Below, one piece after another: positions 1 through 64,000 of a stretch of DNA of 64,000 nucleotides. The position numbers and the translations under genes are program-made. The notes beneath the pieces were generated by a model that did not search any database, was not told where the DNA came from, and saw only the letters and a program-made list of their open reading frames with translations. Source of the DNA: Pelagibacteraceae bacterium AG-337-G06 (GTDB lineage: Bacteria > Pseudomonadota > Alphaproteobacteria > Pelagibacterales > AG-422-B15); the NCBI GenBank assembly GCA_003282175.1, contig QBZX01000004.1:1-64000 (forward strand), in the 5' to 3' direction. How positions within the stretch are numbered: position 1 is the stretch's first letter; each line of letters opens with the position of its first letter.

Positions 1-1200
1 TTTTAATTCATTATCCGTATCCAGTACTGTTTCAAAGTCTAGATCAGATTCCCATACTTTCATGGCATTTCGCTGAACAATTTTATAGGCCTTTTCTCGA
101 GACAACCCTTTTTGAGTCATGGCGAGCTTGAAGCCTTCTGACATAGGTAGTTTTCTTAGCTTATCTAAATTAGCTCTCATATTTTTAGGATAAACAACAA
201 GGTTTGCGATTACATTATTCAAACGTGCTAGTGCAAAATCAATGATGATATTAGCATCAGGAGCCATAATTCTTTCCACACTCGAGTGCGAGATATCTCT
301 TTCATGCCATAAGGAGACATTTTCAAGGGCAGGTATTGTATAGCCTCGAATTAATCTTGAAAGGCCAGTTAAGTTTTCAGTTAATACAGGATTTCTTTTA
401 TGTGGCATGGCAGATGATCCTTTTTGACCTTTTGAAAAAAATTCTTCGACTTCAAGAACCTCTGTTCTTTGCAAATGTCTGATTTCAGTAGCAAGACGTT
501 CAATTGAGCTGGCAATAATTCCAAGAGTACTGAAATAAACAGCGTGTCGGTCACGTGGGATAACTTGAGTAGATATAGTTTCAGCTTTCACGCCTAATTT
601 TTTTGCAACAAACTGTTCAACGCGAGGGTCTATGTTGGCATAATTGCCTACAGCACCTGAAATTGCGCACACAGATATTTCTTCTGTTGCCCTGTTGAAA
701 CGCGCGCGATTTCGTTCAAACTCTGCATAGAAGTTAGCTATTTTTACACCAAAGGTTGTTGGTTCTGCATGAATACCATGGCTTCTTCCGATACAAGGCG
801 TATTTTTGTATTTGAGAGCTATTTTTTTGAGTGATTTAAGAAGCTGAGCCATTTCTTTTTCAATGATTTTAGATGACTGCATGAGCTGTATATTGAATGC
901 TGTATCTAAAATATCTGATGAGGTTAAGCCTTGATGAAGAAAACGTGCAGGCGGTCCAGCGTATTCTGATATAGACGTAAGAAATGCTATCACATCGTGT
1001 TTTACTTTCTTTTCAATAGTATCAATTCTCTTTTCATTTATTTTAGCTTTTGACCTAATTTTTTTACTTGTACCCTTTGGAACAGTTCCCAATTTTTCCA
1101 TAGCTTCACAAGCATACAGTTCAATATCGAGCCAAATTTTAAATCTTGATTTAGAACTCCAGATATCAGTCATGGGAGATCTTGAATATCGAGGGATCAT
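1..1200 (-). CDS. purB: Adenylosuccinate lyase, C-terminus cut by the window edge
   Basis: Catalyses two steps of purine synthesis: SAICAR to AICAR plus fumarate, and adenylosuccinate to AMP plus fumarate; cytosolic homotetramer. Translation from the ATG at 1198-1200 gives 400 codons with no stop, beginning MIPRYSRSPM. The fumarase/aspartase-superfamily signature SSAMPHKRNP is present, as are GLTSSDILDT and GRSHGIHAEPT, which carry the family's catalytic residues. The usual length is about 430 residues, so only a short C-terminal piece lies outside the window. It is downstream of map with a 24-bp gap, so sfsA-map-purB probably form one minus-strand unit. Confidence 0.96.
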   Translation of the reverse strand, partial: MIPRYSRSPMTDIWSSKSRFKIWLDIELYACEAMEKLGTVPKGTSKKIRSKAKINEKRIDTIEKKVKHDVIAFLTSISEYAGPPARFLHQGLTSSDILDTAFNIQLMQSSKIIEKEMAQLLKSLKKIALKYKNTPCIGRSHGIHAEPTTFGVKIANFYAEFERNRARFNRATEEISVCAISGAVGNYANIDPRVEQFVAKKLGVKAETISTQVIPRDRHAVYFSTLGIIASSIERLATEIRHLQRTEVLEVEEFFSKGQKGSSAMPHKRNPVLTENLTGLSRLIRGYTIPALENVSLWHERDISHSSVERIMAPDANIIIDFALARLNNVIANLVVYPKNMRANLDKLRKLPMSEGFKLAMTQKGLSREKAYKIVQRNAMKVWESDLDFETVLDTDNELK

Positions 1201-1224
1201 ATAAATACTTTTTTAATCTTTAAT

Positions 1225-1995
1225 TTATGGTTTATCAAGCCCTGCGGGAGATTTAGTAAAAATTTCAAATCCCTCTTTGGTTATTCCAATACTATGCTCA
1301 AATTGAGCAGATAAACTCTTATCTTTTGTTACAGCTGTCCATCCATCCTTCAGCATTCTTACATGATAGTTGCCGACATTAATCATGGGTTCCACAGTGA
1401 AGAACATGCCTTCTTCAATTTGATTGCCGGTATTTTTTTCGCCGTAGTGCAATATGTTTGGAAATTCATGAAAGACTTTGCCGAGTCCATGTCCACAAAA
1501 ATCTCTAACAACACTATAATTCTGTTTTTCAGCATAACTCTGAATTGCATAACCAATATCGCCAAAACGGGCATTCGGACCCGATGCTTTAATTCCTTCA
1601 TGCATTGACTCAAAAGTGCAATCAATTAATTTCTGTGCTTTTGCATTAATTTTGCCTACAGGAAACATCCGACTGGTATCTCCATGCCAACCATCAACGA
1701 TAACAGTTACATCAATGTTAACGATATCTCCTTCCTCTAATATTCTAGAAGATGGAATTCCATGACAAATGACATGGTTAATTGATGTACAAATAGACTT
1801 TGGAAAGCCCTTATAAAATAAGGGAGCAATCAAGCCACCATTTTTTGTTATGAACTCGAAAGCGAAGTAATCAAGTTCGTCTGTCGACACTCCAGGCTTT
1901 ACATGATCGACCAAAAGATCAAGAGTGGATGCAGCTAAATTGCCAGCTTTTCGCATTCCTTCAAAGTCTTTACTTTTATGCAATGTATTATTCAT
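1225..1995 (-). CDS. map: Methionine aminopeptidase, type I
   Basis: Removes the initiator methionine from nascent proteins in the cytosol. The 256-residue length is typical of bacterial type I enzymes. All five metal ligands of the family are in place (D95, D106, H169, E202, E233), together with the substrate-binding H78 in the ICHGIP motif. There is no N-terminal zinc-finger extension. Its start overlaps the end of sfsA by 8 bp, which suggests translational coupling, and purB follows. Confidence 0.97.
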   Translation of the reverse strand: MNNTLHKSKDFEGMRKAGNLAASTLDLLVDHVKPGVSTDELDYFAFEFITKNGGLIAPLFYKGFPKSICTSINHVICHGIPSSRILEEGDIVNIDVTVIVDGWHGDTSRMFPVGKINAKAQKLIDCTFESMHEGIKASGPNARFGDIGYAIQSYAEKQNYSVVRDFCGHGLGKVFHEFPNILHYGEKNTGNQIEEGMFFTVEPMINVGNYHVRMLKDGWTAVTKDKSLSAQFEHSIGITKEGFEIFTKSPAGLDKP

Positions 1996-2695
1996 TAATG
2001 AGTTTTATTTTTTTATTTACACGAATTTGGTCACTTTCAAAAGAACAGTTATAACATATTATTTCTACTCCCTTTTTTATGACTGCTTTAAAGTTGTCAT
2101 AGTATATCTGATCAATATCATTTGCGATTTGAAATTTTTTACAATCATCCCTTTGAATGAGAAATAACATAACTGCTCTTGTATTTTTGCTGGGCAGATG
2201 AGAGAGTTCAATCAAATGTTTGGAGCCTCTGTCAGTAATTGCATCTGGAAATTCAGCCGTTTCCTTTTTTCTTGATAAGGTTACATTTTTTACCTCTACA
2301 AAAGTTTGTTTAGCTCCATCACTCAATAGAAAATCAATTCTAGAGTTGGTTCCGTATTTAACTTCTCTTTTAAATGTATCGTATTTACCAAATTCAGGAA
2401 TTAGATGCTTTTTGATTGCGTCTTCTACAATTCTATTAGCTTTATGTGTATTAATTCCTACACTTGCGCTTCCAGATTTTATAATTTCAAGCGTATATTT
2501 AAGTTTGCGCTTTGGATTATCTGCTTTTGTCACCAAAACAGGATTGCCTTTATCAAGAAGACCTTGCATGGAACCCGTATTGGGGCAATGTGCAGTTATA
2601 ACTTCATTATTATTATCAAGTTGAATATCTGCAAAAAATCTCTTATACCTTTTAATCAATCTCCCTGAGATATATTGACTAGCAATTTTTGACAT
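1988..2695 (-). CDS. sfsA: SfsA family protein (sugar fermentation stimulation protein homologue)
   Basis: The 235-residue protein matches the SfsA family over its whole length: an N-terminal OB-like part with HCPNTGSM, then a nuclease-like core with RIDFLL and VEVKNVTL (residues about 120-145), and FPDAITDRGSKHL. The name comes from an E. coli maltose phenotype; the core resembles PD-(D/E)XK nucleases, with D and ExK visible here, but the biochemical role is not settled. It is first in a minus-strand unit with map and purB. Its ATG is only 6 bp from the divergent CinA-like start, so its promoter must lie inside that gene. Confidence 0.93.
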   Translation of the reverse strand: MSKIASQYISGRLIKRYKRFFADIQLDNNNEVITAHCPNTGSMQGLLDKGNPVLVTKADNPKRKLKYTLEIIKSGSASVGINTHKANRIVEDAIKKHLIPEFGKYDTFKREVKYGTNSRIDFLLSDGAKQTFVEVKNVTLSRKKETAEFPDAITDRGSKHLIELSHLPSKNTRAVMLFLIQRDDCKKFQIANDIDQIYYDNFKAVIKKGVEIICYNCSFESDQIRVNKKIKLINE

Positions 2696-2701
2696 GGTTT
2701 T

Positions 2702-3424
2702 ATGAAAGCATCACTTATAATTATTGGTAACGAAATTTTATCCGGACGTACGCAAGATAAGAATCTATCATATCTCGCAAATTGGTTGAATGAAATAGGA
2801 ATTCAACTAGTAGAAGTAAGGGTAATTAGAGATGAGGAAGAAATAGTTGTTGAGACCGTTAACTATCTCAGATCAACTTACAATTATGTATTTACGACGG
2901 GCGGCATAGGGCCTACACACGACGATATTACTTCTTTTTGTATCGCCAAAGCTTTTGGAGTTGAATTAGAGGTCAATTCAGGAGCATTAGGTATTTTAAA
3001 GGAGTATTATAAAGACGGAGAATTGACTGATGCAAGAATGAAAATGACCAAAATGCCTGTAGGCTCTGAGCTTATTGAGAACCCAGTGAGTAGAGCGCCT
3101 GGTTTTAAAATGGACAATGTATTTGTATTGGCTGGAATCCCAAGTATCATGCAGGGCATGCTAGAAGGGGCGAGAAAGCACCTAACTGTTGGTGAAGTAG
3201 TGAAGTCTAAGTCAATTGATGTTTTTACTCCCGAAAGCAATGTCGCTGACGCATTGACTGGTCTACAGAATAAATATTCAGAAGTTGAAATAGGTAGTTA
3301 CCCATTTAACAAAGAAAATCGCTTCGGAACATCTGTGGTAATGCGTTCATCTGATGAAGTAAGGCTTGATAATTGTGAGTCAGATTTGAAGGAATTATTG
3401 AAAAATTATGATACTAAGTATTAA
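2702..3424 (+). CDS. CinA-like molybdopterin-binding-domain protein
   Basis: A 240-residue protein of the COG1058 type: the N-terminal two thirds is a MoaB/Mog-like domain with IGNEILSGRTQD and TTGGIGPTHDD, which bind a nucleotide or pterin in relatives. The C-terminal amidase domain of full-length CinA is absent. In characterised relatives this domain acts as an ADP-ribose pyrophosphatase connected to NAD recycling; that role here is inference. The ATG is chosen because the protein begins directly at the first beta strand (MKASLIIIG). No Shine-Dalgarno sequence is visible. Confidence 0.88.
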   Translation: MKASLIIIGNEILSGRTQDKNLSYLANWLNEIGIQLVEVRVIRDEEEIVVETVNYLRSTYNYVFTTGGIGPTHDDITSFCIAKAFGVELEVNSGALGILKEYYKDGELTDARMKMTKMPVGSELIENPVSRAPGFKMDNVFVLAGIPSIMQGMLEGARKHLTVGEVVKSKSIDVFTPESNVADALTGLQNKYSEVEIGSYPFNKENRFGTSVVMRSSDEVRLDNCESDLKELLKNYDTKY

Positions 3425-3485
3425 TAATTTTTATCCACAAACATCTAAACTGCTGATTTAATTATATTTTATTAGTTTTTTCTAC

Positions 3486-3514
3486 TTTACTTAACCCGGT
3501 TTCTCAATGATAAT
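3486..3514 (+). promoter_or_regulatory. Candidate sigma-70 promoter of the proteorhodopsin gene
   Basis: TTTACT (3486-3491), a 17-bp spacer and GATAAT (3509-3514) lie 34 bp before the proteorhodopsin ATG. Four of six and five of six positions match consensus. A start site near 3521 would leave a short leader that ends in a good Shine-Dalgarno sequence. Prediction from sequence only. Confidence 0.45.
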
Positions 3515-3548
3515 TGCGTAATTTTATAAAATTAAGGGGAATATAACA

Positions 3549-4241
3549 ATGAAAGTATTAATGCTTAATCCCGGAGATCACGTAGCCATATCGTTTTGGT
3601 TAATCTCTATGGCCATGGTTGCAGCTACAGCTTTCTTCTTTCTTGAAAGAGACAGAGTAGCAGCGAGATGGAAGACGTCCCTCACAGTAGCTGGTTTGGT
3701 TACTGGTGTTGCGGCGTGGCACTACTTCTACATGAGAGGCGTATGGGTTGCTACTGGTGACTCACCAACAGTTCTTAGATATATTGACTGGTTGATCACA
3801 GTGCCTCTGCAAATTGTAGAGTTCTACGTAATTCTTGCGGCAATGACTGCTGTTGCTTCTGGTTTATTCTGGAGACTATTAATCGCATCAATAGTGATGT
3901 TAGTTGGTGGTTATCTAGGTGAAGTTGGAGCGATGAATGTAACGCTAGCCTTCGTAATAGGAATGGCTGGATGGTTATATATCATCTATGAAATTTTTGC
4001 AGGAGAAGCAAGCAAGGCAAGTGCTGGTAGTGGAAACGCTGCTGGTCAAACTGCGTTTAACGCGTTGAGATTGATCGTTACAGTAGGTTGGGCGATTTAT
4101 CCAATAGGTTATGCAGTAGGTTACTTTGGTGGCGGCGTAGACGCTGGATCACTGAACTTGATCTATAACCTTGCTGACTTTGTTAACAAAATTGCATTCG
4201 GTATGGCTATTTATGTAGCTGCAGTATCAGACAGCAATTAA
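3549..4241 (+). CDS. Proteorhodopsin, blue-absorbing proton-pump type
   Basis: Retinal-binding seven-helix inner-membrane protein of 230 residues. Helix C reads RYIDWLITVPLQIVEF: D80 (Schiff-base proton acceptor), T84 and E91 (proton donor) give the D-T-E set of outward proton pumps. Q88 sits at the tuning position equal to residue 105 of the first described proteorhodopsin, where Gln gives blue and Leu gives green absorption. H58 pairs with the acceptor, and K214 in helix G (FVNKIAFG) is the retinal Schiff-base lysine. All these residues share a constant offset of 17 from the reference numbering. The N-terminus starts just before helix A, so no cleavable signal peptide is present; an in-frame stop at 3519-3521 excludes an upstream start, and AAGGGGA at 3534-3540 is a good ribosome-binding site. 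No retinal-synthesis genes are nearby. The gene looks more GC-rich than its surroundings. Confidence 0.98.
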   Translation: MKVLMLNPGDHVAISFWLISMAMVAATAFFFLERDRVAARWKTSLTVAGLVTGVAAWHYFYMRGVWVATGDSPTVLRYIDWLITVPLQIVEFYVILAAMTAVASGLFWRLLIASIVMLVGGYLGEVGAMNVTLAFVIGMAGWLYIIYEIFAGEASKASAGSGNAAGQTAFNALRLIVTVGWAIYPIGYAVGYFGGGVDAGSLNLIYNLADFVNKIAFGMAIYVAAVSDSN

Positions 4242-4265
4242 GTTTCTGCAAAGCAGATAATAAAA

Positions 4266-4289
4266 GGGGCCTTCGGGCCCCTTTTTTTT
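4266..4289 (+). terminator. Rho-independent terminator after proteorhodopsin
   Basis: A perfect six-base-pair stem GGGGCC/GGCCCC closed by a TTCG tetraloop and followed by eight T residues, 24 bp after the proteorhodopsin stop. It is the strongest terminator in the window and isolates the rhodopsin as a single-gene transcript. Confidence 0.95.
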
Positions 4290-4348
4290 ATCCGAAGTAT
4301 TAAAGAACTAGTAGTTAATTAAATTAATAGTTATAAATTAAAACAATT

Positions 4349-4436
4349 GGCCTCATGGCGGAATTGGTAGACGCAAAGGACTTAAAATCCTTTGGGATTT
4401 ATTCCCGTCCCGGTTCGAGTCCGGGTGAGGCCACCA
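4349..4436 (+). tRNA. tRNA-Leu (anticodon UAA)
   Basis: The acceptor stem GGCCTCA pairs with TGAGGCC; there is a D-arm GCG...CGC, the anticodon loop CTTAAAA with anticodon TAA, a long variable arm typical of tRNA-Leu, and the T-arm CCCGG-TTCGAGT-CCGGG. A CCA end is encoded (4434-4436). It lies between the rhodopsin terminator and the convergent nadK. Confidence 0.97.
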
Positions 4437-4439
4437 AAA

Positions 4440-5207
4440 CTAAAATTTAAATTGCTCGTTCAATATTCGTTCATCAAATGAGTGATCTTTATCAAATAAT
4501 AATTGAATTATTTGGCTTTCATTTTGATGAACTTCGACAGATTTAACATCTCTAAATTCAGTACTATCCGCTACAGCACTTACTGGTCTTTTTTCACCTT
4601 CTATAATTTCAAATTTTACTCTGGATTTATTATTTAATATTGCCCCTTTCCATCTTCTGGGTCTAAATGCGCTAATAGGCGTGAGCGCTAAAACAGCAGC
4701 ATTGATTGGGAGAATTGGCCCGTGCGCAGACAAGTTATATGCAGTGCTTCCAGAGGGTGTAGAAATCAAGACTCCATCACAAATTAATTCATCTAAACGA
4801 ACTTTATCATCAATTGAGATTTTTATTTTTGATGCTTGATGAGTTTCTCTTAGAAGAGATACTTCATTTATTGCAATTGCTTCATGGCTGCTTCCATCTA
4901 CGCTTCGCACCTTCATTGATAATGGTGTGATCTCAATTGATTGTGATAAGTTGATTCTTTTGATTAAGTCATCTTTATTTGAGGCATTCATCAAAAAGCC
5001 AACACTACCATAATTTAAACCAAAGAGAGGCAAATTTTGCGACATATGACTTTTTATAGCCTCAAGCATAAAACCATCACCACCCAATACAACGATAACA
5101 TCTGCATTATCTAATGAGTTTGTACCGTACTGTTCTTCCAAAACCTTTTTTTGTTCAATAGCTTCATTATTACTAGACGCCAAAAAAACTGGTTTATTCA
5201 AATTCAT
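4440..5207 (-). CDS. nadK: NAD kinase
   Basis: Phosphorylates NAD to NADP with ATP, setting the NADP pool in the cytosol. The 255-residue protein has the family GGDG motif (G42-G45), NYGSVGFLMN, and the substrate-binding stretch STPSGSTAYNLSAHGP followed by LTPISAF. The length matches compact alphaproteobacterial NadK. It is convergent with tRNA-Leu, 3 bp from its CCA end, and divergent from glpK with 79 bp between the two starts. Confidence 0.95.
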   Translation of the reverse strand: MNLNKPVFLASSNNEAIEQKKVLEEQYGTNSLDNADVIVVLGGDGFMLEAIKSHMSQNLPLFGLNYGSVGFLMNASNKDDLIKRINLSQSIEITPLSMKVRSVDGSSHEAIAINEVSLLRETHQASKIKISIDDKVRLDELICDGVLISTPSGSTAYNLSAHGPILPINAAVLALTPISAFRPRRWKGAILNNKSRVKFEIIEGEKRPVSAVADSTEFRDVKSVEVHQNESQIIQLLFDKDHSFDERILNEQFKF

Positions 5208-5286
5208 ATTAATTTGCCTACTAAAAAGTAATTCTTTATCTTAAAATACCCATTAATTGAACATCAAAATTAATAAATAAGTACAT

Positions 5287-6780
5287 ATGTCATTAAGTGG
5301 TTATATTCTCTCAATAGATCAAGGGACAACTAGTTCAAGAGCCTTAATTTTAAATGAATTAGGCCAAATACTCGCTCAAAAAAATATTGAGTTTAAGCAA
5401 TTTTATCCAGAAAACGGTTGGGTTGAGCATGATCCAGTCGAAATATTTAAAACAACAACAGACGCCGTCAATAATGTTTTAGCAGAGCTTGAAATTAAAG
5501 CGCAGGATATTGCCGTGGCCGGCATAACCAATCAAAGGGAAACAATTGTGGCTTGGGATAAATCAACTGGAAAACCAATTTACAATGCCATTGTATGGCA
5601 AGATAGACGAACTGAAAATTATTGTAATGAGCTCAAAGAAAAAAATCTCACACACATCATTCAATTAAAAACGGGATTAGTCATAGATCCATATTTTTCT
5701 GCCACAAAAATTAAATGGATAATAGAAAATATTAAGGAAGCAAAAGAATGTCTCAACAAAGGGAACTTATTAATTGGAACAATCGATACATGGTTGATAT
5801 GGAATTTTACCAAAGGATCAGAACATTCTACCGATGTAACAAATGCATCCAGAACAATGCTCTACAATATTTCTGATGATCAATGGGATGAAGAGTTATT
5901 AGAAATATTTGATCTACCAAAGAGTATACTTCCTGATGTTAAAAATTCAGTTGATGATTTTGGTACAATTGCATCTGAATTTTTTGGAAATGAAATTCAA
6001 ATTGGAGGAGTTGCCGGAGACCAGCAAGCAGCTTCTGTTGGTCAATCTTGCTTTGAAGAAGGTATGGTAAAATCAACTTACGGTACGGGTTGTTTTTTAC
6101 TTATGAATACGGGGAGTAATATTATAAATTCTCAATCAAACCTTCTTTCCACAGTAGCTTATAATATAAAGGGAAAAAAAGATTACGCAATCGAAGGCAG
6201 TATATTTAACGCTGGAACAGTTGTGCAATGGATGCGTGATGAATTAGAATTTTTTAAAAATGCTTCAGAGGTTGAAAGCTTGGCCAGTAAAAGTTCTAAT
6301 GATATTTATTTCGTAACTGCATTTACTGGATTAGGGGCACCTTATTGGAGGTCGGATATTAGAGGTCAAATTTCAGGTATTACAAGAGATACCTCAAAAG
6401 CTGATATAGCCATGGCGGCTCTTAAATCTATTTGTTTTCAAACTAGAGATTTATTTGAGTGTCTCTTGAATGACTCAAATCTCTCTAGAGATAAGTTTAT
6501 AATTCGTGTTGACGGAGGAATGACAAATAACAATATGATGATGCAATTTTTGTCTGATATTCTTCAGGTTAAAATAGAAAGACCTGCGAACCAAGAGTCT
6601 ACTGCAATCGGAGCGGCATATTTAGCTGGTATGTATAGCGGTATTTACAAAGATGTTGCAGACATAGAAAAATTATGGAAAACTGATCGAATATTTGAGC
6701 CAAATATTGCAATTGATCAAGCTGAACAATTTTATGATGGCTGGAAAAAAACAATAGAAAGACTAATAAGCAATGGTTGA
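5287..6780 (+). CDS. glpK: Glycerol kinase
   Basis: Converts glycerol and ATP to glycerol 3-phosphate; a FGGY-family carbohydrate kinase. At 497 residues it is full length. Visible family features are SIDQGTTSSRALI at the N-terminus (phosphate loop), AGITNQRET, the WQDRRT substrate motif and DGGMTNNNMMMQFLSD in the C-terminal ATPase half. No glycerol facilitator or glycerol-3-phosphate dehydrogenase is encoded nearby. The stop overlaps the start of the aldolase-family gene by 8 bp, so the two are probably co-translated. Confidence 0.96.
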   Translation: MSLSGYILSIDQGTTSSRALILNELGQILAQKNIEFKQFYPENGWVEHDPVEIFKTTTDAVNNVLAELEIKAQDIAVAGITNQRETIVAWDKSTGKPIYNAIVWQDRRTENYCNELKEKNLTHIIQLKTGLVIDPYFSATKIKWIIENIKEAKECLNKGNLLIGTIDTWLIWNFTKGSEHSTDVTNASRTMLYNISDDQWDEELLEIFDLPKSILPDVKNSVDDFGTIASEFFGNEIQIGGVAGDQQAASVGQSCFEEGMVKSTYGTGCFLLMNTGSNIINSQSNLLSTVAYNIKGKKDYAIEGSIFNAGTVVQWMRDELEFFKNASEVESLASKSSNDIYFVTAFTGLGAPYWRSDIRGQISGITRDTSKADIAMAALKSICFQTRDLFECLLNDSNLSRDKFIIRVDGGMTNNNMMMQFLSDILQVKIERPANQESTAIGAAYLAGMYSGIYKDVADIEKLWKTDRIFEPNIAIDQAEQFYDGWKKTIERLISNG

Positions 6781-7519
6781 CGTTAAAAGCAAAGTTTCTC
6801 AAGAAGAATGGCAAGCAAGACAAGATCTCGCTGCTTTTTATAGAACTGTCCCGTACTTTAAATGGGATGATTTAATTTTTACTCACATTTCAGCAAAAGT
6901 TCCTGGTACAGAAGATGAATTTTTAATTAATCCTTACGGATTTCTTTTTGACGAAATTACAGCATCGAATTTAGTAAAGGTCGACCTCAAAGGAAAAATT
7001 CTAAGTGATACAAATAATTTTATCAATCCTGCAGGTTTCACAATACATAGCGCAATTCACGAAGCACGAGAAGATGCTCATTGCATAGTGCATCTACATT
7101 CTAACGACGGCGTTGCGGTCGCCTCGTTAAAAGATGGGTTATTGCCATTGTCGCAAACTGGTATGCTAGTTAGAAGTCAAATTTCTTATCATGACTATGA
7201 GGGCGTTGCCTTGTTTGATGAAGAAAAAGAACGACTTGTAAAAGATTTGGGTCAAGAAAAACTAATGATCCTAAGAAATCATGGAACACTCGCCATTGGA
7301 AAAAATGTTGCCGAGGCATTTACAAATATATATTTTTTAGAAAAGGCATGTAGCTATCAAGTCAGAGCCATGTCAGGTAACCTTGAATTAAATTATCCTT
7401 CTGATGAGGCCATTGAGACAACAAAACAACAAGGTCAAGGCAGGGAAATGGCTGCTGCTTTATTGTGGCCAGCGGTCAAACGAAAGATGGAGTCATTAGA
7501 TCCATCTTTTATGAATTAG
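6773..7519 (+). CDS. Class II aldolase/adducin family protein
   Basis: The 248-residue protein has the class II aldolase head-domain fold. The zinc ligands are visible as H107 and H109 in IVHLHSNDG and H170 in LRNHGTLAIG. Family members include fuculose- and rhamnulose-phosphate aldolases and many uncharacterised proteins of about this length with the leading motif RVPYFKWDDL-like. The substrate cannot be assigned. It overlaps glpK by 8 bp, so its substrate may be connected to triose or glycerol metabolism; that link is only positional. Confidence 0.85.
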   Translation: MVDVKSKVSQEEWQARQDLAAFYRTVPYFKWDDLIFTHISAKVPGTEDEFLINPYGFLFDEITASNLVKVDLKGKILSDTNNFINPAGFTIHSAIHEAREDAHCIVHLHSNDGVAVASLKDGLLPLSQTGMLVRSQISYHDYEGVALFDEEKERLVKDLGQEKLMILRNHGTLAIGKNVAEAFTNIYFLEKACSYQVRAMSGNLELNYPSDEAIETTKQQGQGREMAAALLWPAVKRKMESLDPSFMN

Positions 7520-7532
7520 AATTGGATTATAA

Positions 7533-7561
7533 TTGACGTCTCTTCCAATAAAAGACATAGT
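7533..7561 (+). promoter_or_regulatory. Candidate promoter of the formate dehydrogenase gene
   Basis: TTGACG (7533-7538), a 17-bp spacer and CATAGT (7556-7561). The minus-35 matches five of six positions and the minus-10 four of six. It lies in the 91-bp gap before the formate dehydrogenase gene, which also has a clear GGAG ribosome-binding site at 7601-7604. Confidence 0.4.
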
Positions 7562-7610
7562 CTCACTCGAAAAAATTAAGTATTTAAGATATACGTTATA
7601 GGAGAAAATA

Positions 7611-8810
7611 ATGAAAATATTATGTGTTTTATATGACGACCCAAAAGGTGGAATGCCATCAAAGTATGCTTTAGATGATATTCCAAAACTAGATAAATAT
7701 CCTGATGGCATGACGCTTCCTTCACCTAAATCAATTGACTTTACACCAGGCGAATTGCTTGGCTGTGTATCAGGTGAACTTGGTTTAAGAAAATTTTTAG
7801 AGGACGCCGGACATACACTTGTTGTTACATCGGACAAGGACGGTGACGGCTGTCAAGCTGATAAAGAATTAGTTGATGCAGATGTTGTAATATCTCAACC
7901 CTTCTTTCCATATTATCTAACGAGGGAAAAGATGGAAACTGCTCCAAATTTAAAAATGGCTATTACCGCGGGTATTGGATCAGACCATGTTGACTTACAA
8001 GCTGCAATGGATCGCAAAGTTGACGTTGTTGAAGTAACATTTTGCAATTCAAGATCGGTTGCTGAGCATATTGTTATGCAGATTTTATCTTTAGTTAGAG
8101 ATTATCACAATCAACATAGAATTATCAATGAAGGTGGATGGAATATCGCTGATGCTGTGCAGCGCTCCTATGATCTTGAGGGAATGCATGTAGGAACTGT
8201 AGCAGCTGGCCGCATCGGTTTAGATGCTCTACGAAAATTAAAACATTTTGATGTACATATGCACTATTTTGATCGACACAAACTTCCCGATGAAGTTGAA
8301 GCAGAATTAAACCTTACTTTTCATGAGTCAGTTGAGTCCATGGTTAAGGTTTGCGATGTTGTTACAATTAATTGTCCATTGCATCCTGAGACTGAACACA
8401 TGTTTAATGACGAATTAATTGGTAAGATGAAAAGAGGCGCATATATCGTAAATACTGCTAGAGGAAAAATCTGTGATAAAGATGCGATTTCTCGTGCGCT
8501 TCAGTCTGGTCAACTTAGTGGCTATGCAGGAGATGTATGGTTTCCCCAGCCAGCACCAAATGACCATGTATGGAGAACAATGCCTCATCATGGAATGACT
8601 CCACACACTTCAGGAACGTCACTTTCAGCGCAAGCAAGGTACGCAGCTGGTGTGAGAGAAATTCTTGAGTGCTTCTTTGATGGCTCACCAATAAGAGATC
8701 CATATCTTATTGTTCAAAATGGAGAATTAGCTGGTATGGGTGCCCATTCTTACAGTAAAGGTACGGCTACAGGCGGGTCTGAGGAAGCAGCAAAATACCA
8801 AAAAAAATAA
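7611..8810 (+). CDS. fdh: NAD-dependent formate dehydrogenase
   Basis: Oxidises formate to CO2 and yields NADH; a cofactor-free cytosolic D-2-hydroxyacid dehydrogenase-family enzyme. The 399-residue sequence is colinear with the well-studied Pseudomonas sp. 101 enzyme and keeps its residue numbering: N146 and R284 bind formate, and Q313 with H332 form the catalytic pair. D221 in YFDRHKLP reads NAD rather than NADP. The dinucleotide fold motif is VGTVAAGRIG, and the C-terminus keeps GAHSYSKGTATGGSEEAAK. It has a strong ribosome-binding site and probably its own promoter. It needs neither molybdenum nor selenium, which suits a small genome. Formate may come from one-carbon metabolism or be taken up. 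Confidence 0.97.
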   Translation: MKILCVLYDDPKGGMPSKYALDDIPKLDKYPDGMTLPSPKSIDFTPGELLGCVSGELGLRKFLEDAGHTLVVTSDKDGDGCQADKELVDADVVISQPFFPYYLTREKMETAPNLKMAITAGIGSDHVDLQAAMDRKVDVVEVTFCNSRSVAEHIVMQILSLVRDYHNQHRIINEGGWNIADAVQRSYDLEGMHVGTVAAGRIGLDALRKLKHFDVHMHYFDRHKLPDEVEAELNLTFHESVESMVKVCDVVTINCPLHPETEHMFNDELIGKMKRGAYIVNTARGKICDKDAISRALQSGQLSGYAGDVWFPQPAPNDHVWRTMPHHGMTPHTSGTSLSAQARYAAGVREILECFFDGSPIRDPYLIVQNGELAGMGAHSYSKGTATGGSEEAAKYQKK

Positions 8811-8820
8811 TTGTTTTTTC

Positions 8821-8848
8821 TATAGGACGGAAGAAATTCCGTCCTATA
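8821..8848 (+). promoter_or_regulatory. Perfect 12-bp hairpin between formate dehydrogenase and hydroxylase genes
   Basis: TATAGGACGGAA (8821-8832) and TTCCGTCCTATA (8837-8848) are exact inverted repeats around a GAAA tetraloop. The T-run lies before the stem, not after it, so this is not a standard intrinsic terminator. The right arm ends 4 bp before the next ATG. It could protect the formate dehydrogenase mRNA 3' end, hide the next gene's start, or be an operator. Confidence 0.7.
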
Positions 8849-8852
8849 TAAT

Positions 8853-9479
8853 ATGTTTATGGCCAGCGTATTTAAAAACTATTTCTCCCATTCAACCATT
8901 ATTGGTTTTATCTTAATGGCAACTATTGGTGTGCTGTACATATTTAGTTCAGGACTTATATATGAGCATTTGATTTGGCTATTTATTCCAATCTTGCTAG
9001 CTCCTTTTTATGAGTGGTATGTTCATAAGTATCAGCTCCATACTGAACTCACAAAAAAAGAAGGTTGGTATCGGAGATATCAAATTATTCTTCATCATGG
9101 TCATCACAGGGATCCCGATAACATAAAACTGCAATTTGCTCCTTGGAGATATTTAATTTATACATATGGCCAGGTTTATTTGTTTTATTCATTAATTTTC
9201 TGGAGTTTTGGTACTGCGATGGTTCCATTTACAGGTCATCTTCTTTATCATCTTTGGTATGAATGGATTCATTTAGCCCATCACTCAAAAAACTATAAAC
9301 CAATGACAACTATTGGAAAAAACCTTCGCGATACACATATGAGTCACCATTTTCATAACGAAAACTATAATTGGGGAATCACTAATCTATTGGGAGATTA
9401 TTTTTTTGGTTCATTGAAGACCAATAAAGAAATTTCTAAATCAGATACAACTAAAAATATCTCGGGTTACCTTGATTAA
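8853..9479 (+). CDS. Fatty acid hydroxylase/sterol desaturase superfamily membrane protein
   Basis: The 208-residue protein has about four membrane segments (roughly 15-33, 38-52, 100-122, 124-138) and the histidine clusters of di-iron membrane hydroxylases: HKYQLH (58-63), HHGHH (81-85), HLAHH (140-144) and HMSHHFH (162-168). Relatives hydroxylate or desaturate fatty acyl chains, sterols or carotenoids; the substrate cannot be told here. The start is uncertain: ATGs at 8853 and 8859 both lack a Shine-Dalgarno sequence, and a strong hairpin ends 4 bp upstream of the first. Confidence 0.85.
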   Translation: MFMASVFKNYFSHSTIIGFILMATIGVLYIFSSGLIYEHLIWLFIPILLAPFYEWYVHKYQLHTELTKKEGWYRRYQIILHHGHHRDPDNIKLQFAPWRYLIYTYGQVYLFYSLIFWSFGTAMVPFTGHLLYHLWYEWIHLAHHSKNYKPMTTIGKNLRDTHMSHHFHNENYNWGITNLLGDYFFGSLKTNKEISKSDTTKNISGYLD

Positions 9480-9647
9480 TTTACGTATTAGTATTTAAAA
9501 TCATATATTTATTAATGATATCTAAGACTAATACTCAGAAAGATACTTCAGGCTTGAATTTCTATTATATATAAAATTTTATTTTGATATTTTTCTATAA
9601 TTTTTCTAGAATATTACTTTAAATAAATTTCATACCTAAGGAATCTT

Positions 9648-9773
9648 ATGAGGAAGTATTCAATAATCGTTATATTATTATCAACTTTATTTCTTGCAGG
9701 TTGTCTCGGCGGCTCATCTTCTTCATCGAGTTCCAGCGTTTCAGGTGTAGGCAGCACAAACTACTTAAAATAA
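9648..9773 (+). CDS. Tiny predicted lipoprotein, 41 residues
   Basis: Starts at ATG 9648 with AAGGAA 7 bp upstream. It has a short basic N-terminus (MRKY), a hydrophobic segment, the lipobox LAGC with C19 as the lipidated residue, then GG, eight serines in a row and the end VSGVGSTNYLK. Only 23 residues remain after cleavage. It is 16 bp before the large exported protein on the same strand, so the two are probably co-transcribed. No known family is recognised. It might be a tether, a chaperone-like helper or a decayed gene. Confidence 0.65.
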   Translation: MRKYSIIVILLSTLFLAGCLGGSSSSSSSSVSGVGSTNYLK

Positions 9774-9789
9774 ATTAGGAAAATTGATT

Positions 9790-12249
9790 ATGTATAAAGT
9801 GACCAAACAATTAATAGTATTTTTTTTATTGATGAACTTCTTTTATCCCACTGCGTATGCAGAAATTTGGGGCTCGCCGACAGGGCAATATAGCACTGAC
9901 TTAACAGATAGAATTGATAGAATTGAACATCCTGCAGTAGATACATTTTCAACCATAGATTTCTTTATGTGCGTATTGAATGTGGCAGCTGAAAACTATC
10001 CTAATGCAGCTTGGAAAGCGCAAATTGATGAGGGCATGTGCAATGCAATCTCTGGAATGGGAGATCCAAGTGAAAGTGGACAAAGCCAAGTTGCTGAAGT
10101 TTGGCTTTCAAGTACTAGAGCTGACAATTCATCACCCCAAGTTGTCAAGGGTTGGTTTCAGGCCGCGGATGGTGACCGATATCTTGCGACTGTTACAGCA
10201 ACCACAGCTCCAACAACAGCTAAACCAAACGGAGAGTTTGTTTTTAAAGCATGCAAGGCGGGCGCAATTGGAACTTCTACTGATGGAGTTTGTCCTCCTG
10301 CAGCATCCACAGAAGGACGGTCTGTCTTATCTGTAACCGTTGAAACCGTTGGCGGCAATGAAGTTACAAGATTTCAGATGATTGATGAATATAAAGATAG
10401 TGATACTGGGGCTACATTAACTGAAACCCTATACGCCGACTCATCAGATCATAAATTACAGACGATGACTGGTGGTACAATTAGTTATGACTTCTCAGGA
10501 GGAGGTACCCCTGATCAAAAAACTTATGAAATTAATTTTGACGGGGAATATGTCGCAATCAAAGAAGGAAGCAATGCGGATCAATGTGTCCCGATGTCAG
10601 GCTATACAGAATACCCTCGTGCTTATAATCTTTATTCAATTGCAGATGGATCACTTAAAACTGGTGGCGCTGGTTTTCCATTCACAGTTAAAACTTCAAG
10701 CACAGCCACAGCCGGTGCAAATGGATATTTTAATTATTATGGAGCACACGTTCACCAAAGGGACTCTCAAGGCTTGCAAGAATATTTAAAAAGTGGCGAC
10801 GTGATTACTCCTGTTGTTGATAATACAACAATAGGTATAACGACGACTGATGATGTGGTATTGCAGTTATCAGGTGGAAGATTTTTTGAAAAAACCCCTT
10901 TCTCAGGAACACTATCTGCTAAAGATCAAAACTATCAACAAACTTCAATGACCAGGCATTATCCTGATGTAGGTGAGATCTCAATTTATCTTGATACATC
11001 TGCTCAGAAAATCGTATATGCAAAAGAAACGTGCAATACAGATATAAATAATTCTTCAACTGCAACAAATTTTGCAGGCAATACAGTCACGATACCTTGT
11101 GATCTGACATCTAAATTTACTTGGAACGGAGGTTCTACAGTAACTGATAATAACTTTGGAGCTCATTCTGGAATTGTTGGTGGGCATTTTGATCTTGTGG
11201 ATGTGAGCGCGGCAGCGTATCGATCTAATTACCAAGTCCAAGCCACTCCGTTAACAGATACATCGGCTAATACCGGAGGACACAACTACAGTAATGATTT
11301 GTATTTAGCTTGTTATGGAAACGAATGCTTGTTTCCAACACAAGATGGTTCATCCCTTAGTGCATCAGGTTATAGTGCTGAATACTTCAGAGCGGCAACG
11401 AGCGCGGATACGTCAAATGATCCTAGTGAAAGCAACAATGACAAGTACATCGAACCAGGCACGCACAATCCTGTTTATTATAAACTTCAAGCCAGTGACA
11501 TGAACCTTTATAGATGTGCAGCTTATGATAGTACCAGTAAAGTTTGTACGGGCGATAGCTACCCCGTTCTTTGTGATCCAGCAAGTAGTGGATGTTTAAC
11601 TCAATTAGGGAGTGCAGAAATACATATTGGCCAAGGAAATTTAATCCAAGCAGATTATGATGTATCTAGCGGTTGGGGCCCTGCGAGCACAGCCACAACT
11701 TATGCTGCTGCACCTAAAAAATATCATTGGGGTACTGGCACTCATACAAAATATGGCAAAGGAGCATTTCCTAAAGTTGACACTACATTTAAAAGCTTAG
11801 AAGCACCTTTAGAATTTGTTTACACCCACGATGTAGTAAATCGTAGAAATGGTGCTACACCTTTGCAAACTAATTTTACGCTAAAATATGATGGTGTAGG
11901 TGAGCTGCATGGATGGGATTGGGCACCCCAAGCAGACGGCGACTATTATCCTGAGATTGCATTAAAAGATGGAACTTTAGTGGATGTTGACGGCGATGGA
12001 ACAATGGATCATGCAGTACTTGCGACGCAGGTTAAACTAGTGCCAACACCTGATGCAGACATGACCGAATGTAATACACGAAGCTTATCAGTAACCCAGG
12101 GTGCAACTACATTTCCTACTATTGATTCCTTTAATATAAATTCGGAAATAACGCACACATTTGCTGAGATTTCGAGCATGACATTTCTTTCAGAGTCACC
12201 ATGTGTTATTGACGGTACGGTTCAAACTGAAATATCAGCTTGTAACTAA
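9790..12249 (+). CDS. Large exported cysteine-rich protein of unknown function
   Basis: The chosen start is ATG 9790, with AGGA at 9777-9780; a TTG six bases earlier is also in frame. The 819-residue product begins with a signal peptide (KQLIVFFLLMNFFYP, predicted cleavage after AYA). The mature protein is rich in Ser, Thr, Gly and Asp and holds 16 cysteines, an even number that suggests disulfides made in the periplasm. Near the C-terminus is DVDGDGTMD, a calcium-loop pattern of the DxDxDGxxD type. No transmembrane anchor or autotransporter barrel is seen. It faces a complete type II secretion operon, which exports folded proteins, so it is a candidate substrate (inference). Coding GC looks higher than in the flanking genes. 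Confidence 0.85.
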   Translation: MYKVTKQLIVFFLLMNFFYPTAYAEIWGSPTGQYSTDLTDRIDRIEHPAVDTFSTIDFFMCVLNVAAENYPNAAWKAQIDEGMCNAISGMGDPSESGQSQVAEVWLSSTRADNSSPQVVKGWFQAADGDRYLATVTATTAPTTAKPNGEFVFKACKAGAIGTSTDGVCPPAASTEGRSVLSVTVETVGGNEVTRFQMIDEYKDSDTGATLTETLYADSSDHKLQTMTGGTISYDFSGGGTPDQKTYEINFDGEYVAIKEGSNADQCVPMSGYTEYPRAYNLYSIADGSLKTGGAGFPFTVKTSSTATAGANGYFNYYGAHVHQRDSQGLQEYLKSGDVITPVVDNTTIGITTTDDVVLQLSGGRFFEKTPFSGTLSAKDQNYQQTSMTRHYPDVGEISIYLDTSAQKIVYAKETCNTDINNSSTATNFAGNTVTIPCDLTSKFTWNGGSTVTDNNFGAHSGIVGGHFDLVDVSAAAYRSNYQVQATPLTDTSANTGGHNYSNDLYLACYGNECLFPTQDGSSLSASGYSAEYFRAATSADTSNDPSESNNDKYIEPGTHNPVYYKLQASDMNLYRCAAYDSTSKVCTGDSYPVLCDPASSGCLTQLGSAEIHIGQGNLIQADYDVSSGWGPASTATTYAAAPKKYHWGTGTHTKYGKGAFPKVDTTFKSLEAPLEFVYTHDVVNRRNGATPLQTNFTLKYDGVGELHGWDWAPQADGDYYPEIALKDGTLVDVDGDGTMDHAVLATQVKLVPTPDADMTECNTRSLSVTQGATTFPTIDSFNINSEITHTFAEISSMTFLSESPCVIDGTVQTEISACN

Positions 12250-12267
12250 TAGTAATTTTTATTGAAA

Positions 12268-12286
12268 TACTGATTCCTTATCAGTA
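12268..12286. terminator. Weak bidirectional hairpin between convergent genes
   Basis: TACTGAT (12268-12274) and ATCAGTA (12280-12286) form a 7-bp stem with a 5-base loop between the exported-protein gene and the end of gspM, overlapping the gspM stop. No strong T-run follows on either strand, so termination is only possible. Confidence 0.3.
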
Positions 12287-12754
12287 AGTAAAGTCTATTT
12301 CAAAAATTATTTGTTTGTTGCTTAAATGATCAATACTTAAACGATTAATCACTAAACCGTGCCCATTATACAGTAAGTCGATTGCATCAGTCAGTTCTTG
12401 TAAATTTTCAACTTCGCCATTTATATTGTATGCATTATTTTCCTCTTTAAAACTTATAATTGTAATCTGAAACTGATTGAGTAATTCAGATATGTCCATT
12501 GTTTCAGAGTTATTTTTGAGATAGTGTCTCCATTTTCCAGGATATACATCGTCAAAACGCTTGATTATTTGTAAGGAATTGTTCAGTTGAGTTATATCAT
12601 TTATTAATAACTCTTTCTTTGTATTACTTGTTATATTGATGACAAATATGATGATAGAGAAAAGCATCATTGCCGATGAAAATAATACTAATATTCTCGT
12701 ATAAGAATTATTTTCAGACCAAGTTGTTAGTAATATTTGATAAAGTTTATGCAT
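12281..12754 (-). CDS. gspM: Type II secretion protein GspM
   Basis: The 157-residue inner-membrane protein is the last gene of the gsp operon. It has a short cytoplasmic N-terminus, one membrane segment (about 22-42), a coiled region and a periplasmic ferredoxin-like domain, the GspM layout. Sequence similarity within this family is low, so the call rests on layout and on position after gspL. It helps hold GspL and the ATPase platform. No gspN follows. Confidence 0.82.
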   Translation of the reverse strand: MHKLYQILLTTWSENNSYTRILVLFSSAMMLFSIIIFVINITSNTKKELLINDITQLNNSLQIIKRFDDVYPGKWRHYLKNNSETMDISELLNQFQITIISFKEENNAYNINGEVENLQELTDAIDLLYNGHGLVINRLSIDHLSNKQIIFEIDFTY

Positions 12755-13952
12755 TTTTATATTTTACAGACAAATTTACGATAATTTTATTCTGATTATC
12801 ATTTTGAATTGAATTGATATTGACGTCGAATATTGTACTTTCCTGAATCGCTGAATTTATTTGATTGATGACACTTTCTCCTTCAACAATAAAAACCATA
12901 TTGATATCATCTGAGGCAATTTCAAGCTTTTTTAGTTTAAGGCCAGGTTGATTAAACATGTCGCCAAGCTCATTGAGTGTGACAATATAATTCTTCGCAG
13001 GTAAATTATTTGAATAGGATATTTTTGATGCTACTGTTTCTAAATCTAATATTTGATTAGTTGATTCCAAATCTCGAAAAATACTATTCAAAATATTAGA
13101 TTGTCTGGTTTCTATTTGAAATGCATATTGTGATGTGCTTGTGTATTGAATAGTTAAAGCGCTGAATAGTATTAGAGAAATTGCTAGGTAGTTATAAGAT
13201 TTCCAATTATTTGAATAAGAAATATCAACTTTTTTTTGATCAACAACATCTTTAATACTTAACAATCTAAAAGAATCACCTTCAATATGACCTAAATCAC
13301 TCATAAGGTAATTTATCTTTTGATCAGTATCTAACATATCACTTAATATTAATTGCAGGCTTTTACTTTTTGAAGACGATTGGTCTTTATTAAATATATA
13401 CTTCCAAGTGATTAAATCTGGATTTTTTTCTCTATCAGCAATGACTTGAATATCTTCTTTAAATTTTTCAATACTAGACTGTAAAACTTTATCGTTGTAG
13501 TGGATCATCAACTCATCATCATTTAAATTGATATACCACTTTTTAGAATTTGATTGGTATAGATCTCTTTCCAAAAGAACTTTATTTTTTTCTATTTTAA
13601 ATTGGTTTTTTATATCTTTTAAAATTTTAGTTGTTTCATCTGAAATTACTATAAAAGGTAATTGATTTCCTTGAGGAGGTTGGATTAGTATCTTTTGACT
13701 ACTGTCAGGTAAATCTTGTTTAATTATATTTTCAGCATTCTTTAAGAAAATTGATTTGTTCTTTGGCGGTAGATCAATTGTATCTTTATATGCGCAATAT
13801 CTAGACAGTACAAAAGAGATAACGCTTGTATCCGTCAATTCGCTCAGTAGGTTTCTTAAATTACCTATTTTATTCTTATTAATATCGTTCTCTTGTGCGT
13901 GTATGATTGCGCAGTTATTAATATCAGGGTTAATAAAAATAAAGTTATTCAT
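12747..13952 (-). CDS. gspL: Type II secretion protein GspL
   Basis: The 401-residue bitopic inner-membrane protein has a large cytoplasmic actin-like domain (about 1-240), one membrane helix near residues 250-265 (YNYLAISLILFSALTI) and a periplasmic ferredoxin-like domain. It recruits the ATPase GspE to the membrane. It overlaps gspM by 8 bp and gspK by 1 bp. The sequence is divergent; the call leans on gene order and membrane layout. Confidence 0.85.
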   Translation of the reverse strand: MNNFIFINPDINNCAIIHAQENDINKNKIGNLRNLLSELTDTSVISFVLSRYCAYKDTIDLPPKNKSIFLKNAENIIKQDLPDSSQKILIQPPQGNQLPFIVISDETTKILKDIKNQFKIEKNKVLLERDLYQSNSKKWYINLNDDELMIHYNDKVLQSSIEKFKEDIQVIADREKNPDLITWKYIFNKDQSSSKSKSLQLILSDMLDTDQKINYLMSDLGHIEGDSFRLLSIKDVVDQKKVDISYSNNWKSYNYLAISLILFSALTIQYTSTSQYAFQIETRQSNILNSIFRDLESTNQILDLETVASKISYSNNLPAKNYIVTLNELGDMFNQPGLKLKKLEIASDDINMVFIVEGESVINQINSAIQESTIFDVNINSIQNDNQNKIIVNLSVKYKNA

Positions 13953-14944
13953 TAAATTGTTCCAAGTTTCTTAATAATTCTATTATATTTTTCAAATGTT
14001 TCATTGTCTTTTTTAAGACTAATTGATGTAGTAAATGTAATGTATGAATCTCTGTATACGACTTTTGCATTTAATAGAAAATTTTTACTTGTTGTTGATG
14101 TGATTGAGATAATTTGATTGGTAATTACTTCATTTAATTTCAGCTCATTCTTAAGAAATGCTTCAAATTCGTTCATATTTATAAATGGATTTTCTTGTAT
14201 TTTTTCCTCTAAGAGCTCAAGGTATGTTGGCCCAATAATATTATGAATTGCCCGCATAACTGTCTCTCCAGTGGTGTTTATGTTGATAAAACTATCAGAC
14301 GGCAATGCCGCTATGTAGGGCTCAAGTTTACTCAGGGTTTGTTGATCAAAACCTTTTACTAAAAGCAATTCATCGAGATGTTGAATATAATTATTGGCTG
14401 CGCGATATGCAGGATTTTTTTGAAGATAGAAAATATCTTCTGCACCTGATGAAGTATATCTTTCAGTATCTTTATCAATCCAATCAATAATTGAATAAAT
14501 TTTATTTCTATCAATATCTAATTTATCAAATAAATTTATAAAACTTTGTAAATGAATTAAGTTTACAACATTAAGATTCTCCGTTCTTTCTTTAATTACT
14601 AAATTGTTTATATTCAGCTTTGAATCCAGATCAGTAATGTTGGCGAACACAGAATAAGGTCCTATAGAGAAGTTATTAATAGGAGTATTCCAATTTTCGT
14701 TAAGATGAGTAATCTGAGGATTTTCCATGTAGTCAGTTCTTAGTACGTCAATTGCAAAATCCTCTACGGAGTGTATTTGCATCATTAATTTTGAATTAAT
14801 TTCATACCTTTGTGAATAATAATTATTTTGTTGATTTGAATTAATTATTAAAGATACAAGACTTGAAACAACGGCAAGTAATATAAGAACGGAGAAAATT
14901 GCCGAACCTTTCTGATTTTTTTTATAATAAGATAACACGTTCAA
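13952..14944 (-). CDS. gspK: Type II secretion minor pseudopilin GspK
   Basis: The 330 residues fit the large tip pseudopilin. The prepilin-type N-terminus is KKNQKGSAIFSVLILLAVVSSL, cleaved after the glycine, and residue 5 of the mature protein is not Glu, as is usual for GspK. The two helix-hairpin-helix-like alpha-domain stretches (around LDELLLVKGFDQQTLSKL and MNEFEAFLKNEL) are visible. It caps the pseudopilus with GspI and GspJ. It overlaps gspJ by 23 bp. Confidence 0.92.
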   Translation of the reverse strand: MNVLSYYKKNQKGSAIFSVLILLAVVSSLVSLIINSNQQNNYYSQRYEINSKLMMQIHSVEDFAIDVLRTDYMENPQITHLNENWNTPINNFSIGPYSVFANITDLDSKLNINNLVIKERTENLNVVNLIHLQSFINLFDKLDIDRNKIYSIIDWIDKDTERYTSSGAEDIFYLQKNPAYRAANNYIQHLDELLLVKGFDQQTLSKLEPYIAALPSDSFININTTGETVMRAIHNIIGPTYLELLEEKIQENPFINMNEFEAFLKNELKLNEVITNQIISITSTTSKNFLLNAKVVYRDSYITFTTSISLKKDNETFEKYNRIIKKLGTI

Positions 14945-15611
14945 ATCGTCCTAGTTCCTTATGATCAATAATCACCTTAAAAGCAGTAGGTAAATTAATA
15001 TTAGTTATTGAGGATCGTGTAGATAATAATTGATATCGTAGAATATCATCCCTAGAAATATTCCTATTTTCTTTATTACTGCTTTCATCAATAAAGTTTA
15101 TAGAAATGCTCATTGGCCAATATTCATGCCATTGACCTTCATCATCTGAGGCTAAAATTCTAATTTTATTTATTTGCCTATCAAAATAATGTTTTTGATA
15201 TTTACTTCCTTGAATTCGGTCAATAACATTCCATAAACGTCTTTCATATCTGCCATCATCAAATGTATATGAAATCCTCACTAATTTTGTATTTTCTTGA
15301 ATATCATCATAAAGAGATCTGGTGAATGAAAGTTCTGTATGATAATTATTTTTAAGTATTAGCGCTGTTTCATATTCACCCAATTCATCTCTGACTGGCC
15401 TATTGAAAATTGAAGTTAAATCCTGTTCAATTATTGACAAGGATTTTAAAACAGCATGTTGATTATCATTACGCATTTTCGTAATTGATAGATTCAAATT
15501 CAGAGCACTAACTGAATAAAATATTACACTAAATATAAAGCCAATAATTAGCGTACTTACCAATACCTCAATTAAGGTAAATCCATTGCTGACTTTATTT
15601 AATTTCACCAT
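14922..15611 (-). CDS. gspJ: Type II secretion minor pseudopilin GspJ
   Basis: The 229-residue protein has a standard prepilin leader and hydrophobic helix (NGFTLIEVLVSTLIIGFIF) with Glu5 of the mature form. The globular part includes LTSIFNRPVRDE, a pattern seen in GspJ. It forms the tip complex with GspI and GspK. It overlaps both neighbours (17 bp with gspI). Confidence 0.92.
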   Translation of the reverse strand: MVKLNKVSNGFTLIEVLVSTLIIGFIFSVIFYSVSALNLNLSITKMRNDNQHAVLKSLSIIEQDLTSIFNRPVRDELGEYETALILKNNYHTELSFTRSLYDDIQENTKLVRISYTFDDGRYERRLWNVIDRIQGSKYQKHYFDRQINKIRILASDDEGQWHEYWPMSISINFIDESSNKENRNISRDDILRYQLLSTRSSITNINLPTAFKVIIDHKELGRFERVILL

Positions 15612-15966
15612 AAAAGTAAAAATCAGATTTAATTTCTAAATTATCTTTTTCTTTATTAAGAATAATAATAAACCTATTAATATTATTAATCACAGTTGGT
15701 TTAAAGCTTGCCATCCAACCAATAGTTTGTGAATCTTCACTGCTTTCTCCTTGATATTCGCTTTGTTGATTAATGTTGTACTTTAAATACAACTCAGCGT
15801 AAGCGTTTGAAGTAATGAAAAAATTGTTAAGAAGCTTCTTATTATAAAGTAAGGAGTTTGTTTGAGACTGCACTAAATAATATACTGAACTCAACACAAT
15901 TGACACAATAACCATGGCAACAATAGATTCTATCATTGAAAATCCCGGACTACTTTTTCTTTTCAT
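15595..15966 (-). CDS. gspI: Type II secretion minor pseudopilin GspI
   Basis: The 123-residue protein has the prepilin cleavage site and helix PGFSMIESIVAMVIVSIVL, with Glu5 kept. The short globular domain after the helix matches GspI in size. It is the core of the tip ternary complex. It overlaps gspH by 17 bp, which suggests strong translational coupling along the operon. Confidence 0.9.
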   Translation of the reverse strand: MKRKSSPGFSMIESIVAMVIVSIVLSSVYYLVQSQTNSLLYNKKLLNNFFITSNAYAELYLKYNINQQSEYQGESSEDSQTIGWMASFKPTVINNINRFIIILNKEKDNLEIKSDFYFYGEIK

Positions 15967-16384
15967 AATCTATTCCATTTAAATTTATGATACTTTTATA
16001 GATTTCGTTATTGTAAACAAAATTTAGCTTAATTGTATTATATAATGAGTTTTGATTAATTATTATTTGGTTATCAAATGTTTGTGTTTTAAAATTTAAG
16101 TTATTCAGACTATATGTTTTTGTCTTTTGACCATCGATCTTTGCAATTACATTTTGATTTTTAAATTCTAAATAAACTGTCTCACCTGAGATTAGCGTGT
16201 GATCGACATAGTAATTAATAAATTTATTTAATGTATTTAAGTCATTGTCATTATGGTTGAAAATTGAGTTATTAAAACTGCTTATGGCAAATGTTGATAT
16301 AATTCCAACAATGATTAGTACAACGAGAATTTCAATTAAGGTGAAACCTTGCTGAAGATCACGTTTTACTCGTTTAAATTCCAA
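15950..16384 (-). CDS. gspH: Type II secretion minor pseudopilin GspH
   Basis: The 144-residue protein has the prepilin motif QGFTLIEILVVLIIVGIIS after a basic leader. The globular part is rich in Asn and Ile and has little recognisable similarity, so the assignment rests on position between gspG and gspI and on length. GspH joins the tip complex to the main pseudopilin fibre. Confidence 0.87.
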   Translation of the reverse strand: MEFKRVKRDLQQGFTLIEILVVLIIVGIISTFAISSFNNSIFNHNDNDLNTLNKFINYYVDHTLISGETVYLEFKNQNVIAKIDGQKTKTYSLNNLNFKTQTFDNQIIINQNSLYNTIKLNFVYNNEIYKSIINLNGIDYEKKK

Positions 16385-16776
16385 TTGCCAATATCCTTAT
16401 TCATGCCATCTCCCCCAATTTGTTGATCTGCTCCAAGTGAATAGATATCAATATTGCTATTTTTTCCAGGGTTACTAAATTGATATGGACTTCCCCAAGG
16501 ATCAAGTGGAAGTCTTTTTAAATAAGTATTCATATTTTCATTTGCAAGAATTGATAGGCCTTCTGAATTAGATGGGTATCTTCCATTATCGAGTTTAAAT
16601 AAGTCCAATGCTCCCTCCAAAGCCATTATATCATTTTTTACTTTTGTTGCCCTTGCTTCGTCTGGTCGACTTATAACTGATGGGACAATAAATGAAGCCA
16701 TAATGGCTATTATGATCAAGACAACCATAATTTCAATAAGAGTAAAACCACTATTTGATTTGTTTTTATTTTTCAT
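16366..16776 (-). CDS. gspG: Type II secretion major pseudopilin GspG
   Basis: The 136-residue protein is highly recognisable: leader and helix SGFTLIEIMVVLIIIAIMA, then ALDLFKLDNGRYPSNSEGL and LDPWGSPYQFSNPGKN, and the end DIYSLGADQQIGGDGMNKDIGNW, where acidic residues bind calcium in relatives. It polymerises into the periplasmic pseudopilus. It overlaps gspF by 4 bp (ATGA type). Confidence 0.96.
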   Translation of the reverse strand: MKNKNKSNSGFTLIEIMVVLIIIAIMASFIVPSVISRPDEARATKVKNDIMALEGALDLFKLDNGRYPSNSEGLSILANENMNTYLKRLPLDPWGSPYQFSNPGKNSNIDIYSLGADQQIGGDGMNKDIGNWNLNE

Positions 16777-17972
16777 ACAATTTCATTCATAGTTAAGATA
16801 GGCGATAATATTCCAAATGCGATAACCGATACAACGATACCAATTATTATTATAATAGTGGGTTCAATTAATTTACTCAATCTTTCGATACTATTGTCCA
16901 CCTGTGTATTGAGTTGGGTGGAAAGTCGATCAAATATATCAACTAACTGTCCAGTCTCTTCACCAGCCGATATCATTGTGAGAGAATATGCTGGAAAGAT
17001 ACCTACATTCTTTAATTCTTTTGATAAAATACTACCTTTTCTTATTTCCTCAGGAATGTGTTTAAGACTCTTCTTTAGAGATATACTTGGCAGTGAGTTG
17101 ATAGATAACTCTAAAGCATGATCAATTTGTAAACCCGATAATAAGTTAATACTCATTTGTCTGCAGAAAAGATTGTAATTTGTATTTATTATAAACTTGT
17201 TTAAATAAGGTATTCTTATAAAAAAATTTGATAAATAATTTTTTACAACATTTCTTTTCAGCAAGTAAAATAATCCAATAATTAACGTTCCTAAAACAAT
17301 TGAACTCTCGATTCCGTAATTAGTCATGAAATAGGATAGATCGAATAAGAACTGAGTAATGCTTGGTAAATTTGCTCCTGCGTTTTGAAAAGTTAATGCA
17401 AATTGAGGAATTACCTGAGTTAGTATGATATTAACAACCAAGAGCGTAATAATAAACAAGAAGAATGGGTAGATCAAAGCATTTGTAACTCTTTGCTGTA
17501 TCTTGGTTTTCATATCTAAAAGTAAATTCATATTTTTTAGAACCTTAGGCAATTTTCCATTGAGCTCAGCAGACTCAATCATTTCAATGAGTTCACTTTT
17601 TATAGTTGGTTTAGAAATTTTTATTGAGTGAGCCAAAGACTCACCGCGCCTTAAATTTTGCGATATATTAACTAACATTTTTGATATTTGTTTGTCTGTT
17701 TCTGTATCGGTAAGACTTTCAATAGCACTGCTTACAGTCAAACCAGTTGAAATCATTATTGAAAAGTTTGTAAAGAATTGTGAAGTTTGTTTTAAAGAAA
17801 GAATACTTTTTCTTGTAAAGATAAAATTTAATTGTTTTTTTTCATTTATTTTTAAAATAGTTAATTTTTGTTTTTGAATGATATTTTTAGCATCATCGAT
17901 ATTATTCGCCTCAATAACATCCTTAATAATGCCTCCAGAAGAGTCCATTGCATTAAAAAAGAATTTTCTCAT
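16773..17972 (-). CDS. gspF: Type II secretion inner-membrane platform protein GspF
   Basis: The 399-residue polytopic protein has two copies of the T2SSF domain (about 70-190 and 270-390), each followed by hydrophobic segments (around 170-190, 220-240 and 370-390). Typical stretches are FFTNFSIMISTGLTVSSAIESL and MISAGEETGQLVDIFDRLS. It couples ATP hydrolysis by GspE to pseudopilus growth. It starts 5 bp after gspE. Confidence 0.95.
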   Translation of the reverse strand: MRKFFFNAMDSSGGIIKDVIEANNIDDAKNIIQKQKLTILKINEKKQLNFIFTRKSILSLKQTSQFFTNFSIMISTGLTVSSAIESLTDTETDKQISKMLVNISQNLRRGESLAHSIKISKPTIKSELIEMIESAELNGKLPKVLKNMNLLLDMKTKIQQRVTNALIYPFFLFIITLLVVNIILTQVIPQFALTFQNAGANLPSITQFLFDLSYFMTNYGIESSIVLGTLIIGLFYLLKRNVVKNYLSNFFIRIPYLNKFIINTNYNLFCRQMSINLLSGLQIDHALELSINSLPSISLKKSLKHIPEEIRKGSILSKELKNVGIFPAYSLTMISAGEETGQLVDIFDRLSTQLNTQVDNSIERLSKLIEPTIIIIIGIVVSVIAFGILSPILTMNEIV

Positions 17973-17977
17973 CTTAA

Positions 17978-19291
17978 TTATCTAATTTCTTTATTTTCTT
18001 TTTTAATTTTAATCGCTTCATTAATTGAAGTATGTTCTGTTGAAAGATATTTTTTCAAATAATTTTCTTCTGTGCTCTTACTTATTGCTTCTTTAAGTTC
18101 TTCATTCATATTAATAATCTCAAAAATACCTGATCTTTCATCACCTTCATAATTCTTTTCAAGTGTTTGTCCTACTAGGCAGATCACACTAGATGTTAGC
18201 ATTTTTCGATCAATGCCCAGTTCATTGAGCCTATCAAATGATCCTAGAGGTGTATTTGTATGCAGTGTTGTAAGTACAAGATGTCCAGTGAGGCTCGCCC
18301 TTACTGCAATATCAGCAGTTTCTTCATCTCTGATTTCACCCACCAAAATAACATCTGGATCTTGTCTTAGAATTGATCGCAATCCATTTGCAAATGATAA
18401 ATCAATTTTATTATTTACTTGAGTTTGACTTATCCCATCAATTTTATACTCAATTGGGTCCTCAATAGTCATTATATTTATATTTTTCTGCTTTATTTTT
18501 TCAATTGCTGCATAAAGTGTTGTTGTTTTTCCAGATCCAGTAGGACCCGTAACAAGAATTATGCCATTTCTGCTATCTAAAAAATTTTCAAACTCTGCTA
18601 CTTGCTTGTCCAACATACCAAGATTATTTAATTGAAGTTTCTGACTTTTTTGGTCGAGAAGTCTCAAAACAATTCTTTCACTATCATAAGAGGGAAGTGT
18701 TGAAATCCTGAGATCAATTGGTCTTTTACCAAGATTAATTGTAACCCTTCCATCTTGAGGTTTCCTTTTCTCAGTGATGTCTAATCCACTTATAATTTTT
18801 ATTCTGGTAAACAATCTTGATGCTATCTCTGCTTGTAAAGAAAATACATTATTAAATGAGCCGTGAATTCTCATTTTGATATGAAGTTTATTGTCAAAGA
18901 TTTGGAGATGGATATCTGAAGCTTTTTTGGTAATGGCTTCTTTAAGAATTAAATTAAATAATTTTATAACGGGTGCATCATCCTGCGTGTCTAATATATC
19001 TTCTGTGCTCTCTATCTCTTTAATTACCTCATTAATTTTAAGTTCTTCTTCGACCTCATGGATTGCTGCACTCTCATTATTATTTATGAATTTTTCTTCA
19101 AGAATATGATTAAACTTTTCAGTGTCATACCACTTAATCTCATAAGGTTTTTTTAATCTATATGAGATCTTTTCTAGTATTTCGAGGTTAGCATTTTTAT
19201 CAGCAAATATTTTTAATTTAGTATCATTATCGTCGTCAATGATAAGCTTATTTTCTTTTGAAAAATTATAGTCTGTGTAGGAGTGGGTCAC
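17978..19291 (-). CDS. gspE: Type II secretion ATPase GspE, lacking the cysteine-rich subdomain
   Basis: Hexameric secretion ATPase at the cytoplasmic face. The 437 residues contain KKASDIHLQ (Asp-box region), Walker A GPTGSGKTT (249-257), the Asp box IEDPIEY, Walker B VILVGE (315-320), the His box LTGHLVLTTLHTN, and arginine fingers. Typical GspE proteins are about 490-500 residues with a metal-binding subdomain of two CxxC pairs before the final RTGIYE motif. Here CLVGQTLEKNYEGDERSGIFEI runs straight through that point (about 371-392), and no CxxC exists anywhere. The N-terminal domain is also short. Confidence 0.95.
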   Translation of the reverse strand: MTHSYTDYNFSKENKLIIDDDNDTKLKIFADKNANLEILEKISYRLKKPYEIKWYDTEKFNHILEEKFINNNESAAIHEVEEELKINEVIKEIESTEDILDTQDDAPVIKLFNLILKEAITKKASDIHLQIFDNKLHIKMRIHGSFNNVFSLQAEIASRLFTRIKIISGLDITEKRKPQDGRVTINLGKRPIDLRISTLPSYDSERIVLRLLDQKSQKLQLNNLGMLDKQVAEFENFLDSRNGIILVTGPTGSGKTTTLYAAIEKIKQKNINIMTIEDPIEYKIDGISQTQVNNKIDLSFANGLRSILRQDPDVILVGEIRDEETADIAVRASLTGHLVLTTLHTNTPLGSFDRLNELGIDRKMLTSSVICLVGQTLEKNYEGDERSGIFEIINMNEELKEAISKSTEENYLKKYLSTEHTSINEAIKIKKENKEIR

Positions 19292-19293
19292 TA

Positions 19294-21078
19294 TTAATCT
19301 GCTAATTGAATATGTTCTTCAATACTTATATCAGAAATATCGGGTATGATTGTAAAACTGCCTGTATTGTCATTTAATAGCCCTTCAATTCGTGAATATT
19401 TACTATTAGTGAAATCACTCATATCTTCTGCTTGAGGGGCATCTACAATCGTAGTTTTTATAAATATAATAAGATTTCTTTTCTCCATCACCTGAGAAGT
19501 ATTTCTGAAAATTCCACCTAAAATAGGGATATCACCAAGTAAAGGAACTCTATTTTCCTGTTCAACCATCTTCTCATCGATCAGGCCTCCGATTACAATT
19601 AACTCTTTATTATTGACGACCACATTTGTTTTGATTGATTTTTTACTTGTTACTGTATCATTCGATGATGTGACTGTAGGATCAATACTTGAAACTACTT
19701 GGAGTATATTAAGTCTAATTCTATCTTTATCGCTAATTTGAGGCTTAATTCTTAGAGTGACACCGACATCTTGTCTTTCCAGGGTTTGAAAAGCTGTATT
19801 ATTGCTATCATTAAACTGTCCTGTTTTAAAAGGAACATTTCTTCCAACAATAATTTCTGCCTCTTCATTATCGATAGTGATTAGACTCGGTGTTGAAAGA
19901 ATGTCAGAGGTTGTATTTGTTGCAAGCAAATCAATTATGCCAACTATATCACTCACAGTATTTTCTGTAAATTGAAGCAAATTGCTTGTTCCTAATTGAA
20001 GCGAAGTACTTAAATCTCCACTTAATGTTCCAGTTAAACTTGATATTCCTAAGGCAAGTGCATCACCATCAGAGATATCGGCAACGACTGCTTCAACAAG
20101 AACTTGTTTTCTTGCAATATCCAATTTATCAATAACATTCCTTAACATTTTTTGAGTTCCAAGATCTCCTCTGATTATTAAGGCATTTAAGTTCTTGTCT
20201 GCTTGAATTTTTACTTTCTGTGTCTCACCAGACTCAGTCGCTTGCTTAACCAGAGATCTTAAAGTTTCTGCCAAATACTCTGATTGCGCATGTTTTAAAT
20301 AAATAACTTGGGTTTCATCTGTAATACGATTTTTTTCTTCAAGAGTATCAATGAGAGTCTTAATCTCCTGAGTATCATTTTTATGCGATTTAATAATTAG
20401 TGAGTTGGTATTTTTATCGACCATAAACATAGGAACTGAATAATTCATTCCCATTTGTTTTTTCTCATCAGCAAAAAAACGGTCCAGTACTTTTGCAACA
20501 TCTATTGCATTAATGTTTTCTATTTTAATAATATTTGTATCAGTTAGGTTTGGTTCATCAATTTTGCTAATTATTCTATTTATCTTATTAATACTGAAGG
20601 CATTTGAAGTAATAATAAGTGAATTATTACTTACTAAGGGTACCAAACTAGACTCTGACGGTAATAATGGTTGCACTGATGAAATAAAATTTCCTACAGG
20701 TATATTTTTTAATCTAAATAACTGAGTGACAATTTGATCATTTGGAGATTCAGAATTTGCCTCTATAAGTAAAGATCCTTCTCGCATTATCTGATCAGGT
20801 ACTATTTTGATTATATTATCTTGTTGCTGCATTACAAAACCATGAACTTTAAGAATAGAATGAATCATCGACTCCGCCTCACTAACGTTCATTTCTTCAG
20901 TTGAGATTACATTAACTTTTCCAACTACCCTAGGATCAACGATAAAGGTTTTTCCAACGAGAAGAGCAAAGCCTTCGATGACATCGACAAGATTTGCATC
21001 CTTAAAATTAAATGTAATAGCATTAGCTGGCAATGATAGTGATAACGATATCATTAAGATGATAAAAATCTTTTTCAT
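19294..21078 (-). CDS. gspD: Type II secretion outer-membrane secretin GspD
   Basis: The 594-residue protein has a signal peptide (cleavage predicted after ANA), an N0 domain beginning ITFNFKDANLVDVIEGF, repeated N1-N3 domains (about 95-310, with LIIKSHKNDTQEI and LNALIIRGD), and the secretin core (about 320-560) with VEAVVADISDGDALALG, VGRNVPFKTGQF, the VVNNKELIVIGGLID segment and VPLLGDIPILGGIFR. It forms the 15-fold outer-membrane channel. No separate pilotin gene is recognised unless the tiny lipoprotein at 9648 serves it. Confidence 0.97.
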   Translation of the reverse strand: MKKIFIILMISLSLSLPANAITFNFKDANLVDVIEGFALLVGKTFIVDPRVVGKVNVISTEEMNVSEAESMIHSILKVHGFVMQQQDNIIKIVPDQIMREGSLLIEANSESPNDQIVTQLFRLKNIPVGNFISSVQPLLPSESSLVPLVSNNSLIITSNAFSINKINRIISKIDEPNLTDTNIIKIENINAIDVAKVLDRFFADEKKQMGMNYSVPMFMVDKNTNSLIIKSHKNDTQEIKTLIDTLEEKNRITDETQVIYLKHAQSEYLAETLRSLVKQATESGETQKVKIQADKNLNALIIRGDLGTQKMLRNVIDKLDIARKQVLVEAVVADISDGDALALGISSLTGTLSGDLSTSLQLGTSNLLQFTENTVSDIVGIIDLLATNTTSDILSTPSLITIDNEEAEIIVGRNVPFKTGQFNDSNNTAFQTLERQDVGVTLRIKPQISDKDRIRLNILQVVSSIDPTVTSSNDTVTSKKSIKTNVVVNNKELIVIGGLIDEKMVEQENRVPLLGDIPILGGIFRNTSQVMEKRNLIIFIKTTIVDAPQAEDMSDFTNSKYSRIEGLLNDNTGSFTIIPDISDISIEEHIQLAD

Positions 21079-21842
21079 TAATCCTCTAATCTTCTAACTA
21101 CAAATTTTTGCAATTTACCATTTCGAAAGAGCGATGCTACTATATCTTTTCTTCCTTGTAACTTAATATAAGCATCATTAAGGGTTGCTAGATTAAATAC
21201 ATTATGACCACTTAAATTAAATAAAAAGTCATTTTTTTCTAAGTGTAATTTTTCAAGTACTTTTCCATCAACCAAATCATTTATAAAGACCCCATTAATA
21301 TTGTTTATAGTTCCTTGCTCAGCTTTTAGATAAGGTAAAACTTCAATTAAAGAAACATCAAGAACTATTACACCCGTTGCTTGAGTAACAGCGCTGTTGT
21401 CAGCTAGGGACAGTTTATAAAGTTCATTATTATATCTTAACTGTATGTTGCCCTTGCTGATTTTGTGTAAAACAACATTTTCTGAAATTATATCACCTGG
21501 ACGAAATAAACCTGTCTCACTCTTTGCATTCTCAGACTCAAGCATAACAAAACCCTCATCAGACTTATCGTTTACAGATATTATTCCAACGACTTTTAAA
21601 CCTAAATTCTCAAAAAAAATATCTGCATTCGGGATTGAACTTAATTCTTTTTTATCATCAACAAGTGATAAAAAATTATCATTTATCATTAAGTTAAAAC
21701 TTGTCACATCTGGGGAAGAATAATTATAGAGAATATTATTTTCACTACTATTTAAACTAATTGAATTATACAAATAAATTGCTGAAAGTGGCAGTAAAGC
21801 GTAACTCAAATACTTGAAAAAATTGTTAATATTAATTTCCAT
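21078..21842 (-). CDS. gspC: Type II secretion protein GspC with PDZ domain
   Basis: First gene of the operon. The 254-residue protein has a short cytoplasmic end, one membrane helix (about 10-28), a homology region (about 70-150, FFENLGLKVVGIISVND) that contacts the N0 domain of GspD, and a C-terminal PDZ domain (about 175-254, with GVFINDLVDGKVLEKLHLEKNDF). It links the inner-membrane platform to the secretin and is thought to help choose substrates. Its stop overlaps the gspD start by 1 bp. Confidence 0.9.
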   Translation of the reverse strand: MEININNFFKYLSYALLPLSAIYLYNSISLNSSENNILYNYSSPDVTSFNLMINDNFLSLVDDKKELSSIPNADIFFENLGLKVVGIISVNDKSDEGFVMLESENAKSETGLFRPGDIISENVVLHKISKGNIQLRYNNELYKLSLADNSAVTQATGVIVLDVSLIEVLPYLKAEQGTINNINGVFINDLVDGKVLEKLHLEKNDFLFNLSGHNVFNLATLNDAYIKLQGRKDIVASLFRNGKLQKFVVRRLED

Positions 21843-21986
21843 ATGAAAAAACTGAATTTAAAAAATTACCTTATATAATTGCTGATTAATTATCACATGG
21901 TAATGATTTAGCGTCAATAATCTGCATATTTAATTATTATTAAGATTTTTATTGTATCTAAGAATTAATTCATATCTGATGATTTT

Positions 21987-22736
21987 GTGTTAATTATAGC
22001 GTCAATATTGTTAGGCTTAATATTTGGAAGTTTTATTGGCAGTACAGTATATAGGTTAGTACATAATAAATCTCTTTTAACACCTAGGTCATACTGTCCT
22101 CACTGCCACAGGACAATATTGTGGTATTACAATATTCCTTTTTTTTCTTACATATGGTTAAAAGCTAAAACAAAATGTTGTAAATCTTCAATTTCAAGCT
22201 TCTATCCTTTTATTGAAGTTTCAACGGTAATTATTTTTTCTATCAATATTTTCCTATTCCAAAATATTGATTTAATTTTAATGTCTTTTTTATCAGTTAT
22301 TTTATTAATTATTTTCTTTACAGATTACTATTATTTCTTAATTCATGATGCATTGGTTGCATTTTTTTTATTATTTACAATTGTAGCTTTATTTTATTTT
22401 CAATTAAATCCCTTTAATGTTTCTTTTTTGAGTGCAGTACTCTGTTCATTAATTTCAATGTTTATAATTTGGTCTATCGGGAGAATACATTTATTTTTAA
22501 GAAAAACTGAAGGCTTAGGGGTAGGAGATGTAAAGCTAATTGGAGTAATTAGTTTATGGACTGGATTTGTCTATCTCCCAATATTAATAATAATTTCATC
22601 TGTACTTGCAATTTGTCATATATTGATGACTAGTAAATTATTTATTCAAAAAGAAAGATTTATGACTGTTAAATCACCGTTCGGGAGTTATCTGAGTCTA
22701 ACCTTGTTAATTCTAATATATTTAAGCCAGTGGTAA
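21987..22736 (+). CDS. gspO: Prepilin leader peptidase, GspO/PilD type
   Basis: Inner-membrane aspartic protease that cleaves and N-methylates the pseudopilins. The start is GTG 21987; the 249-residue product begins at the first membrane helix with LGLIFGSFIGSTVYRL. The two catalytic aspartates are visible in FFTDYYYFLIHD and in GLGVGDVKLIG. The methylase-side cysteine motif is unusual: C37 and C40 form CPHC, but the second pair reads TKCC (C64, C65) rather than CxxC. It is divergent from gspC with 144 bp between starts, so it is probably co-regulated with the operon. Confidence 0.92.
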   Translation: MLIIASILLGLIFGSFIGSTVYRLVHNKSLLTPRSYCPHCHRTILWYYNIPFFSYIWLKAKTKCCKSSISSFYPFIEVSTVIIFSINIFLFQNIDLILMSFLSVILLIIFFTDYYYFLIHDALVAFFLLFTIVALFYFQLNPFNVSFLSAVLCSLISMFIIWSIGRIHLFLRKTEGLGVGDVKLIGVISLWTGFVYLPILIIISSVLAICHILMTSKLFIQKERFMTVKSPFGSYLSLTLLILIYLSQW

Positions 22737-22755
22737 TTATTATACGTCTTGATGC

Positions 22756-22807
22756 TGCCCCCACACGGACTTGAATCGCGAACCTATTGATTACAGGTCA
22801 ATTGCTC
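22756..22807 (-). pseudogene. Partial tRNA-Thr copy (3' part only)
   Basis: These 52 bases match the 3' part of the intact tRNA-Thr at 23275 (from the end of the D-arm through anticodon, T-arm and acceptor) at 49 positions. The anticodon TGT is kept. The 5' acceptor strand and the D-arm are missing, and no CCA is encoded, so it cannot fold to a tRNA. Its orientation and position relative to the intact gene match a duplicated attachment site. Confidence 0.88.
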
Positions 22808-22850
22808 GATATAATATTTAATAATTATAAAAAAAAATATGGAGTTATAA

Positions 22851-23123
22851 ATGTTTGTATCTTTTACCGATTGGGAATTTGACGGAAATGTTGAAAATGC
22901 AGTTGAAAATATGAAAGGTTTTTGGCCTGAGATGAAAAAGCACGGAGCAACTAATATGCGTGCAACAGTCACGGGAGAAAAGACACTCAGAACGATGACT
23001 ATCTGGAGCAGCGAAGAACAAGTGAAAGCTAACATCGATGAAATTAGAGCGGCCGCTGGTAAAGCTGTAGGCATGACCACAACAGGTGGAATGATGGGTA
23101 CAGTCGCAGTTGAGCTGGACTAA
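22851..23123 (+). CDS. Small antibiotic-biosynthesis-monooxygenase-like (dimeric alpha/beta barrel) protein
   Basis: The 90-residue protein has a GGAG ribosome-binding site at 22841-22844. It begins with a beta strand (MFVSFTDWEF), then a helix (NVENAVENMKGFWPEMKKHGA), strands around NMRATVTG and TLRTMTIWSS, a helix (EEQVKANIDEIRAAAGKAV) and a final strand (GTVAVELD). That order fits a ferredoxin-like ABM/EthD-type fold, which usually dimerises; the family call is by pattern and its function is unknown. It is the only gene between the tRNA-Thr fragment and the intact tRNA-Thr, and it looks more GC-rich than its neighbours, which fits acquired cargo. Confidence 0.72.
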   Translation: MFVSFTDWEFDGNVENAVENMKGFWPEMKKHGATNMRATVTGEKTLRTMTIWSSEEQVKANIDEIRAAAGKAVGMTTTGGMMGTVAVELD

Positions 23124-23124
23124 T

Positions 23125-23166
23125 AAATTGTTATTTAAAATAATTACCTTACAAACAATTTTTTCT
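23125..23166 (+). terminator. Candidate terminator after the small monooxygenase-like gene
   Basis: AAATTGTT (23125-23132) and AACAATTT (23154-23161) form an 8-bp stem with a 21-base loop, followed by a T-rich run. It begins 2 bp after the stop codon. The stem is AT-rich, so the strength is doubtful. Confidence 0.4.
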
Positions 23167-23274
23167 TTTTCTTTTGTTACTGAAAAGCTAATTGATATAA
23201 AATCTCATAAAGGATAGCATTATACTTTATGCAATCAGTTGGAAGAAGTGTGAGTGAGTTTTTGTTGGAATTCG

Positions 23275-23350
23275 TGGTGCCCCCACACGGACTTGAACCG
23301 CGAACCTATTGATTACAAATCAATTGCTCTACCAATTGAGCTATAGGGGC
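23275..23350 (-). tRNA. tRNA-Thr (anticodon UGU)
   Basis: Read on the minus strand: acceptor GCCCCTA pairing with TGGGGGC, D-arm GCTC...GAGC, anticodon arm ATTGA-TTTGTAA-TCAAT with anticodon TGT, T-arm CGCGG-TTCAAGT-CCGTG (one mismatch-like pair), discriminator A and an encoded CCA (23275-23277). Its 3' end points to the small monooxygenase-like gene and the partial copy beyond it. Confidence 0.96.
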
Positions 23351-23420
23351 AACTTATTATCTAAATCTTTTTAAATTATAAGCTTTATTTGTCTATAATT
23401 ATTTATAAAATGAAACTAAT

Positions 23421-23519
23421 ATGAAAAGATTTTTAGATTTTATTGGTGGACAGATAGCTCTTGCTTATCTTGTGGTATTTTTTATTCTTGTATTAGCGAT
23501 GATTTCCCTAGCGCTATAA
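23421..23519 (+). CDS. Possible 32-residue single-pass membrane protein
   Basis: ATG 23421 opens a frame MKRFLDFIGG... that is almost entirely one hydrophobic helix (QIALAYLVVFFILVLAMISLAL) with a basic N-terminus. It ends by overlapping the 3' end of rlmB by 6 bp on the opposite strand. No convincing Shine-Dalgarno sequence is visible, so it may be chance; the clean charge/hydrophobic layout is the only support. Confidence 0.35.
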   Translation: MKRFLDFIGGQIALAYLVVFFILVLAMISLAL

Positions 23520-24281
23520 AATTGAGTTAGAAATACTATAAAACGTAATCGCGGCAGTATTAGAAACATTTAAACTTTCCAATTCATTATTTATATCTAT
23601 TCTGATAATTTCGTCACATAATGAACTGGTTATCTTTCTTAGTCCTTTACTTTCTGATCCGAGAATGATGACCACTTTTTTTGGAAATTTCACTTCTTTT
23701 ATAGATTTACCTGCCTTCATTTCTAAACCATAAATCCAATAACCAGATTCCTTTAAAAATTTAATACAAGAACTTATGTTTTTTATTTTTGTGAAGGGAA
23801 CTTTATCTAGACTACTAGACGCTGCTTTTGTAAGAAAGGAATTTTCGCTTACAGAGTTATCATGAGTAAGTATTACTCCGTCAAGCTTGAATGCTAATGC
23901 AGATCTAAAAATTGCACCTACATTTTGTGAATCTTCTAATTGATCTAGTAAAACAATAATTGATCTATTCTTATTACAGTGAGCAAGAAATTCTTTTAGC
24001 TCTGGAATATTTAGTCTTTCCACTCTGAGACAAATGCCTTGGTGATTCGAAATGCCGCCTAACAAGTTTTCAATTTCCTCTCTCGTTTTTTTTCGCTTTA
24101 CAAATGTAAATTGTTTAATATCAACTTCGTGAATTAGCTTTTTTTCTGCCTCTATTGTGAAGTTTAGCTCATATTTTATCCTTTTCTCATTTGTTAAGGC
24201 GCCAACAACTGCATGATGACCATAGATCCAATAGTCTGAATTTTGCCTTTTTTTAGGGAGTTTTTTATACCTATTCTTCAT
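23514..24281 (-). CDS. rlmB: TrmH/SpoU-family rRNA 2'-O-methyltransferase, RlmB type
   Basis: Predicted to methylate the 2'-OH of a guanosine (G2251 in E. coli 23S rRNA) using S-adenosylmethionine. The 255 residues show a short substrate-binding N-terminal domain and the SPOUT knot domain: motif 1 LEDSQNVGAIFRSA, motif 2 VIILGSESKGL, and motif 3 ELESLNVSNTAAI. The location beside tRNA-Tyr-tRNA-Gly-tuf is common in alphaproteobacteria. The rRNA position modified is inferred from family and not proven. Confidence 0.9.
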   Translation of the reverse strand: MKNRYKKLPKKRQNSDYWIYGHHAVVGALTNEKRIKYELNFTIEAEKKLIHEVDIKQFTFVKRKKTREEIENLLGGISNHQGICLRVERLNIPELKEFLAHCNKNRSIIVLLDQLEDSQNVGAIFRSALAFKLDGVILTHDNSVSENSFLTKAASSSLDKVPFTKIKNISSCIKFLKESGYWIYGLEMKAGKSIKEVKFPKKVVIILGSESKGLRKITSSLCDEIIRIDINNELESLNVSNTAAITFYSISNSIL

Positions 24282-24336
24282 ACATTAAAGAATTTATCAT
24301 TTTTAATTTAATTAGGCTCAAAAATATTAATATTTA

Positions 24337-24365
24337 TTGATTTAGCTTCTTTTTTTACATATAAA
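24337..24365 (+). promoter_or_regulatory. Candidate promoter for the tRNA-Tyr/tRNA-Gly/tuf/secE transcript
   Basis: TTGATT (24337-24342), a 17-bp spacer and TATAAA (24360-24365) lie 70 bp before tRNA-Tyr. A second possible minus-10, TATAAT at 24417-24422, is closer to the tRNA but has no good minus-35. The 153-bp gap between rlmB and tRNA-Tyr holds no gene. Confidence 0.4.
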
Positions 24366-24434
24366 TCACCCCTTAAGGTTCATTAGACTATGTCTAGGGA
24401 AACTTATCTTGAGATGTATAATTAAACTATCTCG

Positions 24435-24519
24435 GGAGGGGTGCCCGAGTGGTTAAAGGGGACGGGCTGTAAACCCGTTAGCTATGCTTACGTTGGTTCG
24501 AATCCAACCCCCTCCACCA
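24435..24519 (+). tRNA. tRNA-Tyr (anticodon GUA)
   Basis: Acceptor GGAGGGG pairs with CCCCTCC, the anticodon loop CTGTAAA gives anticodon GTA, and a long variable arm typical of bacterial tRNA-Tyr is present. The T-loop is TTCGAAT, and the CCA end is encoded. It is the first product of the transcript leading to tuf. Confidence 0.97.
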
Positions 24520-24553
24520 CGTAAAGGTACCTTATGGTAGCTTGAAGGAAATA

Positions 24554-24627
24554 GCGGGTGTAGCTTAGTGGTAAAGCTCCAGCCTTCCAAGCTGATTACG
24601 AGGGTTCGATTCCCTTCACCCGCTCCA
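24554..24627 (+). tRNA. tRNA-Gly (anticodon UCC)
   Basis: Acceptor GCGGGTG pairs with CACCCGC, the anticodon loop is CTTCCAA (anticodon TCC), the T-loop is TTCGATT, and CCA is encoded. It lies between tRNA-Tyr and tuf, 36 bp before the tuf ATG. Confidence 0.97.
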
Positions 24628-24663
24628 AAATTAAAGTTGTTTAAAAACTGAGAGGACAAAAAA

Positions 24664-25854
24664 ATGGCTAAAGAAAAATTCGATCGTAGTAAACCGCACT
24701 GTAATGTTGGAACTATTGGTCATGTGGATCACGGTAAAACTACTTTGACCGCAGCAATCACAAAAGTTTTATCTGAGTCTGGTGGCGCAGAATTCACTGC
24801 TTATGATGCAATCGATAAAGCACCGGAGGAAAAAGAACGTGGTATTACAATTTCTACAGCACACGTTGAATACACAACTGATGCAAGGCACTATGCTCAC
24901 GTAGATTGTCCAGGACATGCTGATTATGTTAAGAACATGATAACGGGAGCAGCTCAAATGGATGGTGCTATCTTAGTTGTTAATGCAGCTGACGGCCCTA
25001 TGCCACAAACACGTGAACACATTTTATTAGCTCGTCAAGTTGGTGTTCCAGCAATTGTTGTTTACCTAAACAAAGTTGATCAGGTTGACGACGCTGAACT
25101 TCTTGAGCTTGTTGAAGTTGAAATAAGAGATATTCTTAATGAATATGATTTTCCTGGTGATACAACTCCAATTGTTAAAGGTTCAGCATTAGCTGCAGTT
25201 GAGAGTAGAGATGAGGAGATAGGTAAGAATTCTATTGCAGAGTTAATGAAAGCTGTTGATGAATTTATTCCACAACCCGAGAGAGATAAGGATAAGCCAT
25301 TCCTTATGCCAATTGAGGACGTATTTTCAATTTCTGGAAGAGGAACAGTTTGCACAGGTAGAGTTGAAAGTGGAATTGTTAAAGTTGGTGAAGAACTTGA
25401 GATTGTTGGAATTAAGGATACTCAAAAAACTACTTGCACTGGCGTAGAAATGTTCAGAAAGCTTCTAGATACTGGAGAAGCTGGAGACAACATCGGCGCA
25501 CTATTAAGAGGTGTTGAGAGAGACCAAGTTGAGAGAGGTCAAGTGCTTGCTCACCCTGGAACGATTACTCCTCATACAAAGTTTAAATGTGAAGCTTATG
25601 TTCTTAAAAAAGAAGAGGGTGGAAGACATACGCCTTTCTTTACAAATTACAGACCTCAGTTTTACTTCAGAACAACTGATGTAACTGGCGTTTGTCAGCT
25701 TCCTGAGGGCACTGAAATGGTTATGCCGGGAGACAATATTTCAATGGAAGTCGAAATGATTGCTCCAATAGCAATGGATAAAGGAGTTCGCTTTGCGATA
25801 AGAGAAGGCGGTCGCACAGTAGGTTCTGGTGTTGTAACGGAAATTATTTCATAA
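24664..25854 (+). CDS. tuf: Elongation factor Tu
   Basis: Delivers aminoacyl-tRNA to the ribosome as a GTP complex. At 396 residues it is full length, with GTPase motifs [23 protein letters not shown] and NKVD, then the two beta-barrel domains. It is the only tuf in the window: the place between fusA and rpsJ, where many proteobacteria keep a copy, is empty. GAGG before the ATG gives a good ribosome-binding site. Confidence 0.99.
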
Positions 25855-25858
25855 CTGG

Positions 25859-25934
25859 AGGAGTGTAGCTCAACTGGTAGAGCACCGGTCTCCAAAACCG
25901 GGGGTTGGGGGTTCGAGTCCCTTCGCTCCTGCCA
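25859..25934 (+). tRNA. tRNA-Trp (anticodon CCA)
   Basis: Acceptor AGGAGTG pairs with CGCTCCT, the anticodon loop is CTCCAAA (anticodon CCA), the T-loop is TTCGAGT, the discriminator is G and CCA is encoded. It starts 4 bp after the tuf stop and ends 15 bp before secE, so it is cut out of a tuf-secE transcript. Confidence 0.97.
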
Positions 25935-25949
25935 CTTGTGAGTAAAATT

Positions 25950-26138
25950 ATGAAACCTTTGAAATTTATACAAGAAGTGAGAAGGGAAGGCGGCAAGGTA
26001 ACCTGGCCTTCTTCAAGAGAGACTCTTACTGGATCAGTGATGGTAGTAATTATTACTGCGTTTGCGGCAGTGTTTTTTTTGATTATTGATCAAATTTTTA
26101 GTTTTGGTCTTGATAAACTAATTGGACTAGCAGTTTAA
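25950..26138 (+). CDS. secE: Preprotein translocase subunit SecE
   Basis: The 62-residue short form has the conserved amphipathic helix EVRREGGKVTWPSSRET and one membrane helix. It clamps SecY in the inner membrane. The ATG at 25950 is preferred; a GTG at 25938 is in frame, and longer readings run into tRNA-Trp and are artefacts. The stop abuts the nusG ATG. Confidence 0.95.
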   Translation: MKPLKFIQEVRREGGKVTWPSSRETLTGSVMVVIITAFAAVFFLIIDQIFSFGLDKLIGLAV

Positions 26139-26672
26139 ATGACTCATAAATGGTACATCGTACACGCTTATTCTGGTTTTGAAAAAAAGGTAGCTGCTGC
26201 TATTTTAGATAAGGCTAAAACAAAAAATATAGAGAAATCTTTTAGCGAAATTATTGTTCCTACTGAAGAGGTTATTGAGGTTAAAAAAGGAAAGAAAAAA
26301 AATGCAGAAAGAAAATTTTTTCCAGGATATGTCTTAACTAAAATGGAAATGACGGATGAAACTTATCATATGGTTAAGGCTCTGCCAAAAGTTAGCGGTT
26401 TTTTAGGCCATACTCAAGGCAAGCCCTCTGCAGTTCCTGAGAGTGAGATAAATAAGATTTTACAAGACATTGAAGAAGGTGTAACAAGTCCAAAACCATC
26501 TATTACATTTGAAGTAGGGGAACAGGTAAGAGTGAGTGACGGTCCTTTTGCATCATTTAATGGATTAGTTGAAGAAATTGATGAAGAAAGATCTAGAGTA
26601 AAAGTTTCTGTTTCAATATTTGGCAGATCAACACCAGTTGAACTTGAATATACGCAGGTAGAAAAGGCATAA
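26139..26672 (+). CDS. nusG: Transcription antitermination factor NusG
   Basis: The 177-residue protein has the NGN domain ([15 protein letters not shown], then [12 protein letters not shown]) and a C-terminal KOW domain ([22 protein letters not shown]). It binds the RNA polymerase clamp and links it to Rho or ribosomes. It follows secE with no gap and precedes rplK by 1 bp. Confidence 0.98.
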
Positions 26673-26673
26673 T

Positions 26674-27102
26674 ATGGCAAAAGAAGTCGAAGGAAAATTA
26701 AAACTACAAGTTCCAGCTGGACAAGCAAATCCATCACCACCAGTAGGTCCAGCTCTTGGACAAAGAGGCATTAACATTATGGATTTCTGTAAGGTCTTTA
26801 ACGAGAAGAGCAAAGGGGAGCAACCAGGTGTTATGTTGCCTGTGGTTGTCACATATAATACAGATAAAAGCTTCAGTATTGAGATTAAGTTACCGCCTGC
26901 ATCATTTTTTATAAAAGAAGCACTGAAAATTAAAAAGGGATCTAAAGAACCTGGAAGAGACTTAATTGCGACAATTTCTATGTCTCAATGTAAAGATATA
27001 GCAGAAAAAAAGCTAAAAGATCTAAATGCCAATACTGTAGATCAGGGTGTAAAAATAATTATTGGTTCTGCGAAATCAATGGGCATTGAGGTAACAAACT
27101 AA
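26674..27102 (+). CDS. rplK: 50S ribosomal protein L11
   Basis: The 142-residue protein has the typical N-terminus [20 protein letters not shown] and the RNA-binding C-terminal half with GTIXMSQ-like [15 protein letters not shown]. It forms the stalk base at the GTPase centre. It overlaps rplA by 1 bp. There is no leader between nusG and rplK for the classical L1 feedback site. Confidence 0.98.
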
Positions 27103-27785
27103 TGAGCAAAAGAATGAAAAATATTTTGAGCGAAAATGACCTAACAAAGTCATACGATATAGGTGATGCAGTCGAAATAGCTCTAAAAACCTCAACAACT
27201 AAATTTGATGAAACAATTGATATATGCATGAATTTAAATATTGATCCAAAAAATGGGGAGCAAAATGTTCGTGGTAAAATAAAATTACCTAAGAGTTTAG
27301 GCAAACAAGTTAAGGTTTGTGTATTTGTTCCTGAGGACAAGCAGCAAGAAGCAAAGGATGCTGGAGCTGACATAGTAGGCTCTGATGAGCTAGTTCAAAA
27401 AGTTGAGGGAGGTTTTACAGAATTTGACAGATGTATTGCTTCGCCAGATATGATGGCAAAAGTAGGAAAATTAGGAAAGGTTTTGGGTCCAAGAAATTTA
27501 ATGCCGAATCCTAAATTAGGAACTGTGACGAATGATATTAAACAAGCAATTGATGATGCCAAGGCAGGCGAGATTGAGTATAAAAATAATGAGACTTTAA
27601 TACAGGCTGGTATCGCAAAATCGAGTTTTGAAAAAGAGGATATAAAAAATAATATTAAATTTTTTGTTGATAAAATTTCAAAAGACCGACCTTCTGGTGT
27701 AAAAGGTGATTTTGTAAAAAAAATATATATAAGCCCAACAATGGGTCCTGGTATTAATATTGATATAAACTCGCTTGATGGATAG
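27102..27785 (+). CDS. rplA: 50S ribosomal protein L1
   Basis: The 227-residue protein has the L1 core with NVRGKIKLPKSLGK, GKLGKVLGPRNLMPNPKLGTVT and the C-terminal ISPTMGPGINID. It forms the L1 stalk that guides deacylated tRNA out of the E site. It is separated from rplJ by 3 bp only. Confidence 0.98.
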   Translation: MSKRMKNILSENDLTKSYDIGDAVEIALKTSTTKFDETIDICMNLNIDPKNGEQNVRGKIKLPKSLGKQVKVCVFVPEDKQQEAKDAGADIVGSDELVQKVEGGFTEFDRCIASPDMMAKVGKLGKVLGPRNLMPNPKLGTVTNDIKQAIDDAKAGEIEYKNNETLIQAGIAKSSFEKEDIKNNIKFFVDKISKDRPSGVKGDFVKKIYISPTMGPGINIDINSLDG

Positions 27786-27788
27786 ATT

Positions 27789-28295
27789 ATGAATAGAAAC
27801 CAAAAAGAAATTTTTATTAAAAATATTAAAAATATTGTAAGCGAGAATTCTCTTGTACTTGTGTTTCATTATAGGGGTATGTCTATGAATGAGATGACAG
27901 ATTTACGAGTACAGTCTTTTAATAGTGGATGTAATATAAAAGTTACAAATAACAGACTGGCTAAATTAGCATTAAAAGAAACCAATAAAGTTGATCTATC
28001 CGACTTCTTTGATGGTCCAACAGCAATTGCTTACTCAAATGATCCAGTTTCACTTACAAAACTACTTGTAGAATTCGCTAAAAATAACAATAACTTAGTG
28101 GTCTTGGGTGGAATAATGGATAATGAAATTTTAAGTGTTGAAAAAATTGAAATTTTATCTAAATTGCCATCTCTCGAGGAAATAAGGGCAAAATTGATAG
28201 GTTTAATTAATTCACCTGCGCAGAAAATAGCTTCAATATTAACTGCACCATCAGGTGATTTAGTAAGAGTTTTTAACGCATACAGTTCGAAATAA
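27789..28295 (+). CDS. rplJ: 50S ribosomal protein L10
   Basis: The 168-residue protein has the typical start NRNQKEIFIKNIKNI, the motif VTNNRLAKLAL and the C-terminal helix that anchors L7/L12 dimers. The 3-bp gap after rplA leaves no room for the long L10-binding leader known in enteric bacteria. Confidence 0.97.
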   Translation: MNRNQKEIFIKNIKNIVSENSLVLVFHYRGMSMNEMTDLRVQSFNSGCNIKVTNNRLAKLALKETNKVDLSDFFDGPTAIAYSNDPVSLTKLLVEFAKNNNNLVVLGGIMDNEILSVEKIEILSKLPSLEEIRAKLIGLINSPAQKIASILTAPSGDLVRVFNAYSSK

Positions 28296-28328
28296 TATTT
28301 TAATTAAGAATTAAGAAAGGGAATAAAT

Positions 28329-28706
28329 ATGGCTGACCTCCAACAAATAGTTGATCAACTTTCTGATCTAACAGTTATCGAAGCTGCAGAGCTTTCAAAA
28401 TTATTAGAAGAAAAGTGGGGTGTCTCTGCTTCTGCACCCGTGGCTGTGGCAGCTGCTGGCGCGGCACCTGCAGGTGATGCTGCAGAAGAAGAAAAAGATG
28501 AGTTTACAATAGTATTAGCTGCTGCTGGTGATAAGAAAATTAATGTAATTAAAGAAGTCAGAACGATCACTGGTTTAGGTTTAAAAGAGGCAAAAGATTT
28601 AGTAGAAGGTGCTCCAAAAGAATTAAAGACAGGGGTACCCAAAGAAGAAGCAAATGGTTTCAAGGAAAAACTTGAAGCTGCAGGCGCAACAGTAGAACTT
28701 AAATAA
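28329..28706 (+). CDS. rplL: 50S ribosomal protein L7/L12
   Basis: The 125-residue protein has an N-terminal dimerisation domain ([19 protein letters not shown]), an Ala-rich hinge at about 36-52 and a C-terminal factor-binding domain ([26 protein letters not shown]). A strong AAGAAAGGG ribosome-binding site fits the multi-copy need of this stalk protein. Confidence 0.98.
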
Positions 28707-28723
28707 CTTAAAACAATATTTTA

Positions 28724-28752
28724 GTTAATAGCTTTTATAGTGAGCTATTAAC
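28724..28752 (+). promoter_or_regulatory. Perfect inverted repeat in the rplL-rpoB junction
   Basis: GTTAATAGCT (28724-28733) and AGCTATTAAC (28743-28752) are exact 10-bp inverted repeats with a 9-base loop. The right arm ends one base before the first possible rpoB start (GTG 28754). No T-run follows. An attenuator or RNase III site is known at this junction in enteric bacteria; a similar role here is inference. Confidence 0.65.
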
Positions 28753-28753
28753 G

Positions 28754-31700
28754 GTGGGTGAATATACTTTAGTGGTCAATACATTATCATTTACTGAGAG
28801 AAAAAGGGTTCGCAAAAACTTTGGAAAACTCAGAGAAGTTTCAAAATTTCCTAATCTTATCGAAATACAAAAAAAATCTTATCAAGAGTTTCTTCTAGAG
28901 GAAACCCATCCTTCAAAAAGACCAGATCGAGGTCTTCAAAGAGTTTTCAAAAGTGTTTTCCCTCTGGAAGACTTTTCTGGTTCTGCGAGAATTGAGTATA
29001 TTGAATATGATTTACAGGAACCAAAGTTTGACGTTGATGAATGTCGTCAAAGGGATAAGACATATGCGGCACCATTGAATGTGAAACTTCGACTTATAGT
29101 TTTTGATATTGACGAAGAAACCGAGTCAAGGACTGTGAAGGACATTAAAGAACAAGAAATATACCTCTGTGATCTTCCATTGATGACCCAAAAGGGTACA
29201 TTCATTACTAACGGTACAGAGCGAGTTGTAGTAAGTCAGATGCACAGAAGCCCAGGAGTATTTTTTGATCATGATAATGGCAAAACACACTCAAGTGGAA
29301 AGCTTTTGTTTGGAGCAAGAGTGATACCTTATAGAGGCTCATGGTTGGATATTGAATTTGATCATAAGGATATTTTACATTGTAGAATTGACAGAAAGAA
29401 AAAAATACCAATTACGACTTTCTTGATGTCTATGGGCATTAAAAGAGAAGAAATTCTTGGTTTATTTTACAACACAGAAATCTATAATTTCAATGCAAAA
29501 GATAAAAAATGGAAGTTTAGCTTTAACCCAAAGAATATTAAAACAGGAAAGCTTCAAAAAAGTTTGGTTAATGCAGTCGATGGAAAGGTTGCTGTAAAAC
29601 AAGGTACAAAGATAAACCCAGCGATAGCTAAAAAACTCTACAATGACGGTCTAAAAAATTTACTTATTGATGATGACGAATTAATTGGAAAGTTTGTCGC
29701 TGACGATATAATAAACGAAAAAACTGGTGAAATTTACTTAGAATCATCAGATGAAATATCCCAAGAGTCTCTTGAAAAAATTAAAGAATTAAAAATCAAT
29801 AAACTGCCCATACTTGAAATAGATGGAATAAATGTTGGCTCATTCATTAGAGATACATTAAGAGTTGATAAGAATTTAAGCCCAGAAGAAGCAGTTGTTG
29901 AAATATATAAGGTACTTAGGCCAGGAGAGCCACCTAATTTAGAAACAGCGTTTGAAGTATTTAATTCTCTATTTTTTAAATCTGAAAAATACGACCTCTC
30001 GGATGTGGGACGTGTAAAAATTAACTACAGATTAAATCTTGACTGTTCAGATGCAATTACTGTTCTAAGAACTGAAGATATTATTAAAGTAGTTAAGACT
30101 GTAATGGACCTAAGAACAGGCAAAGGTGAGGTTGATGATATAGATCATCTTGGGAATAGAAGAGTAAGGTCGGTGGGCGAACTTGTTGAAAACCAGTTTA
30201 GAATGGGCCTAATAAGAATGGAAAGGTCAATCAAAGAAAGAATGAATTCACTTGAAGTTGATGCAGTTACTCCACAGGATATAATTAATGCAAAGCCATT
30301 AGTCGCATCTTTAAAAGAATTTTTCGGTACTTCTCAACTTTCTCAGTTTATGGACCAAACAAACCCACTCGCAGAGATAACTCATAAAAGAAGACTTTCG
30401 GCCCTTGGACCTGGCGGTTTAAGTAGAGAAAGAGCGGGATTTGAAGTAAGAGACGTTCATCCTACACATTATGGAAGAATTTGCCCCATTGAGACTCCCG
30501 AAGGTCCAAATATTGGACTAATTAACAGCTTGGCATCTCATGCTAGGGTTAATCAATATGGGTTCATTGAAAGCCCATATAGAAAAGTTTTGAATGGTAA
30601 AGTAACTACTGAGGTTGAATACTTACCCGCAATGGAAGAAGCTGATTATACAATTGCCCAGGCAAATAGTGAGATCGACGAAAAAGGAAGCTTTATCACA
30701 AAACTAGTTTCTTGTAGGCGTAATGGTGATTTTGTAATGACTATCCCTGATGAAATTAACTACATGGATGTATCTCCAAAGCAAGTTGTTTCTTGTGCTG
30801 CGTCTTTAATTCCATTCCTTGAAAACGATGATGCAAATAGAGCATTAATGGGGTCTAACATGATGAGACAAGCTGTTCCTCTTATTCAAGCTGAGTCTCC
30901 TCTTGTTGGAACAGGAGTAGAGAAAGTAGTTGCAATAGACTCAGGTGTGACAATTATTGCTAAAAGGCATGGCATTGTTGACAAAATAGATGGTAAGCGA
31001 ATTGTCGTTAGGGTAACAGAAAAAATACAAACAAATGAATCTGGGGTTGATATTTATACATTGTTAAAGTTTCAAAGATCAAATCAAAGTACGTGTATTA
31101 ATCAGAGACCATTAGTTAAGGTTGGCGATAAAGTTTCCGAAGGAGATATTATTGCTGATGGACCGTCAACACACTTAGGGGAATTGGGTCTAGGTCGAAA
31201 TGTGGTAGTTGCCTTTATGCCTTGGAGAGGATACAACTTTGAGGACTCGATACTCATATCAGAAAAAATTGTCCAAGAAGATAAATTTACCTCAATTCAT
31301 ATTGAAGAATTTGAGGTAATGTCCAGAGATACAAAATTAGGTTCAGAAGAGATCACGAGAGATATACCCAATGCTGGTGATGAACTGTTACGCAACCTTG
31401 ATGAAGCAGGTATAGTTTATGTTGGTGCGGATGTTAATCCCGGAGATATTCTTGTAGGCAAAGTGACTCCCAAAGGTGAAAGTCCGGTAACTCCTGAGGA
31501 AAAGTTACTCAGAGCAATATTTGGTGAAAAAGCAACAGACGTTAAGGATACATCTCTTAAATTGCCACCAGGGTCAAGTGGAACTGTTGTAGATGTAAAG
31601 GTTTTTAACAGGTATGGAATAGAAAAAGATGACAGAGCTCTTTCAATTGAGAGAGACGAAATAGAAAAGCTGGCAAATGACCGTGAAGCGGAATTAGGAA

Positions 31701-32875
31701 TTCTGAATAGAAATATTAAAGAGAGGTTAAGAATTATAATCAAAGATAAAGCTATCTCAGATATACCAGAAGATATAAGTGATCATACTTCTTTTGAGGA
31801 AATTGACATTAATGCAATTAAATTAGACTCACTATGGAAAGTTAAGCTTCAAAATGATAAGGATCAAGAGGATATAAATAATCTAAAAAAACAGTATGAT
31901 GTTGCGAGATCTGCAATTCAATCACGTTTTGATAACAAGGTTGATAAAGTTCAAAGAGGAGACGAATTATTGCCTGGAGTAATGAAAATGGTTAAGGTTT
32001 TTGTTGCTGTTAAAAGAAAATTACAACCTGGTGATAAAATGGCTGGTAGACACGGAAACAAGGGTGTCATAAGTAAAATTGCACCTGTAGAAGACATGCC
32101 TTATTTAGAGGACGGAAGGACTGTAGACATAGTGCTTAACCCTTTAGGCGTACCAAGTAGAATGAATGTCGGACAAATATTAGAAACACATTTAGGATGG
32201 GCGTGTGCAGGTATTGGAGAAATTATAAATAAATCAATTGCAAAGTACAATACTACAAATGATCACTCACATATTGGCAAATCTTTAGAGAAAGTTTATG
32301 GATCTGAACAGTATAAAAATGATATAGCCCCATTGAATAAGATGGAGCAAAAAGAGCTTGCTATGAATATTTCATCAGGTGTTCCTATTAAAACTCCAGT
32401 TTTTGACGGAGCATCTGAGCATGAAATATCTGAGATGTTGGAAGTCGCAGGCTTTGATAAGAGTGGTCAAACTACTTTATGGGACGGCTTAACTGGAGAG
32501 CAGTTTGAGAGAAAAGTAACTGTAGGCTATATCTACATGTTGAAGCTTCATCATTTAGTAGATGACAAAATTCATGCAAGGTCAATTGGCCCTTACAGTC
32601 TTGTTACTCAGCAACCATTGGGAGGTAAAGCACAATTTGGAGGCCAGAGATTTGGTGAGATGGAAGTCTGGGCTCTTGAGGCATATGGAGCTGCATATAC
32701 TTTACAAGAAATTTTGACTGTAAAATCTGATGATGTTGCAGGAAGAACTAAAGTGTATGAAACTATAATACGAGGTGAAGACGTATTCCAATCAGGAACA
32801 CCCGAGTCATTCAACGTTTTAATAAAAGAGATACGATCTCTTGGACTTAACATAGAATTATCGAACTTAAACTAG
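28754..32875 (+). CDS. rpoB: DNA-directed RNA polymerase beta subunit
   Basis: The 1373-residue catalytic subunit contains the rifampicin-region motif [25 protein letters not shown] split as in the family, [40 protein letters not shown] and the C-terminal [18 protein letters not shown]. Two GTG starts are in frame, at 28754 and 28772. The second gives [18 protein letters not shown], which fits related proteins better and puts GGTGGGTG upstream, so the true product may be six residues shorter. rpoC follows after 10 bp. Confidence 0.98.
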
Positions 32876-32885
32876 GAAATTATAT

Positions 32886-35800
32886 ATGAGTCAGTCTTTA
32901 ATGAATATTTTCAATCCTGCTGCATCAAGAGATGATTTTAATCAAGTAAAAATCTCTATTGCAAGTCCTGAGAGAATTTTATCGTGGTCATATGGTGAAA
33001 TAAAAAAACCTGAAACAATTAACTATCGAACATTTAAGCCAGAAAGGGACGGCCTCTTCTGCGCAAGAATATTTGGTCCAATAAAAGATTATGAGTGTTT
33101 ATGCGGCAAATATAAGAGAATGAAATTCAAAGGCATAATCTGTGAGAAATGTGGTGTTGAAGTAACAAAAAAAGACGTAAGAAGAGAACGCATGGGTCAT
33201 ATTCAACTTGCTGCCCCTGTAGCTCATATCTGGTTTTTAAAATCATTACCAAGTCGTATTGCTCTCATGATGGATATGAAATTAAAAGATTTAGAAAAAG
33301 TTCTTTATTTCGAAAAATTTATGGTGACCGAACCTGGGTTAACACCATTGATTCAAAATCAACTCTTAGATGAAGAGGAGTTAGAAAATGCAAAAGAAGA
33401 ATACGGAGTTGATTCCTTTTCGGCAGGCATTGGAGCAGAAGCAGTAAGAAAAGTTTTAGAAAGAGTTGAACTTGAGTCTGAACTTGAGTTATTGAAATCT
33501 AAACTTGCTGAAACTAAGGCAGTAGCACTTTCTGAAAAGCTTGTGAAAAGAATTAAAATATTTGAAGCTTTTATAGCTTCAGGAAATAGACCTGAATGGA
33601 TGATTTTAACATCTGTACCAGTAATTCCACCAGAGCTTAGGCCACTAGTTCCTTTGGATGGAGGAAGGTTTGCTTCATCTGATTTAAATGACTTGTATAG
33701 ACGAGTTATCAATAGAAATAATAGATTATCAAGGCTCATAGAATTAAGAGCTCCAGACATTATTATTAGAAATGAAAAGAGAATGCTGCAAGAGTCAGTA
33801 GATGCACTATTTGATAACGGTCGCAGGGGGAGAGTAATCACTGGAACCAATAAAAGGCCTCTTAAATCACTTGCTGAGATGCTTAAGGGTAAACAAGGCC
33901 GATTCAGGCAAAATCTCCTTGGGAAAAGGGTTGATTACTCTGGCAGATCAGTAATTGTCGTCGGACCAGAACTCAAATTACACCAGTGCGGTCTACCTAA
34001 AAAAATGGCAATAGAATTATTTAAACCATTTATATACGCACGATTGGAGTCATTGGGTCTCGCAACTACATTAAAGCAAGCCAAGAAAATGGTTGAAAAA
34101 GAAAGACCAGAGGTTTGGGATGTGCTTGATAGAGTCATAAGAGAGCATCCAATTATTTTAAATAGAGCGCCAACACTTCATAGGTTAGGTGTTCAAGCTT
34201 TTGAACCCACCTTAATTGAAGGCAAAGCAATTCAACTGCACCCTCTTGTTTGCACCGCATTTAATGCAGATTTTGATGGTGATCAAATGGCAGTCCACGT
34301 ACCGCTTAGCTTAGAAGCGCAGTTAGAAGCAAGGGTTTTAATGATGTCCACAAATAATATATTAAACCCTGCAAACGGTAAGCCAGTAATTGTTCCGAGC
34401 CAGGATATAGTTTTAGGTATTTATTTTTTATCTCAGGAAAAAGATAATGAACCTGGTCAGGGAGCCGTGTACAAAGATATTTTTGAAGTTCAACAAGCTA
34501 TCGAAAATGGCGTCACAACTGTTCATGCAAAAGTTGAAGCAAGAATCAAGTACATTAATTCTGATGGGAATGTTGATACTAAAAGAATTAGTACAACGCC
34601 TGGAAGAATGCTTTTATGGAACTTGATACCTCAACATAAAGATCTTAATCCAAAACTTGTAAACCGCCTTCTTGGGAAGAAAGAAGTCTCAAACTTAATT
34701 GATACTGTTTACAGATACTGTGGACAAAAAGATACAGTCATATTTGCCGATCAACTGATGGCACTTGGTTTTCATTACGCATATAAGGCTGGTATTTCTT
34801 TTGGTAAGGATGACATGATAATACCTGAAACAAAGGAAAAAATGGTTTCAGAAACATCAGTGCAAATTGAAAAATACGAAAAGCAATATAACGACGGTTT
34901 AATTACTAATAGAGAAAAATATAACAAAGTAATTGATGCCTGGGCGAAGTGTACCGATAGGGTTGCCCAAGAAATGATGAATGAAATTTCCTCTGTTAAA
35001 GTTGATGAAACAACTAAAAGAGAACTTCCGATTAACTCTATATATATGATGGCAAATTCAGGAGCAAGGGGTTCAGCTGCTCAAATGAAGCAATTATCTG
35101 GAATGCGTGGCCTTATGGCCAAACCATCTGGAGATATAATTGAGACACCTATTATATCTAATTTTAAAGAGGGGTTAAATGTACTCGAATATTTTAATTC
35201 TACTCACGGGGCAAGAAAAGGACTAGCTGATACTGCATTAAAAACAGCTAATTCTGGCTACTTGACTAGAAGATTATGTGATGTTGCACAAGATTGTACC
35301 ATCTCAGATAACGATTGTGGAACTGATAATGGGGTATGGATATCTGACGTAGTCGAAGGCGGAGAAGTCATAATATCAATTGCAGATCGATTACTAGGTA
35401 GATTTTTGCAAAAAGATATTATTCATCCAGTTACTAATGAAATCATAGCAAAGAAAGATGATTATGTAGATGAGATGCTTGCTGAAAAGGTTGAAACAGC
35501 TGGTATTCAGAACGCTTATATTCGATCTCCATTAACTTGTGATAGTAAAAAAGGTATCTGTGTGAAGTGCTATGGGCGAGATCTTGCTAGAGGTTTTATG
35601 GTTAATGAGGGTGAAGCTGTAGGGATGATTGCAGCTCAATCTATTGGCGAACCTGGAACACAATTAACTATGAGAACATTCCATATTGGAGGTGCGGCTC
35701 AAATCAATGACCAATCTTTTATTGAAATTAATACTGATGGTATTTTCAAAATCCTAAACAAGAATACTGTTGAAGATAGTAATAAGAATTTAATTGTTAT

Positions 35801-37076
35801 GGGAAGAAACTGTCAATTAGCTATTCATGATGAAAATAATAGAGAGCTTGCAAACTATAAAGTTCCTTATGGAACAAAAATACTTGTAGAAGAAGACTCA
35901 AAAGTTTCTTCCGGGACTAAAATTTGCGAATGGGATCCATTTACAAATCCTGTTATTTCTGAAAAATCAGGTACAGCTAACTATGTAGACATGGAAGAAG
36001 GTATTTCTCTAATAGAAGAAACAGAGGAAAAAACAGGATTAACATATACCAAAGTTAAGGACTGGAAGTCAGACTCAAAAGGAGCTGATCTTAAGCCAAG
36101 AATTACTTTAAGAGATAAAAAAGGTGAAGTAATACTTTTAGCAAATGGAAATGAAGCGAGATATTTCCTCCCACCAGACTCTATTTTATCAGTTACAGAT
36201 GGTTCAGAAGTGCATGCAGGCGATGTTTTAGCAAGAACCCCTAAGGCCGCATCCAAAACAAAAGATATAACTGGGGGATTACCTCGAGTTGCAGAATTGT
36301 TTGAAGCTAGAAAACCTAAGGATCATGCAATTATATCTGAAGTATCAGGTATTATTTCTTTTGGGAAAGATATAAGAGGAAAGCAAAAAGTAATTATTAC
36401 TCCAGAAGACAGTGAAATTGATCCTGTAGAAGTACTAATTCCAAAAGGTAAGCACATAGCTTATCAAGAAGGTGAAAGTATTGAAAAAGGAGATTATTTA
36501 CTTGATGGAAATCCTGACCCACATGATATCTTGGAGATTTTAGGTATTGAAGCGTTAGCAGATTATTTAATAAATGAGGTTCAAGAAGTTTACAGACTGC
36601 AAGGAGTTTTAATTAATGATAAACATATTGAGGTGCTATGTAGACAGATGCTTCAAAAAGTCAGTATTACTGATACTGGTGAAAGTTCCTTCATTAAAGG
36701 CGAAGAGATTGACAGATACGAATTCTTAATTACAAACGAACAGCTTACCGCTGATGGGAAAAAACCAGCAGCAGGTAAACCGGTTCTTTTAGGTATAACA
36801 AAAGCTTCTTTACAAACTAGGTCATTTATTTCTGCTGCCTCATTCCAGGAGACGACGCGAATACTTACGGATGCATCGATTAAAGGAAAAGTGGATAGAC
36901 TTGAGGGCCTTAAAGAGAATGTTATTGTAGGAAGATTAATACCTGCAGGAACAGGAAGAATCTTTAATCAGATTGAAAATCAAGCAAAAAATCTTGATAA
37001 AGAGGCTAAAATTGAAATTGAAGCAATGCAAGCCGCTAAAGAGAAGGAAACTGCAGAAATTAAGGAAAATTCTTAA
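32886..37076 (+). CDS. rpoC: DNA-directed RNA polymerase beta-prime subunit
   Basis: The 1396-residue subunit has the first zinc site (CLCGKY...CEKCG, about 72-90), the lid/rudder region, the catalytic magnesium motif [12 protein letters not shown], the bridge-helix and trigger-loop region ([24 protein letters not shown], with E in place of the first residue) and the second zinc site [11 protein letters not shown]. Length is normal for alphaproteobacteria. It ends the rpoBC unit; the next operon has its own promoter 10 bp after the stop. Confidence 0.99.
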
Positions 37077-37085
37077 TAATATTTG

Positions 37086-37113
37086 TTGACCAAAGCAGAC
37101 TATTAAGTATTAT
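37086..37113 (+). promoter_or_regulatory. Promoter of the str operon (rpsL)
   Basis: TTGACC (37086-37091), a 16-bp spacer and TATTAT (37108-37113) lie 103 bp before rpsL. Each box matches five of six consensus positions. The same minus-35 sequence and spacer length occur before rpsM. Confidence 0.65.
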
Positions 37114-37128
37114 TCGGCATTCTTAAAT

Positions 37129-37164
37129 AGTAGGCGGTAGAGAAATCTAAACGCTACTTTTTTT
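37129..37164 (+). terminator. Terminator-like hairpin in the rpsL leader
   Basis: AGTAGGCG (37129-37136) pairs with CGCTACT (37152-37158) with one bulged G, and a seven-T run follows (37158-37164). It lies downstream of the rpsL promoter, so it would both end rpoBC transcripts and act as an attenuator within the str leader. Confidence 0.6.
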
Positions 37165-37215
37165 AGACTTTTTTTAATAGTTAACTTTTTATTAGTTTCT
37201 AACCGGAGATACTGC

Positions 37216-38060
<845 letters not shown>

Positions 38061-38062
38061 CC

Positions 38063-40138
38063 ATGACAAGGGAGTATCCATTAAACAAGTATAGAAATAT
38101 TGGCATCATGGCTCACATAGATGCCGGAAAGACAACTACCACAGAACGAATACTCTATTACACAGGGAAGAGTCATAAGATTGGAGAAGTGCATGATGGT
38201 GCGGCCACAATGGACTGGATGGAACAAGAACAGGAACGTGGAATAACTATCACATCTGCAGCTACTACTTGTTTCTGGAATGACCATAGGATTAATATTA
38301 TTGACACTCCTGGACACGTTGATTTTACCATCGAAGTTGAGCGTTCTTTAAGAGTGCTCGATGGGGCAGTTGCTGTATTTGATGGCGTAGCTGGTGTGGA
38401 GCCGCAAACTGAAACTGTTTGGAGACAAGCAAATAGATATAATGTACCAAGAATGTGTTTCGTTAATAAAATGGATCGCACTGGTGCTGATTTTTACAAG
38501 TGTTTGGAAATGATCAAAGATAGGCTTCAGGCTAATGCTTTAGTTTTACAGATTCCTTATGGAAGTGAATCAAATTTAAAAGGCGTGATTGATCTAGTAA
38601 AGAATAAGGCAATCGTATGGGCAAATGAAGATCTAGGAGCTAAGTACGAATATACTGATATTCCAGATGATTTAAAAGACACTGCTGAAAAATATAGATC
38701 TGAAATGGTCGAAATGGCTGTCGAACAAGTCGAAGAAGTTCTTGAAAAATATTTAGATGGAGAAGAACCAGATGAAGAAACGCTAATCAGGTGTATCAGA
38801 AAAGGAACAATTAATTTTGAGTTTGTTCCAATTTTAACTGGAAGTGCTTTCAAAAATAAAGGTGTCCAACCTTTATTAGACGCTATTGTGAATTTTATGC
38901 CTGACCCTAGTGAGGTTCAACAGGCAACTGGTAATATACCAGGAAAGGAAGAAGAGGAAGTAAGAAAAGCATCGGACAATGAACCTTTCTCTGCATTAGC
39001 ATTCAAGGTAGCCAACGACCCCTTCGTAGGTTCTCTTACATTCACTCGAATATATTCTGGTAAATTAGAGGCTGGTTCAACAATTTTAAATTCTGTTAAA
39101 GGTGATAAAGAAAGAATCGGCCGTATGCTTTTAATGCACGCTAACAATAGAGAAGACATAAAAATTGCGTACGCAGGTGACATTGTTGCGATTGCTGGCT
39201 TAAAAGATACGATAACTGGCGAAACTTTATCAGATGCCCAAAAACCAATTATTCTAGAGTCTATGGATTTTCCGGATCCAGTTATTGAGATTGCTGTTGA
39301 ACCAAAGACAAAAGCTGATCAGGAAAAAATGGGAGAAGCACTTGCAAGATTAGCAAAAGAAGATCCATCATTCAGGGTTACCTCAGATGAAGAATCTGGA
39401 CAAACAGTAATAAAAGGAATGGGTGAACTACACTTAGATATTATTGTTGATAGGATGAAGAGAGAGTTCAACGTAGAGGCTAATGTAGGAGCCCCGCAAG
39501 TTGCTTATAGAGAAACTATTTCTAAAAATATGGAAGTAACATATACACACAAAAAACAAAGTGGTGGTGCAGGGCAATTTGCTGAAGTTAAGATAATTGT
39601 TGAAGGTTGTGAGCCAGGAACTGGAAGAGTATTTGAAGATAAAATTAAAGGTGGAAATATTCCAAAGGAATACATTCCTGGAGTAGAGAAAGGTATAGAA
39701 GGAGTGGCCGATACTGGAGTTATAGCTGGTTTCCCAATAATTGACTATAAGGTTACTCTAATAGATGGGAAATATCATGATGTAGACTCAAGCAGTCTTG
39801 CATTTGAAATAGCTGGGCGAATGGCGTTTAAGGATGCTTGTCAAAAAGCCAATCCAAAGTTATTAGAACCAATAATGAGAGTTGAAGTCGTTACACCTGA
39901 AGAATTTATGGGAGATGTAATTGGGGATTTAAGTAGTCGAAGAGGTCAAGTAAGTGGAAGTGAGGCAAGAGGTAATACAACGGCTATTAGTTCGATGGTT
40001 CCTCTCGCTAATATGTTTGGCTATGTAAACACTCTGCGTTCTATGACACAAGGAAGAGCACAATATTCTATGTTTTTTGATCATTATGAGCAGGTTCCAC
40101 AGAATGTACAAGATGAGGTAAAAGCGAAATTTGCTTGA
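38063..40138 (+). CDS. fusA: Elongation factor G
   Basis: The 691-residue translocase starts at ATG 38063 ([20 protein letters not shown]); AGGTGG at 38052-38057 is the ribosome-binding site, which rules out the GTG nine bases earlier. GTPase motifs are [23 protein letters not shown] and NKMDRTGAD; domains II-V follow ([14 protein letters not shown] near the end). No tuf follows it, unlike in many proteobacteria. Confidence 0.99.
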
Positions 40139-40146
40139 TTAGAAAA

Positions 40147-40455
40147 ATGGAAAATCAAAATATTAAAATTAGACTTAAAGCATTTGACCATGGGATTCTT
40201 GACAAATCGTCTGTTGAAATTGTGGATACAGCAAAACGTACTGGAGCAATGGTAAAAGGACCAATTCCACTTCCCACTAATAATGAAAAATTTACTGTTT
40301 TAAGGTCACCTCACGTAAATAAAAAGAGTAGAGAGCAATTTGAAATAAGAACGCATAAGCGCTTAATTGAGATTGTAGATCCAACCCCTCAAACAGTAGA
40401 TGCACTTATGAAATTAGATCTAGCATCGGGAGTTGATGTAGAAATTAAGTTATAG
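40147..40455 (+). CDS. rpsJ: 30S ribosomal protein S10
   Basis: The 102-residue protein (start ATG 40147, [16 protein letters not shown]) has the conserved GPIPLPT loop and [16 protein letters not shown]. It is also NusE, a partner of NusB and NusG in antitermination. It begins the S10 block 8 bp after fusA, so the S10 and str operons appear to be one transcript. Confidence 0.98.
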
Positions 40456-40457
40456 AT

Positions 40458-41147
40458 ATGAGAACAGGAATCATCGCAAAAAAAATAGGAATGAGTAACT
40501 TGTATACACAAAGTGGTACGAATATCCCAGTGACTGTCTTGCATATTGATCAATGTCAGATAATTGAAAGAGTTGAATCTACGAACACAAATGCTGACAA
40601 AGTTTTAGTTGGAGCATGTAAATTAAAAAAGGCAAACAAGGCTCAAAAAGGATTTTTTGAAAAGAAAAAGAGTGAGGCATTTAAGTACCTCAGAGAATTT
40701 TCAATAGACAAAGATACTGAATTAAAGTCGGGTGATCAATTGAATGCAAGTCATTTTCAAGAAGGTCAGTTTATCGACGTGTCTGGTTTCACAAAGGGTA
40801 AAGGGTTTTCTGGAGTAATGAAAAGACATAACTTTTCAGGTTTGAGAGCTTCTCATGGAGTTTCTGTATCTCATAGAAGTGCTGGATCAACAGGACAGTG
40901 CCAGGATCCAGGTAAGGTCTTTAAAGGAAAAAAAATGGCAGGTCAGTACGGCGATGTTCATAAAACACTTCAAAATTTACAAGTAGTAAAAATTGATGAA
41001 GCAAAAAATATTATTTGCGTAAAGGGAGCGACACCTGGCGCGCGAGGAGCCTGGCTGGTAGTCGAAGATTCTATAAAGAGAAATGGTATTAAAGAAGTTG
41101 AAGGTAAGTCTGTACAAGCAGAAAAATCAACTAAAAAGGATAAATAG
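40458..41147 (+). CDS. rplC: 50S ribosomal protein L3
   Basis: The 229-residue protein begins MRTGIIAKKIGMSNLY and contains the peptidyl-transferase-reaching loop (FSGLRASHGVSVSHRSAGSTGQ) and GKKMAGQYG. It is one of the earliest proteins in 50S assembly. The C-terminus has a Lys-rich extension. Confidence 0.98.
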   Translation: MRTGIIAKKIGMSNLYTQSGTNIPVTVLHIDQCQIIERVESTNTNADKVLVGACKLKKANKAQKGFFEKKKSEAFKYLREFSIDKDTELKSGDQLNASHFQEGQFIDVSGFTKGKGFSGVMKRHNFSGLRASHGVSVSHRSAGSTGQCQDPGKVFKGKKMAGQYGDVHKTLQNLQVVKIDEAKNIICVKGATPGARGAWLVVEDSIKRNGIKEVEGKSVQAEKSTKKDK

Positions 41148-41149
41148 GA

Positions 41150-41770
41150 ATGCAAGTAGAACTAAATAAAATGAATGGCAAGAGCACAGAGTCCATGGAG
41201 CTTAATGAAGCTATCTTTAATTTAAAACCTGATTTTTCAGTTATAAGTTCTCTTGTAAGATGGAATGAGTCTAATAAAAAACCCCTTCGTGCGAGAACGA
41301 AGAATCGTTCAGAGGTTGTAGGTACAACACAGAAATTAGGTAGACAAAAAGGCGGCGGCGGTGCAAGACATGGTTCTAAGAAGGCAAATATTTTCAGAAG
41401 TGGTGGCATGGCTCACAACCTTAGAGGAGTAAGGTCATTAAAAAAACTTCCAAAACGCCTAAGAAATTTGGCCGTTAAACATATATTATCTGAAAAAGTA
41501 AAATCTAATGATCTAATTTTAATTGACAAACTTAAGATTCCTGAGCCAAAAACTAAGATTTTAAAGAGTTATTTAGATAAACAAAAAATTAACTCTGCAT
41601 TGTTTTTAGAAGGTGACACGCCTAACCAAAATTTATCTCTTGCGGCGAGAAATTTAAAAGACATTAAGTATTTAAGTGTTAAATCAGTGAATGCTCTTGA
41701 CCTTTTGAGGTACCAGAAATTGATTATAAGTAAAGATGCACTAACTCAACTTGAAAAGAATTATAAATAA
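41150..41770 (+). CDS. rplD: 50S ribosomal protein L4
   Basis: The 206-residue protein carries the tunnel loop RSEVVGTTQKLGRQKGGGGARHG and GGMAHNL. In enteric bacteria L4 also represses the S10 operon; the 2-bp spacings here leave no separate leader. The ribosome-binding site AGGA is just before the ATG. Confidence 0.97.
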   Translation: MQVELNKMNGKSTESMELNEAIFNLKPDFSVISSLVRWNESNKKPLRARTKNRSEVVGTTQKLGRQKGGGGARHGSKKANIFRSGGMAHNLRGVRSLKKLPKRLRNLAVKHILSEKVKSNDLILIDKLKIPEPKTKILKSYLDKQKINSALFLEGDTPNQNLSLAARNLKDIKYLSVKSVNALDLLRYQKLIISKDALTQLEKNYK

Positions 41771-41771
41771 A

Positions 41772-42065
41772 ATGCCTAGTATCAAAGATTTTAAAACAAT
41801 TATTAAGCCTATTATTACTGAGAAGTCTTCTTTAGGTGCAGAATTTAATCAAGTAACATTTCAGGTTAATAAAACTAGCAATAAGAAAGAAATAAAAACT
41901 GCAATAGAAAATATATTCAAAGTAAAAGTCAAAAAAGTGAACACTTCAATCGTAAAAGGTAAGTTAAAAGCATTTAGAGGCTCACTTGGAAAAAGATCTG
42001 ATTACAAAAAAGCCTTTGTAACTCTAGAAGAAGGCCAGACAATTGATATTAACGCGGGAGTATAA
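41772..42065 (+). CDS. rplW: 50S ribosomal protein L23
   Basis: The 97-residue protein starts at ATG 41772 (MPSIKDFKTIIKPIITEKSS); an in-frame TTG at 41751 inside rplD would add seven unlikely residues. The typical VKKVNTSIVKGKLKAFRG region is present. It lies at the tunnel exit and docks SRP and trigger factor. Confidence 0.97.
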   Translation: MPSIKDFKTIIKPIITEKSSLGAEFNQVTFQVNKTSNKKEIKTAIENIFKVKVKKVNTSIVKGKLKAFRGSLGKRSDYKKAFVTLEEGQTIDINAGV

Positions 42066-42071
42066 TAAAGA

Positions 42072-42914
42072 ATGCCTTTAAAAAAATTCAGACCAAATAC
42101 TCCCGGAACACGTGGACTAACACTTGTTGATAAAAAAGGTTTATGGACCGGTAAACCAGTGAAGTCTCTAACAGCTGGACTTTCAAAAAAAGGTGGAAGA
42201 AATAATACAGGTAGAATTACAATGAGACGAAAAGGCGGTGGTCATAAAGCAAAGTATAGGATTATTGATTTTAAAAGAAATAATACTGAAAGTGCAACTG
42301 TTGATAGAATTGAATATGATCCAAATAGATCTTCTTACATTGCATTAATTACATATACTGATGGAACTAAAAGCTATATCCTGGCGCCAAAGGATTTAAA
42401 AGCTGGTGACCAAGTAATATCTGGTGAAAAAAAAGAAATTAGAATTGGCAATTGTATGCCCATGTCTGATATCCCGGTTGGAATAGATATACATAATATT
42501 GAGTTAAAAATTGGAAGCGGTGCACAATTAGCCAGATCTGCCGGGTCCTCAACGCAGATTGTTGGCAAGTCTAATGGATACGTAGCTATTAAGCTGCCCT
42601 CAGGTGAGCAAAGAAAAGTAAGAGAAGAATGCAAAGCCACAATCGGTGTTCTGTCAAATATTGACAAGAAAAACCAAAAATTAGGAAAGGCTGGAAGAAA
42701 AAGATGGCTAGGTGTTAGACCATCTGTAAGAGGTGTAGCTATGAATCCAATTGATCACCCTCATGGTGGAGGAGAAGGTAAAACATCTGGCGGTCGAGAT
42801 CCTGTTACTCCATGGGGAAAACCGACTAAGGGAAAAAAGACAAGAAATAATAAAAGAACAGATAAATTTATTATCAAGAGAAAAACTGACAAAAAAGCAA
42901 GGATAGAGGTTTAA
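42072..42914 (+). CDS. rplB: 50S ribosomal protein L2
   Basis: The 280-residue protein has [19 protein letters not shown], the OB and SH3-like domains, and the conserved [19 protein letters not shown] loop with the histidine near the peptidyl-transferase centre. It is needed for subunit joining. Confidence 0.99.
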
Positions 42915-42916
42915 AA

Positions 42917-43189
42917 ATGACGAGATCTGTTTGGAAAGGACCATTTGTTGATAGTCATCTATTAAAGAAAGTTAAAGCAGCAGGAAATGGTGGAAAAGGT
43001 GGTGTTATTAAAACGTGGTCAAGAAGATCTACTATATTGCCTGAGTTCGTAGGGGTTAACTTTGCTGTACATAATGGTAAGAGGTTCATTCCAGTCAACG
43101 TTACTGAGGATATGGTAGGTCATAAACTTGGCGAGTTTTCACCAACAAGAACTTTTAATAGTCATACTGGAGATAAAAAAACTAAATAA
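42917..43189 (+). CDS. rpsS: 30S ribosomal protein S19
   Basis: The 90-residue protein begins [12 protein letters not shown] and has [14 protein letters not shown] and the [19 protein letters not shown] segment. It sits in the 30S head and contacts S13. It is spaced 2 bp from both neighbours. Confidence 0.99.
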
Positions 43190-43191
43190 TC

Positions 43192-43575
43192 ATGAAGCAC
43201 TTAGTAAGAAAAGATAATGAAGCTTATGCTATTTTAAGAAATTTGAGGGTTAGTCCCTCAAAAGCGAATATTGTTCTTGAAATGATTAGAGGAAAGAAGG
43301 CTTCTGAGGCAATTAACCTTCTAAAATTTTCCTCAAGAGGCATTGCTAAAGATATTAGTAAGGTACTAAATAGTGCGGTAGCGAATGCTGAAAACAATCA
43401 TCAGCTAGATATTGACATTTTACAAGTAACAGAAGCCTATTGTGGAAAAAGTATGGTCATGAAGAGATGGAGACCAAGAGCAAAAGGTAGGCCAGGAAGA
43501 ATAAACAAGCATCTAACTAATGTTACGATTAAAGTTGCAGAAGTACAAAATAAGAAATTAGAGAAAGAAGCATAG
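43192..43575 (+). CDS. rplV: 50S ribosomal protein L22
   Basis: The 127-residue protein has LRVSPSKANIVLEMIRGKKASEAI and the extended beta hairpin with MKRWRPRAKGRPGRINK that lines the exit tunnel, where macrolide-resistance changes occur in other bacteria; the loop looks intact. Confidence 0.98.
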   Translation: MKHLVRKDNEAYAILRNLRVSPSKANIVLEMIRGKKASEAINLLKFSSRGIAKDISKVLNSAVANAENNHQLDIDILQVTEAYCGKSMVMKRWRPRAKGRPGRINKHLTNVTIKVAEVQNKKLEKEA

Positions 43576-43578
43576 AAT

Positions 43579-44250
43579 ATGGGACAGAAAGTAAATCCTA
43601 TTGGGCTTAGATTAATCCTTAATAAAAAATGGCAATCCAAATGGTATGCCAATAAGAAAGAATTTGGTTCATTTTTACAAGAAGATCTTAAAATCAGATC
43701 CTATCTTGAAACAAAACTAAAAAAATGTGCTGTGGCTAAAATACAGATAGAAAGACCAGCAAAGAAGGCTCAAGTAACTATTTATTCAGCTCGACCAGGA
43801 TTAATCATTGGTAAAAAGGGTAGTGATATAGAAAAGCTAAAAAAGAAAATTTCAGAATTTACATCAGATGATGTTTCAATAAATTTAGTTGAGATAAGAA
43901 AGCCAGAGGTTGAAGCTCAACTAATAGCTGATGCAATTGCTGAACAACTAGAGAGAAGGGTTTCATTTAGAAGAGCAATGAAAAGATCTGTCCAGTCTGC
44001 AATGAGATTGGGAGCTGATGGCATAAGAGTAAACTGTGGAGGCCGTCTTGGTGGAACTGAAATTGCTAGAACAGAGTGGTATAGAGAGGGAAGAGTTCCA
44101 TTGCACACATTTAGGGCAAATGTTGATTATGCAATAGCAACTGCACAAACAACATATGGTGCATGTGGTATCAAAGTATGGATATATAAAGGGGACATAG
44201 ACGATAATGCCCCCCACGAAATGGAAAATAATCCAAATAAATTAGGATAA
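43579..44250 (+). CDS. rpsC: 30S ribosomal protein S3
   Basis: The 223-residue protein has the KH domain ([18 protein letters not shown]) and the C-terminal domain with [24 protein letters not shown] and [15 protein letters not shown]. It forms part of the mRNA entry helicase with S4 and S5. Confidence 0.98.
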
Positions 44251-44253
44251 GTT

Positions 44254-44667
44254 ATGTTACAGCCAAAAAAAACGAAATTCAGAAAAGCTCATAAAGGTAG
44301 AATTAAAGGTGTTGCAACTTCTGCAACTAGTTTGAACTATGGGACTTATGGGCTTAAGGCGTTAGAAGCTGAGAGGATTACTGCCAGACAAATAGAAGCA
44401 GCAAGGGTTGCAATGACAAGGTTTATGAAAAGAGCGGGACGTGTTTGGGTTAGAATTTTTCCAGATGTTCCAGTATCAAAGAAGCCAACAGAAGTAAGAA
44501 TGGGTAAAGGAAAAGGTTCGCCAGAATTTTGGGCATGTCGGGTGAAGCCAGGAAAGATTTTATTTGAAGTTGACGGTGTATCACAATCGATAGCAAAAGA
44601 AGCTTTTGGAAGAGCTTCCTCGAAGCTACCAATTAAGACCAAGGTAGTTGGACAACTCATAAAATAA
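44254..44667 (+). CDS. rplP: 50S ribosomal protein L16
   Basis: The 137-residue protein begins [19 protein letters not shown] and has [25 protein letters not shown], the loop near the A site. It is a late-assembly protein. Confidence 0.98.
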
Positions 44668-44676
44668 AGGAAAAAG

Positions 44677-44868
44677 ATGAAAGTAGAAGAAATAAGAAAA
44701 AAAACAAATGATCAGCTTAAAACAGAGTTGAGCAACTTATATAAGGAGTCCTTTAACTTAAGATTCCAAAAGAGCTCAGGCCAGCTGGAAAATACTTCTC
44801 GTATATTTAAAGTTAGAAAGCTAATAGCAAGAATAAAAACTATAATGAATGAAAAATTAGGAAATTAA
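44677..44868 (+). CDS. rpmC: 50S ribosomal protein L29
   Basis: The 63-residue two-helix protein ([20 protein letters not shown]... [18 protein letters not shown]) lies at the tunnel exit beside L23. It has an AAGGAAAA ribosome-binding site. Confidence 0.97.
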
Positions 44869-44869
44869 T

Positions 44870-45097
44870 ATGCCAAAAAAAATACTACAGGGAACAGTAA
44901 TCAGCAATAAACAAGATAAGACAATTACTGTGCTAGTTGAAAGAAAGTTTAAACATCCTTTTTTAAAGAAAGTCATTAGGCGCTCAAAAAAATACAGTGC
45001 ACACGATCCTGAAAATCAATTCAATACTGGTGATAAGGTAAAGATAATGGAGTCAAAACCAATTTCAAAACTTAAAAGATGGGTGGCTGTTAGTTAA
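44870..45097 (+). CDS. rpsQ: 30S ribosomal protein S17
   Basis: The 75-residue OB-fold protein has [25 protein letters not shown] and [16 protein letters not shown]. It is an early 16S binder. rpmC-rpsQ-rplN are joined with 0-1 bp gaps. Confidence 0.97.
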
Positions 45098-45466
45098 ATG
45101 ATACAAGTTGAGTCAAGACTAAGTGTAGCAGATAATTCAGGGGCAAAAGAAGTTCTCTGTATAAAAGTATTAGGTGGATCTAAAAGAAGATTTGCATCAG
45201 TTGGCGATATAATTGTAGTAACAGTAAAAGATGCTATTCCTAAAGGAAAAGTAAAAAAAGGTACGGTACATAAAGCTGTGATAGTAAGGACTAGAAAAGA
45301 ATTAAAGAGAGTTGATGGCAGTACAATAAAATTTGATACAAATGCAGCGGTTCTTATTAATACTCAGGGAGAACCAGTGGGCACGAGAATATTTGGCCCA
45401 GTTTGCAGAGAACTGAGATTGAAGAAACAAATGAAAATTATTTCACTTGCTCCAGAGGTTTTGTAA
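45098..45466 (+). CDS. rplN: 50S ribosomal protein L14
   Basis: The 122-residue protein begins [27 protein letters not shown] and ends with [13 protein letters not shown], the family pattern. It bridges to the 30S and binds RsfS. Its stop overlaps the rplX ATG by one base. Confidence 0.99.
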
Positions 45467-45777
45467 TGTCTATGAGAATAAAAAAAGGCGACCAAGTAAT
45501 TGTAAATACAGGTAAAGATAAAGGAAAAGAAGGCGAAGTCATTATGATATTGGGCGATAAAGCTGTAGTTAAGGGCGTCAATATGTCAAAAAAACACCAG
45601 AAGCAAGACCAAAAAAATGAAGGAGGCATTATTAATAAGGAAATGCCTATAACATTGTCAAACTTAATGTTGCTTGATATGAAAACAAAAAAAGGAACAC
45701 GAGTTGGCTATTCTTTTTTGAAAGATAATAAAAAGGTAAGAATAAATGTCAAAACAGGAGAGCAACTTGATGGATAA
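45466..45777 (+). CDS. rplX: 50S ribosomal protein L24
   Basis: The 103-residue protein starts at ATG 45466 ([23 protein letters not shown]), a KOW domain; longer readings run into rplN. It starts 50S assembly. It ends inside the beginning of rplE (8-bp overlap). Confidence 0.97.
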
Positions 45778-46321
45778 TTATACTCCAAGACTGAAAGAGC
45801 TTTATACTGAGTCAATAGTTCCTAAGTTAAAAGAAAAGCTTTCTAGGCAAAATACTCTTTCATTACCAAAATTGTCTAAAGTTTCCTTGAATATGGGATT
45901 GGGCGATGCTGTTAATGACAATAAAGTTATACAGTCAGCATCTGACCAACTTGCAGTTATTTCTGGACAACTACCATTGGTTACAAAAGCAAGAAAATCC
46001 ATTGCTACATTTAAAATTAGAGATGGAATGCCACTAGGAGTAAAAGTAACTCTCAGAGGTCATAGAATGTATGAATTTATTGATAGACTTGTGACTATTG
46101 CTTTACCAAGAATCAGAGATTTTAGAGGCTTAAATAAAAATAGCTTCGATGGTCAAGGCAATTACTCTTTTGGCATTAAGGAATGCACAATATTCCCTGA
46201 AATTAATGTTGATAAAATTGATAAAACTCGTGGTTTAGATGTCGCAATCTGCACAACGGCAAAGAATGATGATGAAGCATTACTTCTTTTAAAATTTTTA
46301 AATTTTCCAATAATAGATTAG
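45770..46321 (+). CDS. rplE: 50S ribosomal protein L5
   Basis: The 183-residue protein starts at ATG 45770 ([12 protein letters not shown]) with AGGAG at 45756-45760; the upstream in-frame ATG at 45746 is rejected. It has [28 protein letters not shown] and the Asp/Asn-rich [18 protein letters not shown]. It carries 5S rRNA into the subunit with L18. Confidence 0.97.
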
Positions 46322-46329
46322 GTAAAGGT

Positions 46330-46635
46330 ATGGCAAAAAAAAGCTCTATAGAAAAAAATAAACGTAGAATTCAAATGTCGGAAAAAGATCTAAATAAAAG
46401 ATCTCAATTAAAAGAACTTATTATGAATAAATCTACTCCGATTGATGAAAGATTTCAGGCCCAATTAAAGTTGTCCAAACTTCGAAGGAATGGAGCGAGA
46501 ACAAGGGTTAGAAATAGATGTGAATTGACTGGAAGGCCTAGAGGTTATCATAAAAGAGTGAGATTATCTCGTATAGCTCTTAGAGACTTAGCTTCAAAGG
46601 GTCAAATACCAGGTATGAATAAATCAAGTTGGTAG
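46330..46635 (+). CDS. rpsN: 30S ribosomal protein S14, zinc-independent form
   Basis: The 101-residue protein is the long C-minus form: only one cysteine is in RNRCELTGRPRGYHKR, so no zinc knuckle can form. This form is usual in proteobacteria. It lies in the 30S head. Confidence 0.98.
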   Translation: MAKKSSIEKNKRRIQMSEKDLNKRSQLKELIMNKSTPIDERFQAQLKLSKLRRNGARTRVRNRCELTGRPRGYHKRVRLSRIALRDLASKGQIPGMNKSSW

Positions 46636-46647
46636 AAAGGAAAAAAT

Positions 46648-47046
46648 ATGTCACTACAAGATCCATTATCAGATTTATTTAGCAGAATAAGAAATGCACA
46701 AATGCGCAATAAGCCAATTGTTTCTTCTCCTGTTTCTAAGATGAGAGAAAGTATATTAGAGGTTTTAAAAAATGAGGGTTATATCAGAGGCTATGCACGC
46801 ACTAAACACACATCAGGTAAAGAAGAGTTAGATATAGAATTGAAATATGATGATAGAGGTCCAGTAATATCTGATATTACAAGAATTTCTAAACCGGGAA
46901 GAAGGGTTTATTCTGGGGCTGAGAGAATACCTTATGTTCATAATGGTCTGGGTATATCTATCATCTCTACATCAAAAGGTGTCATGACCGATACCGATGC
47001 GCGAGAGCAAAAAGTTGGTGGTGAAATAATCTGTAAGGTCTTTTAA
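46648..47046 (+). CDS. rpsH: 30S ribosomal protein S8
   Basis: The 132-residue protein begins [17 protein letters not shown] and ends with [21 protein letters not shown], the family signature. In enteric bacteria S8 represses the spc operon by binding mRNA near rplE; a similar site was not searched for. It has an AAGGAAAAAA ribosome-binding site. Confidence 0.98.
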
Positions 47047-47048
47047 TT

Positions 47049-47582
47049 ATGTCAAGAGTTGGCTCAAAAGAAATAACGATACCCGATACTGTTAAAGTAA
47101 ATATGCAGGATGGTATTTTCATGGCTGAGGGCCCAATGGGAAAACTTGAATCTCCTCTAAATGAAGATATTGAAATTAATATTGAGGAAAATATTATTAA
47201 AATGAAGCCCAAGAGTGAAAGCAAATCTCTTTTGCCATTCTGGGGGTTGCAGAGAAATATTGTAAACAACATTATAGTTGGCGTAAGTGAAGGATTTTCA
47301 AAAAAATTAGAAATGAATGGTGTTGGGTATAGAGCCACTCTTAAAGGTAAAGTACTTGAATTAATGCTCGGTTTTAGTCATCCAATTAATTATGACATTC
47401 CAGAGGATATTTCGGTATCTGTTGATAAGCAAAACAATATTGAAATAAAGGGTCCTAATAAACAACTAGTAGGACAAACAGCTGCAGAAATCAGATCGTT
47501 TAGAGGACCTGAACCTTATAAAGGTAAGGGAATTAAGTATGCAGACGAGTATATTAATCGAAAAGAAGGTAAGAAAAAATAA
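47049..47582 (+). CDS. rplF: 50S ribosomal protein L6
   Basis: The 177-residue protein has two related domains; the signature GPNKQLVGQTAAEIRSFRGPEPYKGKGIKYADE is at the C-terminus (shown across positions about 137-169). It contacts the sarcin-ricin loop. It overlaps rplR by 1 bp. Confidence 0.98.
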   Translation: MSRVGSKEITIPDTVKVNMQDGIFMAEGPMGKLESPLNEDIEINIEENIIKMKPKSESKSLLPFWGLQRNIVNNIIVGVSEGFSKKLEMNGVGYRATLKGKVLELMLGFSHPINYDIPEDISVSVDKQNNIEIKGPNKQLVGQTAAEIRSFRGPEPYKGKGIKYADEYINRKEGKKK

Positions 47583-47929
47583 TGTCTATTTCAAGTAAAC
47601 AAAAAAGATCCGATAGGATAAGATACAAACTTAAGAAGAACAATAAGGGTCTTCCAAGACTTTCTGTATTTAAATCTTCAAAATGTCTCTATGTGCAAAT
47701 AATTGACGATAATCAAGGCAAAACTCTTTGCAGCGCATCATCAGTAAAGTCAGCTAAACAGAAAAACGCATGTAATACTGAAAATGCTAAAATACTTGGA
47801 GCAGAAATTGCTAAGGCCGCCAAAGAGAAGGGAATTACAAACATTTATCTTGATCGTGGACCAAATATTTATCATGGAATTATTAAAAATATTGCAGATG
47901 AAGCAAGATCAAACGGCTTAAGTTTTTAA
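47582..47929 (+). CDS. rplR: 50S ribosomal protein L18
   Basis: The 115-residue protein has [21 protein letters not shown] and [25 protein letters not shown]; it binds 5S rRNA with L5. The Lys/Arg-rich N-terminal tail is typical. Confidence 0.97.
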
Positions 47930-47939
47930 GGAAAAAACT

Positions 47940-48476
47940 ATGAATAAAGAAAATAAAAATAGAGATAAAGATCAAAACGGAGTTGAAATTAAAGATAAGC
48001 TAGTTGCAATTAATAGAGTGACTAAGGTTGTCAAAGGAGGAAGACGCTTTGGTTTTGCAGCATTAGTAGTCGCAGGAGATGAGTCAGGAAAAGTCGGGTT
48101 TGGCCATGGAAAAGCCAAAGAGGTTCCAGAAGCAATAAAGAAGGCCACTGACTCAGCAAAAAAGTCACTTATTAAAGTGCCCCTTAGAGAGGGTAGAACG
48201 CTGCATCATGATATAGTTGGTGCACATGGTTCATCCAAAGTAGTTATGAGATCTGCTCCATCCGGTACAGGAATAATTGCTGGCGGTTCAGTGAGAGCAG
48301 TATTTGAACTACTTGGAGTTCAAGATATAGTTGCAAAATCTGTTGGAAGTACAAATCCCTACAACATTATAAGAGCTGCTGTCGATGGCTTAAAAAATCA
48401 AAAATCACCTAAAATAATAGCTGCAAGAAGAAGTAAAAAAGTTGGCAATATCACCTCAGCGAGAGAATCATCATGA
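47940..48476 (+). CDS. rpsE: 30S ribosomal protein S5
   Basis: The 178-residue protein has [36 protein letters not shown] and [18 protein letters not shown]. It works with S3 and S4 in mRNA entry and fidelity. Its end overlaps rpmD by 4 bp. Confidence 0.99.
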
Positions 48477-48655
48477 GTAAGAAATTAAAAATTACTCTAA
48501 CAAAAAGTATAATTGGTTCTCAAAAAGATCAGATTGCAACTGTAAGAGGTTTAGGTTTAAGAAAATTAAATAGCCACGTGATACTTGATTCTACTCCTGC
48601 AATTAGCGGAATGGTAAAAAAAGTCGAGCATTTAATTAAAACGGAAGAGCAATAA
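48473..48655 (+). CDS. rpmD: 50S ribosomal protein L30
   Basis: The 60-residue protein has [28 protein letters not shown], the ferredoxin-like family pattern. It is a small late-assembly protein, translationally coupled to rpsE (ATGA-type overlap). Confidence 0.97.
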
Positions 48656-48656
48656 A

Positions 48657-49121
48657 ATGAAATTAAATGAAGTAGTAAAACATAGTTCTTATAGATCAAA
48701 GAAAAGAGTTGGAAGAGGTATTGGATCAGGAAAAGGTAAGACGTCAGGAAGCGGACATAAAGGACAAAAAGCTAGGTCAGGGGTAGCAATAAATGGTTTT
48801 GAAGGTGGCCAAATGCCGCTTCATAGAAGACTTCCTAAATTTGGATTCAAAAACTTTGCAAAGAAAAATTATTATGAATTGAATTTAGACTCAATTCAAA
48901 AACTAATAGATAAGAATTCTATAAAAGAAGATCAGTCAATTAATATTCTTCTTTTAAAAAAGTTAGGAATAATAAAAAATAAAGATAAAAGATTTCTTAA
49001 AATTCTTGGTACAGGTGAGCTAAAAGCAAAAAATCCTATTGAGTGTGTGAAAGTTACAAAATCAGCTGAGGATAAGATAAAAAAGCTTGGTATAGAACTA
49101 AAAATCAATCAAGGAAAATAG
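48657..49121 (+). CDS. rplO: 50S ribosomal protein L15
   Basis: The 154-residue protein has the Gly-rich N-terminal arm KKRVGRGIGSGKGKTSG and GHKGQKARSG, then GGQMPLHRRLPKFGF. It is central to 50S assembly. It ends 5 bp before secY. Confidence 0.98.
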   Translation: MKLNEVVKHSSYRSKKRVGRGIGSGKGKTSGSGHKGQKARSGVAINGFEGGQMPLHRRLPKFGFKNFAKKNYYELNLDSIQKLIDKNSIKEDQSINILLLKKLGIIKNKDKRFLKILGTGELKAKNPIECVKVTKSAEDKIKKLGIELKINQGK

Positions 49122-49126
49122 TTATA

Positions 49127-50458
49127 ATGGCATCTGCTGCTGAAAAATTAGCATCTAACTTTAATTTTAGCGTATTTTCAAAAGCTACAGAACTGAAACG
49201 AAGAATTTGGTTTACTTTAGGGGCTTTAATTATTTATAGATTCGGCACCTACATTCCACTACCTGGAATTGATATAGAGCAATTGAAATTGCTTGTGGAA
49301 ACAAACCAAAGTGGAATACTTGGAATGTTTGACGTTTTTGCAGGCGGTGCAATAAGCCGTATGGCCATATTTGCATTAGGAATCATGCCATATATATCTT
49401 CTTCAATCATAATGCAGCTGATGACGAGTGTGTCGCCGCACTTAGCCAACCTTAAAAAAGAGGGCGAACCTGGAAGACGTAAAATTACTCAATATACAAG
49501 ATATGGAACAGTAATATTAGCGCTTCTTCAGGGATATGGTATCTCAGTAGGCCTTGAATCAGCTGGTAAAGTTGTAACAGATCCCGGCCTATTCTTTAGA
49601 TTATCGACTACGATTACCTTAACAGGTGGAACGGTATTTTTAATGTGGCTTGGTGAGCAAATTACAAGTCGTGGCATAGGAAATGGTATTTCCTTAATAA
49701 TATTTTCAGGAATTGTAGCTGAAATTCCAAGCGCTCTTATTAATACCATGACCTTGGGAAGGCAGGGAACCATATCCACAATCACACTATTACTCTTATT
49801 AATAATGATTATTGCAATCGTAGTTTTCATTGTTTTTATGGAAAGAGCTCAAAGAAGGTTGATAGTTCAATACCCAAAAAGACAAATGGGTAATAAAATG
49901 TTTGCTGGTGATAGTTCTCATTTACCCTTAAAACTGAATACTGCTGGAGTAATACCTGCAATTTTTGCATCTTCAATACTATTGCTTCCAATAACCATTG
50001 CAAATTTTAATGTATCAGCTGAGCCTGGACTTTTAAATGATATTGCGGCACTTCTAGGCAGAGGCCAACCCGCTTATATGTTACTATATGCTTCAGCAAT
50101 AATCTTTTTTGCTTTTTTCTATACTTCAATTGTTTTTAATCCTTCTGAAACGGCAGATAACCTAAAGAGACAAGGTGGATTTATTCCTGGAATACGTCCA
50201 GGAGAAAAAACAGCAGAGTATATCGACTTCGTGCTTTCTAGAATCACAACCATAGGTGCAATGTACCTAGCTTTTGTTTGTATATTACCAGAAATATTAA
50301 TATCTCAGTACTCAATTCCTTTTTATCTTGGAGGTACATCTTTACTTATTGTTGTAGTCGTTGGCATGGACACAGTAGGACAAATACAAAGTCACTTGTT
50401 TGCCTATCAATATGAATCTCTCATCAAAAAATCACGACTGAGAGGATCACGGAGATGA
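49127..50458 (+). CDS. secY: Preprotein translocase channel SecY
   Basis: The 443-residue protein has ten membrane helices. Conserved parts include FGTYIPLPGID, the plug region GGAISRMAIFALGIMPYISSSII, and the cytoplasmic loop PSETADNLKRQGGFIPGIRPG. It forms the Sec channel with SecE encoded upstream. It overlaps adk by 4 bp. Confidence 0.99.
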   Translation: MASAAEKLASNFNFSVFSKATELKRRIWFTLGALIIYRFGTYIPLPGIDIEQLKLLVETNQSGILGMFDVFAGGAISRMAIFALGIMPYISSSIIMQLMTSVSPHLANLKKEGEPGRRKITQYTRYGTVILALLQGYGISVGLESAGKVVTDPGLFFRLSTTITLTGGTVFLMWLGEQITSRGIGNGISLIIFSGIVAEIPSALINTMTLGRQGTISTITLLLLLIMIIAIVVFIVFMERAQRRLIVQYPKRQMGNKMFAGDSSHLPLKLNTAGVIPAIFASSILLLPITIANFNVSAEPGLLNDIAALLGRGQPAYMLLYASAIIFFAFFYTSIVFNPSETADNLKRQGGFIPGIRPGEKTAEYIDFVLSRITTIGAMYLAFVCILPEILISQYSIPFYLGGTSLLIVVVVGMDTVGQIQSHLFAYQYESLIKKSRLRGSRR

Positions 50459-51033
50459 ATATAGTTTTGTTTGGACCCCCGGGTGCCGGCAAAGGAACTC
50501 AAGCAAAGTTGATATGTGAAAAATATTTCCTTAATCATCTCTCAACCGGTGATCTATTAAGAAAAGAAAGTAGTAAAGAAACAAGTTTAGGTATTCAAAT
50601 AAAAAATACAATAAATGATGGTAAATTAGTATCGAATGAAACAACCATTGAATTGATAAAGCAATTTATAAATCAAAATAAAAATAATAAAAAAGGATTC
50701 TTGTTTGACGGCTTCCCAAGAAATAAAAAACAGGCTGAGCTACTCGACCATTTAATGGAAAGCATTAATGAAAAAATACTCTGTGTAATTTTGCTTAATG
50801 TTAAAGAAGATGTATTAAAGGAAAGAATTATGAATAGGAGTGCAACAGAAGGTCGATCTGATGATAACTTGGAAACATTATCTAAGAGACTTCATACCTA
50901 CTCTTCTGAAACAGAGCCTTTAATTGAATACTATTCTTCCCAGAATCTTGTTAGAAAAGTTCATGGTACAGGAGAAATAAGTGATATAAATCAAGGGATT
51001 AGTTCTCATATAGAGGCCTCTTTAAATGCTTGA
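50455..51033 (+). CDS. adk: Adenylate kinase, short-lid form
   Basis: Interconverts ATP, AMP and ADP. The 192 residues have the P-loop FGPPGAGKGTQA, DGFPRNKKQAE and GRSDDN; the LID insert with zinc cysteines is missing, as in many alphaproteobacteria. Its position between secY and rpsM is a classic alphaproteobacterial arrangement. The stop codon TGA is part of the minus-35 box of the next promoter. Confidence 0.97.
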   Translation: MNIVLFGPPGAGKGTQAKLICEKYFLNHLSTGDLLRKESSKETSLGIQIKNTINDGKLVSNETTIELIKQFINQNKNNKKGFLFDGFPRNKKQAELLDHLMESINEKILCVILLNVKEDVLKERIMNRSATEGRSDDNLETLSKRLHTYSSETEPLIEYYSSQNLVRKVHGTGEISDINQGISSHIEASLNA

Positions 51034-51057
51034 CCAATTGATCAATAATCATATAAT
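51030..51057 (+). promoter_or_regulatory. Promoter of the alpha operon (rpsM)
   Basis: TTGACC (51030-51035), a 16-bp spacer and a perfect TATAAT (51052-51057), 39 bp before rpsM. The adk stop codon lies inside the minus-35 box. This is the best sigma-70 promoter in the window. Confidence 0.75.
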
Positions 51058-51096
51058 CCCGCATTCTCTCAATAACTCTTTTTTTAGGTTCTAATC

Positions 51097-51474
51097 ATGG
51101 CAAGGATTGCTGGTATAAACATTCCAACGCAAAAGAAGCTAAAAATAGCACTTACTTATGTATACGGTATTGGCAATAAGGTTTCTAATGATATTTGTTT
51201 AAAAGCTAATGTTGACTCAAATGCAAGAGTTCAAGATTTATCTGAGTCAGAAATTAAAAATATATCAGATGTCATATCTTCCTCATTTTTAGTTGAAGGT
51301 GATTTAAGAAGAGAAGTTTCAGGTAATATTAAAAGATTAAAAGACCTAGGCACTTATAGAGGCGTAAGGCACAGAAGAAATTTACCTTGTAGAGGTCAAA
51401 GAACTCACACCAACGCTCGAACAAAAAAAGGTAAAGCAATAGCAATTGCGGGTAAGAAGAAAGTTACTAAATAA
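51097..51474 (+). CDS. rpsM: 30S ribosomal protein S13
   Basis: The 125-residue protein begins [26 protein letters not shown] and has [26 protein letters not shown] near the C-terminus. It contacts P-site tRNA and bridges to L5. It is first in an alpha operon with its own promoter. Confidence 0.99.
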
Positions 51475-51476
51475 TT

Positions 51477-51866
51477 ATGGCTGAAGCTAAGGCAACTAAA
51501 AAAAAGAAACAAAGAAAAAGTATTATTTCAGGGCTTGCCTACATAAACGCGACCTTTAATAATACAATGATTACTATTACAGATGAGCAGGGCAATAGCA
51601 TTGCTTGGTCTTCTGCAGGAGTTAAGGGATTTAAAGGTTCTAGAAAATCAACTCCATACGCAGCTCAAATTGCTGCGGAAGATGCTGGGACTAAAGCTAA
51701 AGAATTTGGCTTAAAGAATTTACAGGTATTCGTTAAAGGTCCTGGTGGAGGCCGTGAATCTGCTCTTCGTGCACTTCAGGCTATTGGTTTTTATATAACG
51801 TCAATAAAAGATACCACGCCTATTCCACATAATGGATGCAGGCCACCGAAGAAGAGAAGAGTTTAG
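51477..51866 (+). CDS. rpsK: 30S ribosomal protein S11
   Basis: The 129-residue protein has [40 protein letters not shown] and the end [12 protein letters not shown]. It lies on the 30S platform. No rpsD follows, which is the alphaproteobacterial pattern. Confidence 0.99.
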
Positions 51867-51887
51867 TTTTTTATAAGAGGAATAACC

Positions 51888-52910
51888 ATGAGTATAATAA
51901 ACAATTGGCAAACATTAATTAAGCCATCTAAATTGAAATTAACAAACGATGAAAACTCGCAGTATAAAGCAACTTTAGTGGCAGAGCCTCTAGAAAGAGG
52001 TTTTGGATTAACTTTAGGCAATGCTTTAAGAAGAGTCCTTTTATCTTCTTTGCAAGGTACAGCAGTTACAGCTATTAAAATAGATAATGTCCTTCATGAA
52101 TTTTCATCTATTGACGGTGTTCGTGAAGATGTAACTGATATTGTTTTGAATATTAAATCTTTATCTTTAAATATGCATTCAGAGGGTGTCAGAAAAATGA
52201 ATCTGAATGTTACAGGTCCAGGCGAAATCACTGCAGGAATGATAAATACACCTTCAGAGATTGATATTATAAACCCGGAGTTAGTAATATGTAACCTAGA
52301 CGATAATACAGAATTTAATATGGAATTGACTGTAGCCAAAGGAAAAGGCTATGTTGCAGCTGAGCATAATAAACCTGAAGACTCTGCCATAGGATTAATA
52401 CCTATTGACTCAATATTTAGCCCGGTGAAGCAAGTTTCATATAGCATTGAAAATACTCGAGAAGGAAAAGTTTTGGATTATGATAAATTAATATTAACTA
52501 TAGAAACAAATGGCTCAGTGACACCCGATGACTCTATAGCTTTTGCTGCACGGATTATTCAGGATCAGCTTCAGTCTTTTATTAATTTTGAAGAGCCAGA
52601 AGAAATACAAGAAGAACCAGATACTTTAGAGCCTCAATTTAATAAAAACTTACTAAGAAAAGTTGAAGAGCTTGAGTTATCTGTGAGGTCTATGAATTGT
52701 CTTCGCAATGACAATATAATCTATATAGGTGATCTTGTTCAAAAAAGCGAAATTGAAATGTTGAGAACACCAAACTTTGGCAGAAAGTCACTTAACGAAA
52801 TCAAAGAAGTTTTAGGAACTATGTCTCTTTACCTTGGCATGGAAGTTCCAAATTGGCCACCTGAAAATATTGAGGAACTTGCAAGAAAGATTGAGGATCC
52901 ATATAACTAA
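51888..52910 (+). CDS. rpoA: DNA-directed RNA polymerase alpha subunit
   Basis: The 340-residue subunit has the N-terminal assembly domain ([26 protein letters not shown]), an acidic linker (about 236-252, [15 protein letters not shown]) and the C-terminal domain ([34 protein letters not shown]) that binds UP elements and activators. AGAGGAA before the ATG is the ribosome-binding site. Confidence 0.99.
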
Positions 52911-52912
52911 TC

Positions 52913-53272
52913 ATGAGACACGGCATAGCAAAAAGAAAACTCAATAAAACATCTACACATAGGTTAGCTATGTTGGAGAACATGGCTGTTTCATTAATTA
53001 AGCATGAGACAATCAAAACTACTTTGCCAAAGGCTAAAGAATTAAGGCCTTTTGTCGAAAAGATCATCACACTTGGAAAGAAAAATAAACAATCATCAAG
53101 AACGAATGCATTTGCGTCTCTCAGAGATAAAGAAGCTGTGACAAAGGTGTTTGGTGATCTTTCAGAGAGATTTAAGGACAGAAATGGCGGTTACTGTAGG
53201 ATTGTAAAAGCTGGTTACAGAACTGGTGATAATGCTCCCATGGCGTTCATTCAGATTTTGGAACAAGGTTAG
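52913..53272 (+). CDS. rplQ: 50S ribosomal protein L17
   Basis: The 119-residue protein begins [25 protein letters not shown] and has the family core [29 protein letters not shown]. It is last in the ribosomal run that began at rpsL. Confidence 0.98.
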
Positions 53273-53316
53273 TAATTCGTTTATTTCAATCATTTCCGTT
53301 TCATTCATAAAATGTT

Positions 53317-54186
53317 GTGAGCCCGAAAAAATTAATCATAGTTGACAAAGATTCAGCTGGAATAAGGTTAGATAAATTTTTAAAGGAACAACTAGCAGTT
53401 CCATTTTCATTGATACAAAGAGAAATCAGAAAAAAAAATATTAAAGTAAACAAAAAAAAATCAATCAGTAACTATAGGTTAGTTGAGGGCGACCAAATCA
53501 TAATATTTAAGAAGTATACAACTGATTTTGATAAGAATATAGTTATTACAGTCCCAGAAAATCTAAAATCTAAAATTAAGAAATCTATAGTTTTTAGAAA
53601 TAAAAACTTTATTGTAATTAATAAGTGGAGCGGTATAGCCTGTCAAAGAGGTTCAAAAATTAATATTTCGATAGATGATTTAATTAAATTTCTTGCATCT
53701 GAAAAAGATACACCAAAATTAGTGCATCGATTAGATAAAGATACTTCTGGATTGTTAATTGTTGCTTTAAATCTAAATGCGGCAAGATTTTTTCACAAAT
53801 TACTATTAAGTAAAAAGATTACAAAAACATATTTTGCAATTGTAAAGAATAAACCGAAAAAGAATAAAGGTATATTTAATGACAGATTGAGTAATACTGG
53901 AAAAACTTTGGATGCAAGTACTAAGTATGAAGTTATAAAAGTACTTAAAAATAAGCTTTATTTTCTTAAGCTCCAACCATCTTCAGGAAGGAAACATCAA
54001 ATTCGTCTGCATTGCTATTTAAATAAATCTCCAATACTTGGGGATCAAAAATATTATCAGTATAGTAAAGATGCTAATCTGAAAAATTTGTTTTTACATG
54101 CAGGTCAATTAAACTTTATTGATCAGGATAACCAAAAAGTAAATATCAATGCAAAATTACCTTCTCACTTTGAAGAATACTTATAA
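53317..54186 (+). CDS. rluC: 23S rRNA pseudouridine synthase, RluA/RluC family
   Basis: The 289-residue protein has an N-terminal S4 RNA-binding domain (about 15-65, GIRLDKFL...NIKVNKKKSISNYRLVEGD) and the RluA catalytic domain with LVHRLDKDTSGLLIVA, where D140 is the catalytic aspartate, and SSGRKHQIRLHCYL. RluC modifies three uridines in 23S rRNA; RluD or another RluA member is an alternative. It starts with GTG and has no clear Shine-Dalgarno sequence. Confidence 0.85.
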   Translation: MSPKKLIIVDKDSAGIRLDKFLKEQLAVPFSLIQREIRKKNIKVNKKKSISNYRLVEGDQIIIFKKYTTDFDKNIVITVPENLKSKIKKSIVFRNKNFIVINKWSGIACQRGSKINISIDDLIKFLASEKDTPKLVHRLDKDTSGLLIVALNLNAARFFHKLLLSKKITKTYFAIVKNKPKKNKGIFNDRLSNTGKTLDASTKYEVIKVLKNKLYFLKLQPSSGRKHQIRLHCYLNKSPILGDQKYYQYSKDANLKNLFLHAGQLNFIDQDNQKVNINAKLPSHFEEYL

Positions 54187-54223
54187 ATTGATAATTAAGA
54201 TATTTGATATATTATAGAAGTTC

Positions 54224-55756
54224 ATGACAGATATAATCAAAGAATTAGAAAAAAAAAGAGAACAAGCTAAACTTGGAGGTGGTAAAAAGCGTGTAGATGC
54301 TCAGCACGCTAGAGGAAAATTAACTGCTAGAGAGAGAATAGATATTATCATAGATGATGACTCTTTTGAAGAATATGACATGTATGTAGAACACCGAACA
54401 AATGATTTTGGAATGGAAAAACAAAAATATGCTGGTGATGGTGTTGTTACAGGCAGTGGAAGAATAAATGGCAAACTTGTTTATATATTTAGTCAAGATT
54501 TTACAGTATTTGGAGGATCCCTGTCAGAAGCTCACGCAGAAAAAATATGCAAAGTTATGGATATGGCAATGAAAGTTGGCGCTCCAATTATAGGAATTAA
54601 TGACTCAGGTGGAGCAAGGATACAGGAAGGTGTAGCATCACTTGCTGGCTATGCAGAAGTTTTTAAAAGAAATGTTCTTGCATCAGGAGTTGTTCCTCAA
54701 ATATCTGTAATTATGGGGCCATGCGCAGGTGGCGCAGTTTATTCTCCCGCAATGACAGATTTCATCTTTATGGTCAAGAATACTTCTTTTATGTTTGTTA
54801 CAGGACCAGATGTAGTTAAAACAGTCACTCAGGAAAATGTAAGTCAAGAAGAGCTTGGAGGAGCTAAAACTCATACATCAAAATCATCAGTTGCTGATGG
54901 GGCTTTTAATAATGATATTGAAACTCTTCACGAGGTAAAGAACCTTATTGATTTACTACCCTCAAGCAATAGAGAGAGATCAACGAATAATAAAAAAGAT
55001 TTTCAGGACTTAAGTCCCGATTATTCCCTTGATACTCTAGTTCCTGACAATCCAAATAAACCATATGATATGAAGGAGTTGATCACAAAAGTGGTTGACA
55101 ATAATTATTTTTTTGAAATTCAAAAAGATTATGCAAAAAATATTATTACTGGATTTGGAACAGTTGAAGGCAGAACAGTCGGATTTGTAGCCAACCAACC
55201 GCTAGTATTAGCAGGATGCCTTGATATCGATTCTGGTAAAAAAGGTGGAAGGTTTGTTCGATTTTGTGATTGCTTCAATATACCCATTGTAACCTTTGTT
55301 GATGTTCCGGGCTTCTTGCCAGGTGTATCTCAAGAACACAATGGAATTATAAAAAATGGCGCAAAATTATTATTTGCATATGCCGAAGCTACCGTTCCCA
55401 AGATAACAATTATCACAAGAAAAGCATATGGAGGCGCCTACGTCGTGATGTCATCAAAACATCTCAGGGGAGACATAAATTATGCATGGCCTAGTGCTGA
55501 AATTGCGGTAATGGGAGCAAAAGGAGCGACGGAGATTTTATATAGAAATGAAATTAAGGATAAAACAAAAATAGAAAAAAGAACTCAAGATTATACAGAA
55601 CAATTTGCAAATCCGTTTATTGCATCAAAGAGAGGGTTTATTGATGATGTAATTAGACCACATTCCACAAGAAAGAGAATAGCAACGGCTCTTGAGAACC
55701 TAAAAGACAAAGAACTTTCTTTGCCATTAAAAAAACACGACAATATTCCACTATAA
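54224..55756 (+). CDS. pccB: Propionyl-CoA-type carboxylase, beta (carboxyltransferase) subunit
   Basis: The 510-residue protein transfers CO2 from biotin to an acyl-CoA. It has [56 protein letters not shown] and [20 protein letters not shown], the pattern of propionyl-CoA carboxylase beta chains. With the biotin subunit 2 bp downstream it forms an alpha6beta6-type enzyme making methylmalonyl-CoA. No methylmalonyl-CoA mutase is in the window, so the fate of the product is unseen. Confidence 0.94.
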
Positions 55757-55758
55757 AA

Positions 55759-57753
55759 ATGATAAGAAAAATTTTAATAGCCAATAGGGGCGAAATAGCC
55801 TGCAGAGTGATAAAAACTGCTAAGAAACTAAAAATAAAAACAGTCGCGGTATATTCTGATGCAGATAAAGATGCCCTATTTGTCAAACAAGCAGATGAAT
55901 CTTATTACCTTGGAGGTTCGCAACCAAGTGAATCATATCTTGATGCAAATAAAATTATATCAATAGCTAAAAAATCAAAATCAGACGCTATTCATCCAGG
56001 CTACGGATTCCTATCTGAGAATGCACCGTTCGTTAACAGGCTAAAAAAAGAAAATATTAAGTTCATTGGACCAAATCCAATGGCAATAAAAAAAATGGGT
56101 GACAAAATTGAATCGAAGAATCTTGCCATAAAATTAAAACTTAATGTAATTCCAGGCCACACTGCGCCAGTAAAAAATGCTTTAGAAGCTCTCAAGATTT
56201 CAAAAAAAATTGGATTTCCAGTTCTATTAAAAGCCTCAGCAGGAGGTGGTGGAAAGGGAATGAGGATTGTAAGAAAAGATAGAGAACTAGAGGAGAACTT
56301 CATTGCTGCAAAGAGCGAGTCAAAGAAAAGTTTTGGAGATGATCGAGTATTTATTGAGAAATATATTGAGCAACCAAGACATATAGAAATTCAAATACTT
56401 TGTGATAAGCATGGAAATCAAATTCATTTAGGTGAAAGAGAATGTTCGATTCAACGAAGATATCAGAAAGTTATTGAGGAATGTCCGTCACCATTTGTTG
56501 ACGAAGATATGAGAAGTGAAATGGCAAGTCAGGCCCTAATACTCGCTAAAGAGGTCAAGTATGACTCTGCTGGGACTGTCGAATTTGTTGTAGACTCAAA
56601 AAAAAATTTCTATTTCTTGGAGATGAATACAAGATTACAAGTTGAACATCCTGTAACAGAACTAGTTACAGGTATTGATTTGGTTGAACAAATGATCCTG
56701 AGCGCAGATAATAAGAAATTAGCTATCCGACAAGAAGATATAAAGCTAAATGGGTGGTCAGTTGAGTCCAGAATTTATGCAGAGGATCCTACGAAGGATT
56801 TTCTTCCCTCTATTGGAAGAGTCACTAGATACATCGAACCTAAAAAAATTGAAAAAGATTATGAAGTGATTAGAAATGACACAGGCATTAGTCCAGGATC
56901 TGAGGTTTCATTGTACTATGACCCCATGATTTCGAAATTAGCTGTTCATAGCAAAGACAGAATAAGCGCTATCAATCTAATGATTAATTCACTTCAAAAC
57001 TACTACCTTTCAGGTTTAGAAAATAATATCGATTTCTTAATAGCTATTTTAGAAGATAAAAAATTTCAAAAAGGTGAAATAAGTACAAATTTCATTAAAG
57101 AAAAATTTAAGAAAGGCTATTCATCAAATTTGACAATGACAGATGATAAGCGTCAAAAATTTGGAATTATTGCAATGCTTATGTATGCAAAACAATCTTT
57201 TAATTTAAGTAATGTGATAAGCAAAAACTATAGTGTTAAAATTTCTGAAGACTATTTAGATATTTTCTTGAATGAGGTAGTTATTGTTGATAATTCCTTG
57301 TTTTTGTTAATTAAGATTAACAAGAAAAAGATTAAAGTAGAATCTTCATTCAATTTAAATCAAAAACTGTGTTCATTTAAAGTAAATGAAGAAATATTTT
57401 ATTTTAAAATAAACGATCTTATTAATATGCATACTTCGGATGTAAGTTTTTTTGATTGTAGGATAACAACAGTTGTAGTTCAAAGTACACAAAAAGACCT
57501 TCTTAAGTTAATGCCAAAAGACGCGAAAGAAGACTTATCTAAGAAATTAATATCACCCATGCCTGGATTGATTAAATCAGTTGATGTTATTGAGGGTCAG
57601 AAGGTCAAAAACACCGATCAATTACTAATAATAGAAGCTATGAAAATGGAAAATATTCTAAAAAGTGAAAAAGATTGCGTGATTGAGAAGATACTAGTTA
57701 AGGCCGGTGACAGTGTTAGTGCTGATGAGGAACTGATCTTATTTAAGAACTAA
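55759..57753 (+). CDS. pccA: Propionyl-CoA-type carboxylase, alpha (biotin carboxylase and biotin carrier) subunit
   Basis: The 664-residue protein has the biotin carboxylase domain (1 to about 445: IANRGEIACRVIKTAKKL, KASAGGGGKGMRIV, EMNTRLQVEHPVTELVTGIDLV), a divergent middle BT-like region and a C-terminal biotinyl domain with EAMKMEN, K629 being the biotin attachment site. The middle region (about 450-590) is AT-rich and poorly conserved. It is 2 bp after pccB. Confidence 0.94.
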   Translation: MIRKILIANRGEIACRVIKTAKKLKIKTVAVYSDADKDALFVKQADESYYLGGSQPSESYLDANKIISIAKKSKSDAIHPGYGFLSENAPFVNRLKKENIKFIGPNPMAIKKMGDKIESKNLAIKLKLNVIPGHTAPVKNALEALKISKKIGFPVLLKASAGGGGKGMRIVRKDRELEENFIAAKSESKKSFGDDRVFIEKYIEQPRHIEIQILCDKHGNQIHLGERECSIQRRYQKVIEECPSPFVDEDMRSEMASQALILAKEVKYDSAGTVEFVVDSKKNFYFLEMNTRLQVEHPVTELVTGIDLVEQMILSADNKKLAIRQEDIKLNGWSVESRIYAEDPTKDFLPSIGRVTRYIEPKKIEKDYEVIRNDTGISPGSEVSLYYDPMISKLAVHSKDRISAINLMINSLQNYYLSGLENNIDFLIAILEDKKFQKGEISTNFIKEKFKKGYSSNLTMTDDKRQKFGIIAMLMYAKQSFNLSNVISKNYSVKISEDYLDIFLNEVVIVDNSLFLLIKINKKKIKVESSFNLNQKLCSFKVNEEIFYFKINDLINMHTSDVSFFDCRITTVVVQSTQKDLLKLMPKDAKEDLSKKLISPMPGLIKSVDVIEGQKVKNTDQLLIIEAMKMENILKSEKDCVIEKILVKAGDSVSADEELILFKN

Positions 57754-58837
57754 TTGCAGTTTTTAATTTGCTTTGAAATATATCTCTGTCCATATAACCT
57801 TGCCTAAAGTATCTTTTATTTTCTCGATCTTTATAACTTTTTCTTCCATGCAAAACTCTATAGTTATCAAGAATTAACATATCACCTGACATTTGCTTTA
57901 TTTCGATATTGTTTTTGGAGTCTTTAATCAAGTCCCAAAACTTTCTTCTCGCTTTTATATATTCATTTAATCTTTTATTATTTTCATAAGGCATAACTTC
58001 AGTTCTATTATTATATCGTATTTGACAAATGTTATTATCATCGTCCAATTCAATAAGTTTACATTTATTTTCAAGACAAGCATTTTTATCAGCGTATCTA
58101 AAAAAAGTATTAAATGATGTAAGGGTATCAAAGTATTTTTTATGTCTTTTTCTGAGAATATTAGCAATATTAAAACCATCAGTTATAGTATTTTCCCCAC
58201 CAATATTTGCATTTTCAATACAATGTAGAAAAATATAGCCTTGAGTTGGAAATCGATAGGGGTTATCTGTATGATTCTCAAGACCTCTGGTTGTCATAGT
58301 TAAATCGTAAGCCTTATTTATATTTTTAACATCTGCAATTCCACCCCAGTTTGTCTTTTTTACTGGACCAATGAGTTTCATTAATTCATTTAATCCGTTT
58401 TTCTTTTTAGGTATATTCCTCACTAAACAAAATCCTAATTTATCAACGCTAGACATTATATCAAATAGCATTTTATTATTTATGTTCTTAAAATTATACT
58501 TTGGAACCTTAAGATTTTTTTTATTCCAAAGGTACTTATCATCACTTACAGGCGCTTTTTTAAGTTGTGAATATATATAGTTTATTTTGTAATTATGTTG
58601 AGAATTATCAGAAAAAGTAATTGCCAATGTTTCCTTTTCTATTTGAGCATCAATGATTTTTAATGATGGGCTTATTTCGGCCGCTTCAATTAATAACTGA
58701 TTAGTATAGGAGTCCCTTATTTCTGCATTGTCACTATGCTCATAAAGCCATTGAGAATTGACTTCATATTTTTTGCCATTTATTAAAATACAAAGTGAGT
58801 TTTTATTGTTTTTTTTAATGTTAAATGTGAAATTCAT
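57743..58837 (-). CDS. TauD/gamma-butyrobetaine dioxygenase-like Fe(II)/2-oxoglutarate oxygenase
   Basis: Start chosen at ATG 58837 (MNFTFNIKK; a TTG at 58849 is also in frame), giving 364 residues. The N-terminal part resembles the DUF971 domain of gamma-butyrobetaine hydroxylase, and the C-terminal TauD domain has the iron triad H189-x-D191 (ENHTDNPYR) and H330 (RVLHGRKSY), plus a 2-oxoglutarate-type arginine in RYFRQGY. The cysteines that bind zinc in the N-terminal domain of the human enzyme are absent (WLYEHSDNAEIRD). The substrate may be a betaine or trimethyllysine-like compound; that is inference. It overlaps both pccA (convergent) and lipB. Confidence 0.82.
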   Translation of the reverse strand: MNFTFNIKKNNKNSLCILINGKKYEVNSQWLYEHSDNAEIRDSYTNQLLIEAAEISPSLKIIDAQIEKETLAITFSDNSQHNYKINYIYSQLKKAPVSDDKYLWNKKNLKVPKYNFKNINNKMLFDIMSSVDKLGFCLVRNIPKKKNGLNELMKLIGPVKKTNWGGIADVKNINKAYDLTMTTRGLENHTDNPYRFPTQGYIFLHCIENANIGGENTITDGFNIANILRKRHKKYFDTLTSFNTFFRYADKNACLENKCKLIELDDDNNICQIRYNNRTEVMPYENNKRLNEYIKARRKFWDLIKDSKNNIEIKQMSGDMLILDNYRVLHGRKSYKDRENKRYFRQGYMDRDIFQSKLKTAISS

Positions 58838-59453
58838 TAAAAGTATCAAAAATATTTTTAACTAGGATATCATCAAAGGATTCAATATCAATATCGAATC
58901 CTAGGTCATATAAACTGGTAACGTATTCACTATCAAGGCCACAAGGTCTTATCCCTTTATAGTGATTAAGGTTAGGATTAATATTTATTGAAAAGCCGTG
59001 ATAGGTTACCCACTTTTTAAATTTAAGCCCTATGCTTGCAATTTTATAATATTTATTATCTATTTTTTTTACAAATACGCCGTGATGTTTAGTTAAGCTA
59101 ATTCCTTCAATATTGAAAGTCTTTAAAGTATTTATAATGATACTTTCAATTGAAGATACAAATTTTTTTATATCCTTTGTTCTATTATTTAGATTAAGCA
59201 TCAAGTATACAACTCTCTGACCAGGACCGTGGTAGGTATACTTGCCCCCTCTATTAGTTTGAAAAACTGGGAAACTCTGTGAATCAAGTAGATCATCTTT
59301 ATTGTCTTTAGAACCGGAGGTATAAATAGTTGGATGATTTAGCATCCAAACTAATTCATCTGACTTATTTTCAATTATTTGATTCACCCTATTTTCCATG
59401 TTTTTAAGACATTCAAGGTAATCTTGTGGGTTAGTACTTATTTTTAATTCCAT
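58821..59453 (-). CDS. lipB: Octanoyltransferase LipB
   Basis: Moves octanoyl from acyl carrier protein to lipoyl domains, the first step of lipoate synthesis. The 210-residue protein has NRGGKYTYHGPGQRVVYLML, K137 in YYKIASIGLKFKKW and the catalytic C171 in IRPCGLD. No lipA is adjacent. The downstream oxygenase overlaps its end by 17 bp. Confidence 0.93.
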   Translation of the reverse strand: MELKISTNPQDYLECLKNMENRVNQIIENKSDELVWMLNHPTIYTSGSKDNKDDLLDSQSFPVFQTNRGGKYTYHGPGQRVVYLMLNLNNRTKDIKKFVSSIESIIINTLKTFNIEGISLTKHHGVFVKKIDNKYYKIASIGLKFKKWVTYHGFSININPNLNHYKGIRPCGLDSEYVTSLYDLGFDIDIESFDDILVKNIFDTFNEFHI

Positions 59454-59497
59454 GTTTTCCTGGATAATAAACTATTTTAATATACATAAAGGAAATT

Positions 59498-60874
59498 ATG
59501 AATGAAATCAGTAGCGATCTTACTCAAAATGAAAATATTACATTTAACAATAAACTGATCAATGCGGTCATTGCTAATTGTGATGAAGAAAACAGGGCAA
59601 ACCTCGAAGGTCTTATTGAGCCTTTGCATCCTGCAGATTTAGCAGATTTACTTACTTTCCTGAATACAGATCAACGATCTTACATTCTTGGAACTCTAAA
59701 GGAAGATCGATATACAGAAGTATTAGCGGAATTAGATGACACTATTATTGACGAAACTGTTCAAAATTTAGAGGAAAAGAAAGTCGCAAGATCAATCAGT
59801 GAAATGGAAACTGATGACGCAATCAATTTGATTGAGTCCCTGGAGCCCAAATCAAAGAAAAAAATACTAGATCAAGTAAATCCGGCAGATCGTGTAATTT
59901 TTGAGGAGAGCCTTAATTACCCTGAAGATACGGCGGGAAGACGAATGCAAAAAGAATTTGTATCAATGCCTGGTTTCTGGTCTGTGGGTCAAGCAATTGA
60001 CTATTTGAGAAAAGAAATAAATTTACCAGATGATTTTTTTGAATTATTTATTGTTGATCCATCAAATAAACCATTGGGTAGTGCATCAGTATCCAAAGTA
60101 CTTCGCTCACAGAGAGACACAAAGCTAAGCGATATACTGGAAGACAGCCCAAAGTTCGTCAAGGCCTCTATGGATCAAGAAGAAGTAGCATTATTCTTTG
60201 AGCAATATTCATTAGTTTCAGCTGGTGTAGTTGACGATCAAAATCGATTAATTGGGAGAATTACGGCAGATGATATCGTATGGGTTCTTCAAGAGGAAGC
60301 TGAAGAAGATATTCTTAGATTAGGTGGTGTTGCTGAAAGTGAAATGAACCAATCAATTGGAAGATCAACAAAAAGAAGATTTATCTGGTTATTTATAAAT
60401 TTATTAACTGCAATATTAGCCTCATATGTAATTAGCCTCTTTGACGCTAGTATCGAAAAAATGGTAGCGCTTGCTGTTTTAATGCCAATAGTTGCTTCTA
60501 TGGGTGGCAACGCAGGAACTCAGACACTTACCTTAACTGTGCGTTCTCTGGCAACAAAAGAACTTGTTGAAAATAATAGAAGAAAAGTATTTATAAAGGA
60601 GATTGGAATTTCTATTTTAAACGGATTTATATTTGCTATTCTTACCGGCGTAGCTGCATTACTTTGGTTTGAAGATATGTCCCTTTCAATTATTGTAGGC
60701 GCAGCAATGATTATTAATATTTTATCAGCTGGTTTTTTTGGATTCCTTATTCCATATGTTTTCAATAGAATTAAAATTGATCCAGCCCTTGCTTCAAGTG
60801 TATTTGTTACAACAATTACAGATGTGTTTGGATTTCTGTCTTTCTTGGGATTAGCTTCGATATATTTATTCTAA
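59498..60874 (+). CDS. mgtE: MgtE-type magnesium channel
   Basis: The 458-residue protein has the cytoplasmic MgtE N domain (about 30-140, LHPADLADLLTFL), two CBS domains (about 145-270) that sense magnesium, a plug helix, and five membrane helices. The pore motif is PIVASMGGNAGTQTLTLTVRSLA. The ribosome-binding site AAAGGAA is clear. It is convergent with panC, overlapping by 4 bp. Confidence 0.96.
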   Translation: MNEISSDLTQNENITFNNKLINAVIANCDEENRANLEGLIEPLHPADLADLLTFLNTDQRSYILGTLKEDRYTEVLAELDDTIIDETVQNLEEKKVARSISEMETDDAINLIESLEPKSKKKILDQVNPADRVIFEESLNYPEDTAGRRMQKEFVSMPGFWSVGQAIDYLRKEINLPDDFFELFIVDPSNKPLGSASVSKVLRSQRDTKLSDILEDSPKFVKASMDQEEVALFFEQYSLVSAGVVDDQNRLIGRITADDIVWVLQEEAEEDILRLGGVAESEMNQSIGRSTKRRFIWLFINLLTAILASYVISLFDASIEKMVALAVLMPIVASMGGNAGTQTLTLTVRSLATKELVENNRRKVFIKEIGISILNGFIFAILTGVAALLWFEDMSLSIIVGAAMIINILSAGFFGFLIPYVFNRIKIDPALASSVFVTTITDVFGFLSFLGLASIYLF

Positions 60875-61704
60875 ATTGGAAAATTATCAATTAACCGAGT
60901 ACGTCCAACTTTTGCTGCAATAAAAATTCTTGATTTTGATTTTAAAGATTTTCTTTTTTCTAAATTATCAGTAAGGATTGTTAGGTAATCAATTTTATCT
61001 ATCCCGTTCATACGAAGTTTGCGCTTAGCATGAGCTAAAATCTTTGTCGTATTAAGTTTATTTTTAACTTTAGGGATTAAATATTTGCATATCTTATTGA
61101 TTTTATTGGCGATTTCAATTTCATTAATTTCTAAATATTTGTTTCTTGATGAAAGTGGTAATCCATTTTTATTTCTTACAGTTTTAATAGGAATAATGTT
61201 AGTACCAAAGTTCAGCTCATCCCTCATTTTTTTTATAACAACTAATTGTTGATAATCTTTTTCTCCAAAGAAAGAATTATCAGCTTGAACAATATCAAAC
61301 AATTTAATGACAATTTTCTTTACACCTGGAAAATAATTAGGCCTACTTTTTCCACATAAAATTTTTTCTATCTTAAAGTTAGGACATTTATAATATGTTT
61401 TATATTTAAGAATGTCATTTTCAATTGGAAGAAATACTATATCAACATTTTCATTTCTTAGAAGATTTAAATCATTATGAGTGTTTCTTGGGTAATTTTT
61501 AAAATCTTCATTTGGACTAAATTGAGACGGGTTAATGAAAATGCTTACAATTCTAATTGAATTTTTTTTCTTTGCCTTTTGTATCAATTTCATGTGCCCC
61601 AAGTGAAGAGCGCCCATAGTCGGTATAAAATTAATAATTAAACCATTCTTTTTTGTTTCTCCAATTATTCTTTTTAAATATTCAATGCTTTTAATAATTT
61701 TCAT
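60871..61704 (-). CDS. panC: Pantothenate synthetase
   Basis: Joins pantoate and beta-alanine with ATP. The 277-residue protein has the HIGH-like GALHLGH, FINPSQFSPNEDF, FGEKDYQQL and the KMSKS-like LPLSSRNKYL. The usual CGxxRPGHFxGV reads CGKSRPNYFPGV, so the GH dipeptide is changed to NY. panB and panD are not nearby. It follows the phosphodiesterase gene with a 5-bp gap. Confidence 0.93.
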   Translation of the reverse strand: MKIIKSIEYLKRIIGETKKNGLIINFIPTMGALHLGHMKLIQKAKKKNSIRIVSIFINPSQFSPNEDFKNYPRNTHNDLNLLRNENVDIVFLPIENDILKYKTYYKCPNFKIEKILCGKSRPNYFPGVKKIVIKLFDIVQADNSFFGEKDYQQLVVIKKMRDELNFGTNIIPIKTVRNKNGLPLSSRNKYLEINEIEIANKINKICKYLIPKVKNKLNTTKILAHAKRKLRMNGIDKIDYLTILTDNLEKRKSLKSKSRIFIAAKVGRTRLIDNFPI

Positions 61705-61709
61705 TTTTT

Positions 61710-62387
61710 TTAAATTAGTAAATTTTCAAAAATACAATTATCTGCAAACTTTTGTGATAATTTAAGCTTTTCATCATTATTAATTGTCCACGTTAAAGTT
61801 GGCAATTTATTCTTTCGAAGCTCCTGAACATCCATACTTTCTATATTATTTATATCAACTGCTATAAAATCTATATTTAATTCTTTTACTGTATTTTTCT
61901 TTATCTCGTTGTTACTTATAATAAGACCTGTGTTGTAATAGGGAGCATTATCACGAAACCATTCGCACGCCTTTAGGTCAAATGATTGAAATGCAACATC
62001 TCCTTGATATGTTCTTGTCAATTCAACTAATCTTTCTTCAATAATTGGATTAAAGTCAGACTTTATCTCTATTAAAATAGGTACACGAGAATTTACTTGA
62101 TAAAACATTTCTTCTAATGTTGGAATTTTTGACTTTGTGTCTAGTAGGTTAATTTGCCTCAAATCATTGCTATACATTTCAGCAATATTTTCTTCTAAAT
62201 TGCACAATCTTTTTAAGCTGTAATCATGAAATACGATTACTTCATGATCTTTAGATAAAACAACGTCACACTCTATAGCAAAATTATTTTTAATAGCATT
62301 TTCAAAAGCTTCTAAAGAATTTTCAATTATATAATTTTTCTTATGAAGTCCTCGATGAGCTATTGGCCGCTTTAGGAACTCCTTCAT
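61710..62387 (-). CDS. Glycerophosphodiester phosphodiesterase family protein
   Basis: The 225-residue TIM-barrel protein has AHRGLHKKNYIIENSLEAF and ECDVVLSKDHEVIVFHD, which carry the metal and catalytic residues, and IEIKSDF. There is no signal peptide, so it is cytosolic (UgpQ-like). It would release glycerol 3-phosphate and an alcohol from deacylated phospholipids. The end of the ridA-like gene overlaps its start by 4 bp. Confidence 0.9.
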   Translation of the reverse strand: MKEFLKRPIAHRGLHKKNYIIENSLEAFENAIKNNFAIECDVVLSKDHEVIVFHDYSLKRLCNLEENIAEMYSNDLRQINLLDTKSKIPTLEEMFYQVNSRVPILIEIKSDFNPIIEERLVELTRTYQGDVAFQSFDLKACEWFRDNAPYYNTGLIISNNEIKKNTVKELNIDFIAVDINNIESMDVQELRKNKLPTLTWTINNDEKLKLSQKFADNCIFENLLI

Positions 62388-62851
62388 TTTTCAATAATTG
62401 AGAAAATTGATGAAATCTCAACACACGCATTTTTTGGCAGTGAGATACATCCAACAGCTACACGTGAATGTTTTCCATTATCTGAGAGTATTTCACAAAC
62501 CACATCTGAAGCCCCATTGATTATCGTTGGATGATCTTCAAAACTACTTTCTGAATTGATATAACCTGCAATATGTAAACAACTAAAACTTTCTAGGGAA
62601 TACGATGAGTATATTTGATCTAAAATAGATAGAGTATTTAGCATGCATATTTTTGCTGCTCTTTTTGCGTTCTCAATTGAATTTTCTGTAGGTACTTTAC
62701 CTGTTATGAGTTGGTTTTTGATGAGAGGCAACTGTCCAGAAATATAGATTAGATTTCCTATTTTTTTCGCTGGAATATAATTACCAAGTGTTGCAACCTC
62801 AAAGTCTTCATAATTTTTATCTATTTCTAAAATCTTATCTTTTAACTTCAT
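62384..62851 (-). CDS. RidA/YjgF-family protein
   Basis: Start chosen at ATG 62851 (MKLKDKILEIDKNYED), giving 155 residues; a longer in-frame reading to 62965 lies inside the HAD-like gene. The family core GNLIYISGQLPLIKNQLITGK and the trimer-interface CVEISSIF region are visible. It belongs to the longer YjgF-like group, in which 2-aminoacrylate deaminase activity is not certain. It overlaps the upstream HAD-like gene by 17 bp. Confidence 0.85.
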   Translation of the reverse strand: MKLKDKILEIDKNYEDFEVATLGNYIPAKKIGNLIYISGQLPLIKNQLITGKVPTENSIENAKRAAKICMLNTLSILDQIYSSYSLESFSCLHIAGYINSESSFEDHPTIINGASDVVCEILSDNGKHSRVAVGCISLPKNACVEISSIFSIIEK

Positions 62852-63503
62852 CTTCAATAAAATTATATATTTCTTTCCAGCTGTTTGCACGAAAATCTGC
62901 CTCTTTCGGTGTTTTTGCAAGTTTGGAGAGTCTCTCATCTGAAATATAATGAATAGTTTTTGCACGTTTCACTTCAAGTTTTGAAGAAATAATATGAGGA
63001 GCTAGGTCATCAATAAAAAAGATCTTGCCGTTATAGCTTTTCACTAACTCTTTTATAACAAGTCCTTTAGGGCCATTACCTGCAATAATCGGCAACTCAA
63101 GACCATTATCTCTAAAACATGCCTTTCTATCCTCTAGATACTTGAATGGTATATTTGTTAAAATAATTATTTGAAAATTTAATATGTTGACGAGATTATT
63201 TAACGAATTAATTGAGTCTTTGACAAAATCAATTTGTCTTGATCTATTTTTAAAAAAGTTTTCTAGGTGAAACAAAACATCTTCATTAGAGATTGACTCA
63301 TTTGAAACCTTTTTTTTTATATTGCCAAAGAGTGCGTATGATTTTAAATCGTACCACATTGAATTATTTTGCAGATAATTCTCAAAACAAGGTAAAAAGT
63401 TTAAAAGAACTTCATCTGCATCTGAGATTAGCAAATGCTTATCTTGAACAATTACAGTTTTACGGATCTGGTCTATTAGACCTTCGGATAGATTAGCCTT
63501 CAT
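62835..63503 (-). CDS. HAD-like hydrolase of unknown substrate
   Basis: The 222-residue protein has HAD motif I in modified form (LLISDADEVLLNF, DxDxV), motif II IIILTNIP, a lysine in GPKGLVIKELV (motif III) and motif IV IFFIDDLAPHI. The second aspartate of motif I is present, so phosphatase activity is possible. Substrate unknown. It is co-directional with the ridA-like and phosphodiesterase genes. Confidence 0.78.
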   Translation of the reverse strand: MKANLSEGLIDQIRKTVIVQDKHLLISDADEVLLNFLPCFENYLQNNSMWYDLKSYALFGNIKKKVSNESISNEDVLFHLENFFKNRSRQIDFVKDSINSLNNLVNILNFQIIILTNIPFKYLEDRKACFRDNGLELPIIAGNGPKGLVIKELVKSYNGKIFFIDDLAPHIISSKLEVKRAKTIHYISDERLSKLAKTPKEADFRANSWKEIYNFIEDEVKR

Positions 63504-63509
63504 TGCTAA

Positions 63510-64000
63510 CTATTTAATTTCTATCAGTGTAAGCTTAGTTTGAGTATATTGTCCTAACGCTTCAAGTGATTTATCTCTTCCAAAACCTGATTGTTTATAC
63601 CCCCCGTGAGGTAATGACATATCTCCATCACTGACACTATTTATCAATACTTTTCCACTCTTAATTCTCTTTGCAAGCTTATGAACCTTATTAAGATCGT
63701 TGGACCAAATCATTGCATTTAGTCCGTAGCTTGTATCATTAGCAATTTCTAAAGCTTCATCTTCATTTTCAAAGTCTATAGTACACAAAACTGGACCAAA
63801 TATTTCTTCCTTAGCAACTTTCATTGAATTCTTAACATCTTTAAAAACTGTAGGGTTAACATAGCAACCACCTGTTTCCTGTAAAACTTGTTCACCTCCA
63901 GTAATAACATTTGCCCCTTCATTTTTGCCCGTGTCAATGTAATCCATAATTCTTTTAGTTTGAGTATGATCAACAATAGTGCCCATCAGAGTACTTGGAT
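63510..64000 (-). CDS. NAD(P)-dependent aldehyde dehydrogenase, N-terminus outside the window
   Basis: The reading frame is open to the window edge; the 163 visible codons are the C-terminal third. STLMGTIVDHTQTKRIMDYI, YVNPTVF, EEIFGPVLCTIDFENEDEAL and LPHGGYKQSGFGRDKSLEALGQYTQTK are aldehyde-dehydrogenase signatures, closest in style to gamma-glutamyl-aminobutyraldehyde (PuuC-like) enzymes. The catalytic Cys is not in the visible part. It is 6 bp before the HAD-like gene. Confidence 0.93.
   Translation of the reverse strand, partial: PSTLMGTIVDHTQTKRIMDYIDTGKNEGANVITGGEQVLQETGGCYVNPTVFKDVKNSMKVAKEEIFGPVLCTIDFENEDEALEIANDTSYGLNAMIWSNDLNKVHKLAKRIKSGKVLINSVSDGDMSLPHGGYKQSGFGRDKSLEALGQYTQTKLTLIEIK

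Follow-up and report, generated by a model that had tools for sequence, protein, structure and literature searches.

The window, the 64,000 nucleotides of Pelagibacteraceae DNA that were analysed here, carries an intact tRNA-Thr(UGU) gene on the minus strand (23275..23350, ARAGORN), with an encoded CCA end; it represents the reconstituted attB/attL side of a small island. The displaced 3' fragment of the same tRNA, the attR side, lies at 22753..22807, also on the minus strand, is identical to the tRNA at 51 of 55 positions and ends just beyond the anticodon arm. Read directly from the sequence, the piece at 22756-22807 agrees with the 3' part of tRNA-Thr at 49 of 52 positions, with this piece 522 bp away from the tRNA gene and both in the same orientation. 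The second-best match to the 52-bp tRNA-Thr piece in the whole 64-kb window reaches 34/52, and a chance match is therefore ruled out. The island is bordered on its left by a gspO-like prepilin peptidase gene (21987..22736, plus strand, Pfam), which adjoins the tRNA in a relative (G024), and on its right by an rlmB-like SpoU methylase gene (23514..24281, minus strand); both lie outside the island. A previous, sequence-only reading of this DNA had described intact tRNA, cargo and 3' fragment as the remains of a tRNA-targeted mini-island. The match, its orientation and the order of elements were all correct, and the reading is supported overall. The hallmark of tRNA-targeted islands, an intact tRNA and its 3' fragment as direct repeats, is present; of the integrase that such islands encode themselves, the window holds a C-terminal remnant only.

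The island has one cargo gene (22851..23123, plus strand), an ORF encoding a 90-aa protein, with a GGAG ribosome-binding site at 22841-22844 on the same strand, ahead of the ATG. Its GC content is 43.6%, compared with a mean of 33.5% for ORFs in the window, and its GC3 is 38.5%, compared with 23.8% (sd 3.7). The AlphaFold2 model of the protein (pLDDT 91) is predicted to have the beta-alpha-beta-beta-alpha-beta topology of the ABM-type dimeric alpha+beta barrel, and the best PDB matches found by Foldseek are ABM, SnoaB and IsdG-type folds (E about 1e-4). None of the Pfam and NCBIfam family models matched the protein above cut-off, and "ABM-like" is used here as a model-based assignment at the level of the fold. 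In these respects the earlier description of a single ABM-like gene with its own ribosome-binding site and visibly higher GC is borne out. A terminator-like hairpin, which it also listed, was not found when the ABM copy in the window was scanned, though other ABM copies carry a clear one (gagtgggttgag..caacccactc). The 3' flank of the gene is shortened in the window (23124..23178, plus strand) and has TTACCTTACAARCAA in common with the longer flank in G007.

The claim that no integrase remains proved wrong. Positions 23179..23217 on the plus strand encode, in frame, the C-terminal end of a phage tyrosine integrase, its last ~13 codons (TEKLIDIKSHKG-stop; tblastn E=3.9e-5), and are followed by a phage attP P-arm (23218..23274, plus strand) that abuts tRNA-Thr. 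Both match the T7-like phage contig L130, to which positions 23180-23274 are 95.8% identical at the DNA level (E=1.4e-39). Elsewhere in the genus this stretch is absent, apart from a similar arm in G032 (84%, E=2.7e-12). The phage P'-arm, CACGCAGTYTAGCGGTGTTGGGAT, is found in 2 of 53 family genomes (G013 and G044), each time at a tRNA-Thr fragment, and the control gave 0 matches. With the P-arm in the window and in G032, and the P'-arm beside the fragments of G013 and G044, some units at this site bear what are, by their sequence, phage att arms. When the tRNA-adjacent stretch was compared with the phage collection at the DNA level, the matches listed all fell within the tRNA part. Beyond the integrase tail and the attP arm there is no recognisable phage gene in the window, which thus differs from an HTVC019P-type prophage, where an integrase, a T7-like RNA polymerase and structural genes are present. 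Either the ABM gene and the phage may have been parts of one element that lost its middle, or the phage may have inserted beside an older ABM unit, followed by deletion of the att site in between.

A predicted promoter on the att core

The att core corresponds to the anticodon arm, CTATTGATTACARRTCAATTG (22784..22804, plus strand). A pattern search at up to 3 mismatches located it in 35 of the 43 genus genomes, nearly always at tRNA-Thr or at the 3' end of a cupin gene, which is the second insertion site; a reversed control pattern gave two matches. Sequence conservation across ABM copies predicts a sigma-70-type promoter of the ABM gene at 22787..22815 (plus strand), whose -35 box, TTGATT (22787-22792), falls within the att core and whose -10 box, TATAAT (22810-22815), follows after a 17-bp spacer. 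All 17 ABM copies compared, including the four at the cupin site, have an unchanged TTGATT, a spacer of exactly 17 bp and then TATAAT, TATACT or TATGCT. Outside the -35 box, the T-arm part of the fragment has decayed in several copies (G008, G011, G023), and in the cupin-site copies the remainder of the tRNA fragment is missing and the -35 box is kept. Since the box is constant while other parts of the fragment decay, it is simplest to suppose that the att core is kept by selection for expression of the cargo, and the predicted promoter role of the core probably explains why the fragment persists. This promoter-in-att layout offers a possible reason for the survival of tRNA scars in genomes from which nearly everything else is deleted.

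The insertion site in relatives and the movement of the ABM unit

In the genus, the site reads as an upstream gene (gspO or a hydroxylase-like gene), zero to four units, tRNA-Thr and rlmB. The sequence-only reading had proposed searching relatives for empty sites and for larger cargo with an integrase between the two tRNA copies, and had regarded presence of the same arrangement in all relatives as evidence against itself. Empty sites, with tRNA-Thr directly beside the gspO or hydroxylase gene, make up 9 of the 31 displayed: G024 from the gspO clade, as well as G003, G018, G031, G036, G039, G012, G022 and G040. G024 is the closest relative; its alignment to the window gives a clean left junction, and its right flank is unrelated sequence. 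In G003, G018, G022, G031, G039, G040 and others, the match runs from the tRNA into rlmB. Occupied sites differ from one another as well: in G016 four units of about 400-515 bp each stand in tandem, and the cargo includes, besides ABM, an HNH nuclease (G035), a 199-aa protein (G013), lipoprotein-like proteins and membrane proteins. The arrangement is thus far from uniform, with the ABM gene itself present in 18 of 43 genus genomes. A larger island was also found, 7.6 kb long in G064; the expected integrase turned up on phages instead.

All 25 fragments that were measured stop between positions 47 and 55 of the tRNA copy, which is 76 nt long, and beyond that point identity is at chance level. 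Fragment ends confined to the anticodon-arm region are the mark of a site-specific integration that crosses over there, and not of a decaying duplicate. In the wider order, 7 of 41 readable SAR11 sites have a fragment, and the 10 units at these 41 sites are 0.7-7.6 kb long and contain no integrase; nor does any other island seen at the tRNA-Thr site, genus units included. Nearly all genus genomes have just two XerC/XerD-like integrases, and the extra integrases of G031 and G007 lie elsewhere, so an autonomous island with its own integrase at the tRNA-Thr site of the genus was rejected. We conclude that, in Pelagibacteraceae, very small islands insert preferentially at one hotspot, the 3' end of tRNA-Thr(UGU).

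Several other elements were encountered in these genomes. The G064 island (L062:1934-9546) lies between tRNA-Thr copies, and its genes include one for a type IIG restriction-methylase-like protein (PADLOC E=2.5e-284) and one for a helicase-like protein, but none for an integrase, which makes it a defence island at tRNA-Thr. Units of SAR11 g6 (L060-L066) share conserved arms beside the fragment, and several of their first genes begin 6-7 nt past a -10-like box, which suggests leaderless cargo transcripts. Contig 14 of G007 (L081:2196-7966) carries, by tRNA-Gly(gcc), a small element whose genes include integrase-like ones and one for a possible replication-initiator-like protein, and which could be a separate mobile element. 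On contig 1 of G031 (L080:4434-11841), a 415-aa phage-type integrase precedes a run of small genes and a gene for an 809-aa, possibly primase-like protein; no tRNA gene was found in the 13-kb stretch around this integrase.

The ABM gene lies at tRNA-Thr in 14 of the genomes that carry it and at the 3' end of the cupin gene in 4; most genus genomes have the cupin gene without ABM. The cupin-site copies retain the att core only, and because the tRNA T-arm is absent from them, a simple circle excised from the tRNA site fails to explain these copies. Between G016 and G042 the ABM gene is identical at 273 of 273 bp, compared with 74.1% for the neighbouring hydroxylase gene, and windowed identity rises from 60-86% to 98-100% at the tRNA fragment. 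Conversely, the near-sisters G030 and G042 share 98.9% identity in the hydroxylase flank and 93.4% in ABM. The ABM gene of the window is 97.8% identical to that of G030, the rlmB genes are 68.8% identical and the left neighbour gene is a different one. These identities show, at the level of sequence, that the ABM unit has passed from one clade to another and that the edge of the transferred unit coincides with the tRNA fragment. G008 combines its own promoter region with an ABM gene identical to that of G016, a mosaic within the cassette that implies homologous recombination inside the unit at least once. Most ABM units have a common form of ~400 bp with equal ends and no integrase tail. This recent clade-to-clade transfer, the second insertion site and the fragment-based promoter had escaped the sequence-only reading, whose view of the locus as an island is nevertheless supported.

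Relatives of the ABM protein with 64-88% identity occur in marine Rhodobacteraceae, SAR116, other alphaproteobacteria and one gammaproteobacterial MAG. On one Paracoccaceae contig (L177:2590-3330) the ABM gene again adjoins tRNA-Thr and lies between ~60-bp direct repeats (CCCTAGCCGAACAGAACCGCATCC...), possibly as another cassette-like unit. Another small gene, encoding a 72-aa protein (MENSEVIK...), is found with an att-like core both at tRNA-Thr and at the cupin site (e.g. L036:1439-2052, L085, L087) and stands in tandem with ABM in G005. The 72-aa and 199-aa cargo proteins have no match in viral contigs. The ABM gene matched none of 50,697 phage records and 72,556 plasmid records, and the IMG/VR viral contigs contain a single relative (57%, on L069); an origin of ABM as a phage moron was rejected on these grounds. 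Contig L069 itself (L069:12-7288, IMG/VR 2627853512_000001) is phage-like, with terminase, portal and HNH genes, and its five ABM-like small genes, one of them the 57% relative, look like a cluster of small morons.

Phages carrying the tRNA-Thr attP

In IMG/VR, 42 contigs contain the tRNA-Thr core, most of them as whole tRNA genes. In six (L115, L125, L130, L135, L141 and L150), a lone tRNA-Thr 3' end lies just downstream of a tyrosine-integrase-like gene. Exact 52/52 copies of the attP are present on L135, L138, L140 and L141; L138 and L140 begin at the att site, and L135 and L141 have a tyrosine integrase just upstream of it. L130, L135 and L141 all have integrases that match PF00589; in L130 the gene after the integrase encodes a T7-type RNA polymerase. 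The closest isolate integrases, 43-46% identical, come from HTVC019P-type (Autographivirales) pelagiphages. The phages found here share with that group a tyrosine integrase beside an attP tRNA 3' end, followed by a T7-like RNA polymerase, and the integrase relic and attP arm of the window are of the same kind. They differ in using tRNA-Thr as attP and in integrases that are at most 43-46% identical to those of isolates; HTVC022P, an HTVC019P-type pelagiphage, integrates at tRNA-Cys (PMC12753301). T7-like cyanophages integrate at a tRNA-Leu gene during lytic infection, and stable lysogeny is absent (PMC8776855), which sets a precedent for an integrase being active in passing infections.

Origin of the units and comparison with known systems

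We consider it probable that the window contains an integrase-less single-gene cassette at the 3' end of tRNA-Thr(UGU), beside what is left of a temperate, T7-like pelagiphage with the same integration site. The units at this site are best read as att-bounded cassettes of one gene each, the phage counterpart of CIMEs or additive islands. An integrase supplied in trans by a phage during infection would recombine the anticodon-arm core, and anything flanked by this core could then excise or integrate; once in place, cassettes would also be exchanged via homologous recombination. As the att core doubles as the predicted -35 box, the cargo should be expressed wherever it has landed, and this role would in turn protect the tRNA scar from deletion. 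The former suggestion of a deletion-reduced or satellite-like island came close to this reading and missed the integrase remnant.

Three other accounts were weighed against the cassette reading. A decayed tandem duplication of tRNA-Thr, with ABM between the copies by chance, would explain why a partial tRNA copy adjoins an intact one. It is so improbable that we regard it as refuted, since the missing 5' part is the same in all 25 fragments, whose endpoints fall within a span of 9 nt, since some sites are empty and since the fragments border different cargo. A more serious contender is a prophage relic in which ABM is a surviving moron. Here a T7-like pelagiphage with ABM close to attR would have integrated once, and nearly all of the DNA between ABM and the integrase tail would then have been lost. 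The positions of ABM at the attR side and of the integrase tail at the tRNA side are those expected of prophage ends, and the G008 mosaic and the more distant ABM relative on phage contig L069 (57%) also agree with it. However, the ABM gene was found on no tRNA-Thr-type phage contig or phage record, most ABM units have the single ~400-bp form with equal ends and without the integrase tail, and the unit is also found at a non-tRNA site. We therefore view as possible, though doubtful, this origin taken jointly with its corollary that the unit is now immobile and spread by descent and homologous recombination only.

It is also conceivable, if rather unlikely, that homologous recombination or transformation spreads the units through their tRNA and fragment arms, with a site-specific step at the first insertion only. 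The nearly identical tRNA and fragment sequences that border every unit would provide the arms, and the G008 mosaic and the different ABM alleles of the near-sisters G030 and G042 fit such exchange. Against it, homology between G016 and G042 beyond the tRNA arms is just 60-86%, the left neighbour genes differ between G000 and G030, and transfer between the tRNA and cupin sites has no common flanks to draw on.

Beyond the window, we tentatively propose that the att-bounded cassettes form a phage-run system in SAR11 and its relatives, in which units of ~0.4-2 kb, each a core with small cargo, may be moved, at the tRNA and at a second core-like site, by T7-like pelagiphage integrases acting in trans; the -35 box in the core would give expression at any landing site, and selection would keep the scar. 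Few cells in the ocean are as abundant as SAR11 bacteria, which exchange genes even though recognisable mobile elements are very scarce in them. Cassettes of this kind would tie single-gene exchange to one particular group of phages, and the prediction that follows is that infection itself reshuffles them. With one gene and an attachment site, the units are near the minimum for an integrated element, and a ~400-bp package that spreads between distantly related cells would allow single-gene swaps in genomes almost without mobile DNA.

Integron gene cassettes are single-gene mobile units bounded by recombination sites with an attC core, arranged in tandem and moved by an integrase acting in trans. 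The units described here resemble them as single genes between recombination sites, in their tandem arrangement and in the integrase that would act in trans. They differ in that the core is a tRNA anticodon arm and not attC, in the absence of an integron integrase, and in that each ABM cassette has its own predicted promoter on the att core. Phage satellites rely on a helper phage for packaging; the ABM unit has neither a packaging nor a replication gene. Tycheposons, as described in PMC10872708, are elements of 4-200 kb with their own recombinase; tRNA targeting, cargo, tyrosine recombinases and a host among streamlined marine plankton are common ground, and the unit in the window differs in being about 522 bp long and in having no recombinase gene.

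The closest known kinds are CIMEs and additive flexible islands with tRNA repeats. CIMEs keep flanking att sites, lack recombination genes, accumulate in tandem at one target gene and carry few cargo genes (PMC7563491). The units here likewise retain att sites in the absence of recombination genes, stand in tandem and have few cargo genes. In contrast to CIMEs, which derive from conjugative or mobilizable elements (ICEs and IMEs) and move by accretion and conjugation (PMC7563491), their att arms match T7-like phages, and they measure about 0.4-2 kb (one 7.6 kb), compared with 1.2-13 kb for CIMEs with cargo (PMC7563491). The additive island fGI-2 of Ca. Methylopumilus (PMC10872708) has repeats of a tRNA 3' end ahead of variable islands that start from 330 bp and one gene. 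The streamlined aquatic host, the tRNA 3' end repeats and the single-gene minimum are shared with the units here. The fGI-2 repeat comprises the last 20 nt of tRNA-Lys, whereas the unit edge here is the anticodon arm, and the passages on fGI-2 name no phage source, whereas a phage and an integrase remnant were identified here. Relative to these closest kinds, the units here differ in their phage-derived att arms, their ~400-bp size and the predicted promoter in the att core.
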